Shown: one piece after another, positions 1-64,000 of the stretch
Numbering within the stretch: the first letter of the stretch is position 1
Layout of the letters: every line of letters begins with the position of its first letter
Origin: a virus
DNA: 64,000 nucleotides
Direction: 5' to 3' (one strand)
IMG/VR virus record: IMGVR_UViG_3300025469_000003
Coordinates: 27,923-91,922 of that record
The notes under the pieces: generated by a model
The model's database searches: none
What the model was told of the DNA's origin: nothing
Seen by the model: only the letters and a program-made list of their open reading frames with translations
Program-made: the position numbers and the translations under genes

Positions 1-205
1 GCGTTGGTTTGATTCTTCCCTCAGCGCGGGTAGCTGGCGACTCTCCCGGATTGCGACCGGGGTTGATCGACGGCACGCATCCTGATATACGCAAGGATTC
101 CTGATAAGGAAAGAATACACCTTCAAACACGCTTTGCCAGTACGAACGCACTGGCGTCGGCTTTTTTGGCTTAGGCTTGTCTTTGTGTTTACGCAGACGC
201 TTCAT
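1..205 (-). CDS. Hypothetical protein, cut by left edge
   Basis: An open frame on the minus strand starts at ATG 205 and runs off the window after 68 codons without a stop. The start is preceded by GGAGACCCCA, a good ribosome-binding site, and overlaps the last codons of the nuclease gene upstream by 17 nt, which fits the tight packing of this block. The N-terminus is Lys/Pro-rich (MKRLRKHKDKPKPKKP), so it is probably soluble and basic. I do not recognise the family. Confidence 0.6.
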   Translation of the reverse strand, partial: MKRLRKHKDKPKPKKPTPVRSYWQSVFEGVFFPYQESLRISGCVPSINPGRNPGESPATRAEGRIKPT

Positions 206-632
206 TGGGGTCTCCTGTCTGAATGACTACGCCAGTCGCTCCGTTTGGACTCGACGGTGAGGTTGGAAAGATCACGCATTGTAGCAGCCTCAGAAAGTCT
301 ATCCAGTTCATCGTGACCATCGGCTCCGTCTTATTGCGAGAGTGAATGAGAAGGAGCATGAAAGCACTGTTTTGGTAGACCTCTTTATAATCCTGAAACG
401 TCTTGGCGACGTTTAGATGCTCGACGTTTTTGCATTCTATATTGAATGGCAATATCTTACGAGCCGCCGGGCTGAGCATGATGTCGGAAAAGCCTTCTCC
501 GCCTTGCGTAGCCATTGGCCGTGATACGATGTCATCAGCCACTAGGCCAAGATTCTTCACAAGCTGTAAAAGATCGAAGGCTACTCGTTTCTGTAGCCTA
601 CGGCCTTTTGCTTTGCAACTTGATGTTTTCAT
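189..632 (-). CDS. PD-(D/E)XK endonuclease (resolvase/VRR-NUC-like)
   Basis: Predicted small nuclease of 147 residues. The fold is suggested by an Asp in GEGFSDIML followed 12 residues later by ECK, the D...ExK arrangement of PD-(D/E)XK enzymes such as phage Holliday-junction resolvases, with a basic N-terminus (GRRLQKR). I chose the ATG at 632 because it follows GGAGGG and forms an ATGA overlap with the stop of the upstream gene; a longer frame to 698 would run into that gene. It is the last-but-one gene of a translationally coupled set with the primase-helicase, so a role in replication or recombination is inferred. The substrate is not predictable. Confidence 0.7.
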   Translation of the reverse strand: MKTSSCKAKGRRLQKRVAFDLLQLVKNLGLVADDIVSRPMATQGGEGFSDIMLSPAARKILPFNIECKNVEHLNVAKTFQDYKEVYQNSAFMLLLIHSRNKTEPMVTMNWIDFLRLLQCVIFPTSPSSPNGATGVVIQTGDPNEASA

Positions 633-1198
633 GAACAACCCTCCGTCCAATTCATGCAAACGTAACACGCTCCGTTGCGAACGGTGATGGCCCCGCAATC
701 TTTGCAGGCTGGCGCGTCTGTAGTTTGTGTAGAAATGGTGACGCCTTCAGGGTGCTCAGCGGAGATAAGCATGGCTCCGGCAGATTCGTTTGACGACGGG
801 GGCACAGCCTTTTTATTTTCTTGTTGTTGTGATGGGGGCTTAAGGAATTTAGAAATAAGCCATCGCCCAACATAGTCCATGGGACTTTTAGCAAATTTTA
901 TATCTTGATTTTTCGTCCATCCGCTAGGCTCGAACCGTGTGTGAGCGAGCTTGCTGCACAAGTCTTCCAGCGGCACACCGTATTGCAGCGCAAGAGAAGC
1001 AACAATGGCAAAACAGTCCATCACGCCTGAGATTGTTGAACCTTCTTTGGACATGTTAATGAAAAGTTCACCGGGAGTTCCGTCTTCGTATAGACCTACA
1101 GTGATGTAGCCTTCGTGACCGGCAATGTCCATCTTGTGAGTGATGGCTTGACGCTCATTGGGCAGCCTACGGCGTTCTGGCATTGGTTGAGTCCTCAT
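629..1198 (-). CDS. Stand-alone C-terminal (TSCPD) domain of B12-dependent ribonucleotide reductase
   Basis: 189 residues. The middle part (about 15-120) reads like the TSCPD domain at the C-terminus of class II, adenosylcobalamin-dependent ribonucleotide reductase (NrdJ): GELFINMSKEGSTISGVMD, then LAHTRFEPSGWT and DYVGRWL. The tail has CKDCGA and CYVCMNWTEGCS, resembling the Cys-rich redox tail that re-reduces the active site. In known enzymes this is fused to the catalytic barrel; some bacteria split it (NrdJa/NrdJb). No catalytic part is visible in this window; it may lie left of base 1 or be supplied by the host. It overlaps the primase gene by ATGA, so it is co-expressed with replication. 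Confidence 0.75.
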   Translation of the reverse strand: MRTQPMPERRRLPNERQAITHKMDIAGHEGYITVGLYEDGTPGELFINMSKEGSTISGVMDCFAIVASLALQYGVPLEDLCSKLAHTRFEPSGWTKNQDIKFAKSPMDYVGRWLISKFLKPPSQQQENKKAVPPSSNESAGAMLISAEHPEGVTISTQTTDAPACKDCGAITVRNGACYVCMNWTEGCS

Positions 1199-3156
1199 AT
1201 AGATTTGTCCTGTACTTGCGGCTCGACCGGGACGGCGGAGCCAATCGAAGGAACGCTATCACGTTGACGCATTTCCTCCGGCTTCACTTCACGGACTGTG
1301 GACGTACCCCCTTCCATGAATAGTGTCGTAGCTCCTCCCGGAGAGTACCGGCTCAAGTCTACGCGGGCTAGCATGTATGGCCCAAAGTTCTGTTCCTCCT
1401 CGACAAATCCTTCAAACTCATTTGCCTTAATAACGCCGACGCGGTTGCGATGCAGGCAGATCATAGCATCAACGTTCTTTTCGATTGCGGCGGAGCCAGA
1501 GGCGTGTCGGCTAGCGACGATCTCATTGGCCTCGGGTCGGCGTGGTTGAATGACTAGAACGATGAACAGCCCAAGTTCCATGGCAGTAGCCTTGATGCGG
1601 GCACTGAGGTTGGAGATTTCTTGGGCTTGATGTTGGATGCTTTTGCACATCAACTGAAGGTTGTCCAGCACCATGAACTTGATTCCGTATCGGCGGACGG
1701 CTTGCCGGATTAGGTCAAAAACTTTTTCGGTGTCCTGCGGGTTAGTCTTTCCAAGCAGCAGGTCTGCCGTTCTTTGGCGCAAGACTTCTCTAGCCTTTTC
1801 GGTTGTCTCTTTCGTGTACTGGCTTCGCCCCGGTGTGTCATCGGTCTGTGTTACGTGGCAAACCCATTTACGAGCGATGCGACGCGGCGGCATCTCGAAG
1901 CACAAGAATAATCCCGGCTGATTTAGCTTCACTGTGAGGTAGTCGAACCAGTTCATGCAGAACGTAGTCTTACCGACCTTGCCCTCCGCAATGACTCCGC
2001 ATACGTCGCCGTACTCATTTCCCCCGAGCACGATGTCCAGCGATTTCCACGGCGTATCAATCGGCGCATCACTGGTCCCACGCTTGTCAATCTCGGCGTC
2101 GATCTCGTCCAGCGCCGTGAACATATCAGAGACGCCCGGCACTTCCAGCGGCTTTGCTTCGCTCTTCAACTGTGCGAAGTCTTCGGCGGTATGCCCGGCC
2201 TGAATCCATTCGCCAAGGTCCTTGCCGTCCTGCCCATCTTTGCGTTTGAAGGCGGGTAGTTTAATCAGCAGGCATTTCTCGATTCCGATGCGCTTGATGA
2301 TTTCTGCGGCGGCGTCCTGCCCGGCCTTGTCAGAGTCGTACAAGATGTAGATTTGACGATGTGGGTCCGGCGCTAATGCCCGCTGGTCCCACCATACGTC
2401 TAGCCGGTCAATCCACGTAGCTTTCTTCATGTTCGCGCCGGGCACACCAAGTACATTGTCGTAGCCAAGGCTCATGAGTGAAATGCAATCGGCCTCTCCC
2501 TCGACGAGGATTAGCTCCGTGGTGTCGGAGTGAATTACATCGGCGTGGTAGATCGGATTTTCGCGGCCTTTGGAGCCAAGGAATCGTGGTTCCTTGCTAC
2601 CGTCCGGGCGTGTTTCGAGCCTATGCAAGGCACGCATCTTGGCGTACTGGTAGTTTCCGGCATTGATGTACGGATAGACTAGCCAGCGCCGGGCTTCATT
2701 GTTTACGCCTAGCAGAAGGCCGAGCTTCATACGCTTGATAACGTCCAATGAGAAGCCGCGCTCCGTGACGTAGCGGAATGCCTCGGCGTCATTCAGCAGG
2801 CGTTGATGACACTCTTCCAGCGGAGGCAGAGGCAGCGTTTCTCTTGGAACGGCGTCAAGCATGGAGCGAATTTCTACGCCGGGGATAGTCGCATCGCCTA
2901 GCTCTTTCTTGAGGCTTTTTAGCGTTCCTGACCGTCCGCATACTTTGCAGTCGAAAAGATAGTCCGGCTGGTTTTCCGGGTGGTTGGCGTTGACCTTCGG
3001 GTCCGTGCTGACGTAGAAGTGCTGCTCTTTCCCGCACAGCGGGCAATCAGTTAGAATCTGTGAGTCATTCGAGCACAGCTTGTGAGGCCAGCCCTTCGAC
3101 TTCACGTAGACTAGCGCCTGAGATTCTTCGACCGGCATTGGTTCTTCGTAAGGCAT
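1195..3156 (-). CDS. Primase-helicase (zinc ribbon + TOPRIM + DnaB-type helicase)
   Basis: 653 residues, organised like T7 gp4. Zinc ribbon Cys38/41/70/73; TOPRIM motif VEGEAD at about 218-223 and DSD at 274-276, which bind the metals for primer synthesis; then a RecA-like helicase with Walker A AEGKVGKT at 390-397 and Walker B FMVLDN near 495-500. It would unwind DNA 5'-3' and lay down primers at the fork. Start ATG 3156 follows AAGGAGCGTA. Its stop overlaps the reductase-domain gene. No replicative polymerase was seen in the window, so that is either outside it or host-supplied. All catalytic motifs look intact. Confidence 0.93.
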   Translation of the reverse strand: MPYEEPMPVEESQALVYVKSKGWPHKLCSNDSQILTDCPLCGKEQHFYVSTDPKVNANHPENQPDYLFDCKVCGRSGTLKSLKKELGDATIPGVEIRSMLDAVPRETLPLPPLEECHQRLLNDAEAFRYVTERGFSLDVIKRMKLGLLLGVNNEARRWLVYPYINAGNYQYAKMRALHRLETRPDGSKEPRFLGSKGRENPIYHADVIHSDTTELILVEGEADCISLMSLGYDNVLGVPGANMKKATWIDRLDVWWDQRALAPDPHRQIYILYDSDKAGQDAAAEIIKRIGIEKCLLIKLPAFKRKDGQDGKDLGEWIQAGHTAEDFAQLKSEAKPLEVPGVSDMFTALDEIDAEIDKRGTSDAPIDTPWKSLDIVLGGNEYGDVCGVIAEGKVGKTTFCMNWFDYLTVKLNQPGLFLCFEMPPRRIARKWVCHVTQTDDTPGRSQYTKETTEKAREVLRQRTADLLLGKTNPQDTEKVFDLIRQAVRRYGIKFMVLDNLQLMCKSIQHQAQEISNLSARIKATAMELGLFIVLVIQPRRPEANEIVASRHASGSAAIEKNVDAMICLHRNRVGVIKANEFEGFVEEEQNFGPYMLARVDLSRYSPGGATTLFMEGGTSTVREVKPEEMRQRDSVPSIGSAVPVEPQVQDKSI

Positions 3157-3180
3157 TACGCTCCTTGGTTTTCAAAGTGT

Positions 3181-3354
3181 TCATCGCAAAGATGAATGGT
3201 TTCGTTTCCAGACTGTACTGTATGGTTCCCGTCTTTGTCGCATTGTTCGTACTGTGCTCCATTCAAAATGTTGGCCCGGCGCTCCGATGGTAGCGATTGT
3301 TGCGAGAAAAAGGTATAGGCTTCCGACCGTAAATACGTTCAACCAGTGGCTCAT
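3181..3354 (-). CDS. Small membrane protein
   Basis: 57 residues starting at ATG 3354, which overlaps the upstream stop as ATGA. The N-terminus has one hydrophobic stretch (VFTVGSLYLFLATIATIGA, about residues 6-24) followed by a basic tail, so a single-pass inner-membrane protein with cytoplasmic C-terminus is likely. A competing frame at 3065-3262 overlaps the primase start by 90 nt and was not preferred. Function unknown. Confidence 0.55.
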   Translation of the reverse strand: MSHWLNVFTVGSLYLFLATIATIGAPGQHFEWSTVRTMRQRREPYSTVWKRNHSSLR

Positions 3355-3713
3355 TTGTTTATCCTCAGCCCGAGTTTGCGCCGGAGCTTCCGGCACATGA
3401 TCTCGAATTTTTCCCTAAGCTCATCGGTCTCGTTGGCGTAGATCGTGTGCGAGCCGATGCGGATAGCGTAGTGTGGGCCTTTCGGCGGAGCATCCTCAAG
3501 ACGCGAGGCATACGAAGTAAAGTAGTTCCAGCGTTCCAAGCTGTTCATTACCGCCACTTGCTTTGCATCAAGACCTAGCAGCGCCATTGGACCCCCTTCT
3601 TTACCAGTAGAGGCCGGTGTTACCCGGCCCCACCCGGCTCCGCGTCGGCGTGACGAAGCATACACCCCAATCTTGCCCGTCGAAACCGTAACAGGCCCAC
3701 AATAATCAGCCAT
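3351..3713 (-). CDS. Hypothetical basic protein
   Basis: 120 residues from ATG 3713 (site GTAGGGAAATT just upstream); a longer frame to 3791 has no better start. Features visible are an Arg/Gly-rich segment (SSRRRGAGWGR), a region ending in IGSHTIYANETDELREKFE that may be helical, and a basic end (CRKLRRKLGLRINK). No family recognised. The first codons are repeated in inverted orientation at 3798-3819 on the opposite strand. Confidence 0.55.
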   Translation of the reverse strand: MADYCGPVTVSTGKIGVYASSRRRGAGWGRVTPASTGKEGGPMALLGLDAKQVAVMNSLERWNYFTSYASRLEDAPPKGPHYAIRIGSHTIYANETDELREKFEIMCRKLRRKLGLRINK

Positions 3714-3819
3714 AATTTCCCTACGGTCATGGCACGATGTTGTCTGTATACGCCTTGCTTTGCAACACACGTCTAAGAACTTGCCTAACAACTAGGGTAT
3801 GGCTGATTATGGTGGACCT
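3692..3819. repeat. Inverted repeat carrying two divergent start codons
   Basis: The minus-strand start of the 120-residue gene (3692-3713, encoding MADYCGP) and the plus strand at 3798-3819 (encoding MADYGGP) are 22-nt inverted copies differing at about three positions, with an 84-nt centre. The plus copy opens only a 15-codon frame ending at TAA. This could be an inverted duplication of a gene start or an operator-like symmetrical site. Confidence 0.6.
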
Positions 3820-3854
3820 GCGGAGGCGGTGAACGCCGTCCATTAAACTCGGTA

Positions 3855-3874
3855 GGGGAGTCCTTCGACTCCCC
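3855..3874. terminator. Perfect hairpin, terminator-like
   Basis: GGGGAGTC, loop CTTC, GACTCCCC: an 8-bp perfect stem in the 3714-4020 gap. No T-run follows on either strand, so it could be a processing or attenuating structure rather than a classical terminator. The next bases (TACGCA TT TGCGTA near 3890) form a second small hairpin. Confidence 0.4.
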
Positions 3875-4020
3875 ATCCTTGTATGCAAACTACGCATTTG
3901 CGTAAAGCACCTTCGTGTTTTTCGCAGTTAGTTTTGAGAGTTGATTTCGGAAGTCTCCCACTCCCGGCTCAAATAAGCGCCGTTTCCTCTTACCCCGGTC
4001 GATGCCATTATACCCCCGTA

Positions 4021-4154
4021 TGGTGGAGGTAGAGAGAATCGAACTCTCGTGTCGTTGTATAGTCATACGGCCTGTTTATGAGCGTACTTTATAATAGCTC
4101 TCGGCGGACCAGAACGCCGGGCTACTGCCAGTACCAAGGGGCCTCACGGCCTCC
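4021..4154 (-). ncRNA. 134-nt RNA with tRNA-like 3' end (T-arm, acceptor strand, CCA)
   Basis: On the minus strand the 3' end is a near-perfect tRNA half: T-stem/loop GAGAG TTCGATT CTCTC, acceptor strand TACCTCC, discriminator A and encoded CCA. The 5' end is GGAGGCC, pairing over 5 bp with CCTCC. Between them there is no normal tRNA body: there is a GGCC-GTGA-GGCC tetraloop hairpin, a CGGCG...CGCCG stem and about 50 extra nt. At 134 nt it is too long for a class I or II tRNA and too short for a normal tmRNA. A strong promoter ends 19 nt upstream, so it should be transcribed on its own. Confidence 0.65.
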
Positions 4155-4172
4155 ACCATCTGATCTACCTAC

Positions 4173-4201
4173 AGGATAACACAACCCCTTGCTCAAGTCA
4201 A
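4173..4201 (-). promoter_or_regulatory. Sigma70-type promoter for the tRNA-like RNA
   Basis: Minus strand: -35 TTGACT (4196-4201), 17-nt spacer, -10 TATCCT (4173-4178). It overlaps the last codons of the helicase gene and would start transcription near 4166, just before the 134-nt tRNA-like RNA. Confidence 0.75.
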
Positions 4202-5871
4202 GACTTTCTTAAAACTTTTGAAAGAGCAATTTGAGCCATTCCTTTAGTTATCCCTTGTGGAATAGGTATTCTAAATCTCCGTAAAAGTCTAAGTTGTGCA
4301 AGCGTAGCTTCATCTTTATGCCAACGCGCCTCTCGTCTCACCAGTGTCATTTCTTCGGGGCAAAGCAATCTTACAAATTCTTCAGCGATTCGGAGAGCTT
4401 CTGGCAAATCATTGATGTTATGTTCGTCAACATGATTTATTTTTTCGCCCAATTGCCCACTTACATGCCATTTCTGTACAAGGTCTTCATACACATCTAG
4501 CCTACCGCTTTTCAAATATAGCATGTAATGGCCGTCTGTAGACTTATGCCACTGTAACTTTGATGCTCCAAGAATTTCTTCTGCCCATTTGAAAGAAAAC
4601 AAATCGACGCTTACCGCGTAGCTTCTGAGCTTCAACAGGTCTTGTGCGTCTTTCAGGTTGGCGTTCGGATGCTCTTCTTGAACCTTGTTGAAATAGTCCA
4701 GCGCCGCTGTTACTGTCCGCCCTTGCATGTCCATGCGTTCCGACATACCGAAGAGTTTGGGGACTGTGATGAGCGAGTGCTTCGTAGTGGCGTCCACAAC
4801 GTCCAGTAAGATGCAGTCTTCCTTTTTAATAGGCGTATTGTCGGCTCTGGCTTCAAGCAGATTATTGAGACCGTCCGGGATGCGCGTGCCCCGGCCTGTG
4901 CATTGGACGTAGAGGAGTTGGGACTTGGTTGGCCGGGCCATGACGATGCAGCCGATGTGCCAATCGTCGTATCCTTCGGTGAGGACGGCGCAGTTGCATA
5001 GAACTTTAATGGTTCCATTTCGCAGCGCCATAAGTTTAAAGGCCCGGTTGACATCCTCTCCCCATACGGCAGCCGCCGCGATTCCATGGGCTTGGAAAAC
5101 AGCCGCCATTTGTTGAGAATGGCTAATTCCGACGCAGAAAACCAAGGTAGGTCGTCCTTGCGCTTTTTCGAGCCAGTGCTTGACGACAAGCTCATTCCGC
5201 TGAGAGTTGTTAACAGCATTTTCCAATTCATCTGTAGCAAAGTCGCCAGCGCGGGTATGTACTCCATCCAGCGATTGATCTGTTGTAATCTTGTAGCCTC
5301 GGAGGTTGACGAGCCACCCTTGTTTGATGGCATCGAGAATGCCCATCTGGTAAGTGACCTCTGAAAACACTTCGGCAAGGCCCTTTCCATCCGCACGATT
5401 AGGCGTAGCGGTAACTCCAACATGTAGGATGTGGCTCGTGTCGGCCAGCACTCCGAAGTACTGGTAAATGGTTTGGTAACTGTCTGCGATTGCATGATGA
5501 GCCTCGTCTGTGACTATGATTCCAAAGTCTTCCGGCCTCAGTGCTTGCAAGCGGTTTGAATTCGCCCGGCTGAGTGTGGGCACGCTACCGACTACAATCT
5601 GCGAATTGTTGTCGTCGCGCAGATAACCCATCTCAATTGCCACTGACAATTCAGGATTCCATTTCTTGATCTTGTCTGCGGCCTGCTGCGCAAGCTCCTC
5701 CCTATGCACTAGAACTAACATACGCTTATTTGGTATCAGTCGGGGAAGATTCGCAAAAACTACAGTCTTACCGACGCCGGTAGGCATGGTAACCAATTGA
5801 CGCTTCACGCCTAAATACCATTTGTTAGTGATCGCTTGGAGGGCATCGACTTGGTACGGACGCAGTTTCAT
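4198..5871 (-). CDS. Superfamily 2 DNA helicase (DEAH)
   Basis: 557 residues. RecA-like domain 1 has TMPTGVGKT (about 28-36, Walker A) and TDEAHH (121-126, Walker B/DEAH); motif III-like VTATPNRADG and a second domain with TGRGTRIPDG (motif VI arginines) follow. This is the UvsW/RAD25-like layout of phage helicases that unwind branched DNA or R-loops. The start is the ATG that overlaps the upstream TGA as TGATG; a longer frame to 5922 lacks a ribosome-binding site. The C-terminal 150 residues match nothing I recognise. Confidence 0.9.
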   Translation of the reverse strand: MKLRPYQVDALQAITNKWYLGVKRQLVTMPTGVGKTVVFANLPRLIPNKRMLVLVHREELAQQAADKIKKWNPELSVAIEMGYLRDDNNSQIVVGSVPTLSRANSNRLQALRPEDFGIIVTDEAHHAIADSYQTIYQYFGVLADTSHILHVGVTATPNRADGKGLAEVFSEVTYQMGILDAIKQGWLVNLRGYKITTDQSLDGVHTRAGDFATDELENAVNNSQRNELVVKHWLEKAQGRPTLVFCVGISHSQQMAAVFQAHGIAAAAVWGEDVNRAFKLMALRNGTIKVLCNCAVLTEGYDDWHIGCIVMARPTKSQLLYVQCTGRGTRIPDGLNNLLEARADNTPIKKEDCILLDVVDATTKHSLITVPKLFGMSERMDMQGRTVTAALDYFNKVQEEHPNANLKDAQDLLKLRSYAVSVDLFSFKWAEEILGASKLQWHKSTDGHYMLYLKSGRLDVYEDLVQKWHVSGQLGEKINHVDEHNINDLPEALRIAEEFVRLLCPEEMTLVRREARWHKDEATLAQLRLLRRFRIPIPQGITKGMAQIALSKVLRKS

Positions 5872-6272
5872 CAATGTCTCTTGTAAGGTTTGGGATAGCT
5901 GAGGATTTCTACTCTGACCCATGCGAGGCCAGCGTCTACAAAGTCTAGCTTCTTTGCTGCGGCCTGAGAAATGTCGAGCATCCTTCGGGCTACGTAAGGA
6001 CCACGATCATTGATGCGCAGGTTAACGCTTTTGCCATTTCCAAGATTCGTAACACGAATTATAGTACCGAATGGCAGTGTCAGATTCGCGGCAGTCGTCA
6101 CGTTACGGTTGAAGTGTTCCCCGTTCGCAGTTTCGTTGCCTTGAAATTCTTGCCCGTACCAACTTGCTCGGCTAACAGTGTAAGGCGGCGGAGGAAAGTA
6201 TTCCTTCGTATCAGACTTGGAGGGCGCACCAAGTAAGATGATGAAGGCAATGATTGTGAGCCTCAGCTTCAT
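5871..6272 (-). CDS. RlpA-like double-psi beta-barrel protein, secreted
   Basis: 133 residues with an N-terminal signal peptide (KLRLTIIAFIILLGAPS) and the RlpA/DPBB signature: ASWYG, NETANGE, LPFGTIIRVTN and INDRGPY. Bacterial RlpA proteins bind peptidoglycan and some are lytic transglycosylases; here a role in cell-wall attack or lysis is inferred. Start ATG 6272 gives an ATGA overlap with the HNH gene upstream. The gene sits between an HNH gene and a helicase rather than in a lysis cassette, and no holin is adjacent. Confidence 0.82.
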   Translation of the reverse strand: MKLRLTIIAFIILLGAPSKSDTKEYFPPPPYTVSRASWYGQEFQGNETANGEHFNRNVTTAANLTLPFGTIIRVTNLGNGKSVNLRINDRGPYVARRMLDISQAAAKKLDFVDAGLAWVRVEILSYPKPYKRH

Positions 6273-6559
6273 ATATGGACCGAGTGTACCACAACTCCGT
6301 CCTTTATCCAAGAAAAAATTACAATCCCATTTGCGTTGCCCACGATCATGCGTTTGTGAGAATGAACTAATTCGTGATCTCGTAGACAAAGAGTAATGAG
6401 GTTGCTGGCATCGTCGGTGCTGCCTTTACGGGAGCGAAAAACGATGTGGTGAACATGCAGTGTGTTCCTTCGACCACAGAGCCTACAGCGCCAGCCGTCG
6501 CGTTGCAGCACTTCTTTGCATCGGGTTTTGTATTCATCCGGTGGAAGGCGATTTTCCAT
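6269..6559 (-). CDS. HNH endonuclease
   Basis: 96 residues from ATG 6559 (site GGGGAGC). Motif order: CRLCG zinc knuckle, HVHHIVFRS (HNH His pair), then DDASNLITLCLRDHELVH (Asn and the last His). This is the general small phage HNH fold and differs from the six-copy HNH family elsewhere in the window. It overlaps the metallopeptidase upstream and RlpA downstream, so it may be a resident gene rather than a free homing element. Confidence 0.85.
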   Translation of the reverse strand: MENRLPPDEYKTRCKEVLQRDGWRCRLCGRRNTLHVHHIVFRSRKGSTDDASNLITLCLRDHELVHSHKRMIVGNANGIVIFSWIKDGVVVHSVHI

Positions 6560-6980
6560 GCTCCCCTTTGATGAGATACTGATAGAGAAAGTTTTCAAGA
6601 GTCACGACCAGACCTTCCTCTATCTTAGAAACGAACACATCTTCAAGTTCCTTGGGGTCGGTCTTCATCTTGTAGGCATAGTGTGCTAGCCCTTGGTAGC
6701 CTTCACATAACTCAGCAAGCAAGACGTGTAAGACTTCGTGAGCGGCGGCGCTTTCAATTTCTGCGAGGATCGGTTTGCGAACCCATTTCTTGCTGATAGA
6801 AAAGTGCGCCGTGCGCGTCGTTGTGTTGACGTAGACATGGGCAGAGGCTTTTCCAAGCGCCTTGGACCCACAGCCAACGATGTAATTCTTGATGCCGAAC
6901 CGGGCGAGCCATTTGCTTACGTACTTTTCAAACTGCTTTACCTCGCGCTCTCCGATTCGGTACTCTTTCTCCGCAGCCAT
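6534..6980 (-). CDS. Zinc metallopeptidase-like protein (HExxH)
   Basis: 148 residues. The active-site helix is IESAAAHEVLHVLLAELCEG, containing HEVLH, with upstream strand-forming segments (ASAHVYVNTTTRTAHFSISK) as in small phage metallopeptidases. His residues would bind zinc and Glu act as base. No signal peptide, so it acts in the cytoplasm. The natural substrate is unknown. It overlaps the HNH gene by 26 nt. Confidence 0.7.
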   Translation of the reverse strand: MAAEKEYRIGEREVKQFEKYVSKWLARFGIKNYIVGCGSKALGKASAHVYVNTTTRTAHFSISKKWVRKPILAEIESAAAHEVLHVLLAELCEGYQGLAHYAYKMKTDPKELEDVFVSKIEEGLVVTLENFLYQYLIKGEHGKSPSTG

Positions 6981-6984
6981 TGGG

Positions 6985-8334
6985 TCACCCTATGATGATC
7001 TTAGCTAGCCTCTGCCAGTCCTCTTCGGTTGCGCCGAAGCCCCGGATGGCTAGGTTGGTGCGGGCAGCAGGTTGGAGCAAGATATTTCCGATGTTTGTGT
7101 TTGCAGCCGCACTCATGATCTTGTTGGCGCGTTGCTCGTCGTGATTGCAGAAGTGGTTGTAGATTTCCTCCACGGTATCGCCCTTGCCTTTGGTGATGAC
7201 TTCTACATTACCAACGAAAGGTTCTGGCTCCGGCTCTTCTTCAACCGGCGCTGGCTCCGGCGGACCGGGAGCAATCACTTCTACTTCCAGCGCGAGGGGA
7301 GGCTGTACACCGACAATCTCGGCCTCCATTACGTCGCCAGACGGAGTAGACGTTATCAGTTCCTCGGCCACTTCAACGTCCGACTTTGGAACGATCTCAG
7401 CGTCGATTGGCTCCGTGGGCGGCAGCACGACTGGTTTAGGCGCAGGCTCCGGCTTGTCACTCAACTCTTCCTTGAGAGCTTCCAGCTTCTCTTGGAAAGT
7501 GCCCCACTTGATGTCGGCGGTAGGTTCCTTGGCGCTGTCTGCATATTGCGGAGGAGCTTCGTTGGACACTGGCGCAGGGGTGGCTTCGAGCGACTGCACA
7601 CTTTGCGCTAACGTAGCTTCGATCTCAGCCACGTTGACTTCGATAGGTGCGGCAGGCAGAGCTTTTTGCTCCGGCTCGACCGGGACGCCTTGCTCCGGCT
7701 CGTGGTTCCCGGCTAGGTAGTCGGCGCAGATTAGCTCGATGGCTTTGCCGATAGAGATTTCAATCGGGTTTCCCTCGGAGTCAACTGTGTCGCCGTGCTC
7801 AGCCCGGCATAGCTCGATAGCCTCTTCGATGCTTTCCTTGCATGACGAGGTAACTTTGATCGTCATGTAGACGAAAGTGTCGATCTTCTCATTCCCGGCC
7901 TTGAGCTTCTGGACATTGATGCGAACGTCTTCCAGCGACATCTCTTCGCCGTTCTTGTCCGGGATGCACGCTTTCACCAGTTCCTTGATCTGAGCCTTGT
8001 GTTTCTTCGGATCTAAGCTCACGATTTCACGGAGCTTGCTCAGCTTGCATTGCTCCAACTTCTCACGGGGGATGTTCAACTTCTTCCCGGTCTCGACGAT
8101 CTTGATAAGGTAATACGCGGCCCGTTCGCTCATGTCAAGGCCGGACTGGTCAATCCACTCGCCGAAGTTCTTGAAGCCCCAATTCAGATGGTAGCCTCCG
8201 TCTCTGATCTCGGCGAGCAATTCTCCCAAATCAAAAAACCGACCTGTGATGTTCTTGCGAATCTCTTCGATCTTTTGGCGCACAGTTTCAATGTGCTTGG
8301 GAGTTGCTTTCACGATCTTCGTTTCTTCTGCCAT
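6985..8334 (-). CDS. Phage protein with N-terminal DUF3102-like domain and acidic Pro-rich tail
   Basis: 449 residues. The first 110 (FFDLGELLAEIRDGGYHLNW ... FGEWIDQSGLDMSERAAYYL) resemble the short helical domain seen in phage and plasmid DUF3102-type proteins, thought to contact DNA. The middle is helical; residues 230-390 are low-complexity and very rich in Pro, Glu and Ala (EPAPVEEEPEPEPF). It lies directly downstream of the SSB-like gene and its promoter, suggesting a replication accessory. Family assignment is tentative. Confidence 0.6.
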   Translation of the reverse strand: MAEETKIVKATPKHIETVRQKIEEIRKNITGRFFDLGELLAEIRDGGYHLNWGFKNFGEWIDQSGLDMSERAAYYLIKIVETGKKLNIPREKLEQCKLSKLREIVSLDPKKHKAQIKELVKACIPDKNGEEMSLEDVRINVQKLKAGNEKIDTFVYMTIKVTSSCKESIEEAIELCRAEHGDTVDSEGNPIEISIGKAIELICADYLAGNHEPEQGVPVEPEQKALPAAPIEVNVAEIEATLAQSVQSLEATPAPVSNEAPPQYADSAKEPTADIKWGTFQEKLEALKEELSDKPEPAPKPVVLPPTEPIDAEIVPKSDVEVAEELITSTPSGDVMEAEIVGVQPPLALEVEVIAPGPPEPAPVEEEPEPEPFVGNVEVITKGKGDTVEEIYNHFCNHDEQRANKIMSAAANTNIGNILLQPAARTNLAIRGFGATEEDWQRLAKIIIG

Positions 8335-8430
8335 GTGATTTCCCTCTTTTGTTGGGATGCCGGGCGCATGAATGCCTCATGAGCTACCGATTAACACCCG
8401 GCTCCGAAAGCTACGCCACGGATTGGCGCG

Positions 8431-9312
8431 TCAGAATGGTACGTCTTCGTCAACGATCTCGGATTGCGCCGTTGGCACGGCAGGCTGAGACCCTTCGGTC
8501 ACAGGTTGCGCGTCGATCACGGTGTCTTCCTCAGCGCCAACTTCAGGCGCATTAGCCAGAGCGTCGCGTGACTTGACTAGCTCTTGGTACAGTGGCCCAA
8601 ACTCGCCAATGTTGCGGACCCGCATCGGGTTCTTAAACAGAACCACGTAGTAGGTTCCTTTGGCGTCGGTGATCTTCTTGAGGGTCATCTCAGTGGTGAA
8701 GTCGTAGATGCCAGTCTTGATGCCGTCTGACAGCGACTTCTGCGCGAGGCGCATGATCGCTTTCAGCAAGGTCTTGACCGGCGTAACGCTTCGCCCGCCG
8801 AAGGTGATGATAAAGGGCAGCCCGGTGGTGCGCTCCACAAATAGGACACGTGCTTTTTCTTTGCACTCCGGCGGCTTGCGTGTCTTGGCGAATACCTTCC
8901 ACATCAAGTCACCGTACTTGCAATTCTTGCACAGTTCGCTTTGCGGTTGCGCAGCATTGACCGCTGGACGGTAGCCGTCATTGGACCGACAGATAGGGTC
9001 CGCTCCGAATATCGGCTTGCCAGTGTCAGGGTCGTTGGGGAACAGCACGCGGGGTCCGGGTGAGGTTTGAATGCGCAGAGGAACAATCTGCAAGGTGGTA
9101 TACTCCTGCCCTGTGATTGTGTCCTTGAACGTACCGGGGTGGGCCTCTTCGTCTCGCGTAGTGGCCTGCACCATGACCATCGTGGCCGGTGTCACTACGG
9201 CGTCCTCGAAGCCTTCCAAGTCGCTCACTTGGGTTGTAGGATCGAACGTGGCCAAGCCAGTTGGCGCATCGCTTGGGGGTTTTTCTTGATACTTTTGAAG
9301 TTCTTCATTCAT
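8431..9312 (-). CDS. Single-stranded-DNA-binding-like protein
   Basis: 293 residues from ATG 9312 (site CGAGGACAAAACCT). The C-terminus is acidic and ends DEDVPF, matching the partner-recruiting tail of bacterial and phage SSB proteins (DDDIPF). A Cys cluster (CKNCKYG, then CKEK) could bind zinc as in T4 gp32-type proteins. The body has beta-strand patterns (YTTLQIVPLRI, TYYVVLFKNPMRV) consistent with an OB fold. It is the first gene behind a strong promoter, which fits a highly made protein. No specific SSB family is certain. Confidence 0.65.
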   Translation of the reverse strand: MNEELQKYQEKPPSDAPTGLATFDPTTQVSDLEGFEDAVVTPATMVMVQATTRDEEAHPGTFKDTITGQEYTTLQIVPLRIQTSPGPRVLFPNDPDTGKPIFGADPICRSNDGYRPAVNAAQPQSELCKNCKYGDLMWKVFAKTRKPPECKEKARVLFVERTTGLPFIITFGGRSVTPVKTLLKAIMRLAQKSLSDGIKTGIYDFTTEMTLKKITDAKGTYYVVLFKNPMRVRNIGEFGPLYQELVKSRDALANAPEVGAEEDTVIDAQPVTEGSQPAVPTAQSEIVDEDVPF

Positions 9313-9356
9313 AGGTTTTGTCCTCGTTTGTTGTGGCAAAGTTGCCATTCCCTTCC

Positions 9357-9385
9357 AGTATGACACAGGCTACCGGGAAAGTCAA
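9357..9385 (-). promoter_or_regulatory. Sigma70-type promoter for the SSB-like operon
   Basis: Minus strand: -35 TTGACT (9380-9385), 17-nt spacer, -10 CATACT (9357-9362). It lies in the short gap between the winged-helix gene and the SSB-like start and leaves a leader of about 40 nt. Confidence 0.75.
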
Positions 9386-9388
9386 GTA

Positions 9389-9604
9389 CTAAATTTGAAG
9401 CAAAGAATAGGCGGCTTGATACGCAACCCAGCCTTTCACGGTGACCTCGTATTGATTAAGGGGTCCGCCATTGTATGATTCCTTTGGGCGCAAGAAGCCA
9501 GCGTTAATCATCTTTCGTACAATCACTTTCTCCCCGGCCTCATTGAATCCGTAGCTTGGCTGGTGACGCAGGCAAAGAACAACAGCACGTTCTTCTGGTT
9601 TCAT
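9389..9604 (-). CDS. Small winged-helix-like protein
   Basis: 71 residues from ATG 9604 with an excellent site (GGAGGACCT). The pattern VIVRKMINAGFLRPKE followed by LNQYEVTVKGWVAYQ looks like the recognition helix and wing of a small winged helix, so DNA binding is possible. It ends just before the SSB promoter. No named family. Confidence 0.6.
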   Translation of the reverse strand: MKPEERAVVLCLRHQPSYGFNEAGEKVIVRKMINAGFLRPKESYNGGPLNQYEVTVKGWVAYQAAYSLLQI

Positions 9605-9612
9605 AGGTCCTC

Positions 9613-9768
9613 CTATAAAGTGACAACGATGGTTAGGCCCACTGCAAGGAGCCAGTACAGGCCGTGCTTCCAATCCCCGCCGATGAAGTAGCGTACCTAG
9701 GCCATGATAGATAACACGGCCAAGGTGACCAGGAATAATCGCGGAGAGACGTGGTTAATAATTTTCAT
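9613..9768 (-). pseudogene. Two-helix membrane protein interrupted by an in-frame TAG
   Basis: Reading from ATG 9768 gives 23 codons (MKIINHVSPRLFLVTLAVLS...), then TAG at 9697-9699, then 27 further sense codons in the same frame (VRYFIGGDWKHGLYWLLAVG...) to a second TAG at 9613-9615. Each half has one hydrophobic segment, so the joined 50 residues make a plausible two-helix protein and the first TAG looks like a single-base nonsense change, a sequencing error, or read-through. TAG ends other genes here normally, so genome-wide recoding is unlikely. Confidence 0.55.
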
Positions 9769-9964
9769 CCATCCTCTTCAGCTTAGCTTGCAGTTTTTCT
9801 ACACGATGTTCGATACGAGAAACCCATACAGTACCAGAACGTTTCCATCCATGTGTCTCCCAAAAACAGGCCTCGTGTAGCCTAGCTTTCAGGCGCTCAC
9901 GCCTGACGTAGTTTTTGATGATGGCCAACAGCGCATTCTGCGTTAGGGGTTTAGACTTCGTCAT
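9755..9964 (-). CDS. Hypothetical basic protein
   Basis: 69 residues from ATG 9964 (site GGAGTCCA); rich in Lys and Arg with two probable helices (LLAIIKNYVRRERLKARLHEA and IEHRVEKLQAKLKRM), perhaps a short coiled coil. It overlaps the end of the RNA ligase gene by 14 nt and the following amber-interrupted gene. Function unknown. Confidence 0.6.
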   Translation of the reverse strand: MTKSKPLTQNALLAIIKNYVRRERLKARLHEACFWETHGWKRSGTVWVSRIEHRVEKLQAKLKRMDENY

Positions 9965-11183
9965 TGGACTCCTCCGCGTGATAGGTGCCCTGTGAGAAGA
10001 ATTCTGCCCGCGCCGGACGCAGTATCTTCCAAATAACTTTGGCGTAGTCCTTTCCATCGTACATCAAAAACAGTACAGGCGCTAGGAATATCATTTCGGG
10101 GCCTTCCGCCGGATGCTGCATCAACACCTGCTGTTTGAAAAACTCGGCCACGGCCTTGCGATTCCAATCTCCCCGGCTTCCGGCGATGCGAGCTAGCGCG
10201 ATGCTCTCCTGCTCGATGTACTTGAACATCAGCGTGTAATATGCAATCTTGCCGGTCAGCCATTCGGTGAACTCAGGCGGAGTGAACGGAGTCAACGAGG
10301 CAACATCAATAGTCTTGCCTTGGCTCAGCGTCTCCCACACATCACGGTTCGTCATCCCAAACATCGCCCGGTGACTCAGCTTGTAGTTCTCGAACTTGAT
10401 TTTGACGCGCAGAGGAGCCTTGTGAGGAATCGCCAGCGACCAGTTCAAAGGTTCCGACTCCTTCAATCGGATGTAGCCTCCGTGCGAAAGGAATTTAGCT
10501 ACGTATCCTTCGCGGTTTTTGTCGTTCTCTTCCGCACACTGTGCAACAGTCTTGGTAAACAGGGGCACGAGTTCCAGACCGAAGTATCGTCCGTTGTCGA
10601 ACGCCATTTCTTCGTAGGCCAACTCTTCGCCGGTCTCTTTGTAAATCACTGCGAAGAGCACCAGAGACTCGCGTTTGCCGTAGTCTACTACGATCTGGTT
10701 GCCCGGCATGATGATCTCCACCAGCAACGTTTGATGGCGCGGCATCTGGAAGCAGGGCAGAGCTTGCAGGAAGGCAGTAGCCCACTTCGCTTGCTCGCTG
10801 TCGAAGGACCCGCGAGTCGCCACTTCCGGCGGATTGTCCTTGTACTGGAAAATGACGCCCATGCTTCCGTCCATCTTCTCGGTGATCTCGATCTTGTTCT
10901 TGAGAGGATTCAACGGAAGGTTGTCCAGCATCGTCTCCGGGTAGCGCGTGTCATTGATGTTGAAGAAAGCTTCCATTGGCCGGGCCACGATCTCCCCGGT
11001 CTCCCGGTCCACGATCAGACCACGGCAGCGGCGGAGCGTAACATCGTCATGCGTCTTCGTCATCGCTTCGCTCGTATAGTTGTATATGTCTAAAGGCCAT
11101 TTGGGATGAGGGCGTTTAGAAACAAGCCCGTTAGAAACTCCTCCTTCTAGCTCATTTGCATCGACATATTGATTAAGTAGCAT
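9951..11183 (-). CDS. RNA ligase, T4 Rnl1-like
   Basis: 410 residues. The nucleotidyltransferase motif TEKMDGSMG places the AMP-accepting Lys at about 103, close to Lys99 of T4 Rnl1; upstream RGLIVDRETGEIVARPMEAFF is the typical strand before it, and downstream LVEIIMP and EGYVAKF fit motifs III-IV. T4 Rnl1 repairs tRNA cut by host anticodon nuclease. The start is ATG 11183 after GGAGGTTAC; the frame continues to 11339 but that part is the antisense-free shadow of the adjacent HNH gene. The gene follows an HNH gene with an 11-nt overlap. Confidence 0.88.
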   Translation of the reverse strand: MLLNQYVDANELEGGVSNGLVSKRPHPKWPLDIYNYTSEAMTKTHDDVTLRRCRGLIVDRETGEIVARPMEAFFNINDTRYPETMLDNLPLNPLKNKIEITEKMDGSMGVIFQYKDNPPEVATRGSFDSEQAKWATAFLQALPCFQMPRHQTLLVEIIMPGNQIVVDYGKRESLVLFAVIYKETGEELAYEEMAFDNGRYFGLELVPLFTKTVAQCAEENDKNREGYVAKFLSHGGYIRLKESEPLNWSLAIPHKAPLRVKIKFENYKLSHRAMFGMTNRDVWETLSQGKTIDVASLTPFTPPEFTEWLTGKIAYYTLMFKYIEQESIALARIAGSRGDWNRKAVAEFFKQQVLMQHPAEGPEMIFLAPVLFLMYDGKDYAKVIWKILRPARAEFFSQGTYHAEESNDEV

Positions 11184-11568
11184 GTAACCTCCGAAGATGC
11201 AATGCACGTTTCTTCCATTGATGATTCCAACATAGAGTTTGAAGCCCTTTTTGACGCTCTCTATGGAAGAGCCAAGAATACAACTTCGAGCCATGCATTT
11301 GGCCTTTGCGTCGTTGGTATGCGCCATCGTTGTTGACATGATCTAATGTCAACATATCTAAATCGATTTGGCTACATCCACGCCAACAACATTTTGCTTC
11401 TCCGTCCTTTCCGTAACGAGCTAGAACAATGTTCTTTGTTTGTCGCTGGTGTCTGAAGTTTATTCGGCAGCGAGAGGCTTTTCCTTTAGATGTTCGGAGA
11501 TATTTTTTCTGTGCGGCTTTTCCTTTAATGCCACCATTGTATTTTCTAACTGTTTCTTTTCTGTTCAT
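11173..11568 (-). CDS. HNH homing-type endonuclease, six-copy family, copy 1
   Basis: 131 residues. Signature: CCWRGC, then IDLDMLTLDHVNNDGA (the HNH His is in LDHV) and LQTLCWNHQWKKR near the end. This family occurs six times in the window. The N-terminus is basic (KYNGGIKGKAAQKKYL). It is inserted immediately before the RNA ligase and its 3' end overlaps the ligase start by 11 nt without disrupting it, as expected of a free-standing homing gene. Start ATG 11568. Confidence 0.85.
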   Translation of the reverse strand: MNRKETVRKYNGGIKGKAAQKKYLRTSKGKASRCRINFRHQRQTKNIVLARYGKDGEAKCCWRGCSQIDLDMLTLDHVNNDGAYQRRKGQMHGSKLYSWLFHRERQKGLQTLCWNHQWKKRALHLRRLHAT

Positions 11569-11603
11569 TGTTATACATTCTCCGATTTTAGTCCTTACCT
11601 TTG

Positions 11604-11625
11604 AAGGCGTGATTGGAATTTCTAA
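11604..11625. repeat. 22-nt post-stop repeat, copy 1
   Basis: AAGGCG[T]GATTGGAATTTCTAA on the plus strand; a second copy at 23491-23512 differs at one base. Both lie directly after the stop codon of a minus-strand small gene. Confidence 0.7.
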
Positions 11626-11631
11626 AGAGTC

Positions 11632-11877
11632 TTACCCCTCCCAACCAAGTTCCCGCGCTTTCTGAATAGCATTCCCGTAGCCGTAGTTGGCTAGAAAAGT
11701 CAGCTTGTGCTTTGCCAAAAACTGAATGGCGCTGGCAAACAGGCAAAGGTCGTCAACAGTAAAAGCGTAAAGCTTCGAGAAGTCGCCGGACGGAGAAGAG
11801 ACTTCGTAGCTCCACAGGCTGTCTACGCCTTGCCGGGCAGACTTCGTGATTGCAATTTGTTGCAAGTTACCATTCAT
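11632..11877 (-). CDS. Hypothetical protein
   Basis: 81 residues from ATG 11877, coupled by ATGA to the upstream gene and preceded by GGAGAG. The sequence has a beta-rich first half (SLWSYEVSSPSGDFSKLYAF) and a helical second half ending GYGNAIQKARELGWEG. No family recognised. Confidence 0.6.
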   Translation of the reverse strand: MNGNLQQIAITKSARQGVDSLWSYEVSSPSGDFSKLYAFTVDDLCLFASAIQFLAKHKLTFLANYGYGNAIQKARELGWEG

Positions 11878-12077
11878 GATCGTACTCTCCGACAGGATAG
11901 ACTTTGACTCCCTCGGCTCGCCAGACCCGTCCAGTTCCACTCTTTGATGACGGAGTAAGTCAGGTTTTTGAGAGTGAGAGGGAACCTCAGCTTCCCGAAA
12001 GTGGGCGAGGTCTTTTCCATGTCTCGCTCATAGAGGGTTTCGATTTTGTGGTACTCAGTCTTGTTTGCGTTGAACAT
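11874..12077 (-). CDS. Hypothetical protein, possible frameshifted remnant
   Basis: 67 residues from ATG 12077 (site GGAGCC). The start YHKIETLYERD resembles the opening of some RNA ligases and other phage proteins, but no catalytic Lys follows. After residue 48 (KEW) the sequence becomes unlike protein, while the +1 frame continues as a sensible peptide (TGRVWRAEGVKVYPVGEYDH) to a TAA just inside the next gene. A one-base indel could join the two. It overlaps its neighbour by ATGA in the present frame. Confidence 0.45.
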   Translation of the reverse strand: MFNANKTEYHKIETLYERDMEKTSPTFGKLRFPLTLKNLTYSVIKEWNWTGLASRGSQSLSCRRVRS

Positions 12078-12201
12078 CTTTGGCTCCGTTGATAAATTTA
12101 CGATAACCTTTGTGGGTAATGCAAATGCAAAGAACTATGTACGCCAACCCAAAGACAAGTACAGCGTACATAAGTCGTGGGTGAAGTGTAAGCCAATTCA
12201 T
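12055..12201 (-). CDS. Small membrane protein
   Basis: 48 residues (MNWLTLHPRLMYAVLVFGLA ... QRKQD). One strong hydrophobic segment (about residues 10-30) then a basic tail, so single-pass with the tail inside. Start ATG 12201 overlaps the upstream stop as ATGA. It ends 23 nt inside the next gene. Function unknown. Confidence 0.65.
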   Translation of the reverse strand: MNWLTLHPRLMYAVLVFGLAYIVLCICITHKGYRKFINGAKDVQRKQD

Positions 12202-12371
12202 TTCTTTTTAGCTCCGGCAAGACTGGCCTCTCGGCTCTTCTTCAATTCCTCCGCCAGCGCCGGGCAAGTGGCGGCGTGATTCTGCTTTTCAAGGGCATAC
12301 TTCTTCCGCGTCAAATCTCCACGATGGAGATTGAAGTTGCCGCAAGAGCATCGGTATCCGTACTTGGCCAT
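12198..12371 (-). CDS. Small zinc-ribbon-like protein
   Basis: 57 residues beginning MAKYGYRCSCGNFNLHRGD. CSC followed by H and C later (HAATC) could bind one zinc. Start ATG 12371 follows GGAGACTAACTAGA and is 6 nt after the nuclease stop. Lys/Ala-rich C-terminus. Function unknown. Confidence 0.65.
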   Translation of the reverse strand: MAKYGYRCSCGNFNLHRGDLTRKKYALEKQNHAATCPALAEELKKSREASLAGAKKK

Positions 12372-12376
12372 TCTAG

Positions 12377-13564
12377 TTAGTCTCCTTCGATTGGAATTTC
12401 GTCTTTCTCCGTTTCGACCTTGGCGCGTTCTTCGCCGCGCTGTGCGCAGATGACATCACAAAACTTCTTTACCGGGCAGTACGTGTCACATTTCCAAAGC
12501 TGCATTTCTACTGAGGGCAGCGGTGGTACTTCTCCGTGATCGAATGCCCGGAAGAGGATCGTCGCTTTATCGACCACGAATTTGTAAACTTCGTCCAAGT
12601 CCAACAGCCTAACATCAGGCACAGCGTATGTCAAGCGATATTTTGTTTTGTGGGAAAGCTGGTAATCGTTAGGGTCGTTGCTTCCCCGGCGCTTCCCGCG
12701 CTTGACCACGACATCATCGCGTTCATTGAGCACTTCGCGGCTTACTTCGCTGCTGTACGTCTTTGGCTCGGAGGCTAGCCACGGCGTTTGTTCAACCATG
12801 GTTGCTCCAGTTCCTATGATTTGCATCATAGAAAGATAATATGCTTTGATTCTTTTGACTTGGAAAGGTACGTAAGTATCTCGCTGGCCCACAGGCCAAC
12901 CGCGCTCTGCCAGCAGCCGGTAAATGTTGAACTGTATTTCATGCTCTGGCTTCACCCCGTACTTGCCGATGTACGGCAGGCCCTTATCCGCCATCGTTTT
13001 GTAGTCGATGATCTCTTGTGCCGCCCGGCGGATAACGTCTAGGGTCCCATGAATCCAGCGTTCTTTTCCGTCGATCACCCCGAGAGACATTTCATATTCG
13101 ACTTCTGATTCCCAATCAGGAACGTGGTATTGCTCAGGAAGCAGGTTCGCCAATTGCAGCAAATTGGCCTCCGCTTCCAGCCATAGGCGCATCACCTTGG
13201 GGTTAATCATTTCGGCCTTAGTGAGGCGCAGCAAGTACCTGCCCATGTCATCCACTAGCCCACGGAAGTCCGGGTTTTCAAGGATGGTATGCAAGAGCGT
13301 CCCACGGATGCTGTACCACGATGTAGGCGGCTCCTGATACCAGTTCTCAGTTCTTTCCAGATACAACTCGCGTAGACAGCCAAGAAGTGATGTGACGCTA
13401 ATATAATCGCCTACGTGTTTTTCTGTCCACGCCTTGTTTGCGATGTGGACTAGAACACTGGCCGGGACGCATTGGCGTTCCGCTCCGCATTCACGCAAAC
13501 AAAATTGACTTTCAAATGTGTGGTACTCTTCTCGTGAGGGGCACTTATTCCCGAGCTTTGGCAC
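12377..13564 (-). CDS. Cas4/RecB-like PD-(D/E)XK nuclease with Cys cluster
   Basis: 395 residues. Active-site pattern: His in RGTLLHTIL (about 92), Asp in GTLDVIRR (176), IIDYKT (Asp187, Lys189). A Cys in SLLGCLRELY and three near the end (CDTYCPVKKFC) match the iron-sulfur ligands of Cas4/AddB-type nucleases, so a 4Fe-4S cluster is probable. Such phage enzymes resect DNA ends for recombination-dependent replication. I chose GTG 13564 (site GGAGAAAACAAC); the frame further upstream is only the shadow of the HNH gene, which ends 20 nt inside. Confidence 0.85.
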   Translation of the reverse strand: MPKLGNKCPSREEYHTFESQFCLRECGAERQCVPASVLVHIANKAWTEKHVGDYISVTSLLGCLRELYLERTENWYQEPPTSWYSIRGTLLHTILENPDFRGLVDDMGRYLLRLTKAEMINPKVMRLWLEAEANLLQLANLLPEQYHVPDWESEVEYEMSLGVIDGKERWIHGTLDVIRRAAQEIIDYKTMADKGLPYIGKYGVKPEHEIQFNIYRLLAERGWPVGQRDTYVPFQVKRIKAYYLSMMQIIGTGATMVEQTPWLASEPKTYSSEVSREVLNERDDVVVKRGKRRGSNDPNDYQLSHKTKYRLTYAVPDVRLLDLDEVYKFVVDKATILFRAFDHGEVPPLPSVEMQLWKCDTYCPVKKFCDVICAQRGEERAKVETEKDEIPIEGD

Positions 13565-13919
13565 GTTGTTTTCTCCTGCATTCCTTAATTCTTTTCTTCC
13601 ATTGATGATTCCAGCACAGGGTTTGAAACCCATTAGGAAAGTTATGGGATTTTATCCATTTGTAAAGATGATATTTTACAAATTTTCTATGCTTAGCACC
13701 ATCATTATTGATATGGTCAAGAGTAAGCATGTCTAAATCTATTACGTTACACTTTGGCCAACAGCATTTAGATTGCTTATTTTTGCCATAAAAAGTCAAA
13801 ACGATTTTTTTTATTTTTTGTTGATAAAGGCACTCTCTAAGTTGGCGTGTTCTTTTGCCTTTTTCGGATTGGTCATAGCGTTTTTTAGACGCTATTCGTG
13901 CAGCCGTTCCCCACGGCAT
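13545..13919 (-). CDS. HNH homing-type endonuclease, six-copy family, copy 2
   Basis: 124 residues from ATG 13919 (site GAGGAGATTACCC). Signature CCWPKC, IDLDMLTLDHINNDGA, FQTLCWNHQWKKR. A longer frame to 14096 is the shadow of the zinc-finger gene. It is inserted between that gene and the Cas4-like nuclease, overlapping both ends slightly. It is clearly more AT-rich than its neighbours (for example runs of T near 13800), a sign of recent transfer. Confidence 0.85.
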   Translation of the reverse strand: MPWGTAARIASKKRYDQSEKGKRTRQLRECLYQQKIKKIVLTFYGKNKQSKCCWPKCNVIDLDMLTLDHINNDGAKHRKFVKYHLYKWIKSHNFPNGFQTLCWNHQWKKRIKECRRKQRAKARE

Positions 13920-14298
13920 GGGTAATCTCCTCGTCTTCCGCAAACTCTGAGTCAGCCGGGTTGCCCGTAGAGACAAAACAGGCTCTATTTTCAAACGATG
14001 AATACAGCGCGTGACTGTGGGGGATAGATTGCCCATCCCACGACGCAGATGAAGTAAAGGCCGAACCCTTCGCCAATCTATGAATGGCTCTTTCAAAATA
14101 GATGTTGTGAACGAAGTAGGTTTCCACGCAAACCAAGTTTTCTGGCTTGCCTGTATGGTCGTCTAGGCGCTTGATTTTTGCTACGTCATTCTTCGTCGCG
14201 CACTCTATGCAGAGTGTAGCGCCCGGCAACGCTCTGAGCCGTGCGGATGAAATGTGATTCCCGCAAGGACACAGAGGAATCATAAGATCATAATCCAT
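13885..14298 (-). CDS. DksA/TraR-type zinc-finger protein
   Basis: 137 residues from ATG 14298. Near the N-terminus CPCGNHISSARLRALPGATL is followed by CIECA, the C4 zinc finger of DksA/TraR proteins (C..C...RL.A.P...C..C), which bind RNA polymerase. Unlike DksA it lacks the preceding coiled coil and instead carries a 100-residue C-terminal part of unknown function. Start is preceded by GAAAGGAACACTA. Confidence 0.65.
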   Translation of the reverse strand: MDYDLMIPLCPCGNHISSARLRALPGATLCIECATKNDVAKIKRLDDHTGKPENLVCVETYFVHNIYFERAIHRLAKGSAFTSSASWDGQSIPHSHALYSSFENRACFVSTGNPADSEFAEDEEITHAVGNGCTNSV

Positions 14299-14587
14299 TA
14301 GTGTTCCTTTCCGCCGTACCAGCCGGTACGTGCATTTGAATCCACGAGGGCGTCGCTTCCCAAGCAATCGCTGTGCGCCCGTTCTTTGTCTTGCGAGTGA
14401 GTGAGGAGTTTCGGACCTCGCCCTTTGCGCGTAGCTCAGCCCGGCGGGTCCGCAAGCTCGAAGGTGTGATGTGATCTTTCGTCCAGAGTTGCCAGCGTGT
14501 TAGCAACTCGTCGTCGGTTAGAGGACCGAAGGTTTTCAAGATTTGAAGGATGCGTGCTTGAACTGGCGTTAGATTTCCCTTACCCAT
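14288..14587 (-). CDS. Winged-helix DNA-binding protein
   Basis: 99 residues from ATG 14587 (site GGAGGCTAC). Helix-turn-helix pattern LTPVQARILQILKTFGPLTD then ITPSSLRTRRAELRAKGEV, followed by a wing-like GRTAIAWEAT: a MarR/HTH-like winged helix. It may regulate this minus-strand block. It overlaps the zinc-finger gene by 11 nt. Confidence 0.65.
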   Translation of the reverse strand: MGKGNLTPVQARILQILKTFGPLTDDELLTRWQLWTKDHITPSSLRTRRAELRAKGEVRNSSLTRKTKNGRTAIAWEATPSWIQMHVPAGTAERNTNGL

Positions 14588-14631
14588 GTAGCCTCCAATA
14601 AAGTAATCAGGGAAGGTCGGCAAGACACAAG

Positions 14632-14701
14632 CTGCTCGGCAGGGATCGAACCTCCGAGTTCGGCCCTGTGGACCGGAACTCTACCGCTGAGTTACGTGTG
14701 G
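14632..14701 (-). tRNA. tRNA-like gene with poorly pairing acceptor stem
   Basis: Minus strand: a good D-arm (ACTC AGCGGTA GAGT) and T-arm (GGAGG TTCGATC CCTGC) are present, but the 7-nt acceptor strands (CCACACG and CGAGCAG) pair at only four positions, no CCA is encoded, and the anticodon arm (GTTCC...) folds better as a long hairpin than as a 5-bp stem with 7-nt loop. The anticodon could be CCA (Trp) but is not secure. Either decayed or divergent. Confidence 0.45.
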
Positions 14702-14774
14702 CATGGCCGCTGGCTTGCCTTGTACTTCGGCGAAACCAGAATCCAAGGCAGTTATGCCTTGCCGACCTTCCCCG

Positions 14775-15125
14775 TTACCGTCTCAAAGACTGCGGAGGGC
14801 CTATCGGGCCTCCGACCAAATCGAAAAAAGCGGCCAACAGCGAAGGTGCTCCGAACAGGTCAACCAAGACCTTGATTGTGCCAATGTGTTTGCACACTTT
14901 GCGCTGAGGCCATTCCCGGAAATGGAAGTCCGGGCAAGAGCACAGATATTCGTTGTTGTCGGTGCCGTAGGTGAAAGGCAGAGTCAGACGTGTGGTGACC
15001 ACGTATTCCTTCTCGGGGTCCGATTGCGAAGTCACGTAGAAAATCTGTGAATACCGCACGGGACCCAGCTTCTTTGTGGTTCTGACTTCCATGCCGTTGA
15101 GTGAAAGAACTTTTGTTTTGTCCAT
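14775..15125 (-). CDS. SWIM zinc-finger protein
   Basis: 116 residues from ATG 15125 (site AAGGAC). The core YLCSCPDFHFREWPQRKVCK followed by H is the SWIM motif CxC...CxH, which binds zinc and usually nucleic acid. The rest is short and beta-rich. A strong promoter lies 38 nt upstream. A second, larger SWIM protein is encoded at 18775-19521. Confidence 0.75.
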   Translation of the reverse strand: MDKTKVLSLNGMEVRTTKKLGPVRYSQIFYVTSQSDPEKEYVVTTRLTLPFTYGTDNNEYLCSCPDFHFREWPQRKVCKHIGTIKVLVDLFGAPSLLAAFFDLVGGPIGPPQSLRR

Positions 15126-15162
15126 GTCGTTGTCCTTTTTCGTTAAATCATTTCCAGCTTCC

Positions 15163-15191
15163 AGACTAACATAATTCAGGCCAACTGTCAA
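15163..15191 (-). promoter_or_regulatory. Sigma70-type promoter for the SWIM gene
   Basis: Minus strand: -35 TTGACA (15186-15191), 17-nt spacer, -10 TAGTCT (15163-15168), about 30 nt before the gene's ribosome-binding site. Confidence 0.75.
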
Positions 15192-15200
15192 GCGAAAAGT

Positions 15201-15512
15201 TTAGGCGGGCCTTTTGAGCAAGTAACCCAGTGCTCGGGTTAATTCTGGCGAAGTCCTAGCCTTACGACGCTGGCTTTTTTGAATTTGTTGAGTGAGGAAT
15301 TGAAGAGGCCGGTCGTAGAATTTCGCCGGTACAGACTCAGGCAATTTGGAATGCAGAACTGCGTCAGTCCACGAGAGGTATAACGGAGTCCTGCTTCCCT
15401 TTGCAGCAAACGAAAGACCGTCAGCCGTAAGTGTGACAATGATCGGTCCTTCAAGAATGCGCAAAGAGATTTCACGTCGAAGTTTCTTTTCTCCGTTCAA
15501 CTTCGCTGGCAT
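15201..15512 (-). CDS. Hypothetical protein
   Basis: 103 residues from ATG 15512 (site GGAGATGAAC). Beta-rich N-terminal half (LRILEGPIIVTLTADGLSF) and basic helical C-terminus (QQIQKSQRRKARTSPELTRA). No family recognised. It is the last protein gene before the tRNA cluster; 15513-15673 contains only a 14-nt motif (15544-15557) repeated at 26465-26478. Confidence 0.6.
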   Translation of the reverse strand: MPAKLNGEKKLRREISLRILEGPIIVTLTADGLSFAAKGSRTPLYLSWTDAVLHSKLPESVPAKFYDRPLQFLTQQIQKSQRRKARTSPELTRALGYLLKRPA

Positions 15513-15673
15513 TGTTCATCTCCTCGAATTTAATTTCAAAAGACGCATGACGTTGTAGGCGTCCTCCACGCCTCGTTATCCTTCGCTGGCAGGCACTTCT
15601 TCCTTACTACTCTGCTGAGCATTGATGTGATCTCCCTCAGTCGGTCCAACGACTCCGGCCATGCGTCTTGTCT

Positions 15674-15747
15674 TGGTTTCCGGGGCTGGACTCGAACCAA
15701 CGTTCTCAGGTTCAAAGCCTGATGTCCTACCATTGGACGACCCGGAA
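15674..15747 (-). tRNA. tRNA-Gln (TTG)
   Basis: Complete cloverleaf on the minus strand: acceptor TTCCGGG/CCCGGAA (7 bp), D-arm GTCC AATGGTA GGAC, anticodon arm TCAGG CTTTGAA CCTGA with anticodon TTG, T-arm GTTGG TTCGAGT CCAGC, discriminator A and encoded CCA. Decodes CAA. Confidence 0.92.
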
Positions 15748-15752
15748 AAAAT

Positions 15753-15839
15753 TGGTGGGGTGTAGTGGAGTCGAACCACCTGCCCACAAGTGAGCACGGG
15801 TTTACAGCCCGCCCTAGTCGCCAGTGCCAGTCACACCCC
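15753..15839 (-). tRNA. tRNA-Tyr (GTA)
   Basis: Acceptor GGGGTGT/ACACCCC, anticodon loop CTGTAAA (GTA), the long variable arm normal for bacterial tRNA-Tyr, T-loop TTCGACT, encoded CCA. It is 5 nt from tRNA-Gln, so the two are probably processed from one transcript. Confidence 0.9.
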
Positions 15840-15850
15840 GAAAAAGAAAG

Positions 15851-16157
15851 TGCTGAGGGTAGATGGAGTCGAACCACCACAGAGGCTAGGCGCTGTACAC
15901 ACGGAGCTAGCCTCCATCCGCTTTTATTGCTACTGGATTTCACAAGGTTCCTGCCTCGCCTCAGCGCATAACTGGCGGCTTCGAGGAATGGGATTCGAGA
16001 CCCACTATACGAAACAATTACCGGGCTTAATCCGGCACGTAACCGCATACCGAACGCAACTGCGTTGTGCCTATCCACAAGGCGCTCCAAGGATTTGAGG
16101 TCTTACGTCTATCAGTAGCCTATTTAGCGTTGCATCTGCCGATTCTGCCATACCCCC
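15851..16157 (-). ncRNA. tRNA-Leu-like gene with about 200-nt insertion in the anticodon arm
   Basis: Minus strand: a 5' half (GGGGGTA acceptor, TG, D-arm GCA GAATCGGCAGA TGC, class II Leu style) begins at 16157. A 3' half (AGCG, a long variable hairpin GAGGCTAG...CTAGCCTC, T-arm GGTGG TTCGACT CCATC, acceptor TACCCTC, A) ends at 15854. The two acceptor strands pair 7/7 with one G-T. CGCT (5') and AGCG (3') can close the anticodon stem, then GCTACTG/CAGTAGC continue the helix around a structured domain. No U33 is obvious, so the splice point and anticodon are unknown. Confidence 0.6.
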
Positions 16158-16301
16158 GAAAAGGTTTTGGGGAAAGATGAGTGGTGAGGATTTCGCTTTC
16201 GGTTTCGTCCCGGCCTATCCTCTAGGGCTAGGGCGAAGCTGCGCCGTTGATTCGAGCCTAAGCGATGTCTTGCCCGTACGGGCCTCACCTTCCCCCAAAC
16301 T

Positions 16302-16386
16302 TGGTGGCGATAGAGGGAGTCGAACCCACACGGTTTTACCCACTGGTTTTTGAAACCAGCGCGTCTGCCAGTTCCACCATATCGCC
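16302..16386 (-). tRNA. tRNA-Leu (CAA)
   Basis: Acceptor GGCGATA/TATCGCC, D-arm with GG, anticodon arm CTGGT TTCAAAA ACCAG (CAA, reads UUG), class II variable arm, T-loop TTCGACT, discriminator A, encoded CCA. Confidence 0.92.
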
Positions 16387-16395
16387 TGAAAGATT

Positions 16396-16478
16396 TGGTA
16401 CGGGGAGAGGGCATCGAACCCCCATGGTTGCCCACTGGTTTCTAAGACCAGCGCGTCTGCCAATTCCGCCATCCCCGC
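16396..16478 (-). tRNA. tRNA-Leu (TAG)
   Basis: Acceptor GCGGGGA/TCCCCGT (first pair G-T), anticodon arm CTGGT CTTAGAA ACCAG (TAG, reads CUA), class II variable arm, T-loop TTCGATG, encoded CCA. Its body is a close relative of the neighbouring tRNA-Leu (CAA), suggesting duplication. One arm of a 23-bp inverted repeat ends 4 nt before its 5' end. Confidence 0.9.
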
Positions 16479-16481
16479 ACA

Positions 16482-16738
16482 CGAGAACATTCGGCAGAGT
16501 ATCGTTACTCTTTTCTCGCAGTTCCTACCGGATTTGAAAAAAGAGAGTATGGATTTCACTTTGTTCCTGCCTACGCCTAGCCCGCATGGGGTTCGGACCC
16601 ATGTTCCTGCGGTATATTCTGCCCGCAGTGTGCTTCCTGCATCGCCGGTTTGCCCCGGCTAGCCTATGTCTACACTAGCGGTAAGGTTTCGGTCTTACGT
16701 CTCTCACACTTTTTGATACTCTGCCGAATGCTCTCGTT
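16482..16738. repeat. 257-bp unit closed by a 23-bp inverted repeat
   Basis: ACGAGAACATTCGGCAGAGT at 16482-16501 (arm continues ATC to 16504) is matched by its inverse at 16716-16738 with one mismatch. The right arm lies inside the 49-residue gene; the left arm abuts tRNA-Leu (TAG). Between them is a tRNA-like fold and edge motifs shared with the domain inserted in the interrupted tRNA-Leu: AGACGTAAGACC, and GGCAGGAAC plus GTGAAATCC. Confidence 0.7.
16578..16661 (-). ncRNA. Degenerate tRNA-like RNA inside the inverted-repeat unit
   Basis: Minus strand: TAGCCGG and CGGGCTA can form an acceptor stem (6 of 7 pairs); D-arm GCA AACCGGCGA TGC; T-arm ATGGG TCCGAAC CCCAT with C instead of the invariant T55. 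The middle is too long for an anticodon arm: CTGCGG, 10-nt loop, CCGCAG, with no usable U33. No CCA. Likely not an aminoacyl acceptor as it stands. Confidence 0.5.
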
Positions 16739-16819
16739 CTGTGGCAGCCAGGCGGCCGCCTGAGAGGCAAGCTCAAAACAGAGCTGACGGAAGCTCTCGA
16801 TAGTAAGCCAATTGATCAT
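16670..16819 (-). CDS. Hypothetical small protein
   Basis: 49 residues (MINWLTIESFRQLCFELASQ ... TLPLV) from ATG 16819, overlapping the upstream stop as ATGA. Amphipathic helix at the start, basic near the end (SIKKCERRKTE). Its 3' third contains one arm of the 23-bp inverted repeat and the AGACGTAAGACC edge motif, so coding and structured-RNA signals overlap here. No family recognised. Confidence 0.55.
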   Translation of the reverse strand: MINWLTIESFRQLCFELASQAAAWLPQNESIRQSIKKCERRKTETLPLV

Positions 16820-17022
16820 TGACCAGAAAGCTTGCGTATGGTCTCGCCGTAGTCCCTGACGGCACGGCTGACTGCCTCTGCGACAACTGGATTCCGACGC
16901 TCTGGAATGCCCGGGATGGTCAGGGTGGCGATTATTGGATCTGCGTAGAATTGATACTTCAAGGCCACCTCACCGCCCACAGTGATTTCGAATCGCTCAA
17001 TCTTTCTTATTCTTATTTCCAT
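16816..17022 (-). CDS. Hypothetical small protein
   Basis: 68 residues from ATG 17022 with a strong site (GGAGAGGGCG). Beta-rich first half (IRIRKIERFEITVGGEVALK), helical end (VVAEAVSRAVRDYGETIRKL). ATGA overlap with the next gene. Function unknown. Confidence 0.65.
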   Translation of the reverse strand: MEIRIRKIERFEITVGGEVALKYQFYADPIIATLTIPGIPERRNPVVAEAVSRAVRDYGETIRKLSGQ

Positions 17023-17050
17023 CGCCCTCTCCTTCGTTGGCTTGGTTATC

Positions 17051-17167
17051 CTACTCCTCCAGCAACTCGGAAATCCTCTTTCTCTCAATCCACTTAAACC
17101 CAGCATAGCTCGTCACTAAAGCGATGTCCACGTCTCCGCCCGCGGTTTTTGAAGTTGCGACGATCAT
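17051..17167 (-). CDS. Hypothetical small protein, possibly leaderless
   Basis: Reading MIVATSKTAGGDVDIALVTS ... RISELLEE, 38 residues from ATG 17167; an in-frame ATG at 17185 would add six. The upstream ATG lies inside the promoter spacer, so the 17167 start, 8 nt after the -10 box, is preferred and implies a leaderless or nearly leaderless message. No family recognised. Confidence 0.5.
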   Translation of the reverse strand: MIVATSKTAGGDVDIALVTSYAGFKWIERKRISELLEE

Positions 17168-17175
17168 AACTTCCC

Positions 17176-17204
17176 ATGTTACCATACCTCCAATCCCTTG
17201 TCAA
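17176..17204 (-). promoter_or_regulatory. Sigma70-type promoter
   Basis: Minus strand: -35 TTGACA (17199-17204), 17-nt spacer containing GGAGG, -10 TAACAT (17176-17181). It faces the small genes 17167 to 16670 and the tRNAs beyond. Confidence 0.7.
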
Positions 17205-17335
17205 CTGGTTTTTTTTGGGCGGTCGGAGTCGGATACTCCGAAACAGCAGCCTCGCATCGGCCAACGCTTTACGTGGCCTTCGCCTGCAAGTCCATCGCAT
17301 CTGCTGTCAGCTTGCAGCCTCCGCCCAAATCTATT

Positions 17336-17410
17336 TGGTGCGCCCGGATGGATTTGAACCACCGGCTTCCTGCTTGTAGGGCAGGCACTCTTCCGCTGAG
17401 TTACGAGCGC
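17336..17410 (-). tRNA. tRNA-Val (TAC) with C33
   Basis: Acceptor GCGCTCG/CGGGCGC, T8-A9, D-arm ACTC AGCGGAA GAGT, anticodon arm CCTGC CCTACAA GCAGG (TAC), T-arm GGTGG TTCAAAT CCATC, encoded CCA. The base before the anticodon is C instead of the nearly universal U33. Confidence 0.87.
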
Positions 17411-17411
17411 A

Positions 17412-17505
17412 TGGCGGAAGGTGCTGGATTTGAACCAGCGGGTCCCTTTGAGGGGGACCAACGGTTTAGCAAACCGCCGCATTCGACCATCTCTGCCAAC
17501 CTTCC
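17412..17505 (-). tRNA. tRNA-Ser (GCT)
   Basis: Acceptor GGAAGGT/ACCTTCC, anticodon loop TTGCTAA (GCT, reads AGC/AGU), long class II variable arm GGTCCC...GGGACC, T-loop TTCAAAT, discriminator G as expected for Ser, encoded CCA. Two nt from tRNA-Val. Confidence 0.92.
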
Positions 17506-17511
17506 GTAAAC

Positions 17512-17583
17512 CGCGCAGTGCGGGAGTCGAACCCGCCAGTAACGGCTTTGCAGGCCGTTGCCTAGCCGATTGGCTTCCTGCGC
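17512..17583 (-). tRNA. tRNA-Cys (GCA), overlapping the DNA ligase gene
   Basis: Anticodon arm ACGGC CTGCAAA GCCGT (GCA), T-arm GCGGG TTCGACT CCCGC, acceptor GCGCAG/CTGCGC. Position 8 is not T and no CCA follows, so host CCA addition is needed. The first 22 nt are also the last codons of the upstream ligase gene (stop TAG at 17562-17564). Confidence 0.82.
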
Positions 17584-18623
17584 GTAGTGAACGCCACATT
17601 TCGTTTCGGACGCTCGGGAGCGTGAGCCAAATTTTCAAGCGGCACTCGCTCGATAGGAATGTTCTGAATAGCCGGACCGGGCACGTTCAAACGTCCGGTA
17701 GGGCTAGGAGCGTCCATGTCCAACTTGCTACGCCAGCCAAGGAAGATTGCATGACGTGGTTTAACCTTGGCACCATGTGGAAAGTGTTTGTACTTCATGA
17801 TGCGACCGTTGTAGGCCAGTGGGTTCGCTTGCAGTTCTTTCCACATCTTGCGTCGCTGGCGCATCGTGAATCCGACGCCGACCTCGAACTCGACTTTGCT
17901 CTTGCAATCACGTACTAGAAACCGGCCAAGCAAAGGCAGAGGCACCTTACCAGCTTTGGACAGGGACCTCTTCGTATGGCCGAGGGCGTTCTTGAACGCA
18001 GCATTGGCGTTGTGATAGAGGGGTAGAAAATCATAGACCTCGGCGTCTGCGTCAACAAACCTCTTCACCTTTAGCAGCCAGCCTTCCCGCTCTGTTGACC
18101 GGCCATGCTTGTACGGACCTTGCGGGTCCCGGACCATCACGCCCTCGCCGCCATGGGCTAGAACGTCTTTCTCGAAGGCCCGCAACTCAGCCACACAGAA
18201 TACGAGGGTCTGGCGGACAGCTTTAACACTGAAAGACAACGGACCCATAGCAGTAACAGCATAGCAATAATCTTCGTACCGTTGCTCGAAAGGCTTGTCC
18301 TCTACCTTGTCGAATACGTAAAAGTCAACGTCTGCGCCACGGGAATCATGTTCACTCATGACGATGGAAAGCGTGAGGCAGTAGCAATCCTTTGCATTCG
18401 GGTCGCCGTAAATAAGCTCTCCGTCCAGACCCGGCTCTGCCCTGCGAAGTTTTTCCTGCACAAATTCGTTCGGAATCAGATTCATACTGCGACTCATAAC
18501 AACCGAGGCAGTATTATCTTCCTTGTGAATAAACGCACGAATCCCGTCCAGCTTCACAGAGGCATAGACCGGGTAGCGTAACTTTTTCACATTGCTTGTC
18601 TGTGTTGCCAACATCACCTGCAT
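17562..18623 (-). CDS. ATP-dependent DNA ligase
   Basis: 353 residues. Motif I SVKLDGIRA puts the adenylated Lys at 24; GLDGELIYGD (motif III-like), GEGVMVRDP (motif IV) and WLLKVKRF (motif V) follow in order, then an OB-fold tail with FEVGVGFTMRQR. It seals nicks in replicating phage DNA using ATP. The last seven residues are encoded inside tRNA-Cys. Start ATG 18623. Confidence 0.9.
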   Translation of the reverse strand: MQVMLATQTSNVKKLRYPVYASVKLDGIRAFIHKEDNTASVVMSRSMNLIPNEFVQEKLRRAEPGLDGELIYGDPNAKDCYCLTLSIVMSEHDSRGADVDFYVFDKVEDKPFEQRYEDYCYAVTAMGPLSFSVKAVRQTLVFCVAELRAFEKDVLAHGGEGVMVRDPQGPYKHGRSTEREGWLLKVKRFVDADAEVYDFLPLYHNANAAFKNALGHTKRSLSKAGKVPLPLLGRFLVRDCKSKVEFEVGVGFTMRQRRKMWKELQANPLAYNGRIMKYKHFPHGAKVKPRHAIFLGWRSKLDMDAPSPTGRLNVPGPAIQNIPIERVPLENLAHAPERPKRNVAFTTRRKPIG

Positions 18624-18632
18624 ACTTCCTCC

Positions 18633-18788
18633 CTATGCGGTCCGGCGGCCGTCACGAAGCCAGAAGGTGCGCCGGGCAATCTGTTTTTGCACTTCCGGGT
18701 CATTCTCTTTTAGGATGACTTGCAGCAGCTTTTCCGCAAACTCATCCTCTACAACTTTCACTGCGCGAACCCATTCAGTCAGCAGCAT
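18633..18788 (-). CDS. Hypothetical small protein
   Basis: 51 residues (MLLTEWVRAVKVVEDEFAEK ... DGRRTA), all-helical in appearance with alternating acidic and basic residues. ATG 18788 follows GAGAGGAGCGGTT. Overlaps the SWIM gene by 14 nt and precedes the ligase by 9 nt. No family recognised. Confidence 0.65.
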   Translation of the reverse strand: MLLTEWVRAVKVVEDEFAEKLLQVILKENDPEVQKQIARRTFWLRDGRRTA

Positions 18789-19521
18789 AACCGCTCCTCT
18801 CTTTCGCGTGCGTCATATGGTAGCCATGGCAAAGGTTGCAGGGATACACTCGGAAAATGATGCCGTGTTCCTTTCCTTGGCGCTCAGCGGCGCTCTCTGC
18901 TTCGTGGCGCGTCGAATACCGCATCTTACTTCGGCATGACTTCCACTGCAAATAGGCGCGTGATTTCATCCCTCTCCAACATTCGGGAAGAGTGATGGTC
19001 AACTTTCGACCCCGGCGCACATAAGCGCGTTTTTGAATGGCGTCCAGAGTCGCCCGCTCCAAATGGCCGTTCCATTGTTCCAGACCTTCCTTGCACATTT
19101 CCACGATTTCCCGGACCTCATCCTCGAGCGGCGCATCCTTGGAAGTGATGCCGAGGGCGTAAACGGCGTAGCCGAGGGCTTCGCCGCGTGATGCACACTT
19201 GGGCTGTGATTCTTTCCCGTACTGAATCAGAGTTTCGAGGGCGCAACGGGCCACGTCACGCGGATTGTAGGCCGGCCCTTTCCCATCGACCGCCGCGGGC
19301 AGCAATTCCCATTCTCTGCGGTAGTTCATGACCGCATCAATATGTTTGCAGGCCATTCCCAAACCTTGCAGCCGGGCGACCCAATGCGGGCAAGAGCAAT
19401 GCCAGTTTCCTTGCCTGTCCATAGCCACGATGTAAGGCGGAAGGTCGGTGTTTCGGAAACTGTCAACCGAGTACCGCTCCATCCAACCCAATCGAATGCT
19501 CGAATTTAATTTTCTAATCAT
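18775..19521 (-). CDS. SWIM zinc-finger protein with C-terminal zinc motif
   Basis: 248 residues. SWIM motif WHCSCPHW ... MACKHID at about 40-65; near the end KSCRSKMRYSTRHEAESAAE and YPCNLCHGYHMTH look like a phage C2H2-type zinc finger. The middle is helical. It is the first gene behind the promoter at 19562-19590 and leads into the ligase and tRNA genes. Nucleic-acid binding is likely; a regulatory or repair role is inferred. Confidence 0.75.
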   Translation of the reverse strand: MIRKLNSSIRLGWMERYSVDSFRNTDLPPYIVAMDRQGNWHCSCPHWVARLQGLGMACKHIDAVMNYRREWELLPAAVDGKGPAYNPRDVARCALETLIQYGKESQPKCASRGEALGYAVYALGITSKDAPLEDEVREIVEMCKEGLEQWNGHLERATLDAIQKRAYVRRGRKLTITLPECWRGMKSRAYLQWKSCRSKMRYSTRHEAESAAERQGKEHGIIFRVYPCNLCHGYHMTHAKERSGYAAD

Positions 19522-19561
19522 GGTGGTAGGGCCTCCCAGCCCTAGACTTTTTCATTCTAAT

Positions 19562-19590
19562 AGAATAGCGCAAACGCATACGCTTGTCAA
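19562..19590 (-). promoter_or_regulatory. Sigma70-type promoter for the SWIM-ligase-tRNA operon
   Basis: Minus strand: -35 TTGACA (19585-19590), 17-nt spacer, -10 TATTCT (19562-19567), 40 nt before the SWIM gene start. Confidence 0.8.
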
Positions 19591-19626
19591 ACAGAATTTC
19601 ACTCTGCATGTAACAGACCTCGACGG

Positions 19627-19911
19627 ATGGCCAAGTGGTCAAGGTCTGTAGCCCACATAGTGAAGCCTGCCATGGTTTTTCAAGAGCCACAACTTTCTCC
19701 CGTACCGGATACGCGCTTTCAGTGCCGTCCCGGGCCTTTACCAAAAGTAGGCTACGGAATTGACCGAATAGATTCCGCCAAAGGTTATACATTTGGCAAC
19801 ATCCGACCTTGTTGTAAAGTTTGTAACTTCGCAAAAAACAACCTTTCAGAAAATGCTTTTCAAGATTGGATTGTCAGAGTTTACAAACATTGGGCTTCCG
19901 TTCCTCGTTAA
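19627..19911 (+). CDS. Degenerate HNH endonuclease (second family)
   Basis: The only plus-strand gene in this minus block. The core GYGIDRIDSAKGYTFGNIRP then CCKVCN and AFQDWIVRVYKHW matches the phage HNH type that normally begins with CxxCG; the first Cys pair is missing (only RFQCRPG), so the zinc site and probably activity are lost. The start (ATGGCCAAG at 19627) lacks a good site and resembles a tRNA D-arm. Related to the broken HNH at 35532. Probably a decaying homing gene. Confidence 0.5.
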   Translation: MAKWSRSVAHIVKPAMVFQEPQLSPVPDTRFQCRPGPLPKVGYGIDRIDSAKGYTFGNIRPCCKVCNFAKNNLSENAFQDWIVRVYKHWASVPR

Positions 19912-20187
19912 TTAACTGCTAGTCCGCTCCGTTTTCACCAACAGCTTATAAGCGAACCAAAGCGGCTCTTGCGCTGCCAAAGTTTCCGCAACAGTTCGTG
20001 TATGAAGTATGATGCACTCAGCATTCAAATGGCCAAGGGCATTGAGAACGATGTTCTTCCCGCCTCTGGAAAGTAGATTGACCCATTCTTCCTTTTCTTT
20101 TTGATCTTCAAGAAAAGGGTTACGTGCCCATTCTTCAAATTGCTCAATTTCCTTTTTGAGCCTATCAAACTTCGATTCAATACTCAT
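19912..20187 (-). CDS. Hypothetical coiled-coil protein
   Basis: 91 residues from ATG 20187. Acidic and basic heptad-like N-terminus (KFDRLKKEIEQFEEWARNPF) then a helical region. It abuts the convergent HNH gene at 19911. No family recognised. Confidence 0.6.
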   Translation of the reverse strand: MSIESKFDRLKKEIEQFEEWARNPFLEDQKEKEEWVNLLSRGGKNIVLNALGHLNAECIILHTRTVAETLAAQEPLWFAYKLLVKTERTSS

Positions 20188-20188
20188 T

Positions 20189-20263
20189 TCATCCTCTTTT
20201 TCTGCGCAGTTCTAAGTAAATCAGGAACAATAATGCAATGACGGCGCAAAGTAGATTTTCCAT
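20189..20263 (-). CDS. Very small membrane peptide
   Basis: 24 residues (MENLLCAVIALLFLIYLELR then RKRG): one transmembrane helix with basic tail. ATG 20263 follows GGGAGAAAACG; stop is 1 nt before the next gene. Small enough to be missed by gene callers. Confidence 0.6.
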   Translation of the reverse strand: MENLLCAVIALLFLIYLELRRKRG

Positions 20264-20273
20264 CGTTTTCTCC

Positions 20274-20336
20274 CTTCGCAGAACACTCGACTGTGCCGAA
20301 TGCTCTGCGAAGCCGGGGGAGTTAAGTTGTCCCCCG
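20274..20336. other. Two adjacent strong hairpins
   Basis: CTTCGCAGA (20274-20282) pairs with TCTGCGAAG (20304-20312); CGGGGGA (20314-20320) pairs with TCCCCCG (20330-20336). They precede the 24-residue gene on the minus strand. CGCAGA is also the first motif of the six intercistronic elements at 21.2-23.5 kb. The bases 20337-20476 hold no gene I can support. Confidence 0.6.
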
Positions 20337-20476
20337 ACTTCCTATTAAAATGTGAAAGAGAAAAAAGGTTAATTTTAATTCTTCATGGGCGCACCCCTTT
20401 CTTTTTTCTGTTAAAATTGTGTCTCAATTGGAGTAAAGTTTGTTAGCCGGGTGGAATCACCCCCTTTCTAGTTTGG

Positions 20477-20980
20477 TTACTCGTTCAACATGCAATCATG
20501 CAAATCGTAGTAATGCTCTTCAGCGCGAGCCATCACACGTTCTGCGCACGGATTGCAGTATGCGTCATCTTCCGACGTGTTGAAATCCTCGTACCACAGG
20601 CCGTCATAGAAATAACCAGCCACGATGCGGGTGTAGCAGTGCTGGCAGATGCGAGGCTCCTGAATCAGGATGCTGCAATAATCGCAATAGTCGCCGTTGT
20701 TCTGGCAGGTGCATCCATTCGGAAACATCTCGGCGGCCATGCTGGAGTTGTCCCACAGGGCCATTTCATCGCTGCCACAGTACGGGCAAACGAAGTACCA
20801 CGCATCATCAAAGTCCTGAGTCTCAACGACGCCATGCAGCAACACATGCTTGGCATCGCGGTAAAAGAAAACGGTGTTGCACACTTTGCAGCGTGCGCTG
20901 CATTTGCACTCATTGTGATCGTGCAGGCCATGCTTGCAATTGCATTCAAGTTTACAAGGAACTGCATATAAATTTCTCAT
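20477..20980 (-). CDS. Cysteine-rich multi-zinc-finger protein
   Basis: 167 residues with about 22 Cys: CKLECNCKHG, CKCSARCKVC, CPYCGSDEM, CTCQNNGDYCDYC, CQHCYTR and CNPCAER. Three or four zinc ribbons in series are likely. No catalytic motif seen. Start ATG 20980 overlaps the upstream stop as TAATG. Possibly a nucleic-acid or RNA-polymerase binding factor; not identified. Confidence 0.65.
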   Translation of the reverse strand: MRNLYAVPCKLECNCKHGLHDHNECKCSARCKVCNTVFFYRDAKHVLLHGVVETQDFDDAWYFVCPYCGSDEMALWDNSSMAAEMFPNGCTCQNNGDYCDYCSILIQEPRICQHCYTRIVAGYFYDGLWYEDFNTSEDDAYCNPCAERVMARAEEHYYDLHDCMLNE

Positions 20981-21198
20981 TAAGCTCTCCCGGCGCTAGC
21001 CGCCAATTGTTTGAATTGAAACGCACGTCCCTCTTGAACAGTGCGGGGCATATAGAATGCCTTGTTTTTCTGCGCTATTTCGTAGGAAGGAAACAACACC
21101 GTTCGATCTTGACCGGCTGGAATCCTTTCAACGAAAGGCTCCACATCGCTCAAGCTCACGTTCCGAAAATCCTTTGCAGTCAGATTAGGTTTCAACAT
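20980..21198 (-). CDS. Hypothetical protein
   Basis: 72 residues from ATG 21198 (site GCGAGGAGGCATC). Sequence MLKPNLTAKDFRNVSLSDVE ... ASAGRA; no motif recognised. First cassette of the element-separated array: the structured element A fills the space between it and the previous gene. Confidence 0.6.
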   Translation of the reverse strand: MLKPNLTAKDFRNVSLSDVEPFVERIPAGQDRTVLFPSYEIAQKNKAFYMPRTVQEGRAFQFKQLAASAGRA

Positions 21199-21296
21199 GA
21201 TGCCTCCTCGCGGGACCGGGCTTACAACCGGCCTGCCGCATTACAACACTCATAGACTAGGACACGCTAGCCGGTGTATGAATGCTGTGTTCTGCG
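21199..21296 (-). promoter_or_regulatory. Intercistronic structured element, copy A
   Basis: Minus strand: CGCAGA starts directly after the previous stop codon; a variable hairpin (ACAC/GTGT with GCTAGC in the loop); TAATGCGGCAG; then the hairpin GCCGG TTGTAAGC CCGG just before the ribosome-binding site. CGCA and TGCG can pair as an outer stem. Confidence 0.75.
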
Positions 21297-21530
21297 TTAC
21301 TTGCGAGGTTTTAAAAAGACGATGTACAATTCATAGAATGATAAACCTACAACTAATACTGTTAGCCATCCTTGAACTGTAATACAGTCATTAAAAAAAT
21401 CATTGGTTGTAAACAAATGATGATGATAGCGCCACAACCATGTTTGTACCCAGTCTAAGAATGTTATGATTGTATTCTCGATTGGGAAAGTCTCGTGAAG
21501 CCAGTCCAAAAAGTTTATGATATAATTCAT
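21297..21530 (-). CDS. Membrane protein
   Basis: 77 residues, Trp/Phe-rich N-terminus (INFLDWLHETFPIENTIITF) and a clear transmembrane helix near the C-terminus (WLTVLVVGLSFYELYIVFL). The segment FLDW is repeated 20 residues later. ATG 21530, site AGAGGGTACA. Its TAA touches element A. Confidence 0.65.
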   Translation of the reverse strand: MNYIINFLDWLHETFPIENTIITFLDWVQTWLWRYHHHLFTTNDFFNDCITVQGWLTVLVVGLSFYELYIVFLKPRK

Positions 21531-21612
21531 TGTACCCTCTCATGAAGAGCGTGGCCGGGCTTACAACCGGCCTGCCGCATTAAACCCGCACAGTATGCGG
21601 GTTCCGTCTGCG
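21531..21612 (-). promoter_or_regulatory. Intercistronic structured element, copy B
   Basis: CGCAGA after the stop codon; variable hairpin ACCCGCA TACTG TGCGGGT; TAATGCGGCAG; terminal hairpin GGCCGG TTGTAAGC CCGGCC; then AGAGGG and ATG. Confidence 0.78.
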
Positions 21613-22245
21613 TTAATGGATATAATATGATACATTCTTAACTGTGTTTGACCAGCAAGCACGGCATGTATCACAACGTCCACCTTGATTGGGAGCCGGA
21701 CATGCAAAGCCGATAGGAGCGGAATAACGCTGTACAGTAGAGGTTGTTAATTGAGTAAGGCCCTTTGGCTTGCAACCATGATCTATGATATAAGCTGACA
21801 ACCGGATTGTCAGGTTAGTAGGGATTGTTCCACCCTCAGCAAGAAATTTTCTCACTACATTAAACTCCTTGGTGGGCATCCAATGCTGGCACCAAGGGGT
21901 TGCATTAACAAGAGAAATTATCTGCCGTAGATGTGCTACGCTCTGAAGATCGCCTGCATCATGCCATCTAAAGTACGACTTGCCTTTTAACATTGTAACC
22001 ATAGCCTCTTGCCATTGTGGATGCTGAAGTGCTTTCAATTTGAAAGCACGAAAAGGATCAACATTTTTTGCAAAAGCTTTTGCATAGCCCTTCCTTGCAT
22101 AGCAATGAGCGCAAGGCGAGTTAGGATTACTGCGGAGAGTTTTTCCCACATGGCAGGAATCACAGGGCAGTGTGTATGACCCGCACGGCAACTTATTGTT
22201 AACGTAAATCTTTCCTACAATCTTTTCAGCTTGTTTCTTAGTCAT
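21613..22245 (-). CDS. GP88-like phage protein
   Basis: 210 residues resembling the Gene product 88 family of mycobacteriophages: CDSCHVGKT and CAHCYARKGYA near the N-terminus, SYFRWHDAGDLQ, WCQHWMPTKEFN, LTIRLSAYIID, and FACPAPNQGGRCDTCRACW at the end. The Cys pattern suggests a metal or Fe-S cofactor. The biochemical role of GP88 is not established. ATG 22245 after AGGAGGAAC. Element B follows its stop. Confidence 0.75.
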   Translation of the reverse strand: MTKKQAEKIVGKIYVNNKLPCGSYTLPCDSCHVGKTLRSNPNSPCAHCYARKGYAKAFAKNVDPFRAFKLKALQHPQWQEAMVTMLKGKSYFRWHDAGDLQSVAHLRQIISLVNATPWCQHWMPTKEFNVVRKFLAEGGTIPTNLTIRLSAYIIDHGCKPKGLTQLTTSTVQRYSAPIGFACPAPNQGGRCDTCRACWSNTVKNVSYYIH

Positions 22246-22340
22246 GTTCCTCCTAATTGCCGGGCTTACAACCGGCCTGCCGCATTACAACACTCATAGA
22301 CTAGGACACGCTAGCCAGTGTATAGATACTGTGTTCTGCG
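22246..22340 (-). promoter_or_regulatory. Intercistronic structured element, copy C
   Basis: Nearly identical to copy A: CGCAGA, hairpin with ACAC/GTGT around TGGCTAGC, TAATGCGGCAG, hairpin GCCGG TTGTAAGC CCGGC, then AGGAGGAAC and ATG. Confidence 0.78.
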
Positions 22341-22344
22341 AATG

Positions 22345-22665
22345 CTAATCCCACCAAAGACGAAGTTTTCCACCAATTATGTTGTATTCATCTTCCCCAA
22401 GCTCGTGTTCTTCAATAGAGTTTGGTTCGACATAAACACACACACTGTATTCGCGGGCAAGCAAAACGTCGCCTTTGATGCGTCCTAACAAGTCCGCTGT
22501 AAAGTTGTTATAGCCATCCGGGACAGCCTTTGCCATGATCTTAACTGCCACGTCGGACGGCACACTTTGAAATGCACGAAAATGAAGATTACGTGTTTCT
22601 TCAGTATATGCAGCAATTACTTCATCTGCCACAGTTTTGTACTTATTTGGTATCCTTGTAACCAT
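22345..22665 (-). CDS. Hypothetical protein
   Basis: 106 residues from ATG 22665 (site GCGGAGGTGATAC). Helical N-terminus (YKTVADEVIAAYTEETRNLH), beta-rich end with acidic patch (EEHELGEDEYNIIGGKLRLW). No family recognised. TAG is followed after 4 nt by element C. Confidence 0.6.
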   Translation of the reverse strand: MVTRIPNKYKTVADEVIAAYTEETRNLHFRAFQSVPSDVAVKIMAKAVPDGYNNFTADLLGRIKGDVLLAREYSVCVYVEPNSIEEHELGEDEYNIIGGKLRLWWD

Positions 22666-22767
22666 GTATCACCTCCGCGTAGCCGGGCTTGTAACCGGCT
22701 TGCCGCATTATCGCACCCGCCATGAATTATACGCCTAGTAGTAGAGGCTAAGGTGCGTCACTCTGCG
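22666..22767 (-). promoter_or_regulatory. Intercistronic structured element, copy D
   Basis: CGCAGA; variable hairpin with different stem CGCACC/GGGTGCG and a long arm; TAATGCGGCAA; hairpin GCCGG TTACAAGC CCGGC; then GGAGGTGATAC and ATG. Confidence 0.72.
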
Positions 22768-22778
22768 AACTCTATGAC

Positions 22779-22904
22779 TTACTTAGTATATTTCTTCCCT
22801 GTCTCTGCAAATATTTCGCCTCTCAGGGTTGCTTCATCGAAACGTGGATACTGGCAGGGAAATGCTTTCGTTCTCCATGTATCCTTTGTTGTATCTGTTT
22901 TCAT
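22779..22904 (-). CDS. Small hypothetical protein
   Basis: 41 residues (MKTDTTKDTWRTKAFPCQYP ... GKKYTK) from ATG 22904, site AGGGTGATTT. Charged and probably soluble. Lies between elements D and E and so forms its own cassette. Confidence 0.55.
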   Translation of the reverse strand: MKTDTTKDTWRTKAFPCQYPRFDEATLRGEIFAETGKKYTK

Positions 22905-23005
22905 AAATCACCCTATGATACGTGGCCGGGCTTGTCACCGGCCTGCCGCATTAAGGCGGGGCATACCGCAACATCTTGTATGCCGGACTCCGCCTTGACT
23001 CTGCG
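22905..23005 (-). promoter_or_regulatory. Intercistronic structured element, copy E
   Basis: CGCAGA directly after a TAG; variable hairpin AAGGCGG/CCGCCTT with inner GGCATAC/GTATGCC; TAATGCGGCAG; hairpin GGCCGG TGACAAGC CCGGCC; then AGGGTGAT and ATG. Confidence 0.75.
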
Positions 23006-23076
23006 CTATTTCCGAATCTCCAACAGCGTGCCATCGGGTCCAAATCGACCGCGATACAATCGTGGCCGGGCATAGG

Positions 23077-23400
23077 CTACCTCACTTTCACCACGATGCC
23101 GTTCTTCAATTCGGCCTGCGCATACCACGTATGCGCCGCAGGAGGATACGTTCCGCTATACGTTGGTGGTTGCGGCCGGGCTGCCCAATAGTGTGGACCT
23201 TCCAAGCAAGTCGTGCCTTCAGTTGGTTCGTTGCCACCAAATGGTCCGGGCTGATAGATGCGCACAGGACGCGCCAGTGCAGCTTCGGGGCCAACAGTAA
23301 GAGCAAACACCGGATCGGCGATTGCTTTCAAATGATCGTTCCAGTTTTTCACGGCTTCCTTGAGTTGCTTTTTCGTTTTGAAATTGATTGTAGTATACAC
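23077..23400 (-). CDS. Hypothetical protein, GTG start
   Basis: 107 residues. The frame is open to 23451 but those codons are element F; GTG 23400 follows GAGGTGG at the normal place after the element, so I start there (VYTTINFKTKKQLKEAVKNW...). Helical N-terminal third, Pro/Tyr-rich end. The 71 bases between its stop and element E (23006-23076) hold no clear gene, though a short frame (TLLEIRK) ends exactly at the element. Confidence 0.55.
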   Translation of the reverse strand: MYTTINFKTKKQLKEAVKNWNDHLKAIADPVFALTVGPEAALARPVRIYQPGPFGGNEPTEGTTCLEGPHYWAARPQPPTYSGTYPPAAHTWYAQAELKNGIVVKVR

Positions 23401-23483
23401 GGGCCACCTCAGCGGTTTTAAATTGCCGGGCTTCGGACCGGCTAGCCGCATTAGACCCGCACAGTATGCGGGTGCCGTCTGCG
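23401..23483 (-). promoter_or_regulatory. Intercistronic structured element, copy F
   Basis: CGCAGA; hairpin ACCCGCA TACTG TGCGGGT as in copy B; TAATGCGGCTA; hairpin GCCGG TCCGAAGC CCGGC (loop differs); then GAGGTGG and GTG. Confidence 0.75.
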
Positions 23484-23490
23484 ATGTTCA

Positions 23491-23512
23491 AAGGCGCGAT
23501 TGGAATTTCTAA
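23491..23512. repeat. 22-nt post-stop repeat, copy 2
   Basis: AAGGCG[C]GATTGGAATTTCTAA, directly after the stop of the 64-residue gene; copy 1 is at 11604-11625. Confidence 0.7.
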
Positions 23513-23513
23513 G

Positions 23514-23708
23514 CTAATTATTGGTTCGAATTGCGCTCAATGTTCGCGTGATCTCACGCGCCTGTACGTTTTCCAACAACTTAACGGAAGCACTGACTAT
23601 TCCAATCTCGCGCATGGTATTTTTTGCGCTAAATTTACTGCGCAGCATCATGTTAAGTCGTTGAATTTGCATCTTTTCTTCTGGACTAAGAACTGGTTTG
23701 TTTTTCAT
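23514..23708 (-). CDS. Hypothetical small protein
   Basis: 64 residues from ATG 23708 (site GGAGACTTT). Helical, basic (SPEEKMQIQRLNMMLRSKFS). An upstream in-frame ATG at 23744 has no site. Last clear minus-strand gene before the strand-switch region. Confidence 0.55.
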   Translation of the reverse strand: MKNKPVLSPEEKMQIQRLNMMLRSKFSAKNTMREIGIVSASVKLLENVQAREITRTLSAIRTNN

Positions 23709-23812
23709 AAAGTCTCCGTTACTTCTTAGCGTTTCGCACGCCATGAATTGCAGCCGCCCGCCGTTGCAATTGTACCGGCTACTAAAGCAGAGATAATCAC
23801 ACCGTCATGTAA

Positions 23813-23883
23813 GTCGCTCGCAGCATTGGAGTTATGTGGTCATCGTCCCACCCGGACTGACTAGCTCCAATGCTCTGAGCGAC
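23813..23883. repeat. 19-bp inverted repeat (large hairpin)
   Basis: GTCGCTCGCAGCATTGGAG (23813-23831) is matched by its inverse at 23865-23883 with two adjacent mismatches and a 33-nt loop. It makes the overlapping 66-codon frame at 23797-23997 doubtful. Confidence 0.7.
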
Positions 23884-25091
23884 CGACATTGGAAATATCG
23901 GCCACCCAAACTCTTTTATGCACGCATCTAAGGTGTTTTTCCTTAGCGGTAACTCAGGATGGCCTGTAGCGTTCCTTCCTCGTTTGTTCCCTTCCACTCT
24001 TGCCTACTCTATTCGGTTGTCTCTCCGAAATACACTCAGCAAGTCGTGGGGTTCAGTCTAACCAACGGAAGATTGCACCATCATGGTATTTGTTTTTCCG
24101 AGTTCTTTGGGTTCTCACTCCCGTCTTTCTCTTTCAATTGCCTGTGAGTTTTTCTTTCTGGCCTTGGTTGCTCGCCCTATCTCAGTTCAGGTATCACGGG
24201 GGTCGCTGCTTTCTCGTATTTCGTTCCTTAGCTAGCTTCCGCTCCCCGTTTTTCTTTGAAGGGCTTCTTCCTCCGCTTTCTTCCGCTGGCTTTCTCAAAC
24301 ACCCTTTACTACTGCATTCCGCCTGCCAATGTGTGCAATTATATGGGCAAGTCGTTGATATAGAAAGAAATATATTGTTTGCCGGTCGGCCAGCAGGAAC
24401 GTAATCACATAAGGCCCCGGCCTGTGTGTGGGTTTCCCCTCACTGGAATGTTACCGTTCGGGTATATTTGTCCATATATTTGCATGGCGAGCCGGGAATG
24501 TTCCCGCTCGGGAGCCGGGGATTGTCAATGTAGGCCAGACGCTTTCTGTTACTGCCCTACTTAGTCTAGCCTCTCGGCTGTTTAAATTCAATAGGTTATC
24601 CTGTGGAAATGGGAGGCTAGGACAGCCTCTAATAGTGACCTTTTGTTTCCAATGCTATTTATTGAGTTAGGTATAATAACTATATTTGCTTTGTTTTGTT
24701 TAAGATAAAAAATAGTGCTTGACATTGGATTAAATCTGATGTAAACTAGCCTTTACGACGCCAAACGTAATGACCAAAGAGTATTACTAAGTCTTTGACT
24801 GTAACTCATAGTAATGACTGAGTTTAGCAACGAATTAACTCTGTCTTGCTACGTAAGTGACTGTGCCTGCTAGGTTTAACTATGTCAGACAGCATCATGC
24901 GTCGTTTTATACACTTACCACTATCCTATACTGATACGGTACAGGATACGAGCAGGATCTGGCTGAGTTCGGCGCTTGACCTGCCTATGCAATTGCAAAC
25001 TCAGTCAACTCCGGCATTCCTGCGCCGGCCGGAACTAAGGGACCGAAAGACTTCTAACTTTGGCAGTCGGATTGCAGGTTAGTATGGTACT
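23884..25091. other. Strand-switch region with no convincing gene
   Basis: Frames here are short or of odd composition and lack ribosome-binding sites. Visible structures are a palindrome CGGGAATGTTCCCG near 24496, the hairpin GAGGCT AGGAC AGCCTC near 24622, an AT-rich stretch 24640-24720, and a hairpin TATCCT...AGGATA (24922-24948). A weak frame 24882-25082 (66 codons) cannot be excluded. Confidence 0.5.
24719..24747 (+). promoter_or_regulatory. Sigma70-type promoter, rightward
   Basis: -35 TTGACA (24719-24724), 17-nt spacer, -10 TAAACT (24742-24747). It is the first rightward promoter after the strand switch; a leader of about 340 nt precedes the 25092 gene. Confidence 0.7.
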
Positions 25092-25412
25092 ATGATGAAA
25101 AAGATGAAAAACACACAGATCGAATATAAAGAAACAGTTCAAAGAATCAAACAAGCGGGCCTTTACCATTTTCGGCCCCTTGCACCCCGGGAATTAGGCT
25201 CTCTAGAGTATATAGACCTACGAAACGACCCGCAATCCGTGAAGGTAGGCGACCGTGTTTATTGCACTGTCTCTGCTTGCTATGGATGGTCTACGGTTGT
25301 AGAAGTCAAGGGCCACGGTAATGGGCTGCGCGTCAAGACGGACTCTTTTAGAGGTTGGGGCTACGGGCACAACTTCACCCGTAAGCCCCCAGAGTATATG
25401 ACTAAGGGCTAA
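25092..25412 (+). CDS. Hypothetical protein with SH3-like beta segment
   Basis: 106 residues. The C-terminal half (VKVGDRVYCTVSACYGWSTV ... VKTDSFRGWGYGHNF) looks like a small beta-barrel with a GDRV turn as in KOW/SH3-like domains. ATG 25092; three ATGs in a row make the exact start uncertain. Contains copy 1 of a 27-nt direct repeat. First plus-strand gene. Confidence 0.6.
   Translation: MMKKMKNTQIEYKETVQRIKQAGLYHFRPLAPRELGSLEYIDLRNDPQSVKVGDRVYCTVSACYGWSTVVEVKGHGNGLRVKTDSFRGWGYGHNFTRKPPEYMTKG
25157..25183 (+). repeat. 27-nt direct repeat, copy 1 (coding)
   Basis: GGGCCTTTACCATTTTCGGC then CCCTTGC. Copy 2 at 25482-25508 differs by one base (T to C). This copy is within the 106-residue gene, the other in the leader of the next gene. 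Confidence 0.8.
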
Positions 25413-25481
25413 CAAAGGTCCGCCGCGCGCTGGGGTTTAGCTATCCCGAAAGTGGCACGTTTTGATTCTAACTAGGGGGTG

Positions 25482-25579
25482 GGGCCTTCACCATTTTCGG
25501 CCCCTTGCCTGAGTAAGGGTGAAACCACCCAGTGTGGTCTTCTGCACAGTGTGAGGAATCGCTCACCTGAAGGAGTATA
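25482..25579 (+). promoter_or_regulatory. Structured leader with repeat copy 2
   Basis: Begins with the 27-nt repeat (25482-25508), then perfect hairpins GGGTG AAAC CACCC and GTGAG GAATCG CTCAC, then GAAGGAG before ATG 25580. The arrangement suggests RNA-level control of the next gene; no known riboswitch class recognised. Confidence 0.5.
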
Positions 25580-25867
25580 ATGTCTAATAAACTAGTCAGT
25601 CTAAAGGAGATATTGTCCAGTCCGGCCTTGCGTCGCAAGATTATGATGCGGGCTATGCGTCGCGAGATTATGGTGCGGGCTATTGTTGCGACACAGGCTA
25701 GGGAGGGCATTGTAACTACGTTGGCTCAGGCTGAGGCAGCTTACGATAAAGTTCAATTACAATTGACTGCAAAGCCTTTCGACACACCGGCCTGTGAAGG
25801 CGACGGCTTTACCGAGAGACAAGCCACCATTACCTCCGAGGCAGCCAATGAGAAGCCAAGTATATAG
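25580..25867 (+). CDS. Hypothetical basic protein with internal repeat
   Basis: 95 residues, ATG 25580 after GAAGGAGTATA. Residues 19-36 are a tandem pair, RRKIMMRAM and RREIMVRAI, forming a basic amphipathic helix; the DNA is also a direct repeat (CGTCGCAAGATTATGATGCG and a near copy). Acidic, disordered-looking tail. Function unknown. Confidence 0.6.
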   Translation: MSNKLVSLKEILSSPALRRKIMMRAMRREIMVRAIVATQAREGIVTTLAQAEAAYDKVQLQLTAKPFDTPACEGDGFTERQATITSEAANEKPSI

Positions 25868-26746
25868 TTTTGCTGGAGTTATCTGGCTCACGCTGCTGTC
25901 TAAATGGGAAGCCATGTTGTTTTTGGCTATCCTACATCGTCTGGCGACGCACAACGCACGCTAGGCCCCTCCACGCCTCACGGCGACCCCTTCTAATCGC
26001 TTTCCCCGCCAGTTTGCACAATGAGCAGCCGCCCCGGAAAAGCCGTAGTCTTCCAGTGAGAGACAGAGCCGGGGAGCGGAGTCATGCGTCGATTGCTCCG
26101 GCCATTCTACGCAAGCTAGCCAGCCTTTACAACGTCATGCGGCGTCAGGCGTAGCTATAGCGCCAGTATCATACATAAACCACGTCAGAACAACGTAATG
26201 CGTCGTATGGCGTCGTCGCCGGGCGTGCTTGACATTATTTGTCATAGTCATACTTCCTAGCCTAACGCCAGACGTAGCAGGGCTACATCGCTCCATTCAG
26301 CAGCGTAATTACATCATTTTACAGCGTTTACAACGTCTGGCGTCAGCGATGCACGCATCGCCGTCGTCGAACGGCGTCATGCGTCGTATGTCGTCGTCCG
26401 GCGACGTGGCCATCGCTTAGCCTACACACGCTCTATGTCTACGCTCACCGGCGGCGCAAGGCAACGCATGACGTTGTAAGTACCTCGTAATGCGTCGTTT
26501 ACGCTGGCTAGACACTTTGTGTCACTGGCAACGTATGGCGTCGGGGCGGGCCCTACTTTGTGACACTTTGGGGCACCACCGGCGGGGATTCCTACCCCTA
26601 TGACATTTTTGGTCAGTGCCGCCCGGCGGACTGCCATACTCATACTACGCAAGACGTAGCAAAAACGTTGTCCAACATGGGTCCCATCCATAGCAAAAAT
26701 TACATCATGATATTCCCTAACGCAAAATCCCCCGACTGAGGGGGTT
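25868..26746. repeat. Non-coding region with dispersed GTMATGCGTCG motifs
   Basis: CGTCATGCG or CGTAATGCG occurs at 26133, 26194, 26375 and 26486 on the plus strand and inverted at 26465-26473. Two longer copies extend into GTCGTATG(G/T)CGTCGTC (26194-26222 and 26375-26401). TTACAACGTCATGCG at 26127-26141 is inverted at 26465-26479. No gene is supported here; the region could be an origin or binding-site array. Confidence 0.6.
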
Positions 26747-27055
26747 ATGTCGAACGCTGTATACTTCGCCTGCGGAGCCAAGAACTGCACACTAAACCTG
26801 AGAGGTTTATCGAGCAGGAACACTTTAGGGGCCCCTTTCCCGGCGATCCCTGCCACGCAGAGCGACGCCGGACGTTGCAGCCTACGTCCATGGGTCCCAT
26901 GCGCAGAAAAAACGAAGTACGGCGCTGTCCTAACGCCGGATGACTGCTTTGTCAACCTTAGACGGGGAGATTGTCAACTTATAGCTGATATAACAGACAG
27001 CCGTAGGAAATTGCACGAAATGACTGTTATGATGGGCATTCCTTCTCACTGGTAG
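26747..27055 (+). CDS. Doubtful hypothetical protein
   Basis: 102 codons from ATG 26747 after GAGGGGGTT, a good site. The sequence (MSNAVYFACGAKNCTLNLRG...) has several Cys but no recognisable motif, and an opposing minus frame of 177 codons starting with TTG covers the same DNA. Neither is convincing; the ribosome-binding site favours this one slightly. Confidence 0.3.
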   Translation: MSNAVYFACGAKNCTLNLRGLSSRNTLGAPFPAIPATQSDAGRCSLRPWVPCAEKTKYGAVLTPDDCFVNLRRGDCQLIADITDSRRKLHEMTVMMGIPSHW

Positions 27056-27174
27056 GGGGGTTCCTTCTCCGGGGAGCCGAAGGGTGGGAGAATCTGCTTA
27101 TTGTGTGCGGGTATAACAAACAGACCCGGCGCGGGCGCTTGTTTCAGCTTTTCAGCGTTTGGTGAAATTAAGTA

Positions 27175-27203
27175 TTGACTCTTTTTCCGTTGTATGATAA
27201 GCT
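27175..27203 (+). promoter_or_regulatory. Sigma70-type promoter, rightward
   Basis: -35 TTGACT (27175-27180), 17-nt spacer, -10 TAAGCT (27198-27203), about 95 nt before the zinc-ribbon gene at 27300. Confidence 0.7.
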
Positions 27204-27299
27204 GGGGGAGTATATAAAATTGGGACTTATATACATGACTCCCTCACGTTGAAAACAAAGGAAATTTGGCAAGCGAATCACCTACAAGGAGTTGACCGC

Positions 27300-27467
27300 A
27301 TGAACAAAAAATCTCAGGACTCAATATTTCATATCTCCTGCCCCCATTGTGGCGAAGCGTTATTGGCTCACTGCGATGGCTCCGAACTTGTTCTTGAAGT
27401 TCGCTATGAAGTTGAACGTCCCACGTCGGCCAAAGCCAATAAGCCGAAGAAAGCGACAAAGGGTTAA
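27300..27467 (+). CDS. Small zinc-ribbon protein
   Basis: 55 residues from ATG 27300 (site AAGGAGTTGACCGC). CPHCGEALLAHC gives a possible zinc site; the tail is Lys/Ala-rich (SAKANKPKKATKG). First gene of the operon that includes the PP-loop ATPase. Confidence 0.65.
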   Translation: MNKKSQDSIFHISCPHCGEALLAHCDGSELVLEVRYEVERPTSAKANKPKKATKG

Positions 27468-27470
27468 GCG

Positions 27471-27593
27471 ATGAAAAAAGTTCCGCCTGTGTTGGACCGT
27501 ATAACAGACGTTGTTCTAGCCTATCATCCGAAGCGAAAGGCAAAAACGAACAATCCGAAAAAGAGGAAAAATGCGACACGTCGTAGCTCTTAG
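27471..27593 (+). CDS. Small basic protein
   Basis: 40 residues (MKKVPPVLDRITDVVLAYHP ... ATRRSS), very basic C-terminal half, ATG 27471 after AAAGGG. Overlaps the PP-loop gene by 23 nt. Function unknown. Confidence 0.5.
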   Translation: MKKVPPVLDRITDVVLAYHPKRKAKTNNPKKRKNATRRSS

Positions 27594-28287
27594 TGGAGGG
27601 AAGGACAGCACAGCAATGGCCCTGCTTTTGGCCGAAGTTGAGCCGAGAGATTACACATACGTCTGCACTCCTACAGGCAACGAGCCTCCTGAAATGTTTG
27701 AGCACTGGCTTAACCTTGGTCGCATCCTCGGAAAGCCGCTCCTTCCCATAATTGGGGGAACGCTTGTTGGACTCATTGAAAAACAGATGGCTCTCCCGAA
27801 CTGGTGGCAAAGGTGGTGTACTCGACTTCTCAAGATCGAACCTTACGCAGCTTGGCTCTCCAAACAAGGCGAATGTACATCTTACGTCGGGATTCGCGCC
27901 GACGAGCCTGACAGGGAAGGCGGGGATTACCTTGACATTCCTGGCGTGATTATGGACTTCCCTTTGAAGCGTTTGGGTTGTGGATTGAGGGAAGTCTTGG
28001 CTATCAATCAACGCCACGGAGTGACTATCCCCAAGAGAACGGATTGCGACCTCTGCTTCTTCCAAAGGCTTATCGAGTGGTGGGAATTTTGGAAGCGCAA
28101 TCCGCTTGGATGGGCTGAAGGTGAGCGGCTCGAAAAGCTCACTGGTCACAGCTTCCGCTCGCCAGGAAGAGATACCTGGCCCGCTTCTGTGGAGGGACTG
28201 AGGCTGAGATTTGAGGCAGGCGACATTCCAAAGGACACAAGGCGCGACCCGCTCAATGAAATGAAGTGTCGCGTGTGTCGGTTGTAA
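27571..28287 (+). CDS. PP-loop ATPase (PAPS-reductase/adenine nucleotide alpha-hydrolase superfamily)
   Basis: 238 residues. SGGKDS at 8-13 is the ATP pyrophosphatase loop; later CTRLLKIEPYAAWL, GIRADEP, and a Cys group CDLCFF and CRVC near the C-terminus. Members make an adenylated intermediate: sulfate reduction, tRNA thiolation, queuosine synthesis, or phosphorothioate DNA modification (DndC). Phage members are usually of unknown substrate; no other modification gene is adjacent. Start ATG 27571 after AAGAGGAAAA. Confidence 0.82.
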   Translation: MRHVVALSGGKDSTAMALLLAEVEPRDYTYVCTPTGNEPPEMFEHWLNLGRILGKPLLPIIGGTLVGLIEKQMALPNWWQRWCTRLLKIEPYAAWLSKQGECTSYVGIRADEPDREGGDYLDIPGVIMDFPLKRLGCGLREVLAINQRHGVTIPKRTDCDLCFFQRLIEWWEFWKRNPLGWAEGERLEKLTGHSFRSPGRDTWPASVEGLRLRFEAGDIPKDTRRDPLNEMKCRVCRL

Positions 28288-28369
28288 AGCGAGCAAATCG
28301 GCCTTATGGATGCTAGTCTCAAGCACGGGAGTCATGTATATAAGTCCCATAAAATTCAAGGAGGCTGAA

Positions 28370-28747
28370 ATGAAGAAGATTTTCAGATCACTTTTGTTGG
28401 GGGCTTTGTTGGCGTTCGAGACTACCGCCGTCATCATCGCCGCCGGGGGATACACCGCCACCAAGCAATTTACGCTGACCGTCGTGGCTCCGCTGGTTAT
28501 TTCCAATGTTTCACCGTTGCCTGAGGCTGTAGCGGCTCAAACCTACTCCGTAACCTTCACTGCCAGCGGAGGGATTCCGCCTTACGTCTGGTCCGTTACT
28601 ACCGGCTCTACACTGCCTGCTGGATTAACTCTTACTTCGGGCGGAGTTCTGAGTGGGATGCCGACTACTGCCGGGACCTATACGTTCTCAATTACTGTCA
28701 CAGACGGCTCCAATCAGAAAGCACAGTTTAAAATCGTAGGCCAGTGA
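28370..28747 (+). CDS. Secreted putative-Ig-domain protein
   Basis: 125 residues from ATG 28370 (site AAGGAGGCTGAA). Signal peptide KKIFRSLLLGALLAFETTAV, then a beta-sandwich of the He_PIG type: GGIPPYVWSVTTGSTLPAGL, GVLSGMPTTAGTYTFSITVT. Such domains are common in bacterial surface proteins and phage decorations. First of three secreted beta-sandwich genes in a row. Confidence 0.75.
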   Translation: MKKIFRSLLLGALLAFETTAVIIAAGGYTATKQFTLTVVAPLVISNVSPLPEAVAAQTYSVTFTASGGIPPYVWSVTTGSTLPAGLTLTSGGVLSGMPTTAGTYTFSITVTDGSNQKAQFKIVGQ

Positions 28748-29028
28748 TGAGATTATTTACAATAATCTTGTTGGCGTCGGTTTTGTTAATAGAGACATTA
28801 GGTGGGTCCGCAAAGATTCTGCCTAGTGTCTCTATCACTACTTCATCGCTGCCTGTCGCTGTAGAAAGCAAACCTTATAGATTTCAGTTAACTGCGACTG
28901 GCTGCCGTGGGCCGTGTGTGTGGAGAATCTCTGGACTGCCAAATGGACTTGTTGCAAGCTACTCGGGACTTATTCAAGGCACTCCAATAGTCTCAGGCAA
29001 ATTCGTTGTAACGGTGTCAGTACGATGA
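28747..29028 (+). CDS. Secreted putative-Ig-domain protein
   Basis: 93 residues; ATG 28747 overlaps the previous stop as TGATG. Signal peptide (RLFTIILLASVLLIETLGGS) and a second He_PIG-like domain: SLPVAVESKPYRFQLTATG, WRISGLPNGLVASYSGLIQG. Paralogue of the previous gene. Confidence 0.7.
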   Translation: MRLFTIILLASVLLIETLGGSAKILPSVSITTSSLPVAVESKPYRFQLTATGCRGPCVWRISGLPNGLVASYSGLIQGTPIVSGKFVVTVSVR

Positions 29029-29354
29029 AAAAGATACTCCTGCTTTTTTTACTGCTGTGCTTTCGGCCGTCTGTGGCTGCAACAACAACGGCGTCTTTTC
29101 AGCTAGTCGTTGTGCACAATGTGCAGTTGTCATGGACTCAGAGCAACAGCCCCAATCTCATAGGTTACAATGTCTATCGTGGTTTACAATCAGGAAAAGA
29201 AACCCTCTACTATAAGATAGGCGTCGGAGCAGGCTGGACGGATACGTATGTAGACAGCTACACAACGTACTTCTATTATCTTACCGCAGTTGATTCTTCC
29301 TCCCAAGAAAGCGTACCCTCCAATGAAACCTCTGCGACCGTGCCCGGACCTTAA
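29025..29354 (+). CDS. Secreted fibronectin type III-like protein
   Basis: 109 residues from ATG 29025, ATGA overlap. Signal peptide KKILLLFLLLCFRPSVAA; Fn3-type pattern VQLSWTQSNSPNLIGYNVYR ... YFYYLTAVDSSSQESVPSNE. Completes a three-gene translationally coupled set of exported beta-sandwich proteins; surface binding or host-envelope remodelling is inferred. Confidence 0.75.
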   Translation: MKKILLLFLLLCFRPSVAATTTASFQLVVVHNVQLSWTQSNSPNLIGYNVYRGLQSGKETLYYKIGVGAGWTDTYVDSYTTYFYYLTAVDSSSQESVPSNETSATVPGP

Positions 29355-29370
29355 CCAGTGAAGATTCTTC

Positions 29371-29399
29371 TTGACACGCGGGGATGTATATAGTACACT
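29371..29399 (+). promoter_or_regulatory. Sigma70-type promoter, rightward
   Basis: -35 TTGACA (29371-29376), 17-nt spacer, -10 TACACT (29394-29399). The next ATG is only 8 nt downstream. Confidence 0.75.
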
Positions 29400-29406
29400 G
29401 GAAGGT

Positions 29407-29622
29407 ATGAATAGGGATGCGGCTAACACGCAAGCTGCTCAAGCCAAAAAAGCAAAGGCTACAGGTAAGACCGTCCTAACGATGAGGGAAAGGAATGCCC
29501 GTGAAGTAGACCGTTGGCCGCAATGGATGAAGGGCGGAGAAGGACGCAGCCCGGTTTCCAGTGATGTTCTTCCCGACCCTCCGCCGGAGGAGTTCGATTC
29601 CCCGTTGCAAGGGGCATTATGA
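29407..29622 (+). CDS. Hypothetical protein, short or no leader
   Basis: 71 residues (MNRDAANTQAAQAKKAKATG ...), Ala/Lys-rich then Pro-rich. ATG 29407 sits about where transcription from the promoter should begin; GGAAGGT is immediately adjacent, too close for a normal site. An upstream in-frame start at 29371 lies in the promoter. Function unknown. Confidence 0.55.
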   Translation: MNRDAANTQAAQAKKAKATGKTVLTMRERNAREVDRWPQWMKGGEGRSPVSSDVLPDPPPEEFDSPLQGAL

Positions 29623-29720
29623 ATTTCTCTTTTTGTGAGACCATAACCGCCGTAGCCCTCGGGCACTGGCATATCCGCATCCTGACCGCTGGGTGTTGTA
29701 GCTTGCAAAGTATGCAGTGA
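29619..29720 (+). CDS. Very small hypothetical protein
   Basis: 33 codons (MNFSFCETITAVALGHWHIR...), start overlapping the previous stop as ATGA. No motif; supported only by coupling and by filling the gap before the DUF932 gene. Confidence 0.35.
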   Translation: MNFSFCETITAVALGHWHIRILTAGCCSLQSMQ

Positions 29721-29750
29721 GGAATATCTAAAACTTCAAAGGAGATCACA

Positions 29751-30593
29751 ATGAACATCAATCTAAACGAGAATTTGAACGAGACGATCCGCCGGGGAAA
29801 CCCTGCGGACTTCCGGGTCAGTCTAAGGGCGATTGCTTATCAGGGCGACACCTTGGGGTGGTGCGGAATACCGGACCGTTACGCCGTGGTGCGCAACGAC
29901 AATGACATGGCCCTTTCAATCGTCTCCGACCGTTATACCGTGGTCGAGCATCAAGACATCTTGGACGCAGTGCAATCGGCCATCTTCAATCTCGGCATGA
30001 ATCGCGTGCCTTCCGGCGTCTTTGTGGACAGAGGCGGAGCGCGGATGCGGGCCTTGTACAAGTTTCCCTATTTGTCGCGGGTCATCTGCCGGGCGCAGTC
30101 TGACGCCATCTGCCCCTGCATCAAGATCGAGAACACCTATGACGGGTCCTCGCGGGTGAGTGTACATATTGGTGCATTCCGCTTCGTTTGCACGAATCTG
30201 GCTGTAGGCGGAGGCGGAGTGTTCGCTGGCGGATTCATGTCGATTCACGTTGGCAAGATCGACGTGAAGGAAGTCGGCCAGCAGTTGCAGAATTACCTGA
30301 GCGGGTTTGAACAGATCGTCGAGACTTACCGGCGCTGGTTCAATCAATCCTTGCTTTTTTGGGATGATCTGGCGGGCTGCGATACACTGAGCCTCTCTCT
30401 TGACGCTGTACCGAAGAAACACAAAGAGGCTATCATCAAGCGCGTGCCGACGAAGGCCACGGTCTATGACGCATTCAACGCCGCCACGGACTACGCCACG
30501 CACCAATGCCGGACTGCCCGCGTAGCCTTCGAGCTTCTCAGCCGCATCAATAGCGGATTCCAAAAGACGTTTCCGGAGGCATCAAGGTTATAA
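29751..30593 (+). CDS. DUF932 (phage/plasmid-like) protein
   Basis: 280 residues from ATG 29751 (site AAAGGAGATCACA). Matches the DUF932 pattern: YAVVRNDNDMALSIVSDRYT, an early IGAFRFVCTNLAVGG and a C-terminal helical part. Found widely on phages and plasmids, often beside replication genes; molecular function not established. Ends the rightward run before the divergent tRNA operon. Confidence 0.8.
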   Translation: MNINLNENLNETIRRGNPADFRVSLRAIAYQGDTLGWCGIPDRYAVVRNDNDMALSIVSDRYTVVEHQDILDAVQSAIFNLGMNRVPSGVFVDRGGARMRALYKFPYLSRVICRAQSDAICPCIKIENTYDGSSRVSVHIGAFRFVCTNLAVGGGGVFAGGFMSIHVGKIDVKEVGQQLQNYLSGFEQIVETYRRWFNQSLLFWDDLAGCDTLSLSLDAVPKKHKEAIIKRVPTKATVYDAFNAATDYATHQCRTARVAFELLSRINSGFQKTFPEASRL

Positions 30594-30610
30594 ATTGCCG
30601 GTTAGTTTGC

Positions 30611-30713
30611 CGGTTATTTGACCGCTTGTTTGTCAGACCTATCCATGTGTAACAGATAGGCTTAGTCGAAATGTTCCCGTGAAAATGTCCGGTTAAATGA
30701 CCACTTGGTTTGC
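30611..30713. repeat. Imperfect direct repeat
   Basis: CCGGTTATTTGACCGCTTG near 30612 and CCGGTTAAATGACCACTTG near 30691, in the gap between the DUF932 gene and tRNA-Gly. Confidence 0.5.
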
Positions 30714-30721
30714 AGGTGAAT

Positions 30722-30792
30722 TGGAGCGTGTGGCGGGACTCGAACCCGGCCTCTTCAGTTTGGAAGACTGAGGCACAACCTCTATACCACGC
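30722..30792 (-). tRNA. tRNA-Gly (TCC), atypical D-arm
   Basis: Anticodon arm TCAGT CTTCCAA ACTGA (TCC, reads GGA), T-loop TTCGAGT, encoded CCA. The acceptor pairs at five positions only and the D-arm is short (GAGG TTGTG CCTC, no GG in loop). Five nt after the stop of the 40-residue gene. Confidence 0.78.
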
Positions 30793-30796
30793 CCAC

Positions 30797-30919
30797 TTAC
30801 TTGTGGAGTTGCCAGCGAAGATACTTCAACTTGAGCATGACGAGGATCACACGCAAGTCGGTGAAGTCGATGCACACTTTTAGCCAGATCAAGCGGAGAT
30901 AAAGACGAATACTTTCCAT
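30797..30919 (-). CDS. Small membrane-associated peptide
   Basis: 40 residues (MESIRLYLRLIWLKVCIDFT ... RWQLHK): alternating hydrophobic and basic residues, likely an amphipathic or membrane helix. ATG 30919 follows AGGTGACTG. Between the 49-residue gene and tRNA-Gly in one minus-strand operon. Confidence 0.55.
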   Translation of the reverse strand: MESIRLYLRLIWLKVCIDFTDLRVILVMLKLKYLRWQLHK

Positions 30920-30974
30920 CAGTCACCTAGTCTTCCGGCGTCATCGTGATCGTTGCAACAAGTTATGGTCGGCT

Positions 30975-31124
30975 TCAGCGGCAAGGGCTGGCCTGTGCTG
31001 CCGGACGCTCGCGGTCGGGGCATACTATGGTGAGGAAACGTTCGAGGTTTTCAAAGCGTTCTCTGAGAGCTTCGAGAACCTGTGTCTGCTCTTTCGTTAC
31101 TTCCGTGAATCCGAAATCTGACAT
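30975..31124 (-). CDS. Hypothetical small protein
   Basis: 49 residues from ATG 31124 with a strong site (GGAGGATCGT): MSDFGFTEVTKEQTQVLEAL ... SPCR. Helical. Located between tRNA-Pro and the 40-residue gene. Confidence 0.6.
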   Translation of the reverse strand: MSDFGFTEVTKEQTQVLEALRERFENLERFLTIVCPDRERPAAQASPCR

Positions 31125-31140
31125 ACGATCCTCCGAAAAT

Positions 31141-31215
31141 TGGTCAGGGCTGAGGGAGTCGAACCCCCGACCTCGTGGTCCCAAGCCACGCGCCATACCG
31201 CTTGGCTAAGCCCTG
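31141..31215 (-). tRNA. tRNA-Pro (TGG)
   Basis: Acceptor CAGGGCT/AGCCCTG, anticodon arm CGTGG CTTGGGA CCACG (TGG), T-loop TTCGACT, discriminator A, encoded CCA. Confidence 0.92.
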
Positions 31216-31218
31216 TTA

Positions 31219-31317
31219 TTATACTGGATGAGAGCGCATCCTAAAGTACACAATTCCTACGACTGCACATGCACAGAAGAATGCTCCCAAACTTGCTCCT
31301 GCTAAAGCAATTACCAC
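31219..31317 (-). CDS. Very small membrane peptide, GTG start
   Basis: 32 residues (VVIALAGASLGAFFCACAVV then GIVYFRMRSHPV): one transmembrane helix. GTG 31317 follows AGGAGAACCC; stop is 3 nt before tRNA-Pro. Confidence 0.55.
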   Translation of the reverse strand: MVIALAGASLGAFFCACAVVGIVYFRMRSHPV

Positions 31318-31444
31318 GGGTTCTCCTATCGCAGTAGTCTATCTAACTCTGCCAAGGTCAGCTTTTCAAGCGGCGACCCGGCGACCCGGCGCTGAGGTCA
31401 AGCCCGCGTCTGTCGGCCTCCCGCCTCTCTTTCCATCAACCTAC

Positions 31445-31473
31445 AGATTACCATACCCTTCGGCGTATGTCAA
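31445..31473 (-). promoter_or_regulatory. Sigma70-type promoter for the tRNA-Pro/tRNA-Gly operon
   Basis: Minus strand: -35 TTGACA (31468-31473), 17-nt spacer, -10 TAATCT (31445-31450). The 31318-31444 leader contains a tandem GGCGACCC pair but no gene. Confidence 0.75.
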
Positions 31474-31537
31474 GCCTTTTCTGTGGTGTGACTGCAAGCC
31501 TTTTGTGCTGTGCGGATGCAAGTCTTTCCTGTTCATT
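31470..31537. repeat. Imperfect tandem repeats of about 24 nt
   Basis: GTCAAGCCTTTTCTGTGGTG, GCAAGCCTTTTGTGCTGTGC and a partial GCAAGTCTTTCCTG follow one another just upstream of the leftward promoter, so they could be regulator sites. Confidence 0.6.
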
Positions 31538-31559
31538 TTTCTCGGATGTTCACACATAA

Positions 31560-31569
31560 TGAACGTTCA
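31560..31569. promoter_or_regulatory. Palindrome with flanking half-sites
   Basis: TGAACGTTCA is a perfect 10-nt palindrome; GTTCA or TGAAC half-sites recur at about 31549, 31578 and 31595. It lies between two leftward promoters, as expected of an operator. The rest of 31570-31865 holds no gene. Confidence 0.45.
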
Positions 31570-31738
31570 TGGGTGCGTGAACGCCGGACGATGCATGAAC
31601 ACGCAAGAGCTTTGCAAGTCAGGTTTTGACGAAGTTAGCGTTGTCTGGCTTCGTAAGACTAAGTAAAGACAGTATGTTAGCTACCTACTGACTCATATAT
31701 TACCTAGTCTGGTATTTCGCTTTGCGTCGTTAAAGGCC

Positions 31739-31767
31739 AGTTTACTCCTTTTTTAGCCCGTTGTCAA
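31739..31767 (-). promoter_or_regulatory. Sigma70-type promoter, leftward
   Basis: Minus strand: -35 TTGACA (31762-31767), 17-nt spacer, -10 TAAACT (31739-31744). Second leftward promoter of the intergenic region. Confidence 0.7.
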
Positions 31768-31865
31768 GCAAAAAGTGAAGGTGTGCCAAAGAAAAACTAT
31801 ATTTGCTTTAGATTCATGGGTATGCCCGGAAAACAGTAGGATAGGAACCCCGATTTATGGAATAA

Positions 31866-31982
31866 TACATAGAGAGAAGAAACGAAAGTGGTTGTACACA
31901 AGGGAAGCAAGAGAATCAGGGAAACCAAGGTAATCAATTTCAGTTGCAGTTGAACGATCCCCAGCCTACTGTGCCGGGATGA
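31866..31982 (+). pseudogene. C-terminal fragment of a collagen-like protein
   Basis: A frame with no usable start reads TQGKQENQGNQGNQFQ then ends in PTVPG and TGA. The GNQ repeats match those of the tail protein at 62027-63193 and the partial gene at the right edge, so this looks like the stranded 3' end of such a gene, followed by a terminator. Confidence 0.5.
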
Positions 31983-31988
31983 GCAAGG

Positions 31989-32028
31989 GAGCCGCAGGCA
32001 GTGATGCTTTGCGGCTCTTTCGGTTTTT
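31989..32028 (+). terminator. Rho-independent terminator
   Basis: GAGCCGCA (31989-31996) pairs with TGCGGCTC (32010-32017), followed by TTTCGGTTTTT. Ends rightward transcription from the collagen-like fragment, just before tRNA-Ala. Confidence 0.75.
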
Positions 32029-32031
32029 CAT

Positions 32032-32107
32032 GGGCTTGTAGCTTAATCGGGAGAGCACCTGCCTTGCACGCAGGGGGTTGCAGGTTCGATGCCTGTCGGG
32101 TCCACCA
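32032..32107 (+). tRNA. tRNA-Ala (TGC)
   Basis: Only plus-strand tRNA. Acceptor GGGCTTG/CGGGTCC (with G-T pairs), D-arm GCTT AATCGGGA GAGC, anticodon arm CCTGC CTTGCAC GCAGG (TGC), T-loop TTCGATG, encoded CCA. Confidence 0.9.
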
Positions 32108-32131
32108 ATCTTGAGTAAAGGTGCGTATGCT

Positions 32132-32464
32132 TTGACACACGAGCAAAATGTACGGTATCAAGAAAAAGCGCGATACGCGGCTTTGTCTCACTACGGTCCA
32201 AACGGTGTAGCTAAATGTTCTTGGCCGGGATGTGAAATTTGTGATACCGATATGCTTGTAGTGGGCCATGGGAACGGTCAAGGAAAAGCAGACAGATTAA
32301 AACGTACTGGTCATTCTTTAGGTTGGAGACTGTGTGTGGCTTTACGAAGGGAAGGATACCCTTCTGGCTATCATACGATATGTGAAAATCACAACAGAAA
32401 AGAAGAGCGTGAAAGACTTAGAAAGTTTTGGATTGAAAAAAATTCAACTGCACAGTGTGCGTAG
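32132..32464 (+). CDS. HNH-type endonuclease, six-copy family, copy 3, divergent
   Basis: About 110 residues. CSWPGC then CDTDMLVVGHGNGQG and YHTICENHNRKEE match the family, but the usual LDHI has become VGHG and the Trp-Lys-Lys end is changed, so activity is uncertain. The frame opens at an ATG inside tRNA-Ala; I prefer TTG 32132 with AAAGGTG upstream. It starts 24 nt after the tRNA, a common spot for mobile genes. Confidence 0.65.
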   Translation: MTHEQNVRYQEKARYAALSHYGPNGVAKCSWPGCEICDTDMLVVGHGNGQGKADRLKRTGHSLGWRLCVALRREGYPSGYHTICENHNRKEERERLRKFWIEKNSTAQCA

Positions 32465-32472
32465 GAGAAGTC

Positions 32473-33171
32473 GTGGGAAGTTCATTTTGGAAGAAGGTCG
32501 ATGAAATTCTCCTAGCTGTTGTGCTGTTAGTCGCCTGTGTCGTCGGCGTCAAGCTGTACTTCGTTCTGGACAACACCGATAAAGCAGTGTCACACCTTGA
32601 CACAGTTGTTTCACAAGTTAGTACTACGGTCGCCGGTATTGCTAAAATCGAAGACACGGCGGCTGAGAGTCAGCGTCACATGCAAGCACAGACGCTTGAG
32701 GCTCTGAAGAATGCGAAGGAAACTCTTCACGGCCTGAATAAGACTGTGGCTACCCTCAACACGGATGTCATTCCGAGCCTGAATGCTAAGGCCGGGAAGG
32801 TCCTCGACACTAGCAATCAATTGCTAGCCGACACGAACAAGAACCTAGCGAAGTTGACGGACACAACTGCGAAGTCACTGGAAGAAACACAGACTCTCGT
32901 AGAGGCTACAACGAAGAGCGTTAAGACGGCCAATGATCTTTTGGGCGATCCTGTAATGATTGGGAACCTACGGCAGGCGTCGGTAGACTTGAAAACTTCG
33001 ATGACGCATTTGCCTCCGATCATGTCCGATTTGGAAGCAGAACAGCACGATGTGCGCGGGTATGTTCATCATCTGACCCGCCCAGCATCGTCAGCGATGG
33101 TTGCCATCAACTTCACACTGAAACAGGTTGAGACAATCGGTGGTGCGGCACTTGGGGTATTATCGAAATGA
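32473..33171 (+). CDS. Membrane-anchored coiled-coil protein
   Basis: 232 residues from GTG 32473 (site TAGGAGAAGTC). One transmembrane helix (ILLAVVLLVACVVGVKLYF) then a long heptad-rich region (residues 35-200) resembling the signalling part of chemotaxis receptors or a phage spanin-like rod. No catalytic domain. ATGA overlap with the next membrane gene suggests they work together. Confidence 0.65.
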   Translation: MGSSFWKKVDEILLAVVLLVACVVGVKLYFVLDNTDKAVSHLDTVVSQVSTTVAGIAKIEDTAAESQRHMQAQTLEALKNAKETLHGLNKTVATLNTDVIPSLNAKAGKVLDTSNQLLADTNKNLAKLTDTTAKSLEETQTLVEATTKSVKTANDLLGDPVMIGNLRQASVDLKTSMTHLPPIMSDLEAEQHDVRGYVHHLTRPASSAMVAINFTLKQVETIGGAALGVLSK

Positions 33172-33416
33172 CGCCGCTTGAGTTTTTGCACAGCAAATGG
33201 TCCGACTTGATTATGTTGTTCATCCTCTTGATTGGGATAGCCATTTGCGTGTTTAACCCCGTCAACAAGGACATCGGACGGGATTTGTACACCGCAGGCA
33301 TGTTGGGCTTCGGTGGAGGCCGGGTCATCCATCACTATACGAACGGTAATGGAAATGGCAACGGCAACGGGAACGGCACAGTGAGTTCTGAAGAGAATCC
33401 AAAAAAGGAGCAGTAA
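33168..33416 (+). CDS. Membrane protein with (Gly-Asn) repeat
   Basis: 82 residues: transmembrane helix LIMLFILLIGIAICVF near residue 14, a second weak hydrophobic patch, then six Gly-Asn pairs (YTNGNGNGNGNGNG) and an acidic/basic tail. ATGA coupled. Size and topology would allow a holin, but that is only a guess. Confidence 0.6.
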   Translation: MTPLEFLHSKWSDLIMLFILLIGIAICVFNPVNKDIGRDLYTAGMLGFGGGRVIHHYTNGNGNGNGNGNGTVSSEENPKKEQ

Positions 33417-33420
33417 AACA

Positions 33421-33849
33421 ATGGGTATCCTGAGTTCAGCGAAGTCGGTGTTCGAGAAAGTCGGAGCCGAAATTGAGAAGTTGTTTGGAGGGTCAGCGTC
33501 GGTCGAGCAGAAGGTGCAAGCCACCATTACTTTCGTGGCCCCTCTGGTCAATACGGTTGTGGTTTTGGCGGACCCAGCGATTGCGCCCACGGTCGCAAAG
33601 GTCATCTCCACGGTACAGGCGGACCTTGCGTTGGTGTCAACGGTTGTGCAGGGAGCGACTCCTGCGCCCGGCAGTTCTGCGGCTACCACAGCAACGACTG
33701 CTTTGAACAGCGTCAAGACGAACCTGTCTGAGTTGCTGACTGACTCCGGCGTGAAGAACTCTGCCAACTTCAGCAAGATCAGCGCGGCGGTCAATCTCAT
33801 CATTGCCGAAGTTGAGGCAGTGTTGAGCGGCCTATCGGCGAAGAAGTAA
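33421..33849 (+). CDS. Hypothetical Ala/Val-rich protein
   Basis: 142 residues from ATG 33421. Helical throughout, Ala/Val/Thr-rich (VVVLADPAIAPTVAKVISTV), with a Ser/Ala/Thr linker (GSSAATTATTA). No signal peptide. Third gene of the coiled-coil/membrane set. Not recognised. Confidence 0.6.
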   Translation: MGILSSAKSVFEKVGAEIEKLFGGSASVEQKVQATITFVAPLVNTVVVLADPAIAPTVAKVISTVQADLALVSTVVQGATPAPGSSAATTATTALNSVKTNLSELLTDSGVKNSANFSKISAAVNLIIAEVEAVLSGLSAKK

Positions 33850-33878
33850 GATCGCCTGTTAACCAGTTACCAAACGGT

Positions 33879-33905
33879 GAGCCTCTCTCAGATGGGCAGA
33901 GGCTC
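33879..33905 (+). terminator. Hairpin before groEL
   Basis: GAGCCTCT (33879-33886) pairs with AGAGGCTC (33898-33905), 11-nt loop. No T-run, so attenuation or RNA stability is as likely as termination. Confidence 0.4.
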
Positions 33906-33931
33906 CCCAACTTTCCTTGGAGTGTGCGTTC

Positions 33932-35539
33932 GTGGCGAAGGAATTGACGTTTGGAAAAGATGCACGTAATAGGATGCTCATTGGCATCAATGCAGTAGCT
34001 AGGCTAGTCTCGGCTACTATTGGTCCTAAAGGTAGATGCATTGTAGTTGAGCGGGTTGTGACTAATCCTGCTACGAAAGAAGTTGTAAAGCTGTCACCAG
34101 TGACTACAAAAGATGGGGTGTCTGTTGCGAGAGCCATTTCACTTCCAAATGCTACAGAAAATTTAGGCTGTGATCTTATTCGAGAAGCAGCCCTTCGTAC
34201 AGTGCAAGAGGCGGGTGATGGCACCACTGCCAGCGTCATACTTTCTCAGGCAATTATTTCTGAGGGGATGAAGGCGCTGGAAAAAGGAGCCAGTCCGGTT
34301 TTCCTACGGTCAGGGATTGACAAGGCTACTGCGAAGATAGTTCAACAACTCGCGCAGATGTCAACGCGCTATGACGGCATGGGTCTGGATGTAGCCCGCA
34401 TCGCGGCGAATGGCGATGAAGAAGTTGCTAAGATTGTAACTGAAGCCTTACAAATGGCTGGTAAGAACGGCATCGTTAGCGTCGATAGTTCGCGCACAGA
34501 CAAGACGCACATCGAGTTTTCTGCCGGGATGAGATTTGATTCCGGGTTTCGGCATCCTGATTTCATTACGGATTTTTCACGAAATGAGTGCGTTCTTGAA
34601 AATCCGTTTATACTCTTGCACGAGCGCCGCATTCAGAGCATTGGAAAGATAGAGCCTTTGCTCGCCGCAGTAGCTCAGGCAGGCCGTTCGATCCTCATTC
34701 TATCAGAGGAATTTGAATTGCCGGTAATGGCGCTGTTATTACAGAATCGCGCTGTGCTGCGCTCGTGCGTCGTAACAGCACCTTGGTATGGTGAGCGCCG
34801 GAGAGATTTTCTTTCTGACTTAGCAGCCTTTACAGGTGGCATTAGTATTGTAGAAGAACTTGGTCTTGATCTGTCTAAATGCGACTTGAGTGTCCTTGGA
34901 CAGGCCGAGCGCGTCGTGGTGACGCGAACTAATACCACGATCATCAAGGGTAAGAGCAAGGGCAATGAGTTGGCGCAGCGAATCGAATCGCTTTCCAGCG
35001 CCATTGCTTCGACGGAGAATCCTTACGACAAGGAAATTCTGGCTGAGAGGTTAGCGAAGTTGGATGGAGGTGTGGCCGTTATTAAAATAGGCGCTCCAAC
35101 GGAATCTGAGGCTAAGGAAAAAAGAGATAGAACGGAAGACGCCGTGTTGAGTGTGAAATGTGCTCAGGAAGACGGCACAGTTCCGGGAGGAGGAATTGCT
35201 CTTTTACGTTGTCAAGAGAGTGTAAATTTCTCGGGTGAAAAACTACACAATGAAGAGCTTGTTGGAATAGGCATTGTTTTTCATGCTCTTGAGGCTCCAT
35301 TAAAGCAGATTTTGGAAAACGGCGGTTACAATGTCAAGGATACGATGAAGTGCCTTAAAGGGCGGGCAGATTCAATTGGCTTTGATGCTTTGTCTGGCGA
35401 AGTTGTTGACATGCGGGACAAAGGCATAATGGATGCTTCAAAGGTTGTCAAACAAGCACTTATCAATGCAGCTAGCCTTGCTGGCACATTTTTGACTGTG
35501 GCAGGAAGCATCGTTAATTTGGAGGCAAAGGGTGCGTAA
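33932..35539 (+). CDS. groEL: GroEL-type chaperonin
   Basis: 535 residues from GTG 33932 (VAKELTFGKDARNRMLIGIN), aligned with the normal GroEL N-terminus; GGAG lies 10 nt upstream. Group I signatures: TIGPKGR, TKDGVSVA, AGDGTTAS (ATP site), and TVPGGGIALLR in the second equatorial half. The C-terminal Gly-Gly-Met tail of cellular GroEL is absent (ends NLEAKGA). It is quite divergent. Phage chaperonins fold capsid or other virion proteins; a groES lies 384 nt downstream, separated by a broken HNH gene. Confidence 0.93.
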   Translation: MAKELTFGKDARNRMLIGINAVARLVSATIGPKGRCIVVERVVTNPATKEVVKLSPVTTKDGVSVARAISLPNATENLGCDLIREAALRTVQEAGDGTTASVILSQAIISEGMKALEKGASPVFLRSGIDKATAKIVQQLAQMSTRYDGMGLDVARIAANGDEEVAKIVTEALQMAGKNGIVSVDSSRTDKTHIEFSAGMRFDSGFRHPDFITDFSRNECVLENPFILLHERRIQSIGKIEPLLAAVAQAGRSILILSEEFELPVMALLLQNRAVLRSCVVTAPWYGERRRDFLSDLAAFTGGISIVEELGLDLSKCDLSVLGQAERVVVTRTNTTIIKGKSKGNELAQRIESLSSAIASTENPYDKEILAERLAKLDGGVAVIKIGAPTESEAKEKRDRTEDAVLSVKCAQEDGTVPGGGIALLRCQESVNFSGEKLHNEELVGIGIVFHALEAPLKQILENGGYNVKDTMKCLKGRADSIGFDALSGEVVDMRDKGIMDASKVVKQALINAASLAGTFLTVAGSIVNLEAKGA

Positions 35540-35927
35540 AATTAACGATGGATTAACTTCTGGTCAAAGATGGCGTAAAAAATATCCAGAACGCTATCGT
35601 GAGTCGGCTAGATTAACAAATCGAAAACGTTGTAGAACAACTTATGGCCGTTATCAAACGCTGAAAGGCAGCGCTAAGCGTAATAACCTTGTTCTTACAA
35701 TTGTTTACTAAGAATATATTATATTAGTTAATCAACCGTGTTATTATTGTGGAGGACAGCTTCCTGAGACGGGGTATGGTCTTGATCGTATCAATTCTGA
35801 TATTGGTTATGTGCAGGGCAACCTTCGTCCTTGCTGTGCAAAATGTAACACCGCAAAAAATGACATGACGGAGACAGAGTTTAGAGAATGGTCTCTTCGA
35901 TTGTTTAATCATTGGAGTAGCAAATGA
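35532..35927 (+). pseudogene. HNH endonuclease broken by an in-frame TAA, between groEL and groES
   Basis: GTG 35532 (site GGAGGCAAAGG) opens a frame through RYQTLKGSAKRNNLVLTIVY, reaches TAA, and continues in the same frame as EYIILVNQPCYYCGGQLPE, GYGLDRINSDIGYVQGNLRP, CCAKCN and FREWSLRLFNHW to TGA 35925-35927. All HNH residues are intact apart from the stop. Both ends overlap neighbours neatly (groEL stop, ATGA with groES), typical of an inserted homing gene that was later inactivated. Confidence 0.75.
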
Positions 35928-36184
35928 GGGTTGGGCGTGATAAAGTTCTAGTTGTTAGGGAAGCACCTTCTTCAAAGACAAAATCAGGACTTTTCGATGT
36001 CCCGGACGCCGCACGGGAAAAACCAGATTTTGGAGAAGTAATTGCAGTTGGTGTGGATGTTTCTGACTGGGCTATTGGAGATAAGATAATCTTTCCGAAA
36101 TGGTCAGGCTTCGCAACTAGCCTACCGGACGACGACCGTGATCTTCTGATTCTGTTTGCCACAGAGATTTGGGCGGCAGTGTAA
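35924..36184 (+). CDS. groES: GroES-type co-chaperonin
   Basis: 86 residues. Strand order and motifs fit GroES: GRDKVLVVRE, then a mobile-loop-like SKTKSGLFDVPDAAREKPDF, GEVIAVG, and WAIGDKIIFPKWSG. It would cap the phage GroEL. Slightly shorter than cellular GroES (about 97). Start overlaps the broken HNH stop as ATGA; stop overlaps the next gene as TAATG. Confidence 0.88.
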   Translation: MRVGRDKVLVVREAPSSKTKSGLFDVPDAAREKPDFGEVIAVGVDVSDWAIGDKIIFPKWSGFATSLPDDDRDLLILFATEIWAAV

Positions 36185-36459
36185 TGAAGAAGTTAACCGA
36201 GTTCACCACGGTTGTAGAGACGAAGGCTCCGCCGAAAGCATTTGTGGGGTTTCGTATTCTTGAAATACCGCTAGGTCAGGTGCGCGAAATAATCAAGACG
36301 CATCCGACGCCCGGCGCGGTTGCTCTATGTGATGCTCTGGCATTTGAGAGTGACTTGGTTGCGATTCAGGTGAATGAGTTCGATGGCGGTCTTAAGCCAG
36401 TGAAGAATCCTAATGGTTTTGGTTACAAAAAATTGACATCACATACTCCTCTGTCTTAA
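36184..36459 (+). CDS. Hypothetical protein downstream of groES
   Basis: 91 residues from ATG 36184 (TAATG overlap). Mixed alpha/beta (FVGFRILEIPLGQVREIIKT, LVAIQVNEFDGGLKPVKNPN). Coupled to groES, so possibly connected to it, but no family recognised. Confidence 0.6.
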   Translation: MKKLTEFTTVVETKAPPKAFVGFRILEIPLGQVREIIKTHPTPGAVALCDALAFESDLVAIQVNEFDGGLKPVKNPNGFGYKKLTSHTPLS

Positions 36460-36482
36460 ACAGAGTTAACCTAGGAGACGAA

Positions 36483-37295
36483 ATGAAAGGCGTAAGACTG
36501 CTGACTCTTGTAATTGGATTGTTGTTTTCGACTTTACTTTGGGGGCAAAGCATATCAGAAAAAGACAAGGTGTATGTTAATCAGACACTATACCCAGCTA
36601 CCGCATTGCTGTATTCACAAAATTCAGAAGGCGGCATGGAAATGCGGTGTACGGCCACTGCGATTGATGAATCTGACAAATCATATACATTTGTAACGGC
36701 GTCACACTGCGGTTGCCAAGAGGATACAACTAAGAACATTGTGACTCCAGAAAAAACTTTTTTCTTTGTTGCGCCTGACATTGCAGGTAACAAAATTTAC
36801 CTGCGTGCGCAGCCTGTTGGGTGTGGATTTCGCCATCGTGGGGATGATTTTTTTCTGCTGTCAACAGACAAGACTATAAAATTTCCAATCATTCCACTTG
36901 GCCGTGATCCAAAAATGTTGAATGAGTTTATCAATGTGGGCGGGCCTCTTGGTTTAGGTAAGCAGGTGTTTCTTGGGTCAGTGAGCCAGCCTTCTGTGGA
37001 CAGGCCGATTATTGATGGCGATATTAACTGGACAAACGCTGTGTTGTTACAAGAGTTTGGTATAAGCGGCGGCAGTTCCGGGTCGTCTGTAATTTGCCTT
37101 GAGCAACATGCAATATGCGCTTTTGTAGTGGGGAGCGTGGCTGAGACTACCATGATAGCAATGCCTGTAAGCCGCTTGATTAAGTTTAGAGAAGATTTGG
37201 CGGCTGGTAAGTATAAATGGTATGTTGCAAGCCCTGATGCTCCGGCAAAGATTACTATTGAGTCGGACAAAGGAACTCCTCCTAAAGAAAAGTAG
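36483..37295 (+). CDS. Secreted trypsin-like serine protease
   Basis: 270 residues, ATG 36483 after AGGAGACGAA. Signal peptide (GVRLLTLVIGLLFSTLLWGQ). Catalytic triad candidates: His75 in FVTASHCGC, Asp122 in RGDDFFLLS, Ser199 in GISGGSSGSSV. Six Cys could form disulfides. The last 30 residues are Lys/Pro-rich. Exported proteases are rare in phages; envelope digestion, virion maturation outside the cell, or superinfection exclusion are possible roles. Confidence 0.85.
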   Translation: MKGVRLLTLVIGLLFSTLLWGQSISEKDKVYVNQTLYPATALLYSQNSEGGMEMRCTATAIDESDKSYTFVTASHCGCQEDTTKNIVTPEKTFFFVAPDIAGNKIYLRAQPVGCGFRHRGDDFFLLSTDKTIKFPIIPLGRDPKMLNEFINVGGPLGLGKQVFLGSVSQPSVDRPIIDGDINWTNAVLLQEFGISGGSSGSSVICLEQHAICAFVVGSVAETTMIAMPVSRLIKFREDLAAGKYKWYVASPDAPAKITIESDKGTPPKEK

Positions 37296-37304
37296 GAAGA
37301 TCGC

Positions 37305-37682
37305 GTGTATACAAAGACAGAGAACGCGAAAAGGCAACGAGTCTGGCAGTTAAAACGAAAGTTGAAACGACTCTTTGCTTGGGGATGGTTCATGGCTCAG
37401 TTAGGGTCTAAAAAGGGAACACGGTCAATCAAAACCGGACTGCGCAGGGTCATGCGCCACAAGGACTCTTCACCGCGAGATTTGAATCGTGCGGCGGAGT
37501 TGTTGCTATGGATTGAACTTTTGGAGACGGGTAAGACCTCGATAGTTCATGCCATAGAACTAAAGGTAGAGCCTCCTCAACCTATGAACCCAGTGCCAAG
37601 CCCGTTGGAAGGACCGGCGCAAGCAGACGATGCTGACCCTGAATTGAGGGAATTGCTTGAAAAAAGCAAGAGAGACAGATGA
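37305..37682 (+). CDS. Hypothetical basic protein
   Basis: 125 residues from GTG 37305; ATG 37392 is an alternative start with GGGGATGG upstream. Basic N-terminus (KRQRVWQLKRKLKRL), helical middle (PRDLNRAAELLLWIELLETG), acidic Pro-rich end. Not recognised. Confidence 0.55.
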   Translation: MYTKTENAKRQRVWQLKRKLKRLFAWGWFMAQLGSKKGTRSIKTGLRRVMRHKDSSPRDLNRAAELLLWIELLETGKTSIVHAIELKVEPPQPMNPVPSPLEGPAQADDADPELRELLEKSKRDR

Positions 37683-37683
37683 T

Positions 37684-38277
37684 ATGAAGCATGTCATTTT
37701 CTTGCTTACTCTTTTGGTCTGTTTTTTATTTCCAACAATTGCATTGGCCCCTCAGCAAAAAGATGCGCTGTCGAGCATTGAAGTGCGGCTGGCTGTTATC
37801 AGTCAGACGTTGGCGGACCACACGAGTAGGTTGGACAGAATTGAAACTGCGCAGAACGCGCATGTTTTCGTGAACACCCCGAACGGCGAGACGATGACCG
37901 CAGGCGCGGCTGTGGCGATTACTTCTATCAATGAGAAGCTGGAGCAGATTGCAGAAGACCGTGCTTTTAACCGGGACTTGTTGATTGCCATCATTGGCGC
38001 GACGGTAGCGGGCTTCATAGGGGTGTTTTTCCACGGTAACAGCATCAAACGAAGTCAGCGAGTGACGGCGGAAGAGGTCAAATCGCGGCTGGACACCGTG
38101 GATGCTGAGAGAGCAAAGAAGCTCGAAGAGATTTCTAAAGCGACCAATGGAACATTGTCGGAACTGTTGGACCGCTACGAGCAGACGCAAAAGCATATCC
38201 GCTTGTTGGAATTGGAAGCGATGAAACATTGTCCAATAGAAAAAGGTTCGGGGCGGCAAGATGAAACAACAAGTTAA
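37684..38277 (+). CDS. Secreted/membrane coiled-coil protein
   Basis: 197 residues from ATG 37684. N-terminal signal or anchor (KHVIFLLTLLVCFLFPTIAL), a short coiled coil (SSIEVRLAVISQTLADHTSR), a second transmembrane helix (LLIAIIGATVAGFIGVFFHG), then a long charged coiled coil. A lysis or membrane-scaffold role is possible; not proven. Confidence 0.6.
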   Translation: MKHVIFLLTLLVCFLFPTIALAPQQKDALSSIEVRLAVISQTLADHTSRLDRIETAQNAHVFVNTPNGETMTAGAAVAITSINEKLEQIAEDRAFNRDLLIAIIGATVAGFIGVFFHGNSIKRSQRVTAEEVKSRLDTVDAERAKKLEEISKATNGTLSELLDRYEQTQKHIRLLELEAMKHCPIEKGSGRQDETTS

Positions 38278-39277
38278 GATTTTGTTCATTGTTAAGAAGC
38301 GTCTTGGGTCAGGCGGGAATGCAACTTATGGCTCTTCCGGCCTTTTATCTTCAGCAGGATTTTTGGTTGCTTGGCTGAGGTCTGCAGGCATTTCAGCGAA
38401 AGTAGTAGCGGTTACGGACAACAACGACATCGACCGAGAGGTTACGAAGTTTCGTCCAACTCACGTTATCATTGAGGCATTGTGGGTAGTTCCTAATAAG
38501 TTTGAGGTATTACGTTGGCTGCACCCAAATGTTAAATGGATTATTCGTTGCCATTCTAATATGCCATTTTTGGCGCATGAGGGAATTGCAATGGATTGGC
38601 TAGTTAGGTATGCTGAAAAACCTAATGTTTGGGTAGCGTTTAACTCCGAACGTACTATGTTAGGTATGAAGCGTGTTCTTCCAGAAGGCAAGGCTTTGTA
38701 TTTGCCGAACGACTATCCGATTGAAAATTGGCGAAGGATAAAGAAAAGGCCGTTTGACGATGTATTGAACATCGGTTGCTTCGGATCAATTAGGCCGATG
38801 AAAAATCATCTTTCACAAGCATTGGCTGCGATATACTATGCGCGTGAGAAAGGAAAGTTTCTTAGGTTTCATATCAACCTGCGCGCTGAACAGGGTGGGG
38901 AAGAAGTTCTTAAAAATCTGCGGGCGTTGTTTGCTAAGTCTAAAGCGCGGGCAGAGTTGATAGGACATCCATGGATGCCTCGTGAGGACTTCCTTCAAGT
39001 TGTAAATCAGATGGACCTTTCTTTGCAGGTTTCAATGAGTGAGACATTCAACATCGTTGCGGCTGATGCAACTGCCTGCGGGGTGCCTATGGTAGTTTCC
39101 AGAGAGATTGAATGGGCGTGCCCTTCGATTATGGCTTGCTGTGGGAAAGTTTCTGACATCGTTAACAAGATCAAGAAATCTCTTGGAAGATGGCAGAAAG
39201 TGTACATTCTGTGGAGTAGGAAAAGTCTTCGTAATCAGGTTAGAGAAAACCGCCTTTATTGGCTTTCTCTTCCTTGA
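38261..39277 (+). CDS. Glycosyltransferase, GT-B fold (family 4-like)
   Basis: 338 residues. N-terminal domain VKILFIVKKRLGSGGNATYG with a Gly-rich loop; C-terminal nucleotide-sugar domain NIGCFGSIRPMKNHLSQALA and SMSETFNIVAADATACGVPM, the GT4-type E...E region. It would transfer a sugar to an unknown acceptor: DNA base, host surface glycan or virion protein. Overlaps the previous gene by 17 nt. Confidence 0.82.
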   Translation: MKQQVKILFIVKKRLGSGGNATYGSSGLLSSAGFLVAWLRSAGISAKVVAVTDNNDIDREVTKFRPTHVIIEALWVVPNKFEVLRWLHPNVKWIIRCHSNMPFLAHEGIAMDWLVRYAEKPNVWVAFNSERTMLGMKRVLPEGKALYLPNDYPIENWRRIKKRPFDDVLNIGCFGSIRPMKNHLSQALAAIYYAREKGKFLRFHINLRAEQGGEEVLKNLRALFAKSKARAELIGHPWMPREDFLQVVNQMDLSLQVSMSETFNIVAADATACGVPMVVSREIEWACPSIMACCGKVSDIVNKIKKSLGRWQKVYILWSRKSLRNQVRENRLYWLSLP

Positions 39278-39642
39278 AGTTCTCAGACGACATGCCGGAC
39301 GATCTTGTTACCCGGTGGTCTGAGTTTTGGTTTCGCTGTTCGACGGAGTTTAGCATGCCGGTTTCTACCTTGGTTCCTTGCATTCTTACAAGCGTGAAGG
39401 ATGTTGGGTTGGAAGTTTTTCTTCCGGCAAGTAAGGAATTTGTTTCTGTGGATTCAGGAGATTATCTGCCCACCTCAAACGAATTGTTCGCCCTTGCTTG
39501 TTCGTTTAGCGAGCTTGCTGAAGAAGAAGGTGCGCCGGACAACCTTATCTTGAAGACAGCCAGTGACGGGGAAGGCGGAACTATCATCTATTATTGGGAT
39601 GGTACTGCGTGGGTCAACATTGAGGAAGAGATCGGCCAGTAA
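39274..39642 (+). CDS. Hypothetical protein
   Basis: 122 residues if TTG 39274 is used (TTGA overlap with the glycosyltransferase stop); ATG 39292 is the alternative. Contains LTSVKDVGLEVFLPASKEFV and IIYYWDGTAWVNIEEEIGQ; the TSVKD.GLEV pattern recurs in the 96-residue protein at 40956, so they are related. Confidence 0.55.
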   Translation: MKFSDDMPDDLVTRWSEFWFRCSTEFSMPVSTLVPCILTSVKDVGLEVFLPASKEFVSVDSGDYLPTSNELFALACSFSELAEEEGAPDNLILKTASDGEGGTIIYYWDGTAWVNIEEEIGQ

Positions 39643-39656
39643 GTTCGGAGTAAACC

Positions 39657-39851
39657 ATGCCTGCAAGTGAGATATTGAAATTATTTCGGCAACATAAGTT
39701 GCATTCGGGGTCTCATGAAGGGCCTATTGTGAAGAGTGAGGCGCAGGCAAGGGCTATTCAGATTTCGTATGCGCGTGCCGAAGGGCATAAAATTCCATAC
39801 CCTAAAGGCGAGCGTCCGAGAGGTAAGTTCGGGACAATGAAAAAGAGGTAA
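39657..39851 (+). CDS. DUF6496-like small protein
   Basis: 64 residues: KLHSGSHEGPIVKSEAQARA followed by IQISYARAEGHK is the pattern of DUF6496-type phage/bacterial proteins (LHSGS.GPVV....A.AI..S.A). Very basic tail. Function unknown. Confidence 0.65.
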   Translation: MPASEILKLFRQHKLHSGSHEGPIVKSEAQARAIQISYARAEGHKIPYPKGERPRGKFGTMKKR

Positions 39852-39857
39852 ACGATT

Positions 39858-40199
39858 ATGGCAGACGTAGCAGAAGCCCTTGGAAAGGGCAAAGCAACGA
39901 AACCGAAAGTGCATACTATGCACATTCACGCCAAGAAAGGTGGGTATCACGTCCATCACTTCCACCAACCGCATCAGGAAGGTATGAAGCCGGACGCAAC
40001 CCACGTGGTGCCACATGGACCGGCGGGCGAGGGCGACCTCGACAACCTGCACGCGCATCTTGAGCATCACCTTGGCGCACCGAACGCGGGTGAGTCTGAA
40101 TTGGCTCCCGGCGTTGTACCAGAAGCCCCGGCTGAAGGTGCAGCACCTCCGGCTATGGCAAATCTCGCACCCTCAGTGCCTCCAGCACCGGCTGCGTAA
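39858..40199 (+). CDS. Histidine-rich protein
   Basis: 113 residues with 16 His, clustered as HTMHIHAKKGGYHVHHFHQP and HAHLEHHLGAP; the tail is Ala/Pro repeats. Metal binding is likely. Followed by an HNH insertion and a second His-rich gene, suggesting the HNH split a gene pair. Confidence 0.6.
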   Translation: MADVAEALGKGKATKPKVHTMHIHAKKGGYHVHHFHQPHQEGMKPDATHVVPHGPAGEGDLDNLHAHLEHHLGAPNAGESELAPGVVPEAPAEGAAPPAMANLAPSVPPAPAA

Positions 40200-40251
40200 A
40201 AGAACTGTTGTGAGATAGAAAATTCATTCTCACTACGGGTCTAGGAGTATA

Positions 40252-40674
40252 ATGCCAAGTAAGAATCCAGAAGTTATACGTAGGTATCGTCAAAGCCCAC
40301 GGGGTTTAGAATTGCATAGACTTCGTGAGGCTAAAAGACGCAGACTTGATCCTGAAAGAACTAAAAGAATTAACAGGAAATGTAATTTTAAGTGTAAATT
40401 GATAGTACTTACGCATTATGGAAAAGATGGCATTATGCAATGTTGTTGGCCAGATTGCAATGTTATTGACCCCGATATGTTGTCAATAGATCATATTGCA
40501 AATGATGGTGCTGAACGAAGACGTAATGGAGAGCCAAGCGGAAATGGATTTTATTCTTGGATTAGAAGTATGGGATTTCCCGGTGGACTTCAGACGCTTT
40601 GTTTTAATCATCAAATGAAAAAAAGGATTGAAAGTTTAAGGAGCAATTATGGCAGAGAAATATTCACCTGCTGA
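40252..40674 (+). CDS. HNH homing-type endonuclease, six-copy family, copy 4
   Basis: 140 residues, ATG 40252 after AGGAGTATA. Signature CCWPDC, IDPDMLSIDHIANDGAERRR, FPGGLQTLCFNHQMKKR. AT-rich compared with both neighbours. Its 3' end overlaps the start of the next His-rich gene by 26 nt. Confidence 0.85.
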   Translation: MPSKNPEVIRRYRQSPRGLELHRLREAKRRRLDPERTKRINRKCNFKCKLIVLTHYGKDGIMQCCWPDCNVIDPDMLSIDHIANDGAERRRNGEPSGNGFYSWIRSMGFPGGLQTLCFNHQMKKRIESLRSNYGREIFTC

Positions 40675-40873
40675 AAGGCATTCTTTTGCACGTGCATTAG
40701 GACATATTCACCACGGAGCCTTACACAGACACCTCGGCATCCCCGAGGGCGAGGCTATTCCAGAATCAAAAAAGGAAGAGGCTGCAAACTCTGAAAATAA
40801 ACATGTAGCTGCCATGGGCAGGCTCGCATTAGCGATGAGTCATTGGCATCGGCATCATGGGGCTAAGAAGTAA
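40649..40873 (+). CDS. Histidine-rich small protein
   Basis: 74 residues with 12 His (HIHHGALHRHLG, SHWHRHHGAKK). ATG 40649 follows AAGGAGCAATT inside the HNH gene. Related in composition to the 113-residue protein before the HNH. Confidence 0.6.
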   Translation: MAEKYSPAERHSFARALGHIHHGALHRHLGIPEGEAIPESKKEEAANSENKHVAAMGRLALAMSHWHRHHGAKK

Positions 40874-40955
40874 GTTTGTAAGGAAGCATCGTTCTTAACT
40901 CGTCTGAGCTAGGAATGTAGGCTGAAAGTGTAGTTAGGGTTTAAGAGGTATTCAC

Positions 40956-41246
40956 ATGGCAGCAACAATCACAGGAGTTCCGAACGACAAGTGTGAGAGC
41001 AAGGGTTACATTTTCACAAGCGTCAAGGATACCGGCTTGGAAGTCTATAGCGGTAGTTCTTATGGAGCGGCGACTCCTATCGACAGTTACGCGAAAGTCG
41101 AACAGGTTCTTGGAGAGTTGCACGCTAATAGCGATAGCACAGTCCGAATCTTTACTTCTGTAAATGACGGTTATGGAAACGCTACTACAAAGCAGTACGT
41201 TGCTGGCGAGGCAACTACTCGGGCAACTCTTGCGGCAATTGCGTAA
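40956..41246 (+). CDS. Hypothetical protein
   Basis: 96 residues, ATG 40956 (GAGGTATTCAC). Contains IFTSVKDTGLEVYSGSSYGA and IFTSVNDGYGNATT, an internal repeat and similar to the protein at 39274. Precedes the terminase gene. Function unknown. Confidence 0.6.
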   Translation: MAATITGVPNDKCESKGYIFTSVKDTGLEVYSGSSYGAATPIDSYAKVEQVLGELHANSDSTVRIFTSVNDGYGNATTKQYVAGEATTRATLAAIA

Positions 41247-41271
41247 GCGCCGGGCTTGGACGGGATAGGTT

Positions 41272-43056
41272 ATGACTGAATCGGAACGCAACGAACTTCG
41301 TAGGCGGTATCAGACCAATCTATGGCTGATGGCCACGGAGTTGTGCGACGTACCGTTGCGGCCTATCCATCGTGAGATTTGCGAGTTCTTCATTCAGAAG
41401 GACCCGGACAAGCCTATCGAGCAACAGTCCACGATTCGAGAACGTCTGTTGCTGTTTCCGCGCCATGGCTGGAAGACGACGATTGACGCGCTGGACGCCG
41501 TTAATTGGATCATTAACTTCCCTCTTGTACGGGTTGCGATTCAGACTGGCGATTCTGATCTTGCAAAAGCCATTGTAGGGACGATTAAAAGTTATTTCAC
41601 TGTGTCGGGCTGGGATGGAGAGCGTGATGCTCGTGGAGAGCCTATTTGGAATGATAAGGCTCATCCAACGATGTTTCAACGGCTGTTCACAGAGCACTGC
41701 GTCTGTGAGAACGATAAGGGCGCAGAAGATTACTTCATCACTCCGGCGCGAAAGAATCCGAAGTGGAACAAGACTGGTCGGCATATCCCAGACCCTACGG
41801 TGTATGCGATCTCGATTGAATCGGCTACTTCTGGATGGAGATGCGATGTCTTAAAGAATGATGACATCCTCACTGACCAGAACATTCGTAGCTCGCAGCG
41901 TGTGGTGGTTATTCACCGCCGGTTCAACATGAGTCACAAATTGCTGCCGAAGTGGGGCTACCGCGACACAATCGGAACGCGGTACGAGAACGATGACACC
42001 TACGGCAAGTTGATGTTCGTTTGGGGCATCGGTCAGGAAGTTGTCTACGGAAACTTCAAGGACGAAGTGAAGGGCTTCCATTACCTGTGCCGACCGGCAT
42101 GGTGGTTGAAAGGGACCGGGCCAGACGGTGTTGGAGAATTGCAGTGCAAGTACTTTGCTCCGACTTTGGATAGTCGGGAGGAAGATTGCGAGTATCTTGA
42201 CACAGAGATTTGGGACTTCAAGTTTTTGCACGACGATATGTTGATGGACCCGAAGGTCCACTCTGGTCAGTACTTAAACAACCCAACCTTGGCCGGGGAA
42301 GTGGATTTTACCCGCGAAGGGCTTCTGAAATGCTTCATTGATTGGACTCAGATGCCAGTGTATGCCAAGACGTTTGCAATTGCAGACCTAGCCTACTCCG
42401 ACAAGCGTGGGCGCGACTTTACAGTCGTTGCCATCGGAGCATGGCATAACGAAGCTTTGTGGATCAAAGATATCATTCGTGGTAGGTTTCGACCAGAGGA
42501 AATGCCAGAGAGCATCGTGAGTGCCATCCGCGATTACCCGGAAGTTCAACTCATGGGGATAGAGGAGTCAGTTGGGGCACGATGGTTGAAGACCGACATC
42601 TACGCCTCAGCCGAGCGGCAAGGAATCAAACTACCGCAGATCGTTTGGATTCCACTCGGGCAAGGCGAGAAGAACGCAAAAGAAAACAGGATTAAAGGAC
42701 TTGTTCCGTTGTACAAAAATCACCGTCTGTTCTTTGCAAGCAACATGCAGACGGAGGTGGAAGAGGTCATTCGAGAGTTCATTTCGTCTCGCGGAAAGCG
42801 AGACATCCCCGACGCTATTTCGCGCTTCGTAGAATATGCCCATCAAGGAAGTCGGACGGAGGATAAGAAAGAGGCGATTGATCGTCGGCGTCAAGCTAGG
42901 GAACAGGCACAGTTTGATATGATTTTTGGTCAAGGTGCATATGCTTACGTTGAGCCGCCTGCGCCGGTTGTTGAGCCCGAGCCGGAAGACGAGATTGAGT
43001 ACGATGAAGTGACCGGTCTTCCGATTGGAGATTTCTATGGCAGTCAGAGATACTGA
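41272..43056 (+). CDS. terL: Terminase large subunit
   Basis: 594 residues. ATPase: LLFPRHGWKTT (61-70) is an atypical Walker A; VRVAIQTGDSD follows. Nuclease: FAIADLAYSDKRGRDFTVVA (first metal Asp), MGIEESVGARW, and a later DIPDAISRF with acidic residues, the RNase-H-like fold of TerL. Motor for DNA packaging at the portal. A small subunit was not identified; one of the small upstream genes could serve. ATG 41272 after GGGATAGGTT. Confidence 0.88.
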   Translation: MTESERNELRRRYQTNLWLMATELCDVPLRPIHREICEFFIQKDPDKPIEQQSTIRERLLLFPRHGWKTTIDALDAVNWIINFPLVRVAIQTGDSDLAKAIVGTIKSYFTVSGWDGERDARGEPIWNDKAHPTMFQRLFTEHCVCENDKGAEDYFITPARKNPKWNKTGRHIPDPTVYAISIESATSGWRCDVLKNDDILTDQNIRSSQRVVVIHRRFNMSHKLLPKWGYRDTIGTRYENDDTYGKLMFVWGIGQEVVYGNFKDEVKGFHYLCRPAWWLKGTGPDGVGELQCKYFAPTLDSREEDCEYLDTEIWDFKFLHDDMLMDPKVHSGQYLNNPTLAGEVDFTREGLLKCFIDWTQMPVYAKTFAIADLAYSDKRGRDFTVVAIGAWHNEALWIKDIIRGRFRPEEMPESIVSAIRDYPEVQLMGIEESVGARWLKTDIYASAERQGIKLPQIVWIPLGQGEKNAKENRIKGLVPLYKNHRLFFASNMQTEVEEVIREFISSRGKRDIPDAISRFVEYAHQGSRTEDKKEAIDRRRQAREQAQFDMIFGQGAYAYVEPPAPVVEPEPEDEIEYDEVTGLPIGDFYGSQRY

Positions 43057-43067
43057 GGGGAGGCTGT

Positions 43068-43247
43068 ATGGTTGCTCTTTTTGTAGCATTTATGTTCTTA
43101 TTCTTCGTATTGCTTGATGCCATAACATTGAAGGTCAAAGCTTATAAAAAACTGAAAGCAGGGGATGAAATATGTGATGTGAGATTCGTTCCTGAATTGG
43201 GCTTTGTCATGGCAGACGGTGGTAAGCCGTGTGAGAAGAAGAAATAA
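43068..43247 (+). CDS. Small membrane protein
   Basis: 59 residues (MVALFVAFMFLFFVLLDAIT ... CEKKK): one N-terminal transmembrane helix then a small basic domain with two Cys. ATG 43068 follows GGGGAGGCTGT. Between terminase and HNH. Function unknown. Confidence 0.65.
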   Translation: MVALFVAFMFLFFVLLDAITLKVKAYKKLKAGDEICDVRFVPELGFVMADGGKPCEKKK

Positions 43248-43386
43248 TAAAGAATGTTTTTGTGTTTTGCCCCGATTACCTTTAGTGGCAGGGGCTTATC
43301 CCGAAGCCGATTGGGTTAATAGCGGCGAATGTGGGGCTAGATTGCCCTAACAATTTAGCCTCATATATTCTCTTTAGGGAGGGAAT

Positions 43387-43824
43387 ATGAAACTTTGTAC
43401 GAAGTGTGGAAAGCCGGGGAAATTTTGTCATCGTAAAGGAACGCGAGACGGCCTAGAGTATCAGTGCTTGGTTTGTGCGAATGAACGAAAGAAGAAGTTT
43501 CGTAAATTGCATAGACAAGAAACGAACCAATATCTTTATGATTATAAATTAAGAATTAAGATAGAGGTTTTGACGAAGTACGGAAAAGAGCAACAGCTTT
43601 GTTGCTGTTGGCCTGAGTGTGGTATAACTGACGTTGATTTACTCACTCTTGACCATATAGACGACGATGGTGCCGAACAACGGCGTCTTGGGGAGCGAAC
43701 GGGTAAGGCTCTTTATCTTGAATTAAGAGTAGGCGGTTATCCAGAAGGTTACCAGACACTTTGTTGGAATCATCAATGGAAGAAAAGACTTGAACATTTG
43801 CGAAGAATGGCCGGGAGATTGTAA
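43387..43824 (+). CDS. HNH homing-type endonuclease, six-copy family, copy 5
   Basis: 145 residues. Extra N-terminal zinc knuckle CTKCGKPGKFC and CLVCANERKK, then CCWPEC, TDVDLLTLDHIDDDGAEQRR and YQTLCWNHQWKKR. ATG 43387 follows AGGGAGGGAAT. Its stop overlaps the portal start as TAATG, so it inserts cleanly between terminase and portal, a classic homing position. 43248-43386 is non-coding. Confidence 0.87.
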   Translation: MKLCTKCGKPGKFCHRKGTRDGLEYQCLVCANERKKKFRKLHRQETNQYLYDYKLRIKIEVLTKYGKEQQLCCCWPECGITDVDLLTLDHIDDDGAEQRRLGERTGKALYLELRVGGYPEGYQTLCWNHQWKKRLEHLRRMAGRL

Positions 43825-45953
43825 TGGCTATAATTAAAGATCAAGCTCCGAATGCACCAGCCCAAGTCTCAGTAAAGAAAGTTAGCAGTAGCGGAGAATG
43901 TGATAACGAGACAGCTCTTGCAATAGTGCTTAAAGATATTCGGAATGATGAAGCCTACGTTTCGGAGAAGATGTGGAGTTTGCGTTGGAGGGAGATTGAC
44001 GCTTTATACCAAAGTCCCAGACCAATTTCGATGTGGGAGGGCACCTCGACTCAAGAGGCCAATGTACAGTCGTTCTTGGTTGCCAAACATACTAATAGCA
44101 TAGTTCCAGCCGTAATGAATGGTATATTCTTTCAATCGCCATTCTTTCTTTTGAAAACAACTGCTGGTACTACGGAAGAAGTGATTCGTCAGAAAACCAC
44201 GATCTTCTCCGCGATGTTTCGCGAGATGGAGTTTGAGGAAGCGTGTTGGGACGGTTGGTTCTACACAGTGCTGTTTGGCACTGCTGTTTATAAGTGGGGA
44301 ACTAAGGTTTACCAAAAAGAACGTCCACAATATCGACGCCGGGGCGATACAGCTAAAGTTCCTATCGGTGGACGGTTGGGATTCGATCAAAACATTGAGA
44401 CTGTGGATTATTCTGAGATTGGCGTGAAAGACAATGTTCAAGATTACTGGTGCCCGTATCTTGAGCATATTCCTAATGAAGAGGTGTTGGTTGATTGCAC
44501 TCTGACAAAACCGGACATCCGAAAAGCGAAGCATGTGTCTCATATTCGATACATGACTGGCTACGAGTTGATCGAACTGTGCAAGGAACACCAAGTTGAA
44601 AACGCCAAGGGCGAAGTTACTGGCATGGAAGAAGGATGGTTCATTCCAAGCGAAGCAGAAATTCGCTCATGGTTTGAAGAACCAAAAGAACCTGTAGAAG
44701 CCCCGACCGCTCCACTTGCGAATATGGGAGCGGGAGCAATACTAACTCATGCACGCGAGGAACAGGTAGTTCAAAAAGGCGACCCACTTGAAAACGTGTT
44801 GCGGGTTATCGAGCATACGACTTCAAAGCGCATCACCATGGTCGTGCAAGATAAGATGGTTGTGCGTAATAGCAAGAACCCATGGGGTCGCATCAATTAT
44901 CTTTCATCGCACTGGTGGAAAATTCCACGCTCGTTTTGGTCAATGGGCATCGGCCACTTAGCCGGGCAAGAACAGCGTGTTGACCAAGGCACGCGAAATG
45001 CCGCTTTGAATCTGCTTTCGATGGCGGTCAATCCGCCGATGCTTCGCGCATCGACGCAGAACCAGCCGGGTCAGAATATCAGGTTGCGGCGCGGTGCGGT
45101 CATTACAGTTGAAGGGGACGACGTTCGCAAGGGGTTCGGCATTATGGAGATGCCGAAGATTCCGGCGGAGTTGTGGCCGGTACTTCAGAATGCTAACCAA
45201 TCGGCAGAAGAGGCAACAGGAGCGGATCAGAGGCTTTCTCAAGGAAACACTGGTGGTGCTGGTACTAGCATGGGCCGTACTGCTAGTGGTGCTATTCAGC
45301 TTGCTTCTGCTCAGTCAAACCGACTGCAAGGTCCGATCAGCAGATTCGTTAAGACTGTGCTTGAACCATACATCTATCTTCTTGACGAACTGATTAACGA
45401 AGAGATGCCCGAGAGGCAGATGAAAGAAATCTTGGGCGATGAGATGGGAGCGGACTACAAGAAAACGTGGGACCTCGCAAAGTATCTCAACGGTCGTACA
45501 AAGTTTGAAATTCTTGCTGCGCAACACATTGCTGCTAAGAAGGGGATGGCACAGATGCTTCCTTTGCTTAGTCAGATATTTGAAAATCAGCAATTGCTTG
45601 CTCAGCTTAATAAGACTGGCTGGACGATTGACGCGCTTGAGTTGGTTTCGATGTTCATGGAAATCAGCGAATGGTCTAACCGCAAAGACTTGGTGCGTAA
45701 GATGACACCACAAGAAATTCAATTCCAGATGGGTATGGCTCAGGCTGAGAAGGGCCAGATGGCGAAGGTCCATGGTCAGATGGCTATTGACCAGAATCGT
45801 GGTAAGATTCAGTCTGACATCAATAGCGAGAAGAACGACGCTAGGGCAACAGAGATCGTACTACGGCGTGCAATGGAAAGTGCGTTGCAGCCTGAAATGC
45901 TCACCGGAGCGGCAGGCGGAGGATTTGGCACTGAAGAAGCCACCGGGATGTAA
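43824..45953 (+). CDS. Portal protein
   Basis: 709 residues. WREIDALYQSPRPISMWEGT, SFLVAKHTNSIVPAVMNGIF, SPFFLLKT then a central region and a C-terminal helical barrel (MEISEWSNRKDLVRKMTPQE, QFQMGMAQAEKGQMAKVHGQ). Matches large podophage/jumbo-type portals in size and place, directly after TerL. Forms the ring for DNA entry at one capsid vertex. Confidence 0.85.
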   Translation: MAIIKDQAPNAPAQVSVKKVSSSGECDNETALAIVLKDIRNDEAYVSEKMWSLRWREIDALYQSPRPISMWEGTSTQEANVQSFLVAKHTNSIVPAVMNGIFFQSPFFLLKTTAGTTEEVIRQKTTIFSAMFREMEFEEACWDGWFYTVLFGTAVYKWGTKVYQKERPQYRRRGDTAKVPIGGRLGFDQNIETVDYSEIGVKDNVQDYWCPYLEHIPNEEVLVDCTLTKPDIRKAKHVSHIRYMTGYELIELCKEHQVENAKGEVTGMEEGWFIPSEAEIRSWFEEPKEPVEAPTAPLANMGAGAILTHAREEQVVQKGDPLENVLRVIEHTTSKRITMVVQDKMVVRNSKNPWGRINYLSSHWWKIPRSFWSMGIGHLAGQEQRVDQGTRNAALNLLSMAVNPPMLRASTQNQPGQNIRLRRGAVITVEGDDVRKGFGIMEMPKIPAELWPVLQNANQSAEEATGADQRLSQGNTGGAGTSMGRTASGAIQLASAQSNRLQGPISRFVKTVLEPYIYLLDELINEEMPERQMKEILGDEMGADYKKTWDLAKYLNGRTKFEILAAQHIAAKKGMAQMLPLLSQIFENQQLLAQLNKTGWTIDALELVSMFMEISEWSNRKDLVRKMTPQEIQFQMGMAQAEKGQMAKVHGQMAIDQNRGKIQSDINSEKNDARATEIVLRRAMESALQPEMLTGAAGGGFGTEEATGM

Positions 45954-45964
45954 AAGGTTGTGTC

Positions 45965-46525
45965 ATGGGAAAAAGGTGGGAGAAATTTAAAGAAATAGTA
46001 GACGGCGCTGTGAAGGGCATGACGATGGCGGCTGGCATTCCTGCGGAAGACGAGCCAGAGCAACTTGAGCCTATGCGGTCGTGGAAGATGGAGATGTTGA
46101 ATGACCGCCAGCGTCAAGATTTAGAGGAAGTTGTCAATCTTCCGGGATACGAAGTTCTTCGTGATCTTTACGAATGTGCTTTGGAAGGTTTCATTACAAA
46201 CCTCGTCGAGACCTCTCCCGAAGATTGGGAGAAGGTGCGTGAGCGTCATCGGCTTGTTCATGCTGCATACTTATTTAACAAGAGCGTGGAAAAGCAAGTC
46301 GCTGTTTACATGAAGATGGCCGAGGCTGAGAACGAAGAATTGCGGGTTATGAAAACTGCATTGGCGCAGCCTGTTGGAGACCCTTTACAGAATATCAAAG
46401 TTCTTAACAAAGTACTTAACCCAATTCATCAAGAAGAAGCCCCTCCTCCGTCAGAAAAAACACGGCTGAGGGCGACGAAGAGCATCTTACCGACTCCCAT
46501 GGATGAAATGCTTAGTGGAGAATAA
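45965..46525 (+). CDS. Hypothetical head-region protein
   Basis: 186 residues, ATG 45965. Mostly helical (DRQRQDLEEVVNLPGYEVLR), Pro-rich tail (NPIHQEEAPPPSEKTRLRAT). Position between portal and scaffold candidate suggests a head accessory or assembly factor. Not recognised. Confidence 0.6.
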   Translation: MGKRWEKFKEIVDGAVKGMTMAAGIPAEDEPEQLEPMRSWKMEMLNDRQRQDLEEVVNLPGYEVLRDLYECALEGFITNLVETSPEDWEKVRERHRLVHAAYLFNKSVEKQVAVYMKMAEAENEELRVMKTALAQPVGDPLQNIKVLNKVLNPIHQEEAPPPSEKTRLRATKSILPTPMDEMLSGE

Positions 46526-46526
46526 C

Positions 46527-46730
46527 ATGAATTACGGAAAGCCAGTTGACGAATTAGTGAAAGAAAACGCGACGAAGGAAGCGCCGTTAGAGTTTGACGG
46601 AGACTGCGCACCTGTGCGGCATGTGGCTGCGAACGTTAGTGGGGTGCAAGCAACCCCGCCAATTGACCGAAAAAAGAATTACGAATTGAACTACCGATGC
46701 TCTAAACCGGGCGGAGGTTGTGAGGCGTAA
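46527..46730 (+). CDS. Hypothetical small protein
   Basis: 67 residues from ATG 46527 (site GGAGAATAAC). MNYGKPVDELVKENATKEAP ..., ends YRCSKPGGGCEA. Acidic, no motif. An in-frame ATG at 46503 inside the previous gene is less likely. Confidence 0.55.
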   Translation: MNYGKPVDELVKENATKEAPLEFDGDCAPVRHVAANVSGVQATPPIDRKKNYELNYRCSKPGGGCEA

Positions 46731-46804
46731 GAGAGCTAGTAATATCGCTGACGAATAGGTCGGCGTAAATTCATTAGGGCAGAATGGCCCGAAGGAAGTG
46801 ACTT

Positions 46805-48160
46805 ATGGCAGAACCCGGTCAAGGCAGTCCAATGGACCGCATGACTTCTGAAAGGAACGTTGAACAGGCAGCGCCTTCCAAGGTTCCAGCAGCACCACTA
46901 TCAAGTGTGGTTGCTCAAGATTTGGAAGATAGACGGAGAAAAAGACAAGCGATGATAGATCATCAACCATTCATTGGCAATGAAAAAGGTGATGATTTTA
47001 TTCCAGACCCAAGTGCTCCTACGCTTGAGCCGATTAAGCCGACGCGGGAAGTTGTGCGTGTTGATCCGATGGCTGTAATGGAGGGCCAAGAACCGGCACC
47101 TCCGGCGGAGACTCCCGCACCTGTGCCCGTAGAACCAGCGCCAGTACCGGCTCCGGCCCCTGTGCCAGCACCTTTGCCTCCACCCCCGGCTCCGAAAGAA
47201 GTCGTGGTTGTTGAAGAGTGGCAGGCGACGGACGAAGCTGGCAAGCCAGTGGGACCGCCAAGCAAGGTGTTTGGAAAAGGACCTACTGAGGCGGCAGCGT
47301 ACAAGGACCTTGCCGAACGGTTGAAGCAGTTGAACATCATTGCGGCGCGGAAGATCAAAGAATACCGCGACAAGTACCGCAGTTACGATCAAGAGTCGCA
47401 GAAGCTTACTTTCGAGCCTGCTGCGTTGACCACCGAGGACAAGGTTCGTATCGCTCGCTTGATCTCGGACCCGGAAACAATCGTCGAAGGATATGCTGAA
47501 TTGTACAGGTTGCAATTCGGCGAAACCGTCGAACAGACGCGATCACGCCTCGCCCGCGAGCAGGATGCGATTTGGGCTGCGCGTGCTACGCAAGAGACGA
47601 ACAAATTTTTGGCTGAACATACTGACTTTCCAGTCAGTCCTTCAGCGAAGCAATTGATGATGGACGAGATCACGAAAAGGAAAGATGCGGAGCAGGCTGA
47701 AGGAAAGTCGTTCGGCTGGACCGCACACAATCTCGCTATTATCTACGACGATCTTGTCGAGCGTGGTGTTATCGTTCCGCGCTCAATCGGTAACGAAGTT
47801 GTTACCACAACAGAATCAAAAAGCATTTCAGAGCCGACACCCGGTGCCCCAATAGTCACTGAGCCTCGGGCCTCTCAGGAGCCAGTGGTCGCGCCTCCGG
47901 CACCACCAGCGCCTCCTGCATCTGCCCCGCCCGTTGCCAATACAACGGAGTCGCAAGAGAACCTCAGACCGAGGGGAACTAAATTCGCTGTTCTCTCTAC
48001 CCAACATGGTTCGGGAACCCCGCCGGTTGGTCAGAGTGACGACGATGCGTTCCTAAAGGAAGTAAACGAGATGCCGCTTGAGGTTATGAAACGGCGAATC
48101 CGAAGTGATCGTTACTTCGCGGATCGTTTGAACAAGATCAACCTCAGACGCACTTCGTAA
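46805..48160 (+). CDS. Candidate scaffolding protein
   Basis: 451 residues, ATG 46805 (GAAGGAAGTGACTT). Pro/Ala repeats (PVEPAPVPAPAPVPAPLPPP) at about 100-125, long helical middle (residues 160-310), another Pro/Ala stretch and a helical basic end (FLKEVNEMPLEVMKRRIRSD). Length, helicity, low-complexity and position just before the capsid gene fit a scaffold; no protease motif seen. Confidence 0.6.
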   Translation: MAEPGQGSPMDRMTSERNVEQAAPSKVPAAPLSSVVAQDLEDRRRKRQAMIDHQPFIGNEKGDDFIPDPSAPTLEPIKPTREVVRVDPMAVMEGQEPAPPAETPAPVPVEPAPVPAPAPVPAPLPPPPAPKEVVVVEEWQATDEAGKPVGPPSKVFGKGPTEAAAYKDLAERLKQLNIIAARKIKEYRDKYRSYDQESQKLTFEPAALTTEDKVRIARLISDPETIVEGYAELYRLQFGETVEQTRSRLAREQDAIWAARATQETNKFLAEHTDFPVSPSAKQLMMDEITKRKDAEQAEGKSFGWTAHNLAIIYDDLVERGVIVPRSIGNEVVTTTESKSISEPTPGAPIVTEPRASQEPVVAPPAPPAPPASAPPVANTTESQENLRPRGTKFAVLSTQHGSGTPPVGQSDDDAFLKEVNEMPLEVMKRRIRSDRYFADRLNKINLRRTS

Positions 48161-48193
48161 ACCACGAAAAACGTGGTTTGAGAGAACATCACC

Positions 48194-49222
48194 ATGGGTT
48201 ATTCACCCACTTCCGGTCTGGTAAGCAATTTGCCACAAGCGCAAGCGACTTACTTTGACCGGGACTTTATTCAGAACTTGAAGCAATTGACCCCGTTCTA
48301 CCGTTGCGTCGAGCGCCGGGAATTGCCTCCACAGTCTGGTCAAAACCACCGGCTGTACATGTACGCTCCGGGATTGGGAGTTGCTTTCACGACTTCTACA
48401 GCCTCGGAAGGTACTGTGACTTCCGGCAAGGCTCCGGCTGTGTCAACTGACAGCGCCGTGATCGGGCAGTACGCCGATTACGTCAACGTGTCAGACTACG
48501 CTCTTGAGACCGCCATCGACCCTTGCGTCGAGAACTTGGAACGCGAGATGGCTTACCGATTGGCCGGGACCATCAGCACATTGGTCCGCAACGTCGCGGA
48601 CGGCGCGAGCGCCATCGACAGCACTGTGTATCAGCCAAAGGCTTCGGGATCGCCTCTACAGCGTACCGACCTGACAGCGATTACGCAAGAACTGCGTCAA
48701 CGCTCCGTGTTGCCTTTTGATAAGGCAGCGAACCGCTTCGTGGGAGTCATCACTCCGCTAGCGATTGGGGATACCTTGAACGACGCCTCAGCGCAAGGAT
48801 TGGTTGACATCTACAAGCACACCACTGAAGGGCTGGACCGCCTGTTGGAACTGCCCGGCGGAGACGGCAAGGACCATGTTGTGCCCGTGCTTGAGTTTGG
48901 CGGAATGCGATTCTACGAGTCGCCTCTCGTCAAGCAAACAGCGGACTACGCCTCTGGCGCTTTGACCGCGTACCGTACGTACCTTTTCGGCCATCAAGCT
49001 ATCGTCGGGATCAGCTTGGGCGTTAAGGAAAACGCTCAGATCGGCGAAGGCGATTGGTCCAACATGAAGATTTGGATCATGAAGCCGACAGAGCCTACGG
49101 TCGGGGACCCGACCCGCGTGATCGGTGGGTGGACTTCCTATAACGTCAAGGTTGTGTTTACTTTGCCTCCTGACACTACGGGTCGTCTGCGATTCATCGA
49201 CGCGACTTCTTCATTGAGCTAA
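48194..49222 (+). CDS. Major capsid protein, N4-gp56-like
   Basis: 342 residues. TYFDRDFIQNLKQLTPFYRC, then SEGTVTSGKAPAVSTDSAVI followed by QYADYVNVSDYALETAIDPC matches the N4-gp56-family capsid pattern (extended E-loop then QYG.YV..SD). HK97 fold expected. ATG 48194 follows AACATCACC. Highest expressed gene predicted; codon choice is even and GC-richer than the HNH genes around it. Confidence 0.85.
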   Translation: MGYSPTSGLVSNLPQAQATYFDRDFIQNLKQLTPFYRCVERRELPPQSGQNHRLYMYAPGLGVAFTTSTASEGTVTSGKAPAVSTDSAVIGQYADYVNVSDYALETAIDPCVENLEREMAYRLAGTISTLVRNVADGASAIDSTVYQPKASGSPLQRTDLTAITQELRQRSVLPFDKAANRFVGVITPLAIGDTLNDASAQGLVDIYKHTTEGLDRLLELPGGDGKDHVVPVLEFGGMRFYESPLVKQTADYASGALTAYRTYLFGHQAIVGISLGVKENAQIGEGDWSNMKIWIMKPTEPTVGDPTRVIGGWTSYNVKVVFTLPPDTTGRLRFIDATSSLS

Positions 49223-49249
49223 ACTCACCAGCTCAAAATCTTGGAATAA

Positions 49250-49354
49250 ACGAATGGCCATTCGTGAGTTCCCAAACCAAGGCTAGCATGGCCATGCAGG
49301 TCTTGGCTTGATTGATGCAGAGTGAATGGGGCGTTGCCCTAGACTTCGCCCCAT
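49250..49354 (+). terminator. Palindrome and terminator-like hairpin after the capsid gene
   Basis: ACGAATGGCCATTCGT (49250-49265) is a perfect palindrome; ATGGGGCG (49326-49333) pairs with CGCCCCAT (49347-49354). No long T-run. They could limit read-through from capsid into the HNH gene. Confidence 0.5.
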
Positions 49355-49378
49355 CACAATTCTTCTAGGGAGAATACT

Positions 49379-49741
49379 ATGCAAAAATATGTAAATGGAA
49401 GAAGAACGGCGGAATGGGAAAAAACATACCGCAATTTTCCAGAATGTAAGAAGCGCCGTAAAGAACAACAGGAAATGTTGAAAGTCGAAGTTCTTGCACA
49501 TTATGGGGTAAATAATACTCCTAACTGTGTCTGGCCCGGATGCACCGTTGACGACGTAGATATGTTGTCTCTTGACCATATTAACGGTGGAGGGACGCAG
49601 CATCGTAAAAGTGGTGGTTGTAACGGTGGAGTTATTTTTTATAGAAAATTGCGTCGTGCTGGCTATCCAGACGGATACCAGACGATGTGTTTCAATCATC
49701 AATGGAAGAAGCAGTTAATGCTCCTCCGGGAGCGTAGTTAA
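49379..49741 (+). CDS. HNH homing-type endonuclease, six-copy family, copy 6
   Basis: 120 residues, ATG 49379 (AGGGAGAATACT). CVWPGC, VDDVDMLSLDHINGGGTQHR, YPDGYQTMCFNHQWKKQ. Inserted between capsid and the next structural gene. First Cys of the CC pair is changed to C-V. AT-rich relative to neighbours. Confidence 0.83.
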   Translation: MQKYVNGRRTAEWEKTYRNFPECKKRRKEQQEMLKVEVLAHYGVNNTPNCVWPGCTVDDVDMLSLDHINGGGTQHRKSGGCNGGVIFYRKLRRAGYPDGYQTMCFNHQWKKQLMLLRERS

Positions 49742-49782
49742 AATCTGAAAGTACCCGCAGAATGGCGGGAGAGGAGAGTATT

Positions 49783-50313
49783 ATGGCTACAGAGAAAAAT
49801 ATTTCTGTGACCGCGCAAGACCAGATCGACCAGTTGGCAATTGAATCTGCGCAACTTGAGAAAGAATTGGCAAAAGCGAAGTTGGAAGCGCAGATGCTTG
49901 AACTGGAAGATTTGAAGGCACGCAATGCAGAATCGAAGCAGCGCCGGGAGGCGTTGCGCGTCAAGTTGCAAAACGCCCTTGAATCTGACGCCAGACGGCG
50001 TGAGAACGAGGCGCGAAAACAGGAGTGGTGCAATCACTCACAGGGTGGAGAAGGTCTTGAGGGGCTGTATCAAGGTGAAGGCGTTCAGACTACTTTCCAA
50101 TTAGAGACTGACAGCCTTGGTAAGCAAAGCTACCGATGCATCCGTTGCGAAAAGACGGTTGCTCAGGCAGATGACCCGGTGGAGTTCGCTCGCATTAAGA
50201 AGCTCCCTCACAGGGGCCTACGGGGTCCTGTTCCTGTGCTGTTCAAGTTTACCGACGCTCGTGGAAACACGGTCGCGGTAGCCTCGGGCACACTCACTCC
50301 TGTCGCTGCGTGA
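49783..50313 (+). CDS. Coiled-coil protein with zinc site
   Basis: 176 residues from ATG 49783 (GGAGAGGAGAGTATT). Long heptad region (IESAQLEKELAKAKLEAQML), then CNH ... CIRCEK that may bind zinc, then a beta-rich tail. Position after capsid suggests a head or connector accessory. Confidence 0.6.
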   Translation: MATEKNISVTAQDQIDQLAIESAQLEKELAKAKLEAQMLELEDLKARNAESKQRREALRVKLQNALESDARRRENEARKQEWCNHSQGGEGLEGLYQGEGVQTTFQLETDSLGKQSYRCIRCEKTVAQADDPVEFARIKKLPHRGLRGPVPVLFKFTDARGNTVAVASGTLTPVAA

Positions 50314-50404
50314 TTGCCTTACTACAGCCCCCCATGTGAAGAGCATGGGGTTAGAGGGGGCTACGTGAGTGGCCTCCCTTATGATCTTCGCAGGCAGGAG
50401 CACC

Positions 50405-51454
50405 ATGGGCAATAGCACTACGCGACTTCAAGATTGCTTGGACTACTGCCAGAGCCTTGCTGACCTAAACAGCGTCATTCCGGTTTCTGGCTACTCAGTC
50501 AAGCGTGTTCTACTCACCGCTAACGCTGTCATGAAGAAGTTCCTTTCCTCAGCGTTGAAGTGGTCCTTCAATCGAAAAATCTTTCCCATTGGCATTACGA
50601 ACTCGTGGCAACAAGACTACGCCACAAATCTAGTTGATGTGGCCTTCCTTCAAGACGGCTACCTGCTAGAGATCAACAACACAGCGAATCCTCGCCCGAT
50701 CTGGCCCTTGGAAGTGGCGCAGAATATCTCTGAGACAACCCACCAGTACGGTCGGCCCGGTCAACTCGGCGTCATGCTGAATAGGGACCTTCAGTACGCG
50801 ACATGGGGTGCTAGCGGAGAAGGCACGGGTAATACTATGAACCCGCAGCCTCTACAGGTTATTGCCTCCCCTGTCGGTGTGCTAATCACCCCTGCTAATC
50901 CTTGGCTTCAAATTCGGGACAACAACGGCAATTTGTGGATGTTGACTACTTTTGGAACAACCGGTGTACTTGGTCCGGCTGATCCTTCATGGCCTTCCAC
51001 AGTTGTCTTTCCTTCCTTCGACAAGCCCAGTGTTACGCCTACTGTGGCTATAGACGGCTCATGCAAGTGGACTGCCATCAACCCTAACAATTTTGGATTC
51101 AGACTTTCTCCGCTGCCTCCGCAGACCGGCGTGCCTTATCAAATCTTTCCAATTTGGCAGATGCGGCCTCCGATGTTTACGGCTCTATCTCAGACGATTG
51201 AACCTATCCCGGATGACTATGCGCTGTCTTTCATGGAAGGAATGGTTGCCCATTTCTATGGCATGTCGCCGGACCCGAAAATTCGCCAGAAGCATATCGA
51301 CGCAGTTGCATTGTGGGAGAAGTCTTTGCTTGATTCAAAGAAGTCCCAAGATCGGACCCGTGACAGTGCGATAATGTTTCCAGCAACTTCAGTCATGGCT
51401 TCAGGAGATGTTTATTTTCCAAACCCGGCAATGCCCTACGGCCCAAGTTACTGA
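50405..51454 (+). CDS. Virion structural protein (connector/tail region)
   Basis: 349 residues from ATG 50405 (CAGGAGCACC). Beta-rich with FNRKIFPIGITNSWQQDYAT, LEINNTANPRPIWPLEVAQN, and QIRDNNGNLWMLTTFGTTG; C-terminal helix HIDAVALWEKSLLDSKKSQD. No specific family recognised, but composition and position between capsid and tail genes indicate a virion protein. Confidence 0.6.
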   Translation: MGNSTTRLQDCLDYCQSLADLNSVIPVSGYSVKRVLLTANAVMKKFLSSALKWSFNRKIFPIGITNSWQQDYATNLVDVAFLQDGYLLEINNTANPRPIWPLEVAQNISETTHQYGRPGQLGVMLNRDLQYATWGASGEGTGNTMNPQPLQVIASPVGVLITPANPWLQIRDNNGNLWMLTTFGTTGVLGPADPSWPSTVVFPSFDKPSVTPTVAIDGSCKWTAINPNNFGFRLSPLPPQTGVPYQIFPIWQMRPPMFTALSQTIEPIPDDYALSFMEGMVAHFYGMSPDPKIRQKHIDAVALWEKSLLDSKKSQDRTRDSAIMFPATSVMASGDVYFPNPAMPYGPSY

Positions 51455-51487
51455 TATGCCCTCGCAGAAATGAACAGGAAGGATAGT

Positions 51488-51631
51488 ATGCTAGACAAAG
51501 TTGTGCAAGAAATGCGAAAAATTTATGGCTTGACGTGGCCTACCCTGATTGTCTTTTCAATCACTGTGTTGTTAATTGCAGTAGCAGTTTACAAGCTGTA
51601 TGCAATGGCGATAGCGCAGATGGGTCAGTAA
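51488..51631 (+). CDS. Small membrane protein
   Basis: 47 residues (MLDKVVQEMRKIYGLTWPTL ... QMGQ), one transmembrane helix (LIVFSITVLLIAVAVYKLY). ATG 51488 after AGGAAGGATAGT. Holin-like in size but unassigned. Confidence 0.65.
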   Translation: MLDKVVQEMRKIYGLTWPTLIVFSITVLLIAVAVYKLYAMAIAQMGQ

Positions 51632-51634
51632 GAC

Positions 51635-51907
51635 ATGACTATGACCGTGAACGGCGTCAGATTTCGTTTAGGAGAATTGCATTGGGAAGACGCATTCGGT
51701 GTCATGCGTTCCGAACTGCCCAAGTTTAGCGTTTTGCGCAGAGGTGCGCCGCAGGGACGAATCATTAAAACGGCTGGCTGGGTTGCTAAGATAGGACGAT
51801 ATTGGCTGGTGCTTACTGAGCATGGGGCTGGTCCTGATATTTATGATTTTACTCTTGTGCCTGTGCGCCCAAAAGTGATAGCAAAATGGTCAGGAAAGAA
51901 TAAATAA
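51635..51907 (+). CDS. Hypothetical protein
   Basis: 90 residues, beta-rich (FRLGELHWEDAFGVMRSELP, RYWLVLTEHGAGPDIYDFTL), ATG 51635 directly after the previous stop. Possibly a minor virion protein. Confidence 0.6.
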   Translation: MTMTVNGVRFRLGELHWEDAFGVMRSELPKFSVLRRGAPQGRIIKTAGWVAKIGRYWLVLTEHGAGPDIYDFTLVPVRPKVIAKWSGKNK

Positions 51908-51911
51908 ACTC

Positions 51912-52124
51912 ATGCTTACAAAACTCAAAGCAATGCTAGTAAAACTTTGGGCACATCTGTTGCACCCTCCTCCGTCCAACTTGATTTTTTACACCCTAAT
52001 CATCACTACGTTTTATCTGTTGTGGCAGGTTGAGATGCAGGGAAGGCTAATCAGCATTCAGTACAATCTCATCGAATGGCTCGTCACACATGGGATATTC
52101 ATAGTTAGGATACCATCAAGATGA
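51912..52124 (+). CDS. Small membrane protein
   Basis: 70 residues with a transmembrane helix (NLIFYTLIITTFYLLWQVEM) and amphipathic ends. ATGA overlap with the next gene. Second membrane peptide in this spot, so a lysis role for one of them is conceivable. Confidence 0.6.
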   Translation: MLTKLKAMLVKLWAHLLHPPPSNLIFYTLIITTFYLLWQVEMQGRLISIQYNLIEWLVTHGIFIVRIPSR

Positions 52125-52279
52125 TCACGATAACAAACGGACGATTTCAATACCCGGACGGCTCCCCGATTGCTGGCGGGACAGTGTTGTTTGAATTGTC
52201 AGAAGACGACCAAGAGCTTGTGACGCCGGGGCGCGTCGTGTTTCTACCACCAGTAAGCAAGCCATCGGCGGAGGAATGA
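52121..52279 (+). CDS. Truncated copy of the tail-protein N-terminal domain
   Basis: 52 residues: MITITNGRFQYPDGSPIAGG then TVLFELSEDDQELVTPGRVV. It matches the first 45 residues of the proteins at 54351 and 55970 (GGHFQYPNGTPVALGTLVLE) but stops where they continue to IWSNAEL. Either a remnant of tail-gene duplication or a free domain. ATGA coupled both sides. Confidence 0.6.
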   Translation: MITITNGRFQYPDGSPIAGGTVLFELSEDDQELVTPGRVVFLPPVSKPSAEE

Positions 52280-52662
52280 TGGCGGAGTCAAAAGGGCTGG
52301 GCGATACGGTTGCGAAGGTTACGACGGTCTTAGGTATTCCGCCTTGTCCAGGATGTACGAAGCGGCAAAAGTGGCTGAACCGAGTATTTCCGTACAGGAG
52401 TCCGAATATGGTTAAAACAGCAGTTCCACTGATTCCGGCAAAGATTGTTACCCAGGTAGCAGACGTGCTAGCGGGATGTGTATTTATCCCGACACCACAG
52501 CCGATTGTCCTCGGTTGTCCGGTTTGCGGCGTGAAGTTGGAAGTTCTACAAAGACCAGTAATGAAAACGACTACCATAACTATTCCCGGAGTTTTAACTT
52601 TTTCTTGTGGTTGGAAAGGTATGTTAGTGCGTGGAGAATGGGTGAAGTGGAATGCCGACTAA
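52276..52662 (+). CDS. Zinc-finger protein
   Basis: 128 residues. N-terminal GLGDTVAKVTTVLGIPPCPG then CTKRQKWLNRVFPY is a pattern common in small phage proteins; a second Cys pair is in LGCPVCGVKLEV. Probably a virion or assembly accessory. ATG 52276 overlaps the previous stop. Confidence 0.6.
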   Translation: MMAESKGLGDTVAKVTTVLGIPPCPGCTKRQKWLNRVFPYRSPNMVKTAVPLIPAKIVTQVADVLAGCVFIPTPQPIVLGCPVCGVKLEVLQRPVMKTTTITIPGVLTFSCGWKGMLVRGEWVKWNAD

Positions 52663-53275
52663 CCTTTTACCTGCGATTGACGATGCCAACTGGGACTATA
52701 TCAACCTAACTATAGTTGTTGGTGGCGCTCCCGACGGCTCGAACGCTTTTAGATTCGATGCTTGGACGGAGGGTCCCTTTGTTGACGCGCAATTTAATCT
52801 GAAAAATCAGTTAACCCTCGACATCACGAAGCCCTTTTGTCTTTTGTTGTACATCGATACAAGTCATTACGTTTTCAGCACAGAAGACAATTTCCTTGGT
52901 TTCACACTTTATTCTGGTGGTTTGACAACGGGTGTTCCGTTTACACTTGTCGAACCCGACAACGGTGTAATCATCTTTGATAGTGGTCCTGGTTTACTAG
53001 TGGCGGACCAACCTTTCTATAAGGGAAATGTATGCGGACCCAAGACGGGTACGGTTGGTTGGTATAGTGTTCCCATCTACCCCCAGCAGAGCCCTTGCGG
53101 TGTAGGCGGCGACATGTACGATACGCCTGGTTATGAAACATCCAATCCAGACACCGGATACTTACTAATCTCGAATGTCACTCTTTATCAGGCGGCAGAT
53201 TGTTCGGGCACTACTGGATGTTCACTGAATTGCAACGCGATTGCACTTGAGCTTAATACTTCCTGTTTTGGCTAA
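52652..53275 (+). CDS. Beta-rich virion protein
   Basis: 207 residues, Cys-containing, no signal peptide; FRFDAWTEGPFVDAQFNLKN, FTLYSGGLTTGVPFTLVEPD, CGVGGDMYDTP. Similar style to the N-terminal half of the next gene (both have DTGYLLISNVTLYQAADCS or SHPTLYQASDCS), so they are paralogous domains. Confidence 0.55.
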   Translation: MPTNLLPAIDDANWDYINLTIVVGGAPDGSNAFRFDAWTEGPFVDAQFNLKNQLTLDITKPFCLLLYIDTSHYVFSTEDNFLGFTLYSGGLTTGVPFTLVEPDNGVIIFDSGPGLLVADQPFYKGNVCGPKTGTVGWYSVPIYPQQSPCGVGGDMYDTPGYETSNPDTGYLLISNVTLYQAADCSGTTGCSLNCNAIALELNTSCFG

Positions 53276-53283
53276 GGGTTAAT

Positions 53284-54327
53284 ATGGCGTACATAGTATT
53301 CGTTTTTAATCATATACCGGTGGTGGTAGACCCCGACCTGCCCTATTGTTTCTCGGTCTACATGAACTTTGACAACTACACACCCGGTTCTGAATTAACC
53401 GTAAGTGCTCAGTGCGATAACCTGGAAAAGACTTGGCCCATTGATGAGCCGTTTCACGGGACGGGCTGGTACGCGGTAGGTGCGGGAATACTTGGTGGCA
53501 GCACCCCAGGAGTAGTGAACGAGATTCTGTTGTCAGCTAGCGATGAGGGTGGGGCAGGGACACTTTTAGTTTCGCATCCGACGCTCTATCAAGCTAGTGA
53601 CTGTTCGATTATACTTTCTACACCCGCAGGATACCTGCCAGATTTGCCCTCTTCTAATTTATTACCACCCTTTTCTTCCAATATTGAGAGTGCTAACACG
53701 ACGCCTCCAGGACCATATGGTCCCCTTTGGGAATGGAGTATGTGCGGGGATTATCTTGATTGTTGCGGAGAGTGTTTGGCACCACTTCCTCCCGTTAGTC
53801 AGCGTATTATTGTACGTAAAGTTACGAGTCCATCAGGTTCACCACAAAGTTTTACATTCACACCCAGTTGGGGCACCCCCTTTGCATTAACTGACGGCGA
53901 ATCGAATGACAGTGGGACGCTTGAGCCGGGAACCTATTCGGTAGTGGAAGCACCTATCACCGGATGGGAAACTACCGTCAGCCAAGATCCCTCTACAATC
54001 GTACTGCGTACCGGGGAAACCGTCACCATCACGTTTTTCAACTCGACTATTCCTCTAGCTGGAGGGTGGGTCTGCGCGAATGTTCCGATCAAGTTTACGT
54101 TGGACAGCAGCGGCAATGTTCCGTCGGGGTCGAAAATTTGGTCGAATGCTGAGTTAGTGCAAGGTCCGTTTGATAAAGTAACGCAGCGGGGAACGTATTA
54201 CACTGTCAAGGTGTTTGATGCAAACGGTCTTCCGGTGTCTGGATTCCCAGTGGTTTGGATTTTTACGAACCTTACTGGAGACATACAGGACTTGAGTGGG
54301 ATGGTAAACCAGGTAAGTAGCGTTTAA
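53284..54327 (+). CDS. Adhesin-like tail protein with SpaA-like and shared C-terminal domain
   Basis: 347 residues. Part 1 (1-150) resembles the previous protein; part 2 (about 175-265) VRKVTSPSGSPQSFTFTPSW, GTLEPGTYSVVEAPITGWET looks like a SpaA/prealbumin-type domain; part 3 has KIWSNAELVQGPFDKVTQRG and VKVFDANGLPVSGFPVVWIF, shared with the next two genes. Likely exposed on the tail. Confidence 0.65.
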   Translation: MAYIVFVFNHIPVVVDPDLPYCFSVYMNFDNYTPGSELTVSAQCDNLEKTWPIDEPFHGTGWYAVGAGILGGSTPGVVNEILLSASDEGGAGTLLVSHPTLYQASDCSIILSTPAGYLPDLPSSNLLPPFSSNIESANTTPPGPYGPLWEWSMCGDYLDCCGECLAPLPPVSQRIIVRKVTSPSGSPQSFTFTPSWGTPFALTDGESNDSGTLEPGTYSVVEAPITGWETTVSQDPSTIVLRTGETVTITFFNSTIPLAGGWVCANVPIKFTLDSSGNVPSGSKIWSNAELVQGPFDKVTQRGTYYTVKVFDANGLPVSGFPVVWIFTNLTGDIQDLSGMVNQVSSV

Positions 54328-54350
54328 AGGGTTGTGGGGAGGGATGACGA

Positions 54351-55970
54351 ATGATAGGGATTTATGGAGGCAACTTTCAGTTCTTCAACGGAGCGGTGGT
54401 TGCCAACGGAACATTAACGTTGCAGCTTTCGTGGGACTCATCAGAATCCGTAACTACACCGGGCGGTATTGTTGTGTCCGCTGAGAGGGTCTCATATACG
54501 CTTGACCTGACCGGCAACCTTCCACTTACGCAAATTTGGTCTAACGCCGAGTTGTCTGTGCCAACTTATTATGTGGTGAACGTGTACGACAAGAATGGCG
54601 TGCCTGTATTCAAAGCTCCTTTCATTTGGGTGTTCCTCGTAACGACTGGAGGAACGGTTGATATTGGAACCTTACCGAACCAAAGCGGGGAGGGTGGTTT
54701 GACGTATGAGCCTCTTGAAGGACCCACAGGGCCTACTGGACCTATAGGACCAACCGGACCACAGGGATTGCCCGGAGAAGCAGTCGGGGGAGGCGGTGTA
54801 CAGATAAATGGCGGAGTAAGTTCATCGCCTTATAATGAAGCGCCGACGCTCGTTCAAACCGCGCAGGTGCAGGGTGTCACCAATTCTTTGACTTGCACGC
54901 TTGGCACCATGCCTACTGTTGGGAACACGCTTGTATGCTTTGTTCAAGGGACTTCTCTTGTTGCTTTCACTGCAACACTTCCAGCGGCCTTTACTCAGCT
55001 AGCGAACCTTGGCAGCGGAACGTGTGCAGGCGTGGTTGGTTACATGGTAGTGACGGCCGCAAATAAAAGCCTGACCTACACGATGACGAACACGTGGCCT
55101 GACTATCCTCCGTACAGTGAAGGTGGGTATGGGGGAATGCAGTTTTCGATTGCGGAGATTCTTGGAACGCCTTTTATTCTTGCCAATGCAGGGGATGCGG
55201 GCGAAGGTTATTTGCCTTACGGTTTTTACACACTTTACACCGACACAGTGTTTTCGGCGCAGCCAGTACTTGCGATTGTAGGGTTTGAAGAGTATTTTAC
55301 TGGCGGTTCAACTGATGTGTGGAGTCCAGACAATTTCAATGTTGCAAATCGTTTGGTTTCGATTGGTGGTTCGTTTAATTGGATTTTGGTCGCAGCGGAT
55401 TGTCCTACATTACCCGCAGGACCTATCACCTCTGGCTGGCATACTACGGCAGACGGGTATAGCACATTTGACACGAAGTACGTTTTAGCTCTGATTTACA
55501 ATCCAATCTCCGGTCCAGCAGGGCCGACAGGTCCAACCGGAGCATCAGGGTCGTCTGAGATTGAAGAGACTCTGTTTTTGGGCTACTTCGTACATGGAAC
55601 TGATGTAAGTTTAGCTAGGTTAGGAGCAACTAAGTTTACTAGTCCTATTGACAGTTTTGTATACACGAGCCAGAGCCAGATTCTTTATTACCAAGTGGAG
55701 TTAGTCAGTACGCGGTATCCGGCAACGACTGGTACTGGTGGAAGTGTATCTTTTGTAAATGGACAAATGACAGACCCCGGACCTTCGAATGTGAGTGCTC
55801 TTTCTTTTCGTGGAGAGTTGTGGTACTTCTATTCCAACGTCATTGACGATCCAACGAATGCGGCATACAACACTCTTTTTTTGTATCAGAGCTATTGGGA
55901 CGGTGAAGAAGAGCAAGCTGTGAATGCTGGATATGCTAAGGTCTTTGCCGTGTGTGCTAGGAGCCTATAA
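54351..55970 (+). CDS. Tail fibre/adhesin with collagen-like repeat, paralogue 1
   Basis: 539 residues. Domain 1 FQFFNGAVVANGTLTLQLSW; domain 2 IWSNAELSVPTYYVVNVYDK; collagen-like GPTGPTGPIGPTGPQGLPG near 125; a beta-rich middle; second GPAGPTGPTGASG; C-terminal domain TLFLGYFVHGTDVSLARLGA and TSQSQILYYQVELV. The next gene has the same order of domains: tandem duplication. Confidence 0.75.
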   Translation: MIGIYGGNFQFFNGAVVANGTLTLQLSWDSSESVTTPGGIVVSAERVSYTLDLTGNLPLTQIWSNAELSVPTYYVVNVYDKNGVPVFKAPFIWVFLVTTGGTVDIGTLPNQSGEGGLTYEPLEGPTGPTGPIGPTGPQGLPGEAVGGGGVQINGGVSSSPYNEAPTLVQTAQVQGVTNSLTCTLGTMPTVGNTLVCFVQGTSLVAFTATLPAAFTQLANLGSGTCAGVVGYMVVTAANKSLTYTMTNTWPDYPPYSEGGYGGMQFSIAEILGTPFILANAGDAGEGYLPYGFYTLYTDTVFSAQPVLAIVGFEEYFTGGSTDVWSPDNFNVANRLVSIGGSFNWILVAADCPTLPAGPITSGWHTTADGYSTFDTKYVLALIYNPISGPAGPTGPTGASGSSEIEETLFLGYFVHGTDVSLARLGATKFTSPIDSFVYTSQSQILYYQVELVSTRYPATTGTGGSVSFVNGQMTDPGPSNVSALSFRGELWYFYSNVIDDPTNAAYNTLFLYQSYWDGEEEQAVNAGYAKVFAVCARSL

Positions 55971-57538
55971 TGATTGTGATTACAGGCGGACATTTCCAGT
56001 ATCCGAATGGGACCCCAGTAGCTTTAGGTACACTGGTTTTAGAGTTGTCTAGCGATAGTACTGAGCCGGTTGCAGCGCCAGACGGTACGATTGTGGCCGC
56101 AGTGCCTATCGAGATTCCGCTTGACGACTCGGGCGATGTGTTTCCGACTTACATTTGGTCAAACGCTGAGTTGAGCATTCCGACCTATTACACGGCGCGA
56201 GTGTATGATGCAAATGGCGTTCCTGTTTTGAAAACTTCTTTAATTTGGATTTTTACAGTCGCCAGTGGGGGCACCGCTCCTATCGGAACACAGCCTCCGG
56301 GGACGGTCCCGCCACCTTCTACGGTCTATGTCTACGGACCACAAGGGGCGTTTGGACCGGCTGGACCTACGGGGCCTACTGGACCTACCGGAGCATCATA
56401 CGGGGCTACGCCGCCGACGATTGTGCAAGTGGCAGAGATCATCTATCAGACTGACCCGGCCTATCCGACAGCCGTGGGATGGACTGCACACTTTGCGGCT
56501 ACTCCTACTCTAGGCAATCTGCTTATTATGGGGATTATTTCTTCGGGCGGAACTCCTCCGTCTTCCCCTTCGGGATTTTCTCAATATTACCTATCAGCGG
56601 AGATTACTGGTGGAGCGTTGTCAGGCTACGCACAATCTTGTGGACGCCTTGTGCAGGCCGGAGACGGCCCTACGTGGACCGGCACAGCGCCTTCCACGGC
56701 CTTCACTGTGTTTATGGTGGAAATGCACGATGCGGTTTTGTCGAGCGATGTGGCTGGCGGGCTGTCAGTGGCAGGTTCCGTGGCAACACTGGCGTCGCCG
56801 GACTTCCAATATGCGGCTGTGGTGTTTGTGCAGACTCTAGCCGACAAGACTGGCGGGACGCAGTATTTGACGGCAATGTCGCCTGCGTCGTATGACTACG
56901 TTTACGCTTATGAGACGGTGACGAACGCTGGTTATGGGAGTTTTGGAGACGACACGAACGGACATGATGCTTATGTGTTCTGGTCTTCGTTCTATGAAGT
57001 GCCCGGTGATGTAATTAGAGAGACGTACACGCAGATCACCGATGGACTTTATCACATCGTTGTTATACCTTCTTCGTTGGGACCCGGCGGGTCGTCCGGC
57101 GCACAGGGCGCTCCGGGAGAAGGTGGGATGGTCTGGAAAACTGAGAAACTCTTTCTAGGCTATTTTAAGACTGGCGGTAGTGTTGCGGTTGCAGACATTC
57201 CAGCGAATTATACCAGCCCGATTGATGGCACGGTGTACACGGACCAGTCTCGTGTGTTGTATTACATTTGTGAGTTCGTTTGTCCGCGTAATCCTGCGCC
57301 GCCTTTCATCAATGGGCAGGGAGCAACTCCGAGTATTTCTTCAAGTTCTCCGTTAAATTTTCGAGGTAGGTTGTGGTACTACCACGCGAATGTCCAGTAC
57401 GATGATCCGTCTGCGGATGATTATCTGACGGTGCAAATCTTCTCTGGCTACTGGAACGGGGAGAATGAACAAGATTCGACTGCTGGTTTTTGCAAGGTTT
57501 ACGTGGTCATGAACGCAGACGGTATGCCGCGCACGTAA
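55970..57538 (+). CDS. Tail fibre/adhesin with collagen-like repeat, paralogue 2
   Basis: 522 residues, TAATG overlap with the previous gene. Same architecture: GGHFQYPNGTPVALGTLVLE, IWSNAELSIPTYYTARVYDA, GPAGPTGPTGPTGAS, variable middle with a different sequence, then KLFLGYFKTGGSVAVADIPA and TDQSRVLYYICEFV. The ends are conserved and the middle diverged, as expected of receptor-binding variants. Confidence 0.75.
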   Translation: MIVITGGHFQYPNGTPVALGTLVLELSSDSTEPVAAPDGTIVAAVPIEIPLDDSGDVFPTYIWSNAELSIPTYYTARVYDANGVPVLKTSLIWIFTVASGGTAPIGTQPPGTVPPPSTVYVYGPQGAFGPAGPTGPTGPTGASYGATPPTIVQVAEIIYQTDPAYPTAVGWTAHFAATPTLGNLLIMGIISSGGTPPSSPSGFSQYYLSAEITGGALSGYAQSCGRLVQAGDGPTWTGTAPSTAFTVFMVEMHDAVLSSDVAGGLSVAGSVATLASPDFQYAAVVFVQTLADKTGGTQYLTAMSPASYDYVYAYETVTNAGYGSFGDDTNGHDAYVFWSSFYEVPGDVIRETYTQITDGLYHIVVIPSSLGPGGSSGAQGAPGEGGMVWKTEKLFLGYFKTGGSVAVADIPANYTSPIDGTVYTDQSRVLYYICEFVCPRNPAPPFINGQGATPSISSSSPLNFRGRLWYYHANVQYDDPSADDYLTVQIFSGYWNGENEQDSTAGFCKVYVVMNADGMPRT

Positions 57539-57548
57539 TGGTGAATCT

Positions 57549-58271
57549 ATGGCAACTCTTTTGAAGATTGTTGAGTGGGCACGGCCCTTCATCTCGAATT
57601 TGTTTTTGTTTGTGGATGGAAGCATTGAGCCTGCAATCACAAACGCCAATACTATTTTGGGAACGATGCTTGGCCCTCCTTTCGTGTGGCCGTGGAATCG
57701 GAACACGCTCACCTTCACTTGCACAGTTGGAGAAACGGACACCGAAAAAACAGGCGTTAACGATTGGGGGTTTGCTGAGTCGGGGTATTTGAGCGTACCA
57801 GCGTCGGCTGCTTCCGATGCGAAAAATATCTACCAGCTTCAACCTCAGCGACAGATCGAGATGTCATATCAGCCCGGTCGCCCGAGTTTGGTGAGTGAAT
57901 TTTTGGATGACCAAGCTGGCACGATTACTTTCCGGCTTGGGTCTTCATGCCCTGATCTTGCGTACCCGGTTGTGATTACGTACCAGAAGGGCGTGGAGTT
58001 GTTGACTGCTGTAGGAACCGGTTTGCCGTTGCCGGATAAGGTATTGCACATTTTTCGATATGGATTTTTGGCACTGGCAATGTTGTACGATCAAGATTCG
58101 CGGTTTGCCGAGATCAATCAGAAGTTCATCGCTACTTTGCTTGGCTCGCAGCAAGGTCTTGACGAGATCACACGCAACATTTTCTTGAATGATTGGATGG
58201 GCTTGCTTGCTACGCAAGCATCGCTTGGTCCACATACACAGCAAGGGCACTCAGCACGAGGTTCAATGTAA
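57549..58271 (+). CDS. Hypothetical virion protein
   Basis: 240 residues. N-terminal helix (LLKIVEWARPFISNLFLFVD), beta-rich core, then FRYGFLALAMLYDQDSRFAE and LGSQQGLDEITRNIFLNDWM. No family recognised; position suggests tail or injection machinery. Stop overlaps the next start as TAATG. Confidence 0.55.
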   Translation: MATLLKIVEWARPFISNLFLFVDGSIEPAITNANTILGTMLGPPFVWPWNRNTLTFTCTVGETDTEKTGVNDWGFAESGYLSVPASAASDAKNIYQLQPQRQIEMSYQPGRPSLVSEFLDDQAGTITFRLGSSCPDLAYPVVITYQKGVELLTAVGTGLPLPDKVLHIFRYGFLALAMLYDQDSRFAEINQKFIATLLGSQQGLDEITRNIFLNDWMGLLATQASLGPHTQQGHSARGSM

Positions 58272-61200
58272 TGGCAAATGCTCTTCTAGCAGCGGGTGCT
58301 GTCCCGAAGGGGCAGACCCATTGGGCACCTATCTTTTCCAATGAGTTCTTTTCCGGCCTTTGGACAAACCGAAATCCTCTTCGTGACCCTGCTACACCTT
58401 TCATCTACGGCAAGTTTTATTCGGCGTCTCGGTATGAGGCTTTGTGGGACGGCTTGAACACTGAAGTTTCGCCTCGTTTGACGTTGATTCGCGCCCCCGG
58501 ACATTCTGTTTTCAATGCCAATACTTTTCCTTTCCTAAATGACTTCTACAGCTACCAAGTCGATGGCGTTAACCGTCCGAACTTCGTGCGCCTTGTGGCG
58601 GACTCCGCAGACTACGTGTACGATCTGTACGACGCAACGACAGAGACGGATTCTGTAGCAGGGACTAACACTGGTCAAACGATACTTTTTACTAAGTCAG
58701 CAGGCGCAGGCCAGACGCGGTTTTTGAGCGTAGGCAACACCTTGTACATAGGGAACGGTGTCGATAAATACCAGTATTTGACCTCCGGTTTTAAGTGGAA
58801 GGCTGGTTATGCGATGCCTTCCGGAGCATTCATTGTTGACGGAAATGGAAACATCCAGTTGGCGCTTGGCGTCACTGTGCCCTGCACAAACATCGTCATC
58901 AATGGTGGAACGCTGACAGCGACCGTCAACTATTTGGAAGACGGCCTCGGGAACACCTTGCTTCAAGCGGGAACGCAGATTGTTTTGGAAAACATGAACT
59001 CGGCGTTTTTGAATGGTATGAGTTTGGTAGTGACCTCTGTATCGGCGACCGGCCCTACTATTACAGCGACTATCGCGTCCAGTGCAATTCCGAGTGGTGA
59101 AAATGAGAATCCCGGAGCGGATGGTGTCAATACTGGGTTTGTTGTTATCCAATCTTTGAATGGGACGCTAGGTTCTACTGCGCCTACCTTCAATACGAAT
59201 TTCAACGGGCTGACGCTGGACAACAATGGTGCGACTCCGGGAACAAATCTGTGGCAGATGAAAGGCCCGGCGCTGCGTCGGTGGGGGATTGACGCTCCGA
59301 CAACGATCATTACGCCGACAAATGCCATCAACACTTCGGTAGCTTCGACATGGGCAGCCAACACGTATTACATGCCGTCCGTTTTGCCTCAGACCGGACC
59401 CATGATCGTAGTGGGAAACTACATCTGGCAGTTGATTGCAGGCGGAACCACAGGAGGAACTCCGTCTTTTCCGGGCAGTCCGACAGTTGGAAGTACGACT
59501 TACACAGATGGTGGGGCTACTTGGAAGTGTGTGGCGGCGAAGACTCGGTTGCTTTCTCATGCTTATGCGCTTGGTGCTCTCATTGCGGTGACGTGGACTG
59601 TCACCAACTTAGTGACGGTGCAAGTTCCAAACCCTCCAAGTTATGGTCCTTATGGTCCTTATGGAGGTTCAGGAACAACTACTACTTATACTTATACTTA
59701 TACGTACACAGCAGTTTTTCAATGCACTACTGCTGGCACTACGTCAAACGTGGCTGACAGCGGCGTTACTGGAAACAACCCTTCTCCGGCGTGGAACTCC
59801 GCACTAAAGGCGTATGTATCAGATGGGTCCGTGGTGTGGCAGAACATCGGGCTAGGCATCACACGGACAGATTCGGCGACAACCGGACCTGTGATGACAA
59901 GTAGCGATGACTATACTAATGTTATGACTGTTGGTAATATTGGAAATAGTATAGCGGTGTCGTTGCTCGGGCAGGTTCTTGACTCGAACGGCGCAATTGA
60001 GATTGTAAACATTGGTGGGCTGTCAGGCCCCGGACCTACAGCACCTTCTAGTGGGTGGAGTCAAATAGAGGGTGGTTCTACAACCGATAATCAGATTACA
60101 TGGATTAATGGTGGGTCTAGCGCTGCCGTTGGGGGCATTGCAGCAGGAACGGCTAGCTGGTACTATACCTATGCCTATGTAGACGACATTACCGGATCGG
60201 TAGGGCAAGCAGCGCCCTTGTCTCCGGCGATTGTGCTTGCGCAGAACAGCTATGTCCAAGTTCAAGGTGCGTACTACATTCCTCCGTCTGGCCCTTATAA
60301 TCGAATCGGAACCATTAATATCTATCGGACTCCGCAAGGTGGGCCAATCGCATATTTGATCGCGCAAATTCCAAACGTGCCTACTGCGCAAGGGCCATGG
60401 ACGTACAACGATTACTCGCCGGACCAAGGATCACCGGGTTCGACGATGAATAATCTTTTGAGCGCCGATCTGATTGGCTACAACTCTCCTCCGCCGGATG
60501 GTTTCATTCCGATCTGTTTGCACTTGAGCAGTATTTGGGGGTTTGTTGACAATGTGCTTTACTTCTCCGCAGGCGGAGATGTGACGAACATGAAAGGCGG
60601 ATGGGAGGCGTTTCCAGCAGGAAACAATCTGTCTTTCCAGAGTACGGGCCATGTGGGTTGGGGAACAAATAGCGGTTTGTATGTTATCTTGGAAGATAGC
60701 ATTCAATTGATTGCTGGAACCGCACCTCCATTCAGTCCGTCTCGCGTTGTGGGAATTGGTATTCGTAGCCCGAACTGCTTTACGTTGAATGGGCAGAGTC
60801 CTTTCTTGTTCACATCCGACCGGCAAGTAATTGGCATCGACCCTAGCGCCGGTTGCACGGTTGACGGCTTCCCGATTGCGAACTTGCTTGCAGTAGCTCC
60901 ATTTGATCCTTCGACTTCATACTTGACATGGCACGTTGATGGTACAGACCAGCGGCTCTTCATTGGAGACGGTGCCAAAGCTGCATCCGGTTCACAGGGC
61001 TATTACAACATGATTAACAGCATTACACCCGAGCCTCCAGCGGCGGTATGGTCGCCTAAGCGTGTAATCGCGGCAGGTTGTGGCTGCATCAAGTCCGTGG
61101 AAACATATGCCGGGAAATATCAGATGCTTGTAGCCCCAGCTACCAGTGGGCCTATTTTGTACCGCGATATTACAAAGGCTACGGACAATGGTGCAAAGTA

Positions 61201-61573
61201 TGCAGCATGGGCGATTGTAGGCTCGAACGTTTTGGCGCATCCGGGGCAGATTGCTGAGATAGGTTTTATTCATCTTGAAGCAGTTCGTACTGGAGGAGTT
61301 CCGAAGGTTGCGGTCTTGGTGGGTGAGGTAAGTGGTTGGCCGGGGTGTCCGCCGTTCGACGATTTGGGGAAGGTAGTGCATGATCCTCCACGGCTGCCTG
61401 AGAGTAAAAGTTTGCACTCTAATCGTTATTACATGACGCAAACTGGCAAGCCTGCGTGGTGTAGGCATCTCCAGATCAAAATTGCATTTGCTATAGAAGA
61501 TGCTATGAATGAAGTATTATCCTTCACAGCATATGGTGCAATACATTTAGAGCGGTCGGAGAGTGGAAGATGA
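58271..61573 (+). CDS. Large virion protein (tail or internal)
   Basis: 1100 residues, the largest product in the window. Begins MANALLAAGAVPKGQTHWAP; central Gly/Thr/Ser-rich beta repeats, a Tyr-rich stretch (YGPYGPYGGSGTTTTYTYTY), C-terminal half with LSSIWGFVDNVLYFSAGGDV and VGWGTNSGLYVILEDSIQLI that may be a beta-propeller-like repeat. Likely a structural tail or ejection protein. Start ATG 58271; a frame to 58193 overlaps the previous gene. Confidence 0.7.
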   Translation: MANALLAAGAVPKGQTHWAPIFSNEFFSGLWTNRNPLRDPATPFIYGKFYSASRYEALWDGLNTEVSPRLTLIRAPGHSVFNANTFPFLNDFYSYQVDGVNRPNFVRLVADSADYVYDLYDATTETDSVAGTNTGQTILFTKSAGAGQTRFLSVGNTLYIGNGVDKYQYLTSGFKWKAGYAMPSGAFIVDGNGNIQLALGVTVPCTNIVINGGTLTATVNYLEDGLGNTLLQAGTQIVLENMNSAFLNGMSLVVTSVSATGPTITATIASSAIPSGENENPGADGVNTGFVVIQSLNGTLGSTAPTFNTNFNGLTLDNNGATPGTNLWQMKGPALRRWGIDAPTTIITPTNAINTSVASTWAANTYYMPSVLPQTGPMIVVGNYIWQLIAGGTTGGTPSFPGSPTVGSTTYTDGGATWKCVAAKTRLLSHAYALGALIAVTWTVTNLVTVQVPNPPSYGPYGPYGGSGTTTTYTYTYTYTAVFQCTTAGTTSNVADSGVTGNNPSPAWNSALKAYVSDGSVVWQNIGLGITRTDSATTGPVMTSSDDYTNVMTVGNIGNSIAVSLLGQVLDSNGAIEIVNIGGLSGPGPTAPSSGWSQIEGGSTTDNQITWINGGSSAAVGGIAAGTASWYYTYAYVDDITGSVGQAAPLSPAIVLAQNSYVQVQGAYYIPPSGPYNRIGTINIYRTPQGGPIAYLIAQIPNVPTAQGPWTYNDYSPDQGSPGSTMNNLLSADLIGYNSPPPDGFIPICLHLSSIWGFVDNVLYFSAGGDVTNMKGGWEAFPAGNNLSFQSTGHVGWGTNSGLYVILEDSIQLIAGTAPPFSPSRVVGIGIRSPNCFTLNGQSPFLFTSDRQVIGIDPSAGCTVDGFPIANLLAVAPFDPSTSYLTWHVDGTDQRLFIGDGAKAASGSQGYYNMINSITPEPPAAVWSPKRVIAAGCGCIKSVETYAGKYQMLVAPATSGPILYRDITKATDNGAKYAAWAIVGSNVLAHPGQIAEIGFIHLEAVRTGGVPKVAVLVGEVSGWPGCPPFDDLGKVVHDPPRLPESKSLHSNRYYMTQTGKPAWCRHLQIKIAFAIEDAMNEVLSFTAYGAIHLERSESGR

Positions 61574-62043
61574 TTGTTTATCTTATTACTAACCTAATCA
61601 ATGGTAAACAATATGTAGGAAAAACAACAAGATCATTAAAGGTAAGATGGGCACGCCATCAGTATGAGGCTATTAGGGGTCGTAAACAGGCTCTTTATTA
61701 TGCAATTAGGAAATATGGAGCCGTATGTTTTAGTATAGAGGTTTTAGAAGAGGCAGACCTTAAAACAGAACAAGATATGAATCTTTGTGAGATTCTATAT
61801 ATCAAATTTCTGAATACTAAAGCGCCTAATGGTTATAATTTAACAGATGGTGGTGAAGGAACTATTGGAAGAGAGGTAAGTCTTGAAACTAGAAATAAAC
61901 TTAGTAAAGCACTTACAGGAAAACGTGCTTCTCAAGAAACTAAAGATAAAATGAGAAAAATTTCTTTAGAACGTGGCGCACGTCCTCCGTCTAGAAAAGG
62001 AATTGCTCCTTGGAATAAGGGTAGAAATGCCGACACTAGATAA
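61570..62043 (+). CDS. GIY-YIG homing endonuclease
   Basis: 157 residues, ATGA overlap with the large virion gene. VYLITNLINGKQYVGKTTRS is the GIY-YIG core, then RWARHQYEAIRG (catalytic Arg), LCEILYIKFLNTKAPNGYNL (Glu), and NUMOD3-type repeats ETRNKLSKALTGKRASQETK that bind DNA. AT-rich relative to neighbours. Sits cleanly between two tail genes. Confidence 0.9.
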   Translation: MIVYLITNLINGKQYVGKTTRSLKVRWARHQYEAIRGRKQALYYAIRKYGAVCFSIEVLEEADLKTEQDMNLCEILYIKFLNTKAPNGYNLTDGGEGTIGREVSLETRNKLSKALTGKRASQETKDKMRKISLERGARPPSRKGIAPWNKGRNADTR

Positions 62044-63193
62044 GTCAACTCAGAAGCCGAAGGGAGTAGGCCCAGCAATTACACCTGTGGCACCTACTGC
62101 GTTGCCTCCACCAAGTGATGCTAGTACGGTGACGCGCACTACCTTCCCTACTTCTACGCCTGTTAGCCCGGACACTTTGAATTTGTGGAATGATCGAAGC
62201 GCCGGGCTTCCTACACGAGGGCGGCTGATCCCAGTTACGGCGGCTGGCGCTGGCGGATCGGGGTCCGGCTCGCAAGGTAGCCAAGGCAACCAAGGTAGTG
62301 CTGGAACATCGGGTAGCTCTGTTACAGGGTCGCAAGGCAATCAGGGCAACCAAGGCAATCAAGGCGGAAGTGGAAGTCAAGGCAATCAGGGCAACCAAGG
62401 CAATCAAGGGAACCAATCCTCTGTCGCTGGGCCTCAAGGGAACCAAGGCAATCAAGGTAACCAAGGACCCTTTGCGGGAACATCACTGGTTCAAACTACT
62501 AATCAGAACTCCCATGGGCTAGGGTCTCCCGGAGCGTGGGTCGCAGTCTACTTCGACGAAGGTTCTTCGCTTTGGAAGAAAGCCAAGGCAGACAACGCCA
62601 ACACTCTTGGCTTCGCAATTGCTGTCATCATCGACAGTAATAACTTTTCTCTGTATACCGAAGGACAAATTACTGGCGGCTCTGGTTTGACAGCCGGTGA
62701 GTATTACTTCGTTAGCGACTCTGTTGCAGGCCAATTGACGACCACAGAGCCTACCGCCTCGACGAGCTATTCAAATCCGTTGATGCAAGCAACGTCATCG
62801 ACGACCGCCGTGATGGGGCAGTTTCGGCCAAGTCAGATCGCGCCCTTGACTCCTCAGCCTGTGCCGGTGTTGGTTCAAGCCGGTGCTGGCCCAGTGGCCG
62901 ACCCCGGCGGGAATGATTATTATCTCGCCAACAATTATGGAGTTTTGACATTCAATGTTCCAGCGGGCAGCGTGGTCGGTATGCAGCGTTGCTACTACAA
63001 CTACGTTGGAATTTCCGGCGCGATTACGTTGCAGATGGCAGCTAGCAACAAATGTTCTTTATACGGCGTAGACAGTGGAAGCGCAGGCACAGTTTTTGCA
63101 AGTGGTGTCGCGGGAGATTCGGTTGTTCTGGTCTGTGATGCAACAAATCACTGGACTGCTTTTGTTGTGGCCGGGACGTGGAGTAAAACGTAA
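62027..63193 (+). CDS. Collagen-like tail fibre protein
   Basis: 388 residues from ATG 62027 (AAGGGTAGAA). Short N-terminus, then about 25 Gly-Asn-Gln or Gly-X-X triplets (QGNQGNQGNQGGSGSQGNQG), then a C-terminal head domain with LGFAIAVIIDSNNFSLYTEG and LTAGEYYFVSDSVAGQLTTT. A trimeric fibre shaft with receptor-binding tip is likely. The N-terminus overlaps the GIY-YIG gene by 17 nt. Confidence 0.75.
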   Translation: MPTLDKSTQKPKGVGPAITPVAPTALPPPSDASTVTRTTFPTSTPVSPDTLNLWNDRSAGLPTRGRLIPVTAAGAGGSGSGSQGSQGNQGSAGTSGSSVTGSQGNQGNQGNQGGSGSQGNQGNQGNQGNQSSVAGPQGNQGNQGNQGPFAGTSLVQTTNQNSHGLGSPGAWVAVYFDEGSSLWKKAKADNANTLGFAIAVIIDSNNFSLYTEGQITGGSGLTAGEYYFVSDSVAGQLTTTEPTASTSYSNPLMQATSSTTAVMGQFRPSQIAPLTPQPVPVLVQAGAGPVADPGGNDYYLANNYGVLTFNVPAGSVVGMQRCYYNYVGISGAITLQMAASNKCSLYGVDSGSAGTVFASGVAGDSVVLVCDATNHWTAFVVAGTWSKT

Positions 63194-63831
63194 TGGAGCC
63201 AAGGTCAAGAATTTTGAATGCGCTCAAACACAAGAAGAAGTCAGTAACGGTCATTAGTAATGGCCTTTTCATGGGAAACATTGCTTGGGCTATAGACCTT
63301 GGAGCCGTACCAACTTCTGGCAATCTGTGTATTGCTATGTTTTCTGTTGATGACTCGGTTTTTCCTTGGGATGTGTTTAACGGATGGACACAGCAGGCTT
63401 CATTGAATAGCGGATCGACGGGCGACAATTATTCAGCTTCTAAAGTTGCCGTGCCGGGCGACCCTAGATACCCAGAGTTTCAGGCAGGCTCAAACATTGG
63501 CTCTGCGGATGGTGCGATGGGTGGTTGGCAGTTCCTTGGAGCGCCTACTGTTACATGGGGATCAGGAATTTGCACGGGTGGTGGTGGTACATTTTACACG
63601 CCGACGATTGTATCTGATGCGCTGAGCTATGTGATTATATTCACATCTTGTGAGGGGGCTGCTGTAACAGGCTGGTCGCCCGCAGGCTTTTCTCAGTGGG
63701 GGTATTACCGGGGAAGTTGGGTAGGAGTCATGACAGGAGCTATGAATCAGCCGTTTTCTATGACTTACACCGGCACGCCAACGAATGGGAACATGGTTTA
63801 TTTGTACGCAGTGGTAAATTGGGGAATGTAA
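63193..63831 (+). CDS. Tail tip/virion beta-sandwich protein
   Basis: 212 residues, TAATG overlap. Concanavalin-like pattern: IAWAIDLGAVPTSGNLCIAM, ALSYVIIFTSCEGAAVTGWS, MTYTGTPTNGNMVYLYAVVN. Resembles variable beta-sandwich heads of fibre-associated proteins. Function inferred from position. Confidence 0.6.
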   Translation: MEPRSRILNALKHKKKSVTVISNGLFMGNIAWAIDLGAVPTSGNLCIAMFSVDDSVFPWDVFNGWTQQASLNSGSTGDNYSASKVAVPGDPRYPEFQAGSNIGSADGAMGGWQFLGAPTVTWGSGICTGGGGTFYTPTIVSDALSYVIIFTSCEGAAVTGWSPAGFSQWGYYRGSWVGVMTGAMNQPFSMTYTGTPTNGNMVYLYAVVNWGM

Positions 63832-63836
63832 AGACG

Positions 63837-64000
63837 ATGGCACAGACAGCTATAATTCGCGCTCTTGGAGGCTCGCAGGGCTTTCAGGGTAATCAGGGAA
63901 ATCAAGGTAATCAAGGCGCAGCGGGCAGCCAAGGTAACCAAGGCAATCAAGGGACGGCCGGCGCGGCAGGCTCACAAGGTAATCAAGGCGCAGCGGGCAG
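63837..64000 (+). CDS. Collagen-like tail fibre protein, cut by right edge
   Basis: ATG 63837 opens MAQTAIIRALGGSQGFQGNQ followed by GNQ/GAA/GSQ triplets to the window end. Same repeat type as the gene at 62027. At least 54 codons; the rest is outside. Confidence 0.7.
   Translation, partial: MAQTAIIRALGGSQGFQGNQGNQGNQGAAGSQGNQGNQGTAGAAGSQGNQGAAG

Follow-up and report, generated by a model that had tools for sequence, protein, structure and literature searches.

We describe a small three-way-junction (3WJ) RNA, a covarying RNA family that is absent from Rfam 15 and is associated with the tRNA arrays of phages and with the strand of these arrays. It is present in the window, the stretch of 64,000 nucleotides analyzed here (positions 27923-91922 of a 92-kb virus record), where a split tRNA-like gene that we call element A carries an insert whose ends, as read from the sequence, are the junction strands of this RNA in the order P1-AUAGAC-P2-GGAA-P3-GAAAUC-P1. 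Rather than a conventional intron, the 3WJ probably represents a new family of small non-coding RNAs, and we lean toward the reading that element A is a stable, tRNA-scaffolded phage non-coding RNA with the 3WJ as its functional domain. The evidence for a structured insert comes from a second copy in the window, copy B, and from covariation over 31 homologues. One small RNA module recurs in anticodon, D, and T arms across unrelated phages, giving the tRNA-like genes that annotation tools drop in large phages a common, testable core and bearing on the old question of the role that stable RNAs other than tRNAs, such as T4 RNAs 1 and 2, play in the tRNA clusters of phages.

Seven minus-strand tRNA genes lie between 15674 and 17584 of the window, with element A, also on the minus strand (16157-15855), among them (Table 1). 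A first-pass annotation had described two tRNA-like halves on one strand around an insertion of about 200 nt, and this is confirmed. By sequence alignment, both outer halves are tRNA-derived beyond chance. The 5' half reaches a local alignment score of 16 with the tRNA-Leu(TAG) of the window (maximum of 11 in shuffles), in agreement with the Leu type first assigned to it; the 3' half is closest to tRNA-Tyr (score of 17; maximum of 10 in shuffles). The acceptor strands pair at all seven positions, as had been proposed, and no CCA is encoded at the 3' end. The two helices that had been read as one continuous helix around the insertion, CGCT/AGCG (4 bp) and GCTACTG/CAGTAGC (7 bp), are both present, with a 6x6 internal loop (AAATAG/AATAAA) lying between them.

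Table 1. Positions in the window of the parts of element A, of copy B, and of the repeat around copy B
Feature	Position	Strand	Basis or remark
Element A acceptor stem, 5' strand GGGGGTA	16151..16157	-	Read from sequence; 7/7 pairs with 15855-15861, one G-U
Element A D arm GCAGAATCGGCAGATGC, 3-bp stem, Leu-like	16132..16148	-	Read from sequence
Element A CGCT, lower anticodon-arm helix, 5' strand	16126..16129	-	Pairs with AGCG 15919-15922
Element A P1, 5' strand GCTACTG	16113..16119	-	7/7 pairs with CAGTAGC 15929-15935; P1 covaries across homologues
Element A junction strand AUAGAC (J1/2)	16107..16112	-	Near-invariant in 31 homologues
Element A P2 domain, enlarged to ~155 nt, with GCCGG hairpin	15952..16106	-	Folds; hairpins common to copy B with pair changes
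Element A T-arm-like hairpin GTGGG-TCTCGAAT-CCCAT, within P2	16005-15988	-	Fold; shared with copy B
Element A GGAAC-CTT-GTGAAATC: junction strands GGAA and GAAAUC around 2-bp P3	15936..15951	-	Exact family consensus
Element A P1, 3' strand CAGTAGC	15929..15935	-	Pairs with GCTACTG; covariation
Element A AGCG, lower anticodon-arm helix, 3' strand	15919..15922	-	Pairs with CGCT 16126-16129
Element A long variable arm, 11-bp outer helix ATGGAGGCTAG/CTAGCCTCTGT	15879..15917	-	Minimum-energy fold; 15917-15907 paired with 15889-15879, 11 bp
Element A T arm GGTGG-TTCGACT-CCATC, normal	15862..15878	-	Sequence; repeat family D1
Element A acceptor stem, 3' strand TACCCTC, then AGCA	15855..15861	-	Read from sequence
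Copy B of 3WJ: P1 AGTGTG/CATACT, AGAGAC, GGAAC-AAA-GTGAAATC	16546..16710	-	Outside any tRNA
Inverted repeat around copy B, 5' arm, 23 nt	16715..16737	-	Pair I1
Inverted repeat around copy B, 3' arm, 23 nt, 96%	16481..16503	-	Pair I1

The folding energy of element A is unremarkable (z of -0.9), so that the case for structure needed comparison, and the constrained tRNA-like fold lies 4.4 kcal/mol above the minimum. No other-strand or coding explanation was found for element A, the overlapping open reading frames being short frames that cross the tRNA array. A deletion in the near-identical phage L002 has removed all of the element A region along with several tRNAs, indicating that element A is not essential. 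At about position 3830 of L002, this deletion joins tRNA-Leu(TAG) to sequence that lies downstream of tRNA-Gln.

Copy B lies about 0.6 kb from element A. Searching the window for GGCAGGAACNNNGTGAAATCCA with 3 mismatches gave two occurrences, compared with 0.03 expected by chance. The end motifs common to A and B are AUAGAC or AGAGAC on the 5' side and GGCAGGAAC-NNN-GUGAAAUCC on the 3' side, and the junction of copy B departs from the family strands by the single change in AGAGAC. Both copies also contain the GCCGG hairpin and the T-arm-like hairpin. The sequence of P1 differs between A (GCUACUG/CAGUAGC) and B (AGUGUG/CAUACU) and yet pairs in both, indicating that the copies are under selection for pairing. 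Element C (16292-16165, minus strand) was considered as a third copy and rejected, since its junction does not fit and the covariance model R1 gives it 2.9 bits; it is a structured stretch that has two helices, GGGGGAA/TTTCCCC and GGTGAG/CTCACC, and carries GCGAAATC toward its 3' side, and its likeness to the 3WJ is superficial. A further stretch on the minus strand at 17334-17226 has a tRNA-like layout, with a GGGCGG...CCGCCC hairpin and a CGGAG-TATCCGA-CTCCG arm, and matches nothing in ARAGORN or Rfam.

With the exact ends of A and B as the query, only L002 was matched, and homologues were reached only by loosening a junction consensus. This consensus was taken from the compact 3WJ of the Tunturiibacter phage Tunturi_3, an isolate reached via its terminase (31% identity), in which AGAAGAGG-AUAGAC-hairpin-GGAGC-ACC-GCGAAAUC-CCUCUUCU adjoins a tRNA-like sequence and a permuted tmRNA; this 3WJ lies at 87915-87974 of PP885686. 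Scans of IMG/VR with the loosened consensus returned 101 unique matches, about 35 of them with helices; most of these diverged homologues lie within tRNA arrays of phages, on the same strand as the tRNAs. Some copies, such as L194 with ACGUAAuuUUACGU, have a longer P3 hairpin, from which R-C...G-Y can be recognized as a helix, so that the motif is a three-way junction, P1-AUAGA(C)-P2-(G)GAA-P3-GAAAUC-P1.

In an alignment of 31 members, 76% of cells are paired compared with 55% after shuffling, and the covariation score is 0.523 compared with 0.156 for shuffled alignments and at most 0.14 for slid controls. Two-sided pair changes occur in P1 (7/7) and P2 (4/5), and P3 changes from A-U to G-C. 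Because this alignment was partly chosen for stems, a fairer test is a permutation control on 87 non-redundant matches picked by junction sequence only and not by stems. A P1 of at least 4 bp is present in 25 of these 87, compared with 2.5 expected when the 3' flanks are permuted (maximum of 9 in 2000 permutations). For 15 of the 25, tRNA genes lie no more than 2.5 kb away: 131 share the strand of the match, and 1 is on the opposite strand; the 49 matches without P1 have 14 nearby tRNAs in all. About 16 junction bases are nearly invariant, and the helices vary freely.

The model R1, which usually finds one or two copies per phage record, scores homologues with a short P2 at 24-50 bits and also recovers copies outside its building set (33 bits at G001:26495 and 31 bits at G012:174324). 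It found no 3WJ in Tunturi_4 or Tunturi_5. Elements A and B receive only about 12 bits, over the 3' part, because R1 models a short P2, and the enlarged P2 of the A/B type is seen only in the phage lineage of the window. The assignment of A and B to the family rests on their exact junction strands plus P1; in element A, P1 with its closing G-C is present and the junction strands and P3 are exact. Among 49 matches to GGCAGGAACNNNGTGAAATC in bacterial genome contigs, neither the AUAGAC strand on the 5' side nor a convincing 3WJ was seen in any, which gives no sign of a common cellular RNA. Rfam 15 assigns no family at an E value of ≤10 to elements A and B and nothing up to an E value of 5 to the homologues in L194, L204, and L221. 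A blastn search of element A, L204, and L205 against named phages gave nothing useful. A text search of the literature found no earlier description of the 3WJ, although descriptions outside Rfam and the literature covered may exist.

The 3WJ occupies several positions relative to tRNA-like bodies; these arm placements were read by eye, with no program confirming each arm. It lies in the anticodon arm in element A, L268, and L209. L213, L198, and L286 have it in the T arm of a tRNA-Pro-like RNA whose ACCA end is encoded, and L204 has it in the D arm of such an RNA. The exact layout of element A is shared by only two or three other copies, and many others lie beside tRNAs. A 7-bp acceptor with an ACCA end encloses the 3WJ in L213, L204, L198, and L286. 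We used only these four hand-checked cases because the overall counts are close to the permuted range: enclosures by 7 bp plus NCCA number 13 of 39, only modestly above permutation (mean of 5.9, maximum of 12), and the stricter count (score of at least 15) is 8, within the permuted range (mean of 3.7, maximum of 9). Copies also occur outside tRNAs (B, Tunturi_3, and L195), and a second copy in L210 has a tRNA-like body as its P2. In Tunturi_3 and in L206 (there within a 28-bp inverted repeat), the 3WJ is directly 3' of a tRNA-like sequence with a 4-nt anticodon loop. Further, two copies in one 265-kb phage (L400/L404) are each directly 3' of a permuted tRNA-like sequence with an extended anticodon stem, in the order 3' half, 4-5-nt loop, 5' half. 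The 4-5-nt anticodon loops or permuted halves of these neighbors indicate that decoding is not their job. A tRNA model match of 40 bits over 142 nt in L194 (667-808) contains an insert of about 70 nt that is not the 3WJ.

Several known RNAs resemble parts of this arrangement. Bacterial Y RNAs (YrlA, RF02553), with Ro60, combine a domain that mimics tRNA with another that binds protein, and element A likewise has a tRNA-like part and a separate domain. No YrlA is found in the window, and the best score in L194 is 21.7 bits against a cut-off of 69. TROVE (Ro60) genes are present in 2 of 27 records with a 3WJ, the record of the window being without one; they lie at G005:141198-142199 and G016:7442-8164, the latter about 6 kb from a 3WJ. 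RtcB is found in 2 of the 27. As obligate partners of the 3WJ, Ro60, RtcB, and Rnl1 are not general (2, 2, and 7 of the 27 records, many of which are fragments). T4 stable RNAs 1 and 2 (rnaC and rnaD) are also short, stable RNAs encoded within the tRNA array of a phage, and rnaC, as read from its sequence, has a T arm of tRNA-like form that carries a long insert; as candidate homologues they were rejected, having no 3WJ consensus and no R1 match. GOLLD (RF02032) and other large ornate RNAs are structured non-coding RNAs in the same kind of array, but GOLLD is far larger than the 3WJ and has no sequence or model match to it. L199, which also carries a 3WJ, has a GOLLD at 578-1065 (minus strand) overlapping a tRNA-Asn call. 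The introns of Lak megaphages (Devoto et al. 2019, PMC6784885) likewise interrupt tRNA genes of phages and belong to no assigned class, and one of them may contain a tRNA of its own; they were inferred from intron-less alleles, whereas no such alleles are known for the 3WJ. As homologues, the Lak introns were set aside, the best R1 score in Lak-A1, A2, and C1 being 16 bits (E value of 0.37), which is not significant.

In the reading that we favor, the tRNA-like body of element A (acceptor, D arm, long variable arm, and T arm) would come from the phage's own tRNA-Leu/Tyr-type genes, and the 3WJ domain would take the place of the anticodon loop. Element A would be transcribed with the tRNA array, and its body may direct end processing and stability through RNase P, RNase Z or an exonuclease, and CCA addition. 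The 3WJ, a nearly invariant junction with variable helices, would then be the working part, the one that acts or that recognizes a protein, an RNA, or a ligand. Our working guess is a non-coding RNA like the T4 "species 1" RNA, possibly directed against host translation or a tRNA-cleaving defense. With a copy in the cultured phage Tunturi_3, expression, processing, and the binding partner are directly testable. A bolder proposal is conceivable and in our view doubtful: the 3WJ would form a functional RNA class not known before, either a new ribozyme or a new element inserted into tRNAs through a splicing or permutation pathway of its own, and phages would attach it to tRNA bodies at will.

It is unlikely that the 3WJ represents a new type of intron, cut out by itself or by a nuclease, with the halves joined by a phage RNA ligase into a working tRNA. 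The phage does encode a T4-Rnl1-type RNA ligase (window 9951-11339), as found in 7 of 27 records with a 3WJ, this phage included; Tunturi_3 has an annotated RNA 2'-phosphotransferase, and the tRNA introns reported in Lak megaphages offer a precedent (PMC6784885). However, a ligase is undetected in most 3WJ records, many of them fragments, and the three Lak genomes have no significant R1 match. With introns allowed, ARAGORN calls element A as a tRNA-Thr(TGT) with a 224-nt intron, using the AGCG in TACAGCGCC (~15896-15888) and not the one proposed in the first-pass annotation; splices that keep CGCT/AGCG (15922-15919) are never called as a tRNA, and those with the AGCG of TACAGCGCC are permissive calls. 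The absence of U33 noted at first pass extends to every spliced form of element A, and the reported lack of a group I core agrees with the group I/II intron models, which have no match at an E value of ≤10 over 15640-17600. The 6x6 internal loop is not a bulge-helix-bulge (two 3-nt bulges flanking a 4-bp helix), and by our reading, taking the 3WJ out of the T arm in L213, L198, or L286 leaves no T loop. The variety of 3WJ settings, including a D arm and places outside tRNAs, the missing U33, and the T-arm cases all argue against an intron, so that the anticodon-arm intron first suggested is not supported; the alternative suggestion of a new insertion type fits an insert that belongs to a covarying family absent from Rfam 15.

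At least as improbable is a self-cleaving ribozyme or an RNase recognition element that cuts the polycistronic tRNA transcript. A compact 3WJ of the size of known small ribozymes, with its set of near-invariant junction bases and with copies between same-strand tRNAs, would suit such a role, and five Twister-P5 matches lie between other genes of the phage. Hammerhead and other small ribozymes are three-way junctions of similar size with conserved junction strands, but the phage 3WJ does not combine the hammerhead strands CUGANGA, GAAA, and NUH, and no Rfam ribozyme matches at an E value of ≤10. Moreover, the conservation points to no cleavage site, phages usually have one or two copies though their arrays reach about 28 tRNAs, and a processing element need not sit within tRNA-like arms. 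We give still less credence to element A being a decayed tRNA hit by an unrelated mobile copy of element B, with no joint function. The 5' and 3' ends and inner hairpins common to A and B, and the loss of the region in L002 of the window's lineage, are consistent with this account; against it, the acceptor, D arm, T arm, lower helix, and P1 of A are all intact, P1 has changed between A and B with pairing kept, tRNA-like sequences and the 3WJ are combined independently in unrelated phages, and a mobile element's terminal features and coding genes were not found. The tRNA-like ends around a long structured insert had also suggested a tmRNA-like molecule, a reading that we regard as refuted: the insert matches the 3WJ family, Rfam shows no match at an E value of ≤10, ARAGORN finds no tmRNA there, no tmRNA tag had been seen at first pass, and a separate permuted tmRNA (RF04321) is encoded elsewhere in the phage, at 3890-4083 on the minus strand (64.8 bits).

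Other features of the phage were observed alongside. An apparent second, diverged permuted tmRNA lies at 3654-3867 on the minus strand (19.5 bits; E value of 0.083); its acceptor is GTGGGCCT/AGGTCCAC, and ATAATCAGCC/GGCTGATTAT closes a loop. The five Twister-P5 matches fall between small genes at 21216-23483 (minus strand), and a sixth Twister-P5-like stretch, not reported by Rfam, is present at about 22250-22330. The window also contains a phage-encoded chaperonin Cpn60 of 540 amino acids at 33917-35539 on the plus strand.

Follow-up and report, generated by a model that had tools for sequence, protein, structure and literature searches.

Genes and gaps of a minus-strand phage array

The window, as the whole 64,000-nucleotide stretch analysed here is called (positions 27,923 to 91,922 of IMG/VR virus record IMGVR_UViG_3300025469_000003), is from a tailed phage with terminase, portal-like and primase/helicase genes, a T4-type RNA ligase and a GroEL chaperonin, the gene for the latter being at 33917-35539 on the plus strand (phrog_5725, E 8e-123). 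It also has ten phage tRNA genes, at 15674-17584 (minus strand) and 30722-32107, for Gln, Tyr, two Leu, Val, Ser, Cys, Gly, Pro and Ala, and, at 3890-4083 on the minus strand, a permuted tmRNA that scores 64.8 bits with RF04321 (cut-off 47) and is not called by ARAGORN. Phage examples of permuted tmRNA may already be known; the term 'permuted tmRNA', at least, is contained in a paper on a marine methylophage (PMC9004378).

The feature under study is a structured element present six times in a run of minus-strand genes. Read in the direction of the genes, copy F (23426..23483) is followed by a small gene with a GTG start (23077..23400), copy E (22926..23005) by a 41-aa ORF (22779..22904), copy C (22683..22767) by a 106-aa gene (22345..22665), copy D (22260..22340) by a 210-aa gene (21613..22245), copy B (21555..21612) by a 77-aa gene (21297..21530), and the last, copy A (21216..21296), by a tight group of at least two genes, of 72 aa (20980..21198) and 167 aa (20477-20980), with no ribozyme between them. 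The only array gene to match a described family is the 210-aa one, of the GP88 family (PF17338, 83.5 bits, E 2.7e-23); the gene after copy F and the 106-aa and 77-aa genes have no family match. Does the element travel with GP88? That association was considered and rejected, since none of 29 searched contigs with GP88 relatives (29-43% identity) has a match to the element; such contigs total 31, and the remaining two, which have it, are near-identical to the window.

The first-pass annotation described the six minus-strand gaps as having one architecture, and the order CGCAGA, hairpin, TAATGCGGC, GCCGG-8nt-CCGGC, Shine-Dalgarno and start was found again. Its placement of CGCAGA within about 12 nt of the preceding stop codon holds for five copies (0-11 nt) and fails for copy F (30 nt). 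Of the five gaps that separate the copies, four agree with its one small gene per unit; the exception, 23006-23425, contains the gene at 23077-23400 plus a possible 40-codon ORF.

A known ribozyme and its covarying contacts

In an Rfam scan at a permissive threshold, all six copies match RF02684, the type-P5 twister, with E-values from 9e-10 to 7.5e-4 for the 6 kb region, well outside what chance would give. Against the curated cut-off of 37.6 bits, five are above, at 55.2 (B), 52.3 (C), 52.2 (F), 43.0 (E) and 38.5 bits (A), and copy D, at 32.1 bits (E 7.5e-4), is below. The same search revealed no seventh copy in the rest of the 91,922-base virus record, and no match in any of 14 control genomes. 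Judged by sequence and alignment, the six copies are thus members of a known self-cleaving ribozyme class. The earlier opinion that there was 'no described element with this layout' has to be given up; a match to a known Rfam family had itself been named as what would count against the proposal, and RF02684 is such a match.

Mapped onto the twister fold, CGCAGA corresponds to loop L1 together with the 5′ strand of P2, the hairpin of variable sequence to P1, and GCCGG-8nt-CCGGC to P4 and its loop L4. The predicted U|A cleavage site is contained in TAATGCGGC; UAAUGC provides both that site and the second P2 strand, UAA being present in all six copies. In the Rfam alignments the P1, P2 and P4 stems are in type-P5 order in every copy. 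The stems, the core UAAUGC/GCAGA/AAGCCC, the tertiary contact T1 and the open end at the P5 side are shared with RF02684, and there is no difference in fold; what differs here is the tandem array of about one element per gene, with one chimeric copy whose T1 is broken. A likeness to integron attC sites, hairpin elements between small gene cassettes, goes no further than that, as neither RYYYAAC nor GTTRRRY cores are present in any of the six copies or their 10 nt flanks, and attC, already dismissed in the first-pass annotation, is rejected.

The Rfam model is without pseudoknots, and as T1 is absent from it, a test of T1 is independent of the RF02684 identification. In twisters T1 consists of three Watson-Crick pairs between L1 and L4 (PMC5408937). 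Here the triplet that follows GCAGA was compared with the one just ahead of AAGCCC in 76 distinct elements, taken from bacterial contigs and other viral contigs as well as from the window. T1 is fully paired in 74 of the 76, with a mean of 36 and a maximum of 46 in 10,000 shuffling trials. With each triplet combination counted once, 13 of 15 pair, and shuffling gives 2.7 on average and never more than 8. Five of the six window copies have it, as CGG:CCG in F, GUC:GAC in E, GUG:UAC in C and ACA:UGU in both D and A; the exception is copy B. The exception in another contig, L020, is apparently a mis-parse by the search expression, a nearer CGCAAA-GTG being able to pair with CAC, and unlike it the one in copy B is real. 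P1 is paired in 72 of the 76 elements, the mean being 11 with strands shuffled, so the compensatory hairpin changes and the RNA structure reported from the six copies were correctly perceived, apart from the 'ACAC/GTGT' stem of two copies, where ACA-UGU is T1 with L4 and P1 starts at the next bases. Pairing of T1 and P1 so far above shuffled levels is strong evidence for selection on the RNA fold. For T2, between L2 and L4, the GGC and GCC that could form it are present in all six copies and are invariant, hence without a covariation signal.

The copies are not equal. P1 is long in four of the six, and in copy D it is both long and imperfect. The 5′ part of copy B has 93% identity to copy F and 25% to copy A, while its 3′ part has an identity of 1.00 to copies A and D and 82% to copy F, which points to an origin by recombination between members of the array. 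Its T1 bases, CGG and UGU, do not pair, and weak cleavage is predicted for it in consequence; that it nevertheless has the top Rfam score of the six is due to T1 not being scored by the model.

Placement and spread

How general is the position between stop and start? Flanking sequence was sufficient for 73 elements, and random positions from their loci served as control. A same-strand ORF stops within 20 nt of 77% of the elements (control 19%), and for 95% a start codon with a Shine-Dalgarno match lies no more than 90 nt downstream (control 35%). Where an upstream ORF exists (66 elements), the stop-to-element distance has a median of 1 nt, and some of the stop codons are inside the element (CGCAGAGTGA). 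From predicted cut to start codon the median is 56.5 nt in this sample and the range 41-54 nt in the window, where GTG at 23400 is taken as the start after copy F. A promoter-like scan of the array region gave 9 sites with 5.1 expected (sd 2.3), which makes no clear case for one promoter per gene. Leaderless translation from the AUG of UAAUG, at the AAUG 5′ end that a cut would create, was also considered, and rejected as only one of the six copies has that AUG in the reading frame of the gene.

The stop-twister-start layout recurs across 49 other viral contigs. These were picked by a pattern resembling the window's own copies, which biases the sample; all 49 match RF02684, with 111 matches in total and 47 records having one above the cut-off. 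At least two copies are present in 22 of them and a single copy in 27, the records for which are possibly fragments. Arrays of four to nine copies, the elements within one phage being related to each other, are found in G003, G008, G024, G031, G032 and G036, besides G043 and G044, whose array is 99.9% identical to that of the window; these two are the same virus and provide no independent support. The median spacing in arrays is 576 nt, and some slots have two or more genes with no ribozyme between them. Bacterial contigs with pattern matches include those of Desulfosporosinus, Caproicibacter, Acidobacteria and others. No DNA relatives of the array were found among named phages, and a short query made of the P4-side core yielded only 17-nt matches. 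A distant homologue of the gene after copy F (35% over 107 aa) is at 5006-5218, minus strand, in a further contig, L023, which also has type-P5 twisters.

Proposed cutting of the message and its alternatives

What might a phage gain from a ribozyme at almost every gene of an operon? Twisters are widely distributed, and in 2016 their biological functions were reviewed as largely speculative (PMC5408937). Enrichment of hammerheads and twisters close to genes of Mu-like phages has been published (PMC10085705). A precedent is known from prophages, where hammerheads are described in clusters around single genes or blocks of genes; these ribozymes cut in vitro and, in the case of an A. tumefaciens array, also after cloning in E. 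coli (PMC3088659). Shared with the present case, as far as that account goes, are self-cleaving ribozymes flanking phage genes or blocks and the proposal that they cut long transcripts; the differences are that they are of another class and in small clusters, with one triple array tested in cells, whereas here there are six twisters (four to nine in other phages) in a fixed stop-to-start geometry. The synthetic insulator RiboJ, in which the cleaved ribozyme leaves a 5′ hairpin and mRNA is up about twofold (PMC6206723), likewise has a ribozyme upstream of the ribosome-binding site whose cut leaves that hairpin and a standard leader, though it is hammerhead-built and placed after a promoter, and the present elements are natural twisters between genes.

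The reading we favour, and consider probable, is that the six type-P5 twisters between genes of this one minus-strand phage operon divide its polycistronic message into pieces that are short or carry a single gene, the processing of each mRNA that the first-pass annotation had put forward also being, on the sequences, likely. Each ribozyme would cut its own RNA during transcription, right after the initial U of UAAUGC, with the cut predicted at 23453 (U)/23452 (A) for copy F, 22953/22952 for E, 22710/22709 for C, 22287/22286 for D, 21582/21581 for B, where the cut would be weak, and 21243/21242 for A. The upstream piece would then have a 3′ end consisting of the P1 hairpin with a 2′,3′-cyclic phosphate, and the downstream piece would start with 5′-OH-AA and the P4 hairpin, the P5 permutation being what places a hairpin at both new ends. 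In minimum-energy folds the predicted upstream products have the P1 hairpin at or near their end for five copies, and the imperfect P1 of copy D is unformed in its fragment; the predicted downstream products begin AAUGCGGC, with the P4 hairpin adjoining. 5′-OH ends resist 5′-end-dependent RNases. With these new ends each gene should become independent of the genes beside it, the pieces should be degraded more slowly and the ribosome-binding site should be exposed, much as RiboJ is designed to do. Copy B without T1, copy D below the Rfam cut-off and the array slots with several genes and no ribozyme between them count against cutting throughout the array, and the single copy in 27 of the 49 contigs implies that arrays are not needed for whatever one copy does. 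The T4-type RNA ligase of this phage (PF09511; window 9951-11339, minus strand) could in principle act on ribozyme-made RNA ends, if these are first healed.

A rival reading, which we judge unlikely, is that the elements serve mainly as stretches of common sequence at which homologous recombination can take place, permitting gain, loss and reordering of cassettes, with ribozyme activity secondary or making cassettes independent of context. Recombination there has probably been: copy B joins an F-type half to an A/D-type half, and in the related phages L086, L088 and L091 homologous cassette genes (68-88% identity) are in different slots, which lends some support to the first-pass suggestion that cassettes recombine. 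Of 13 ends of in-array homology blocks, five have an element no more than 11 nt away in each of the two phages. This is suggestive only; it is just modestly above a rough expectation of 17%, and the conserved ribozyme itself lengthens alignments. Phage mosaicism arises without ribozymes too, and variation of P1 and T1 with pairing kept is a mark of selection on structure rather than on an identical sequence. The same compensatory changes, across dozens of contigs, together with the strict placement between stop and start, make it highly improbable that the copies are selfish repeats or repeats in decay, without a function today, even with T1 broken in copy B and copy D below the cut-off. Alternatively, a ribosome ending the upstream gene could cover CGCAGA and block folding, with cutting occurring only when upstream translation is low or paused. 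The median stop-to-element distance, CGCAGA at 0-11 nt from the stop in most copies and the stops inside the element are what such a switch would call for; however, the compactness of phage genomes accounts for the distance equally well, copy F is 30 nt from its stop, and we regard gating by translation as improbable.

Returning to the cutting of the message, a wider version of it is that these phages use type-P5 twisters as standard natural insulators, each gene having its own cut site and 5′ and 3′ hairpins, such that cassettes could be swapped between slots and phages without upset to expression, the swapping being driven by recombination inside the ribozymes. This we hold tentatively, and rather doubt. 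The ribozyme is a known one, and the interest is in the arrangement: about one per gene, a fixed geometry, shuffling of cassettes and a natural broken copy. The pairing of the T1 triplets and the geometry from stop to start offer an easy way to look for further arrays, and a phage operon with a ribozyme at almost every gene, together with a T1-broken copy as a natural control, makes twister function directly testable.
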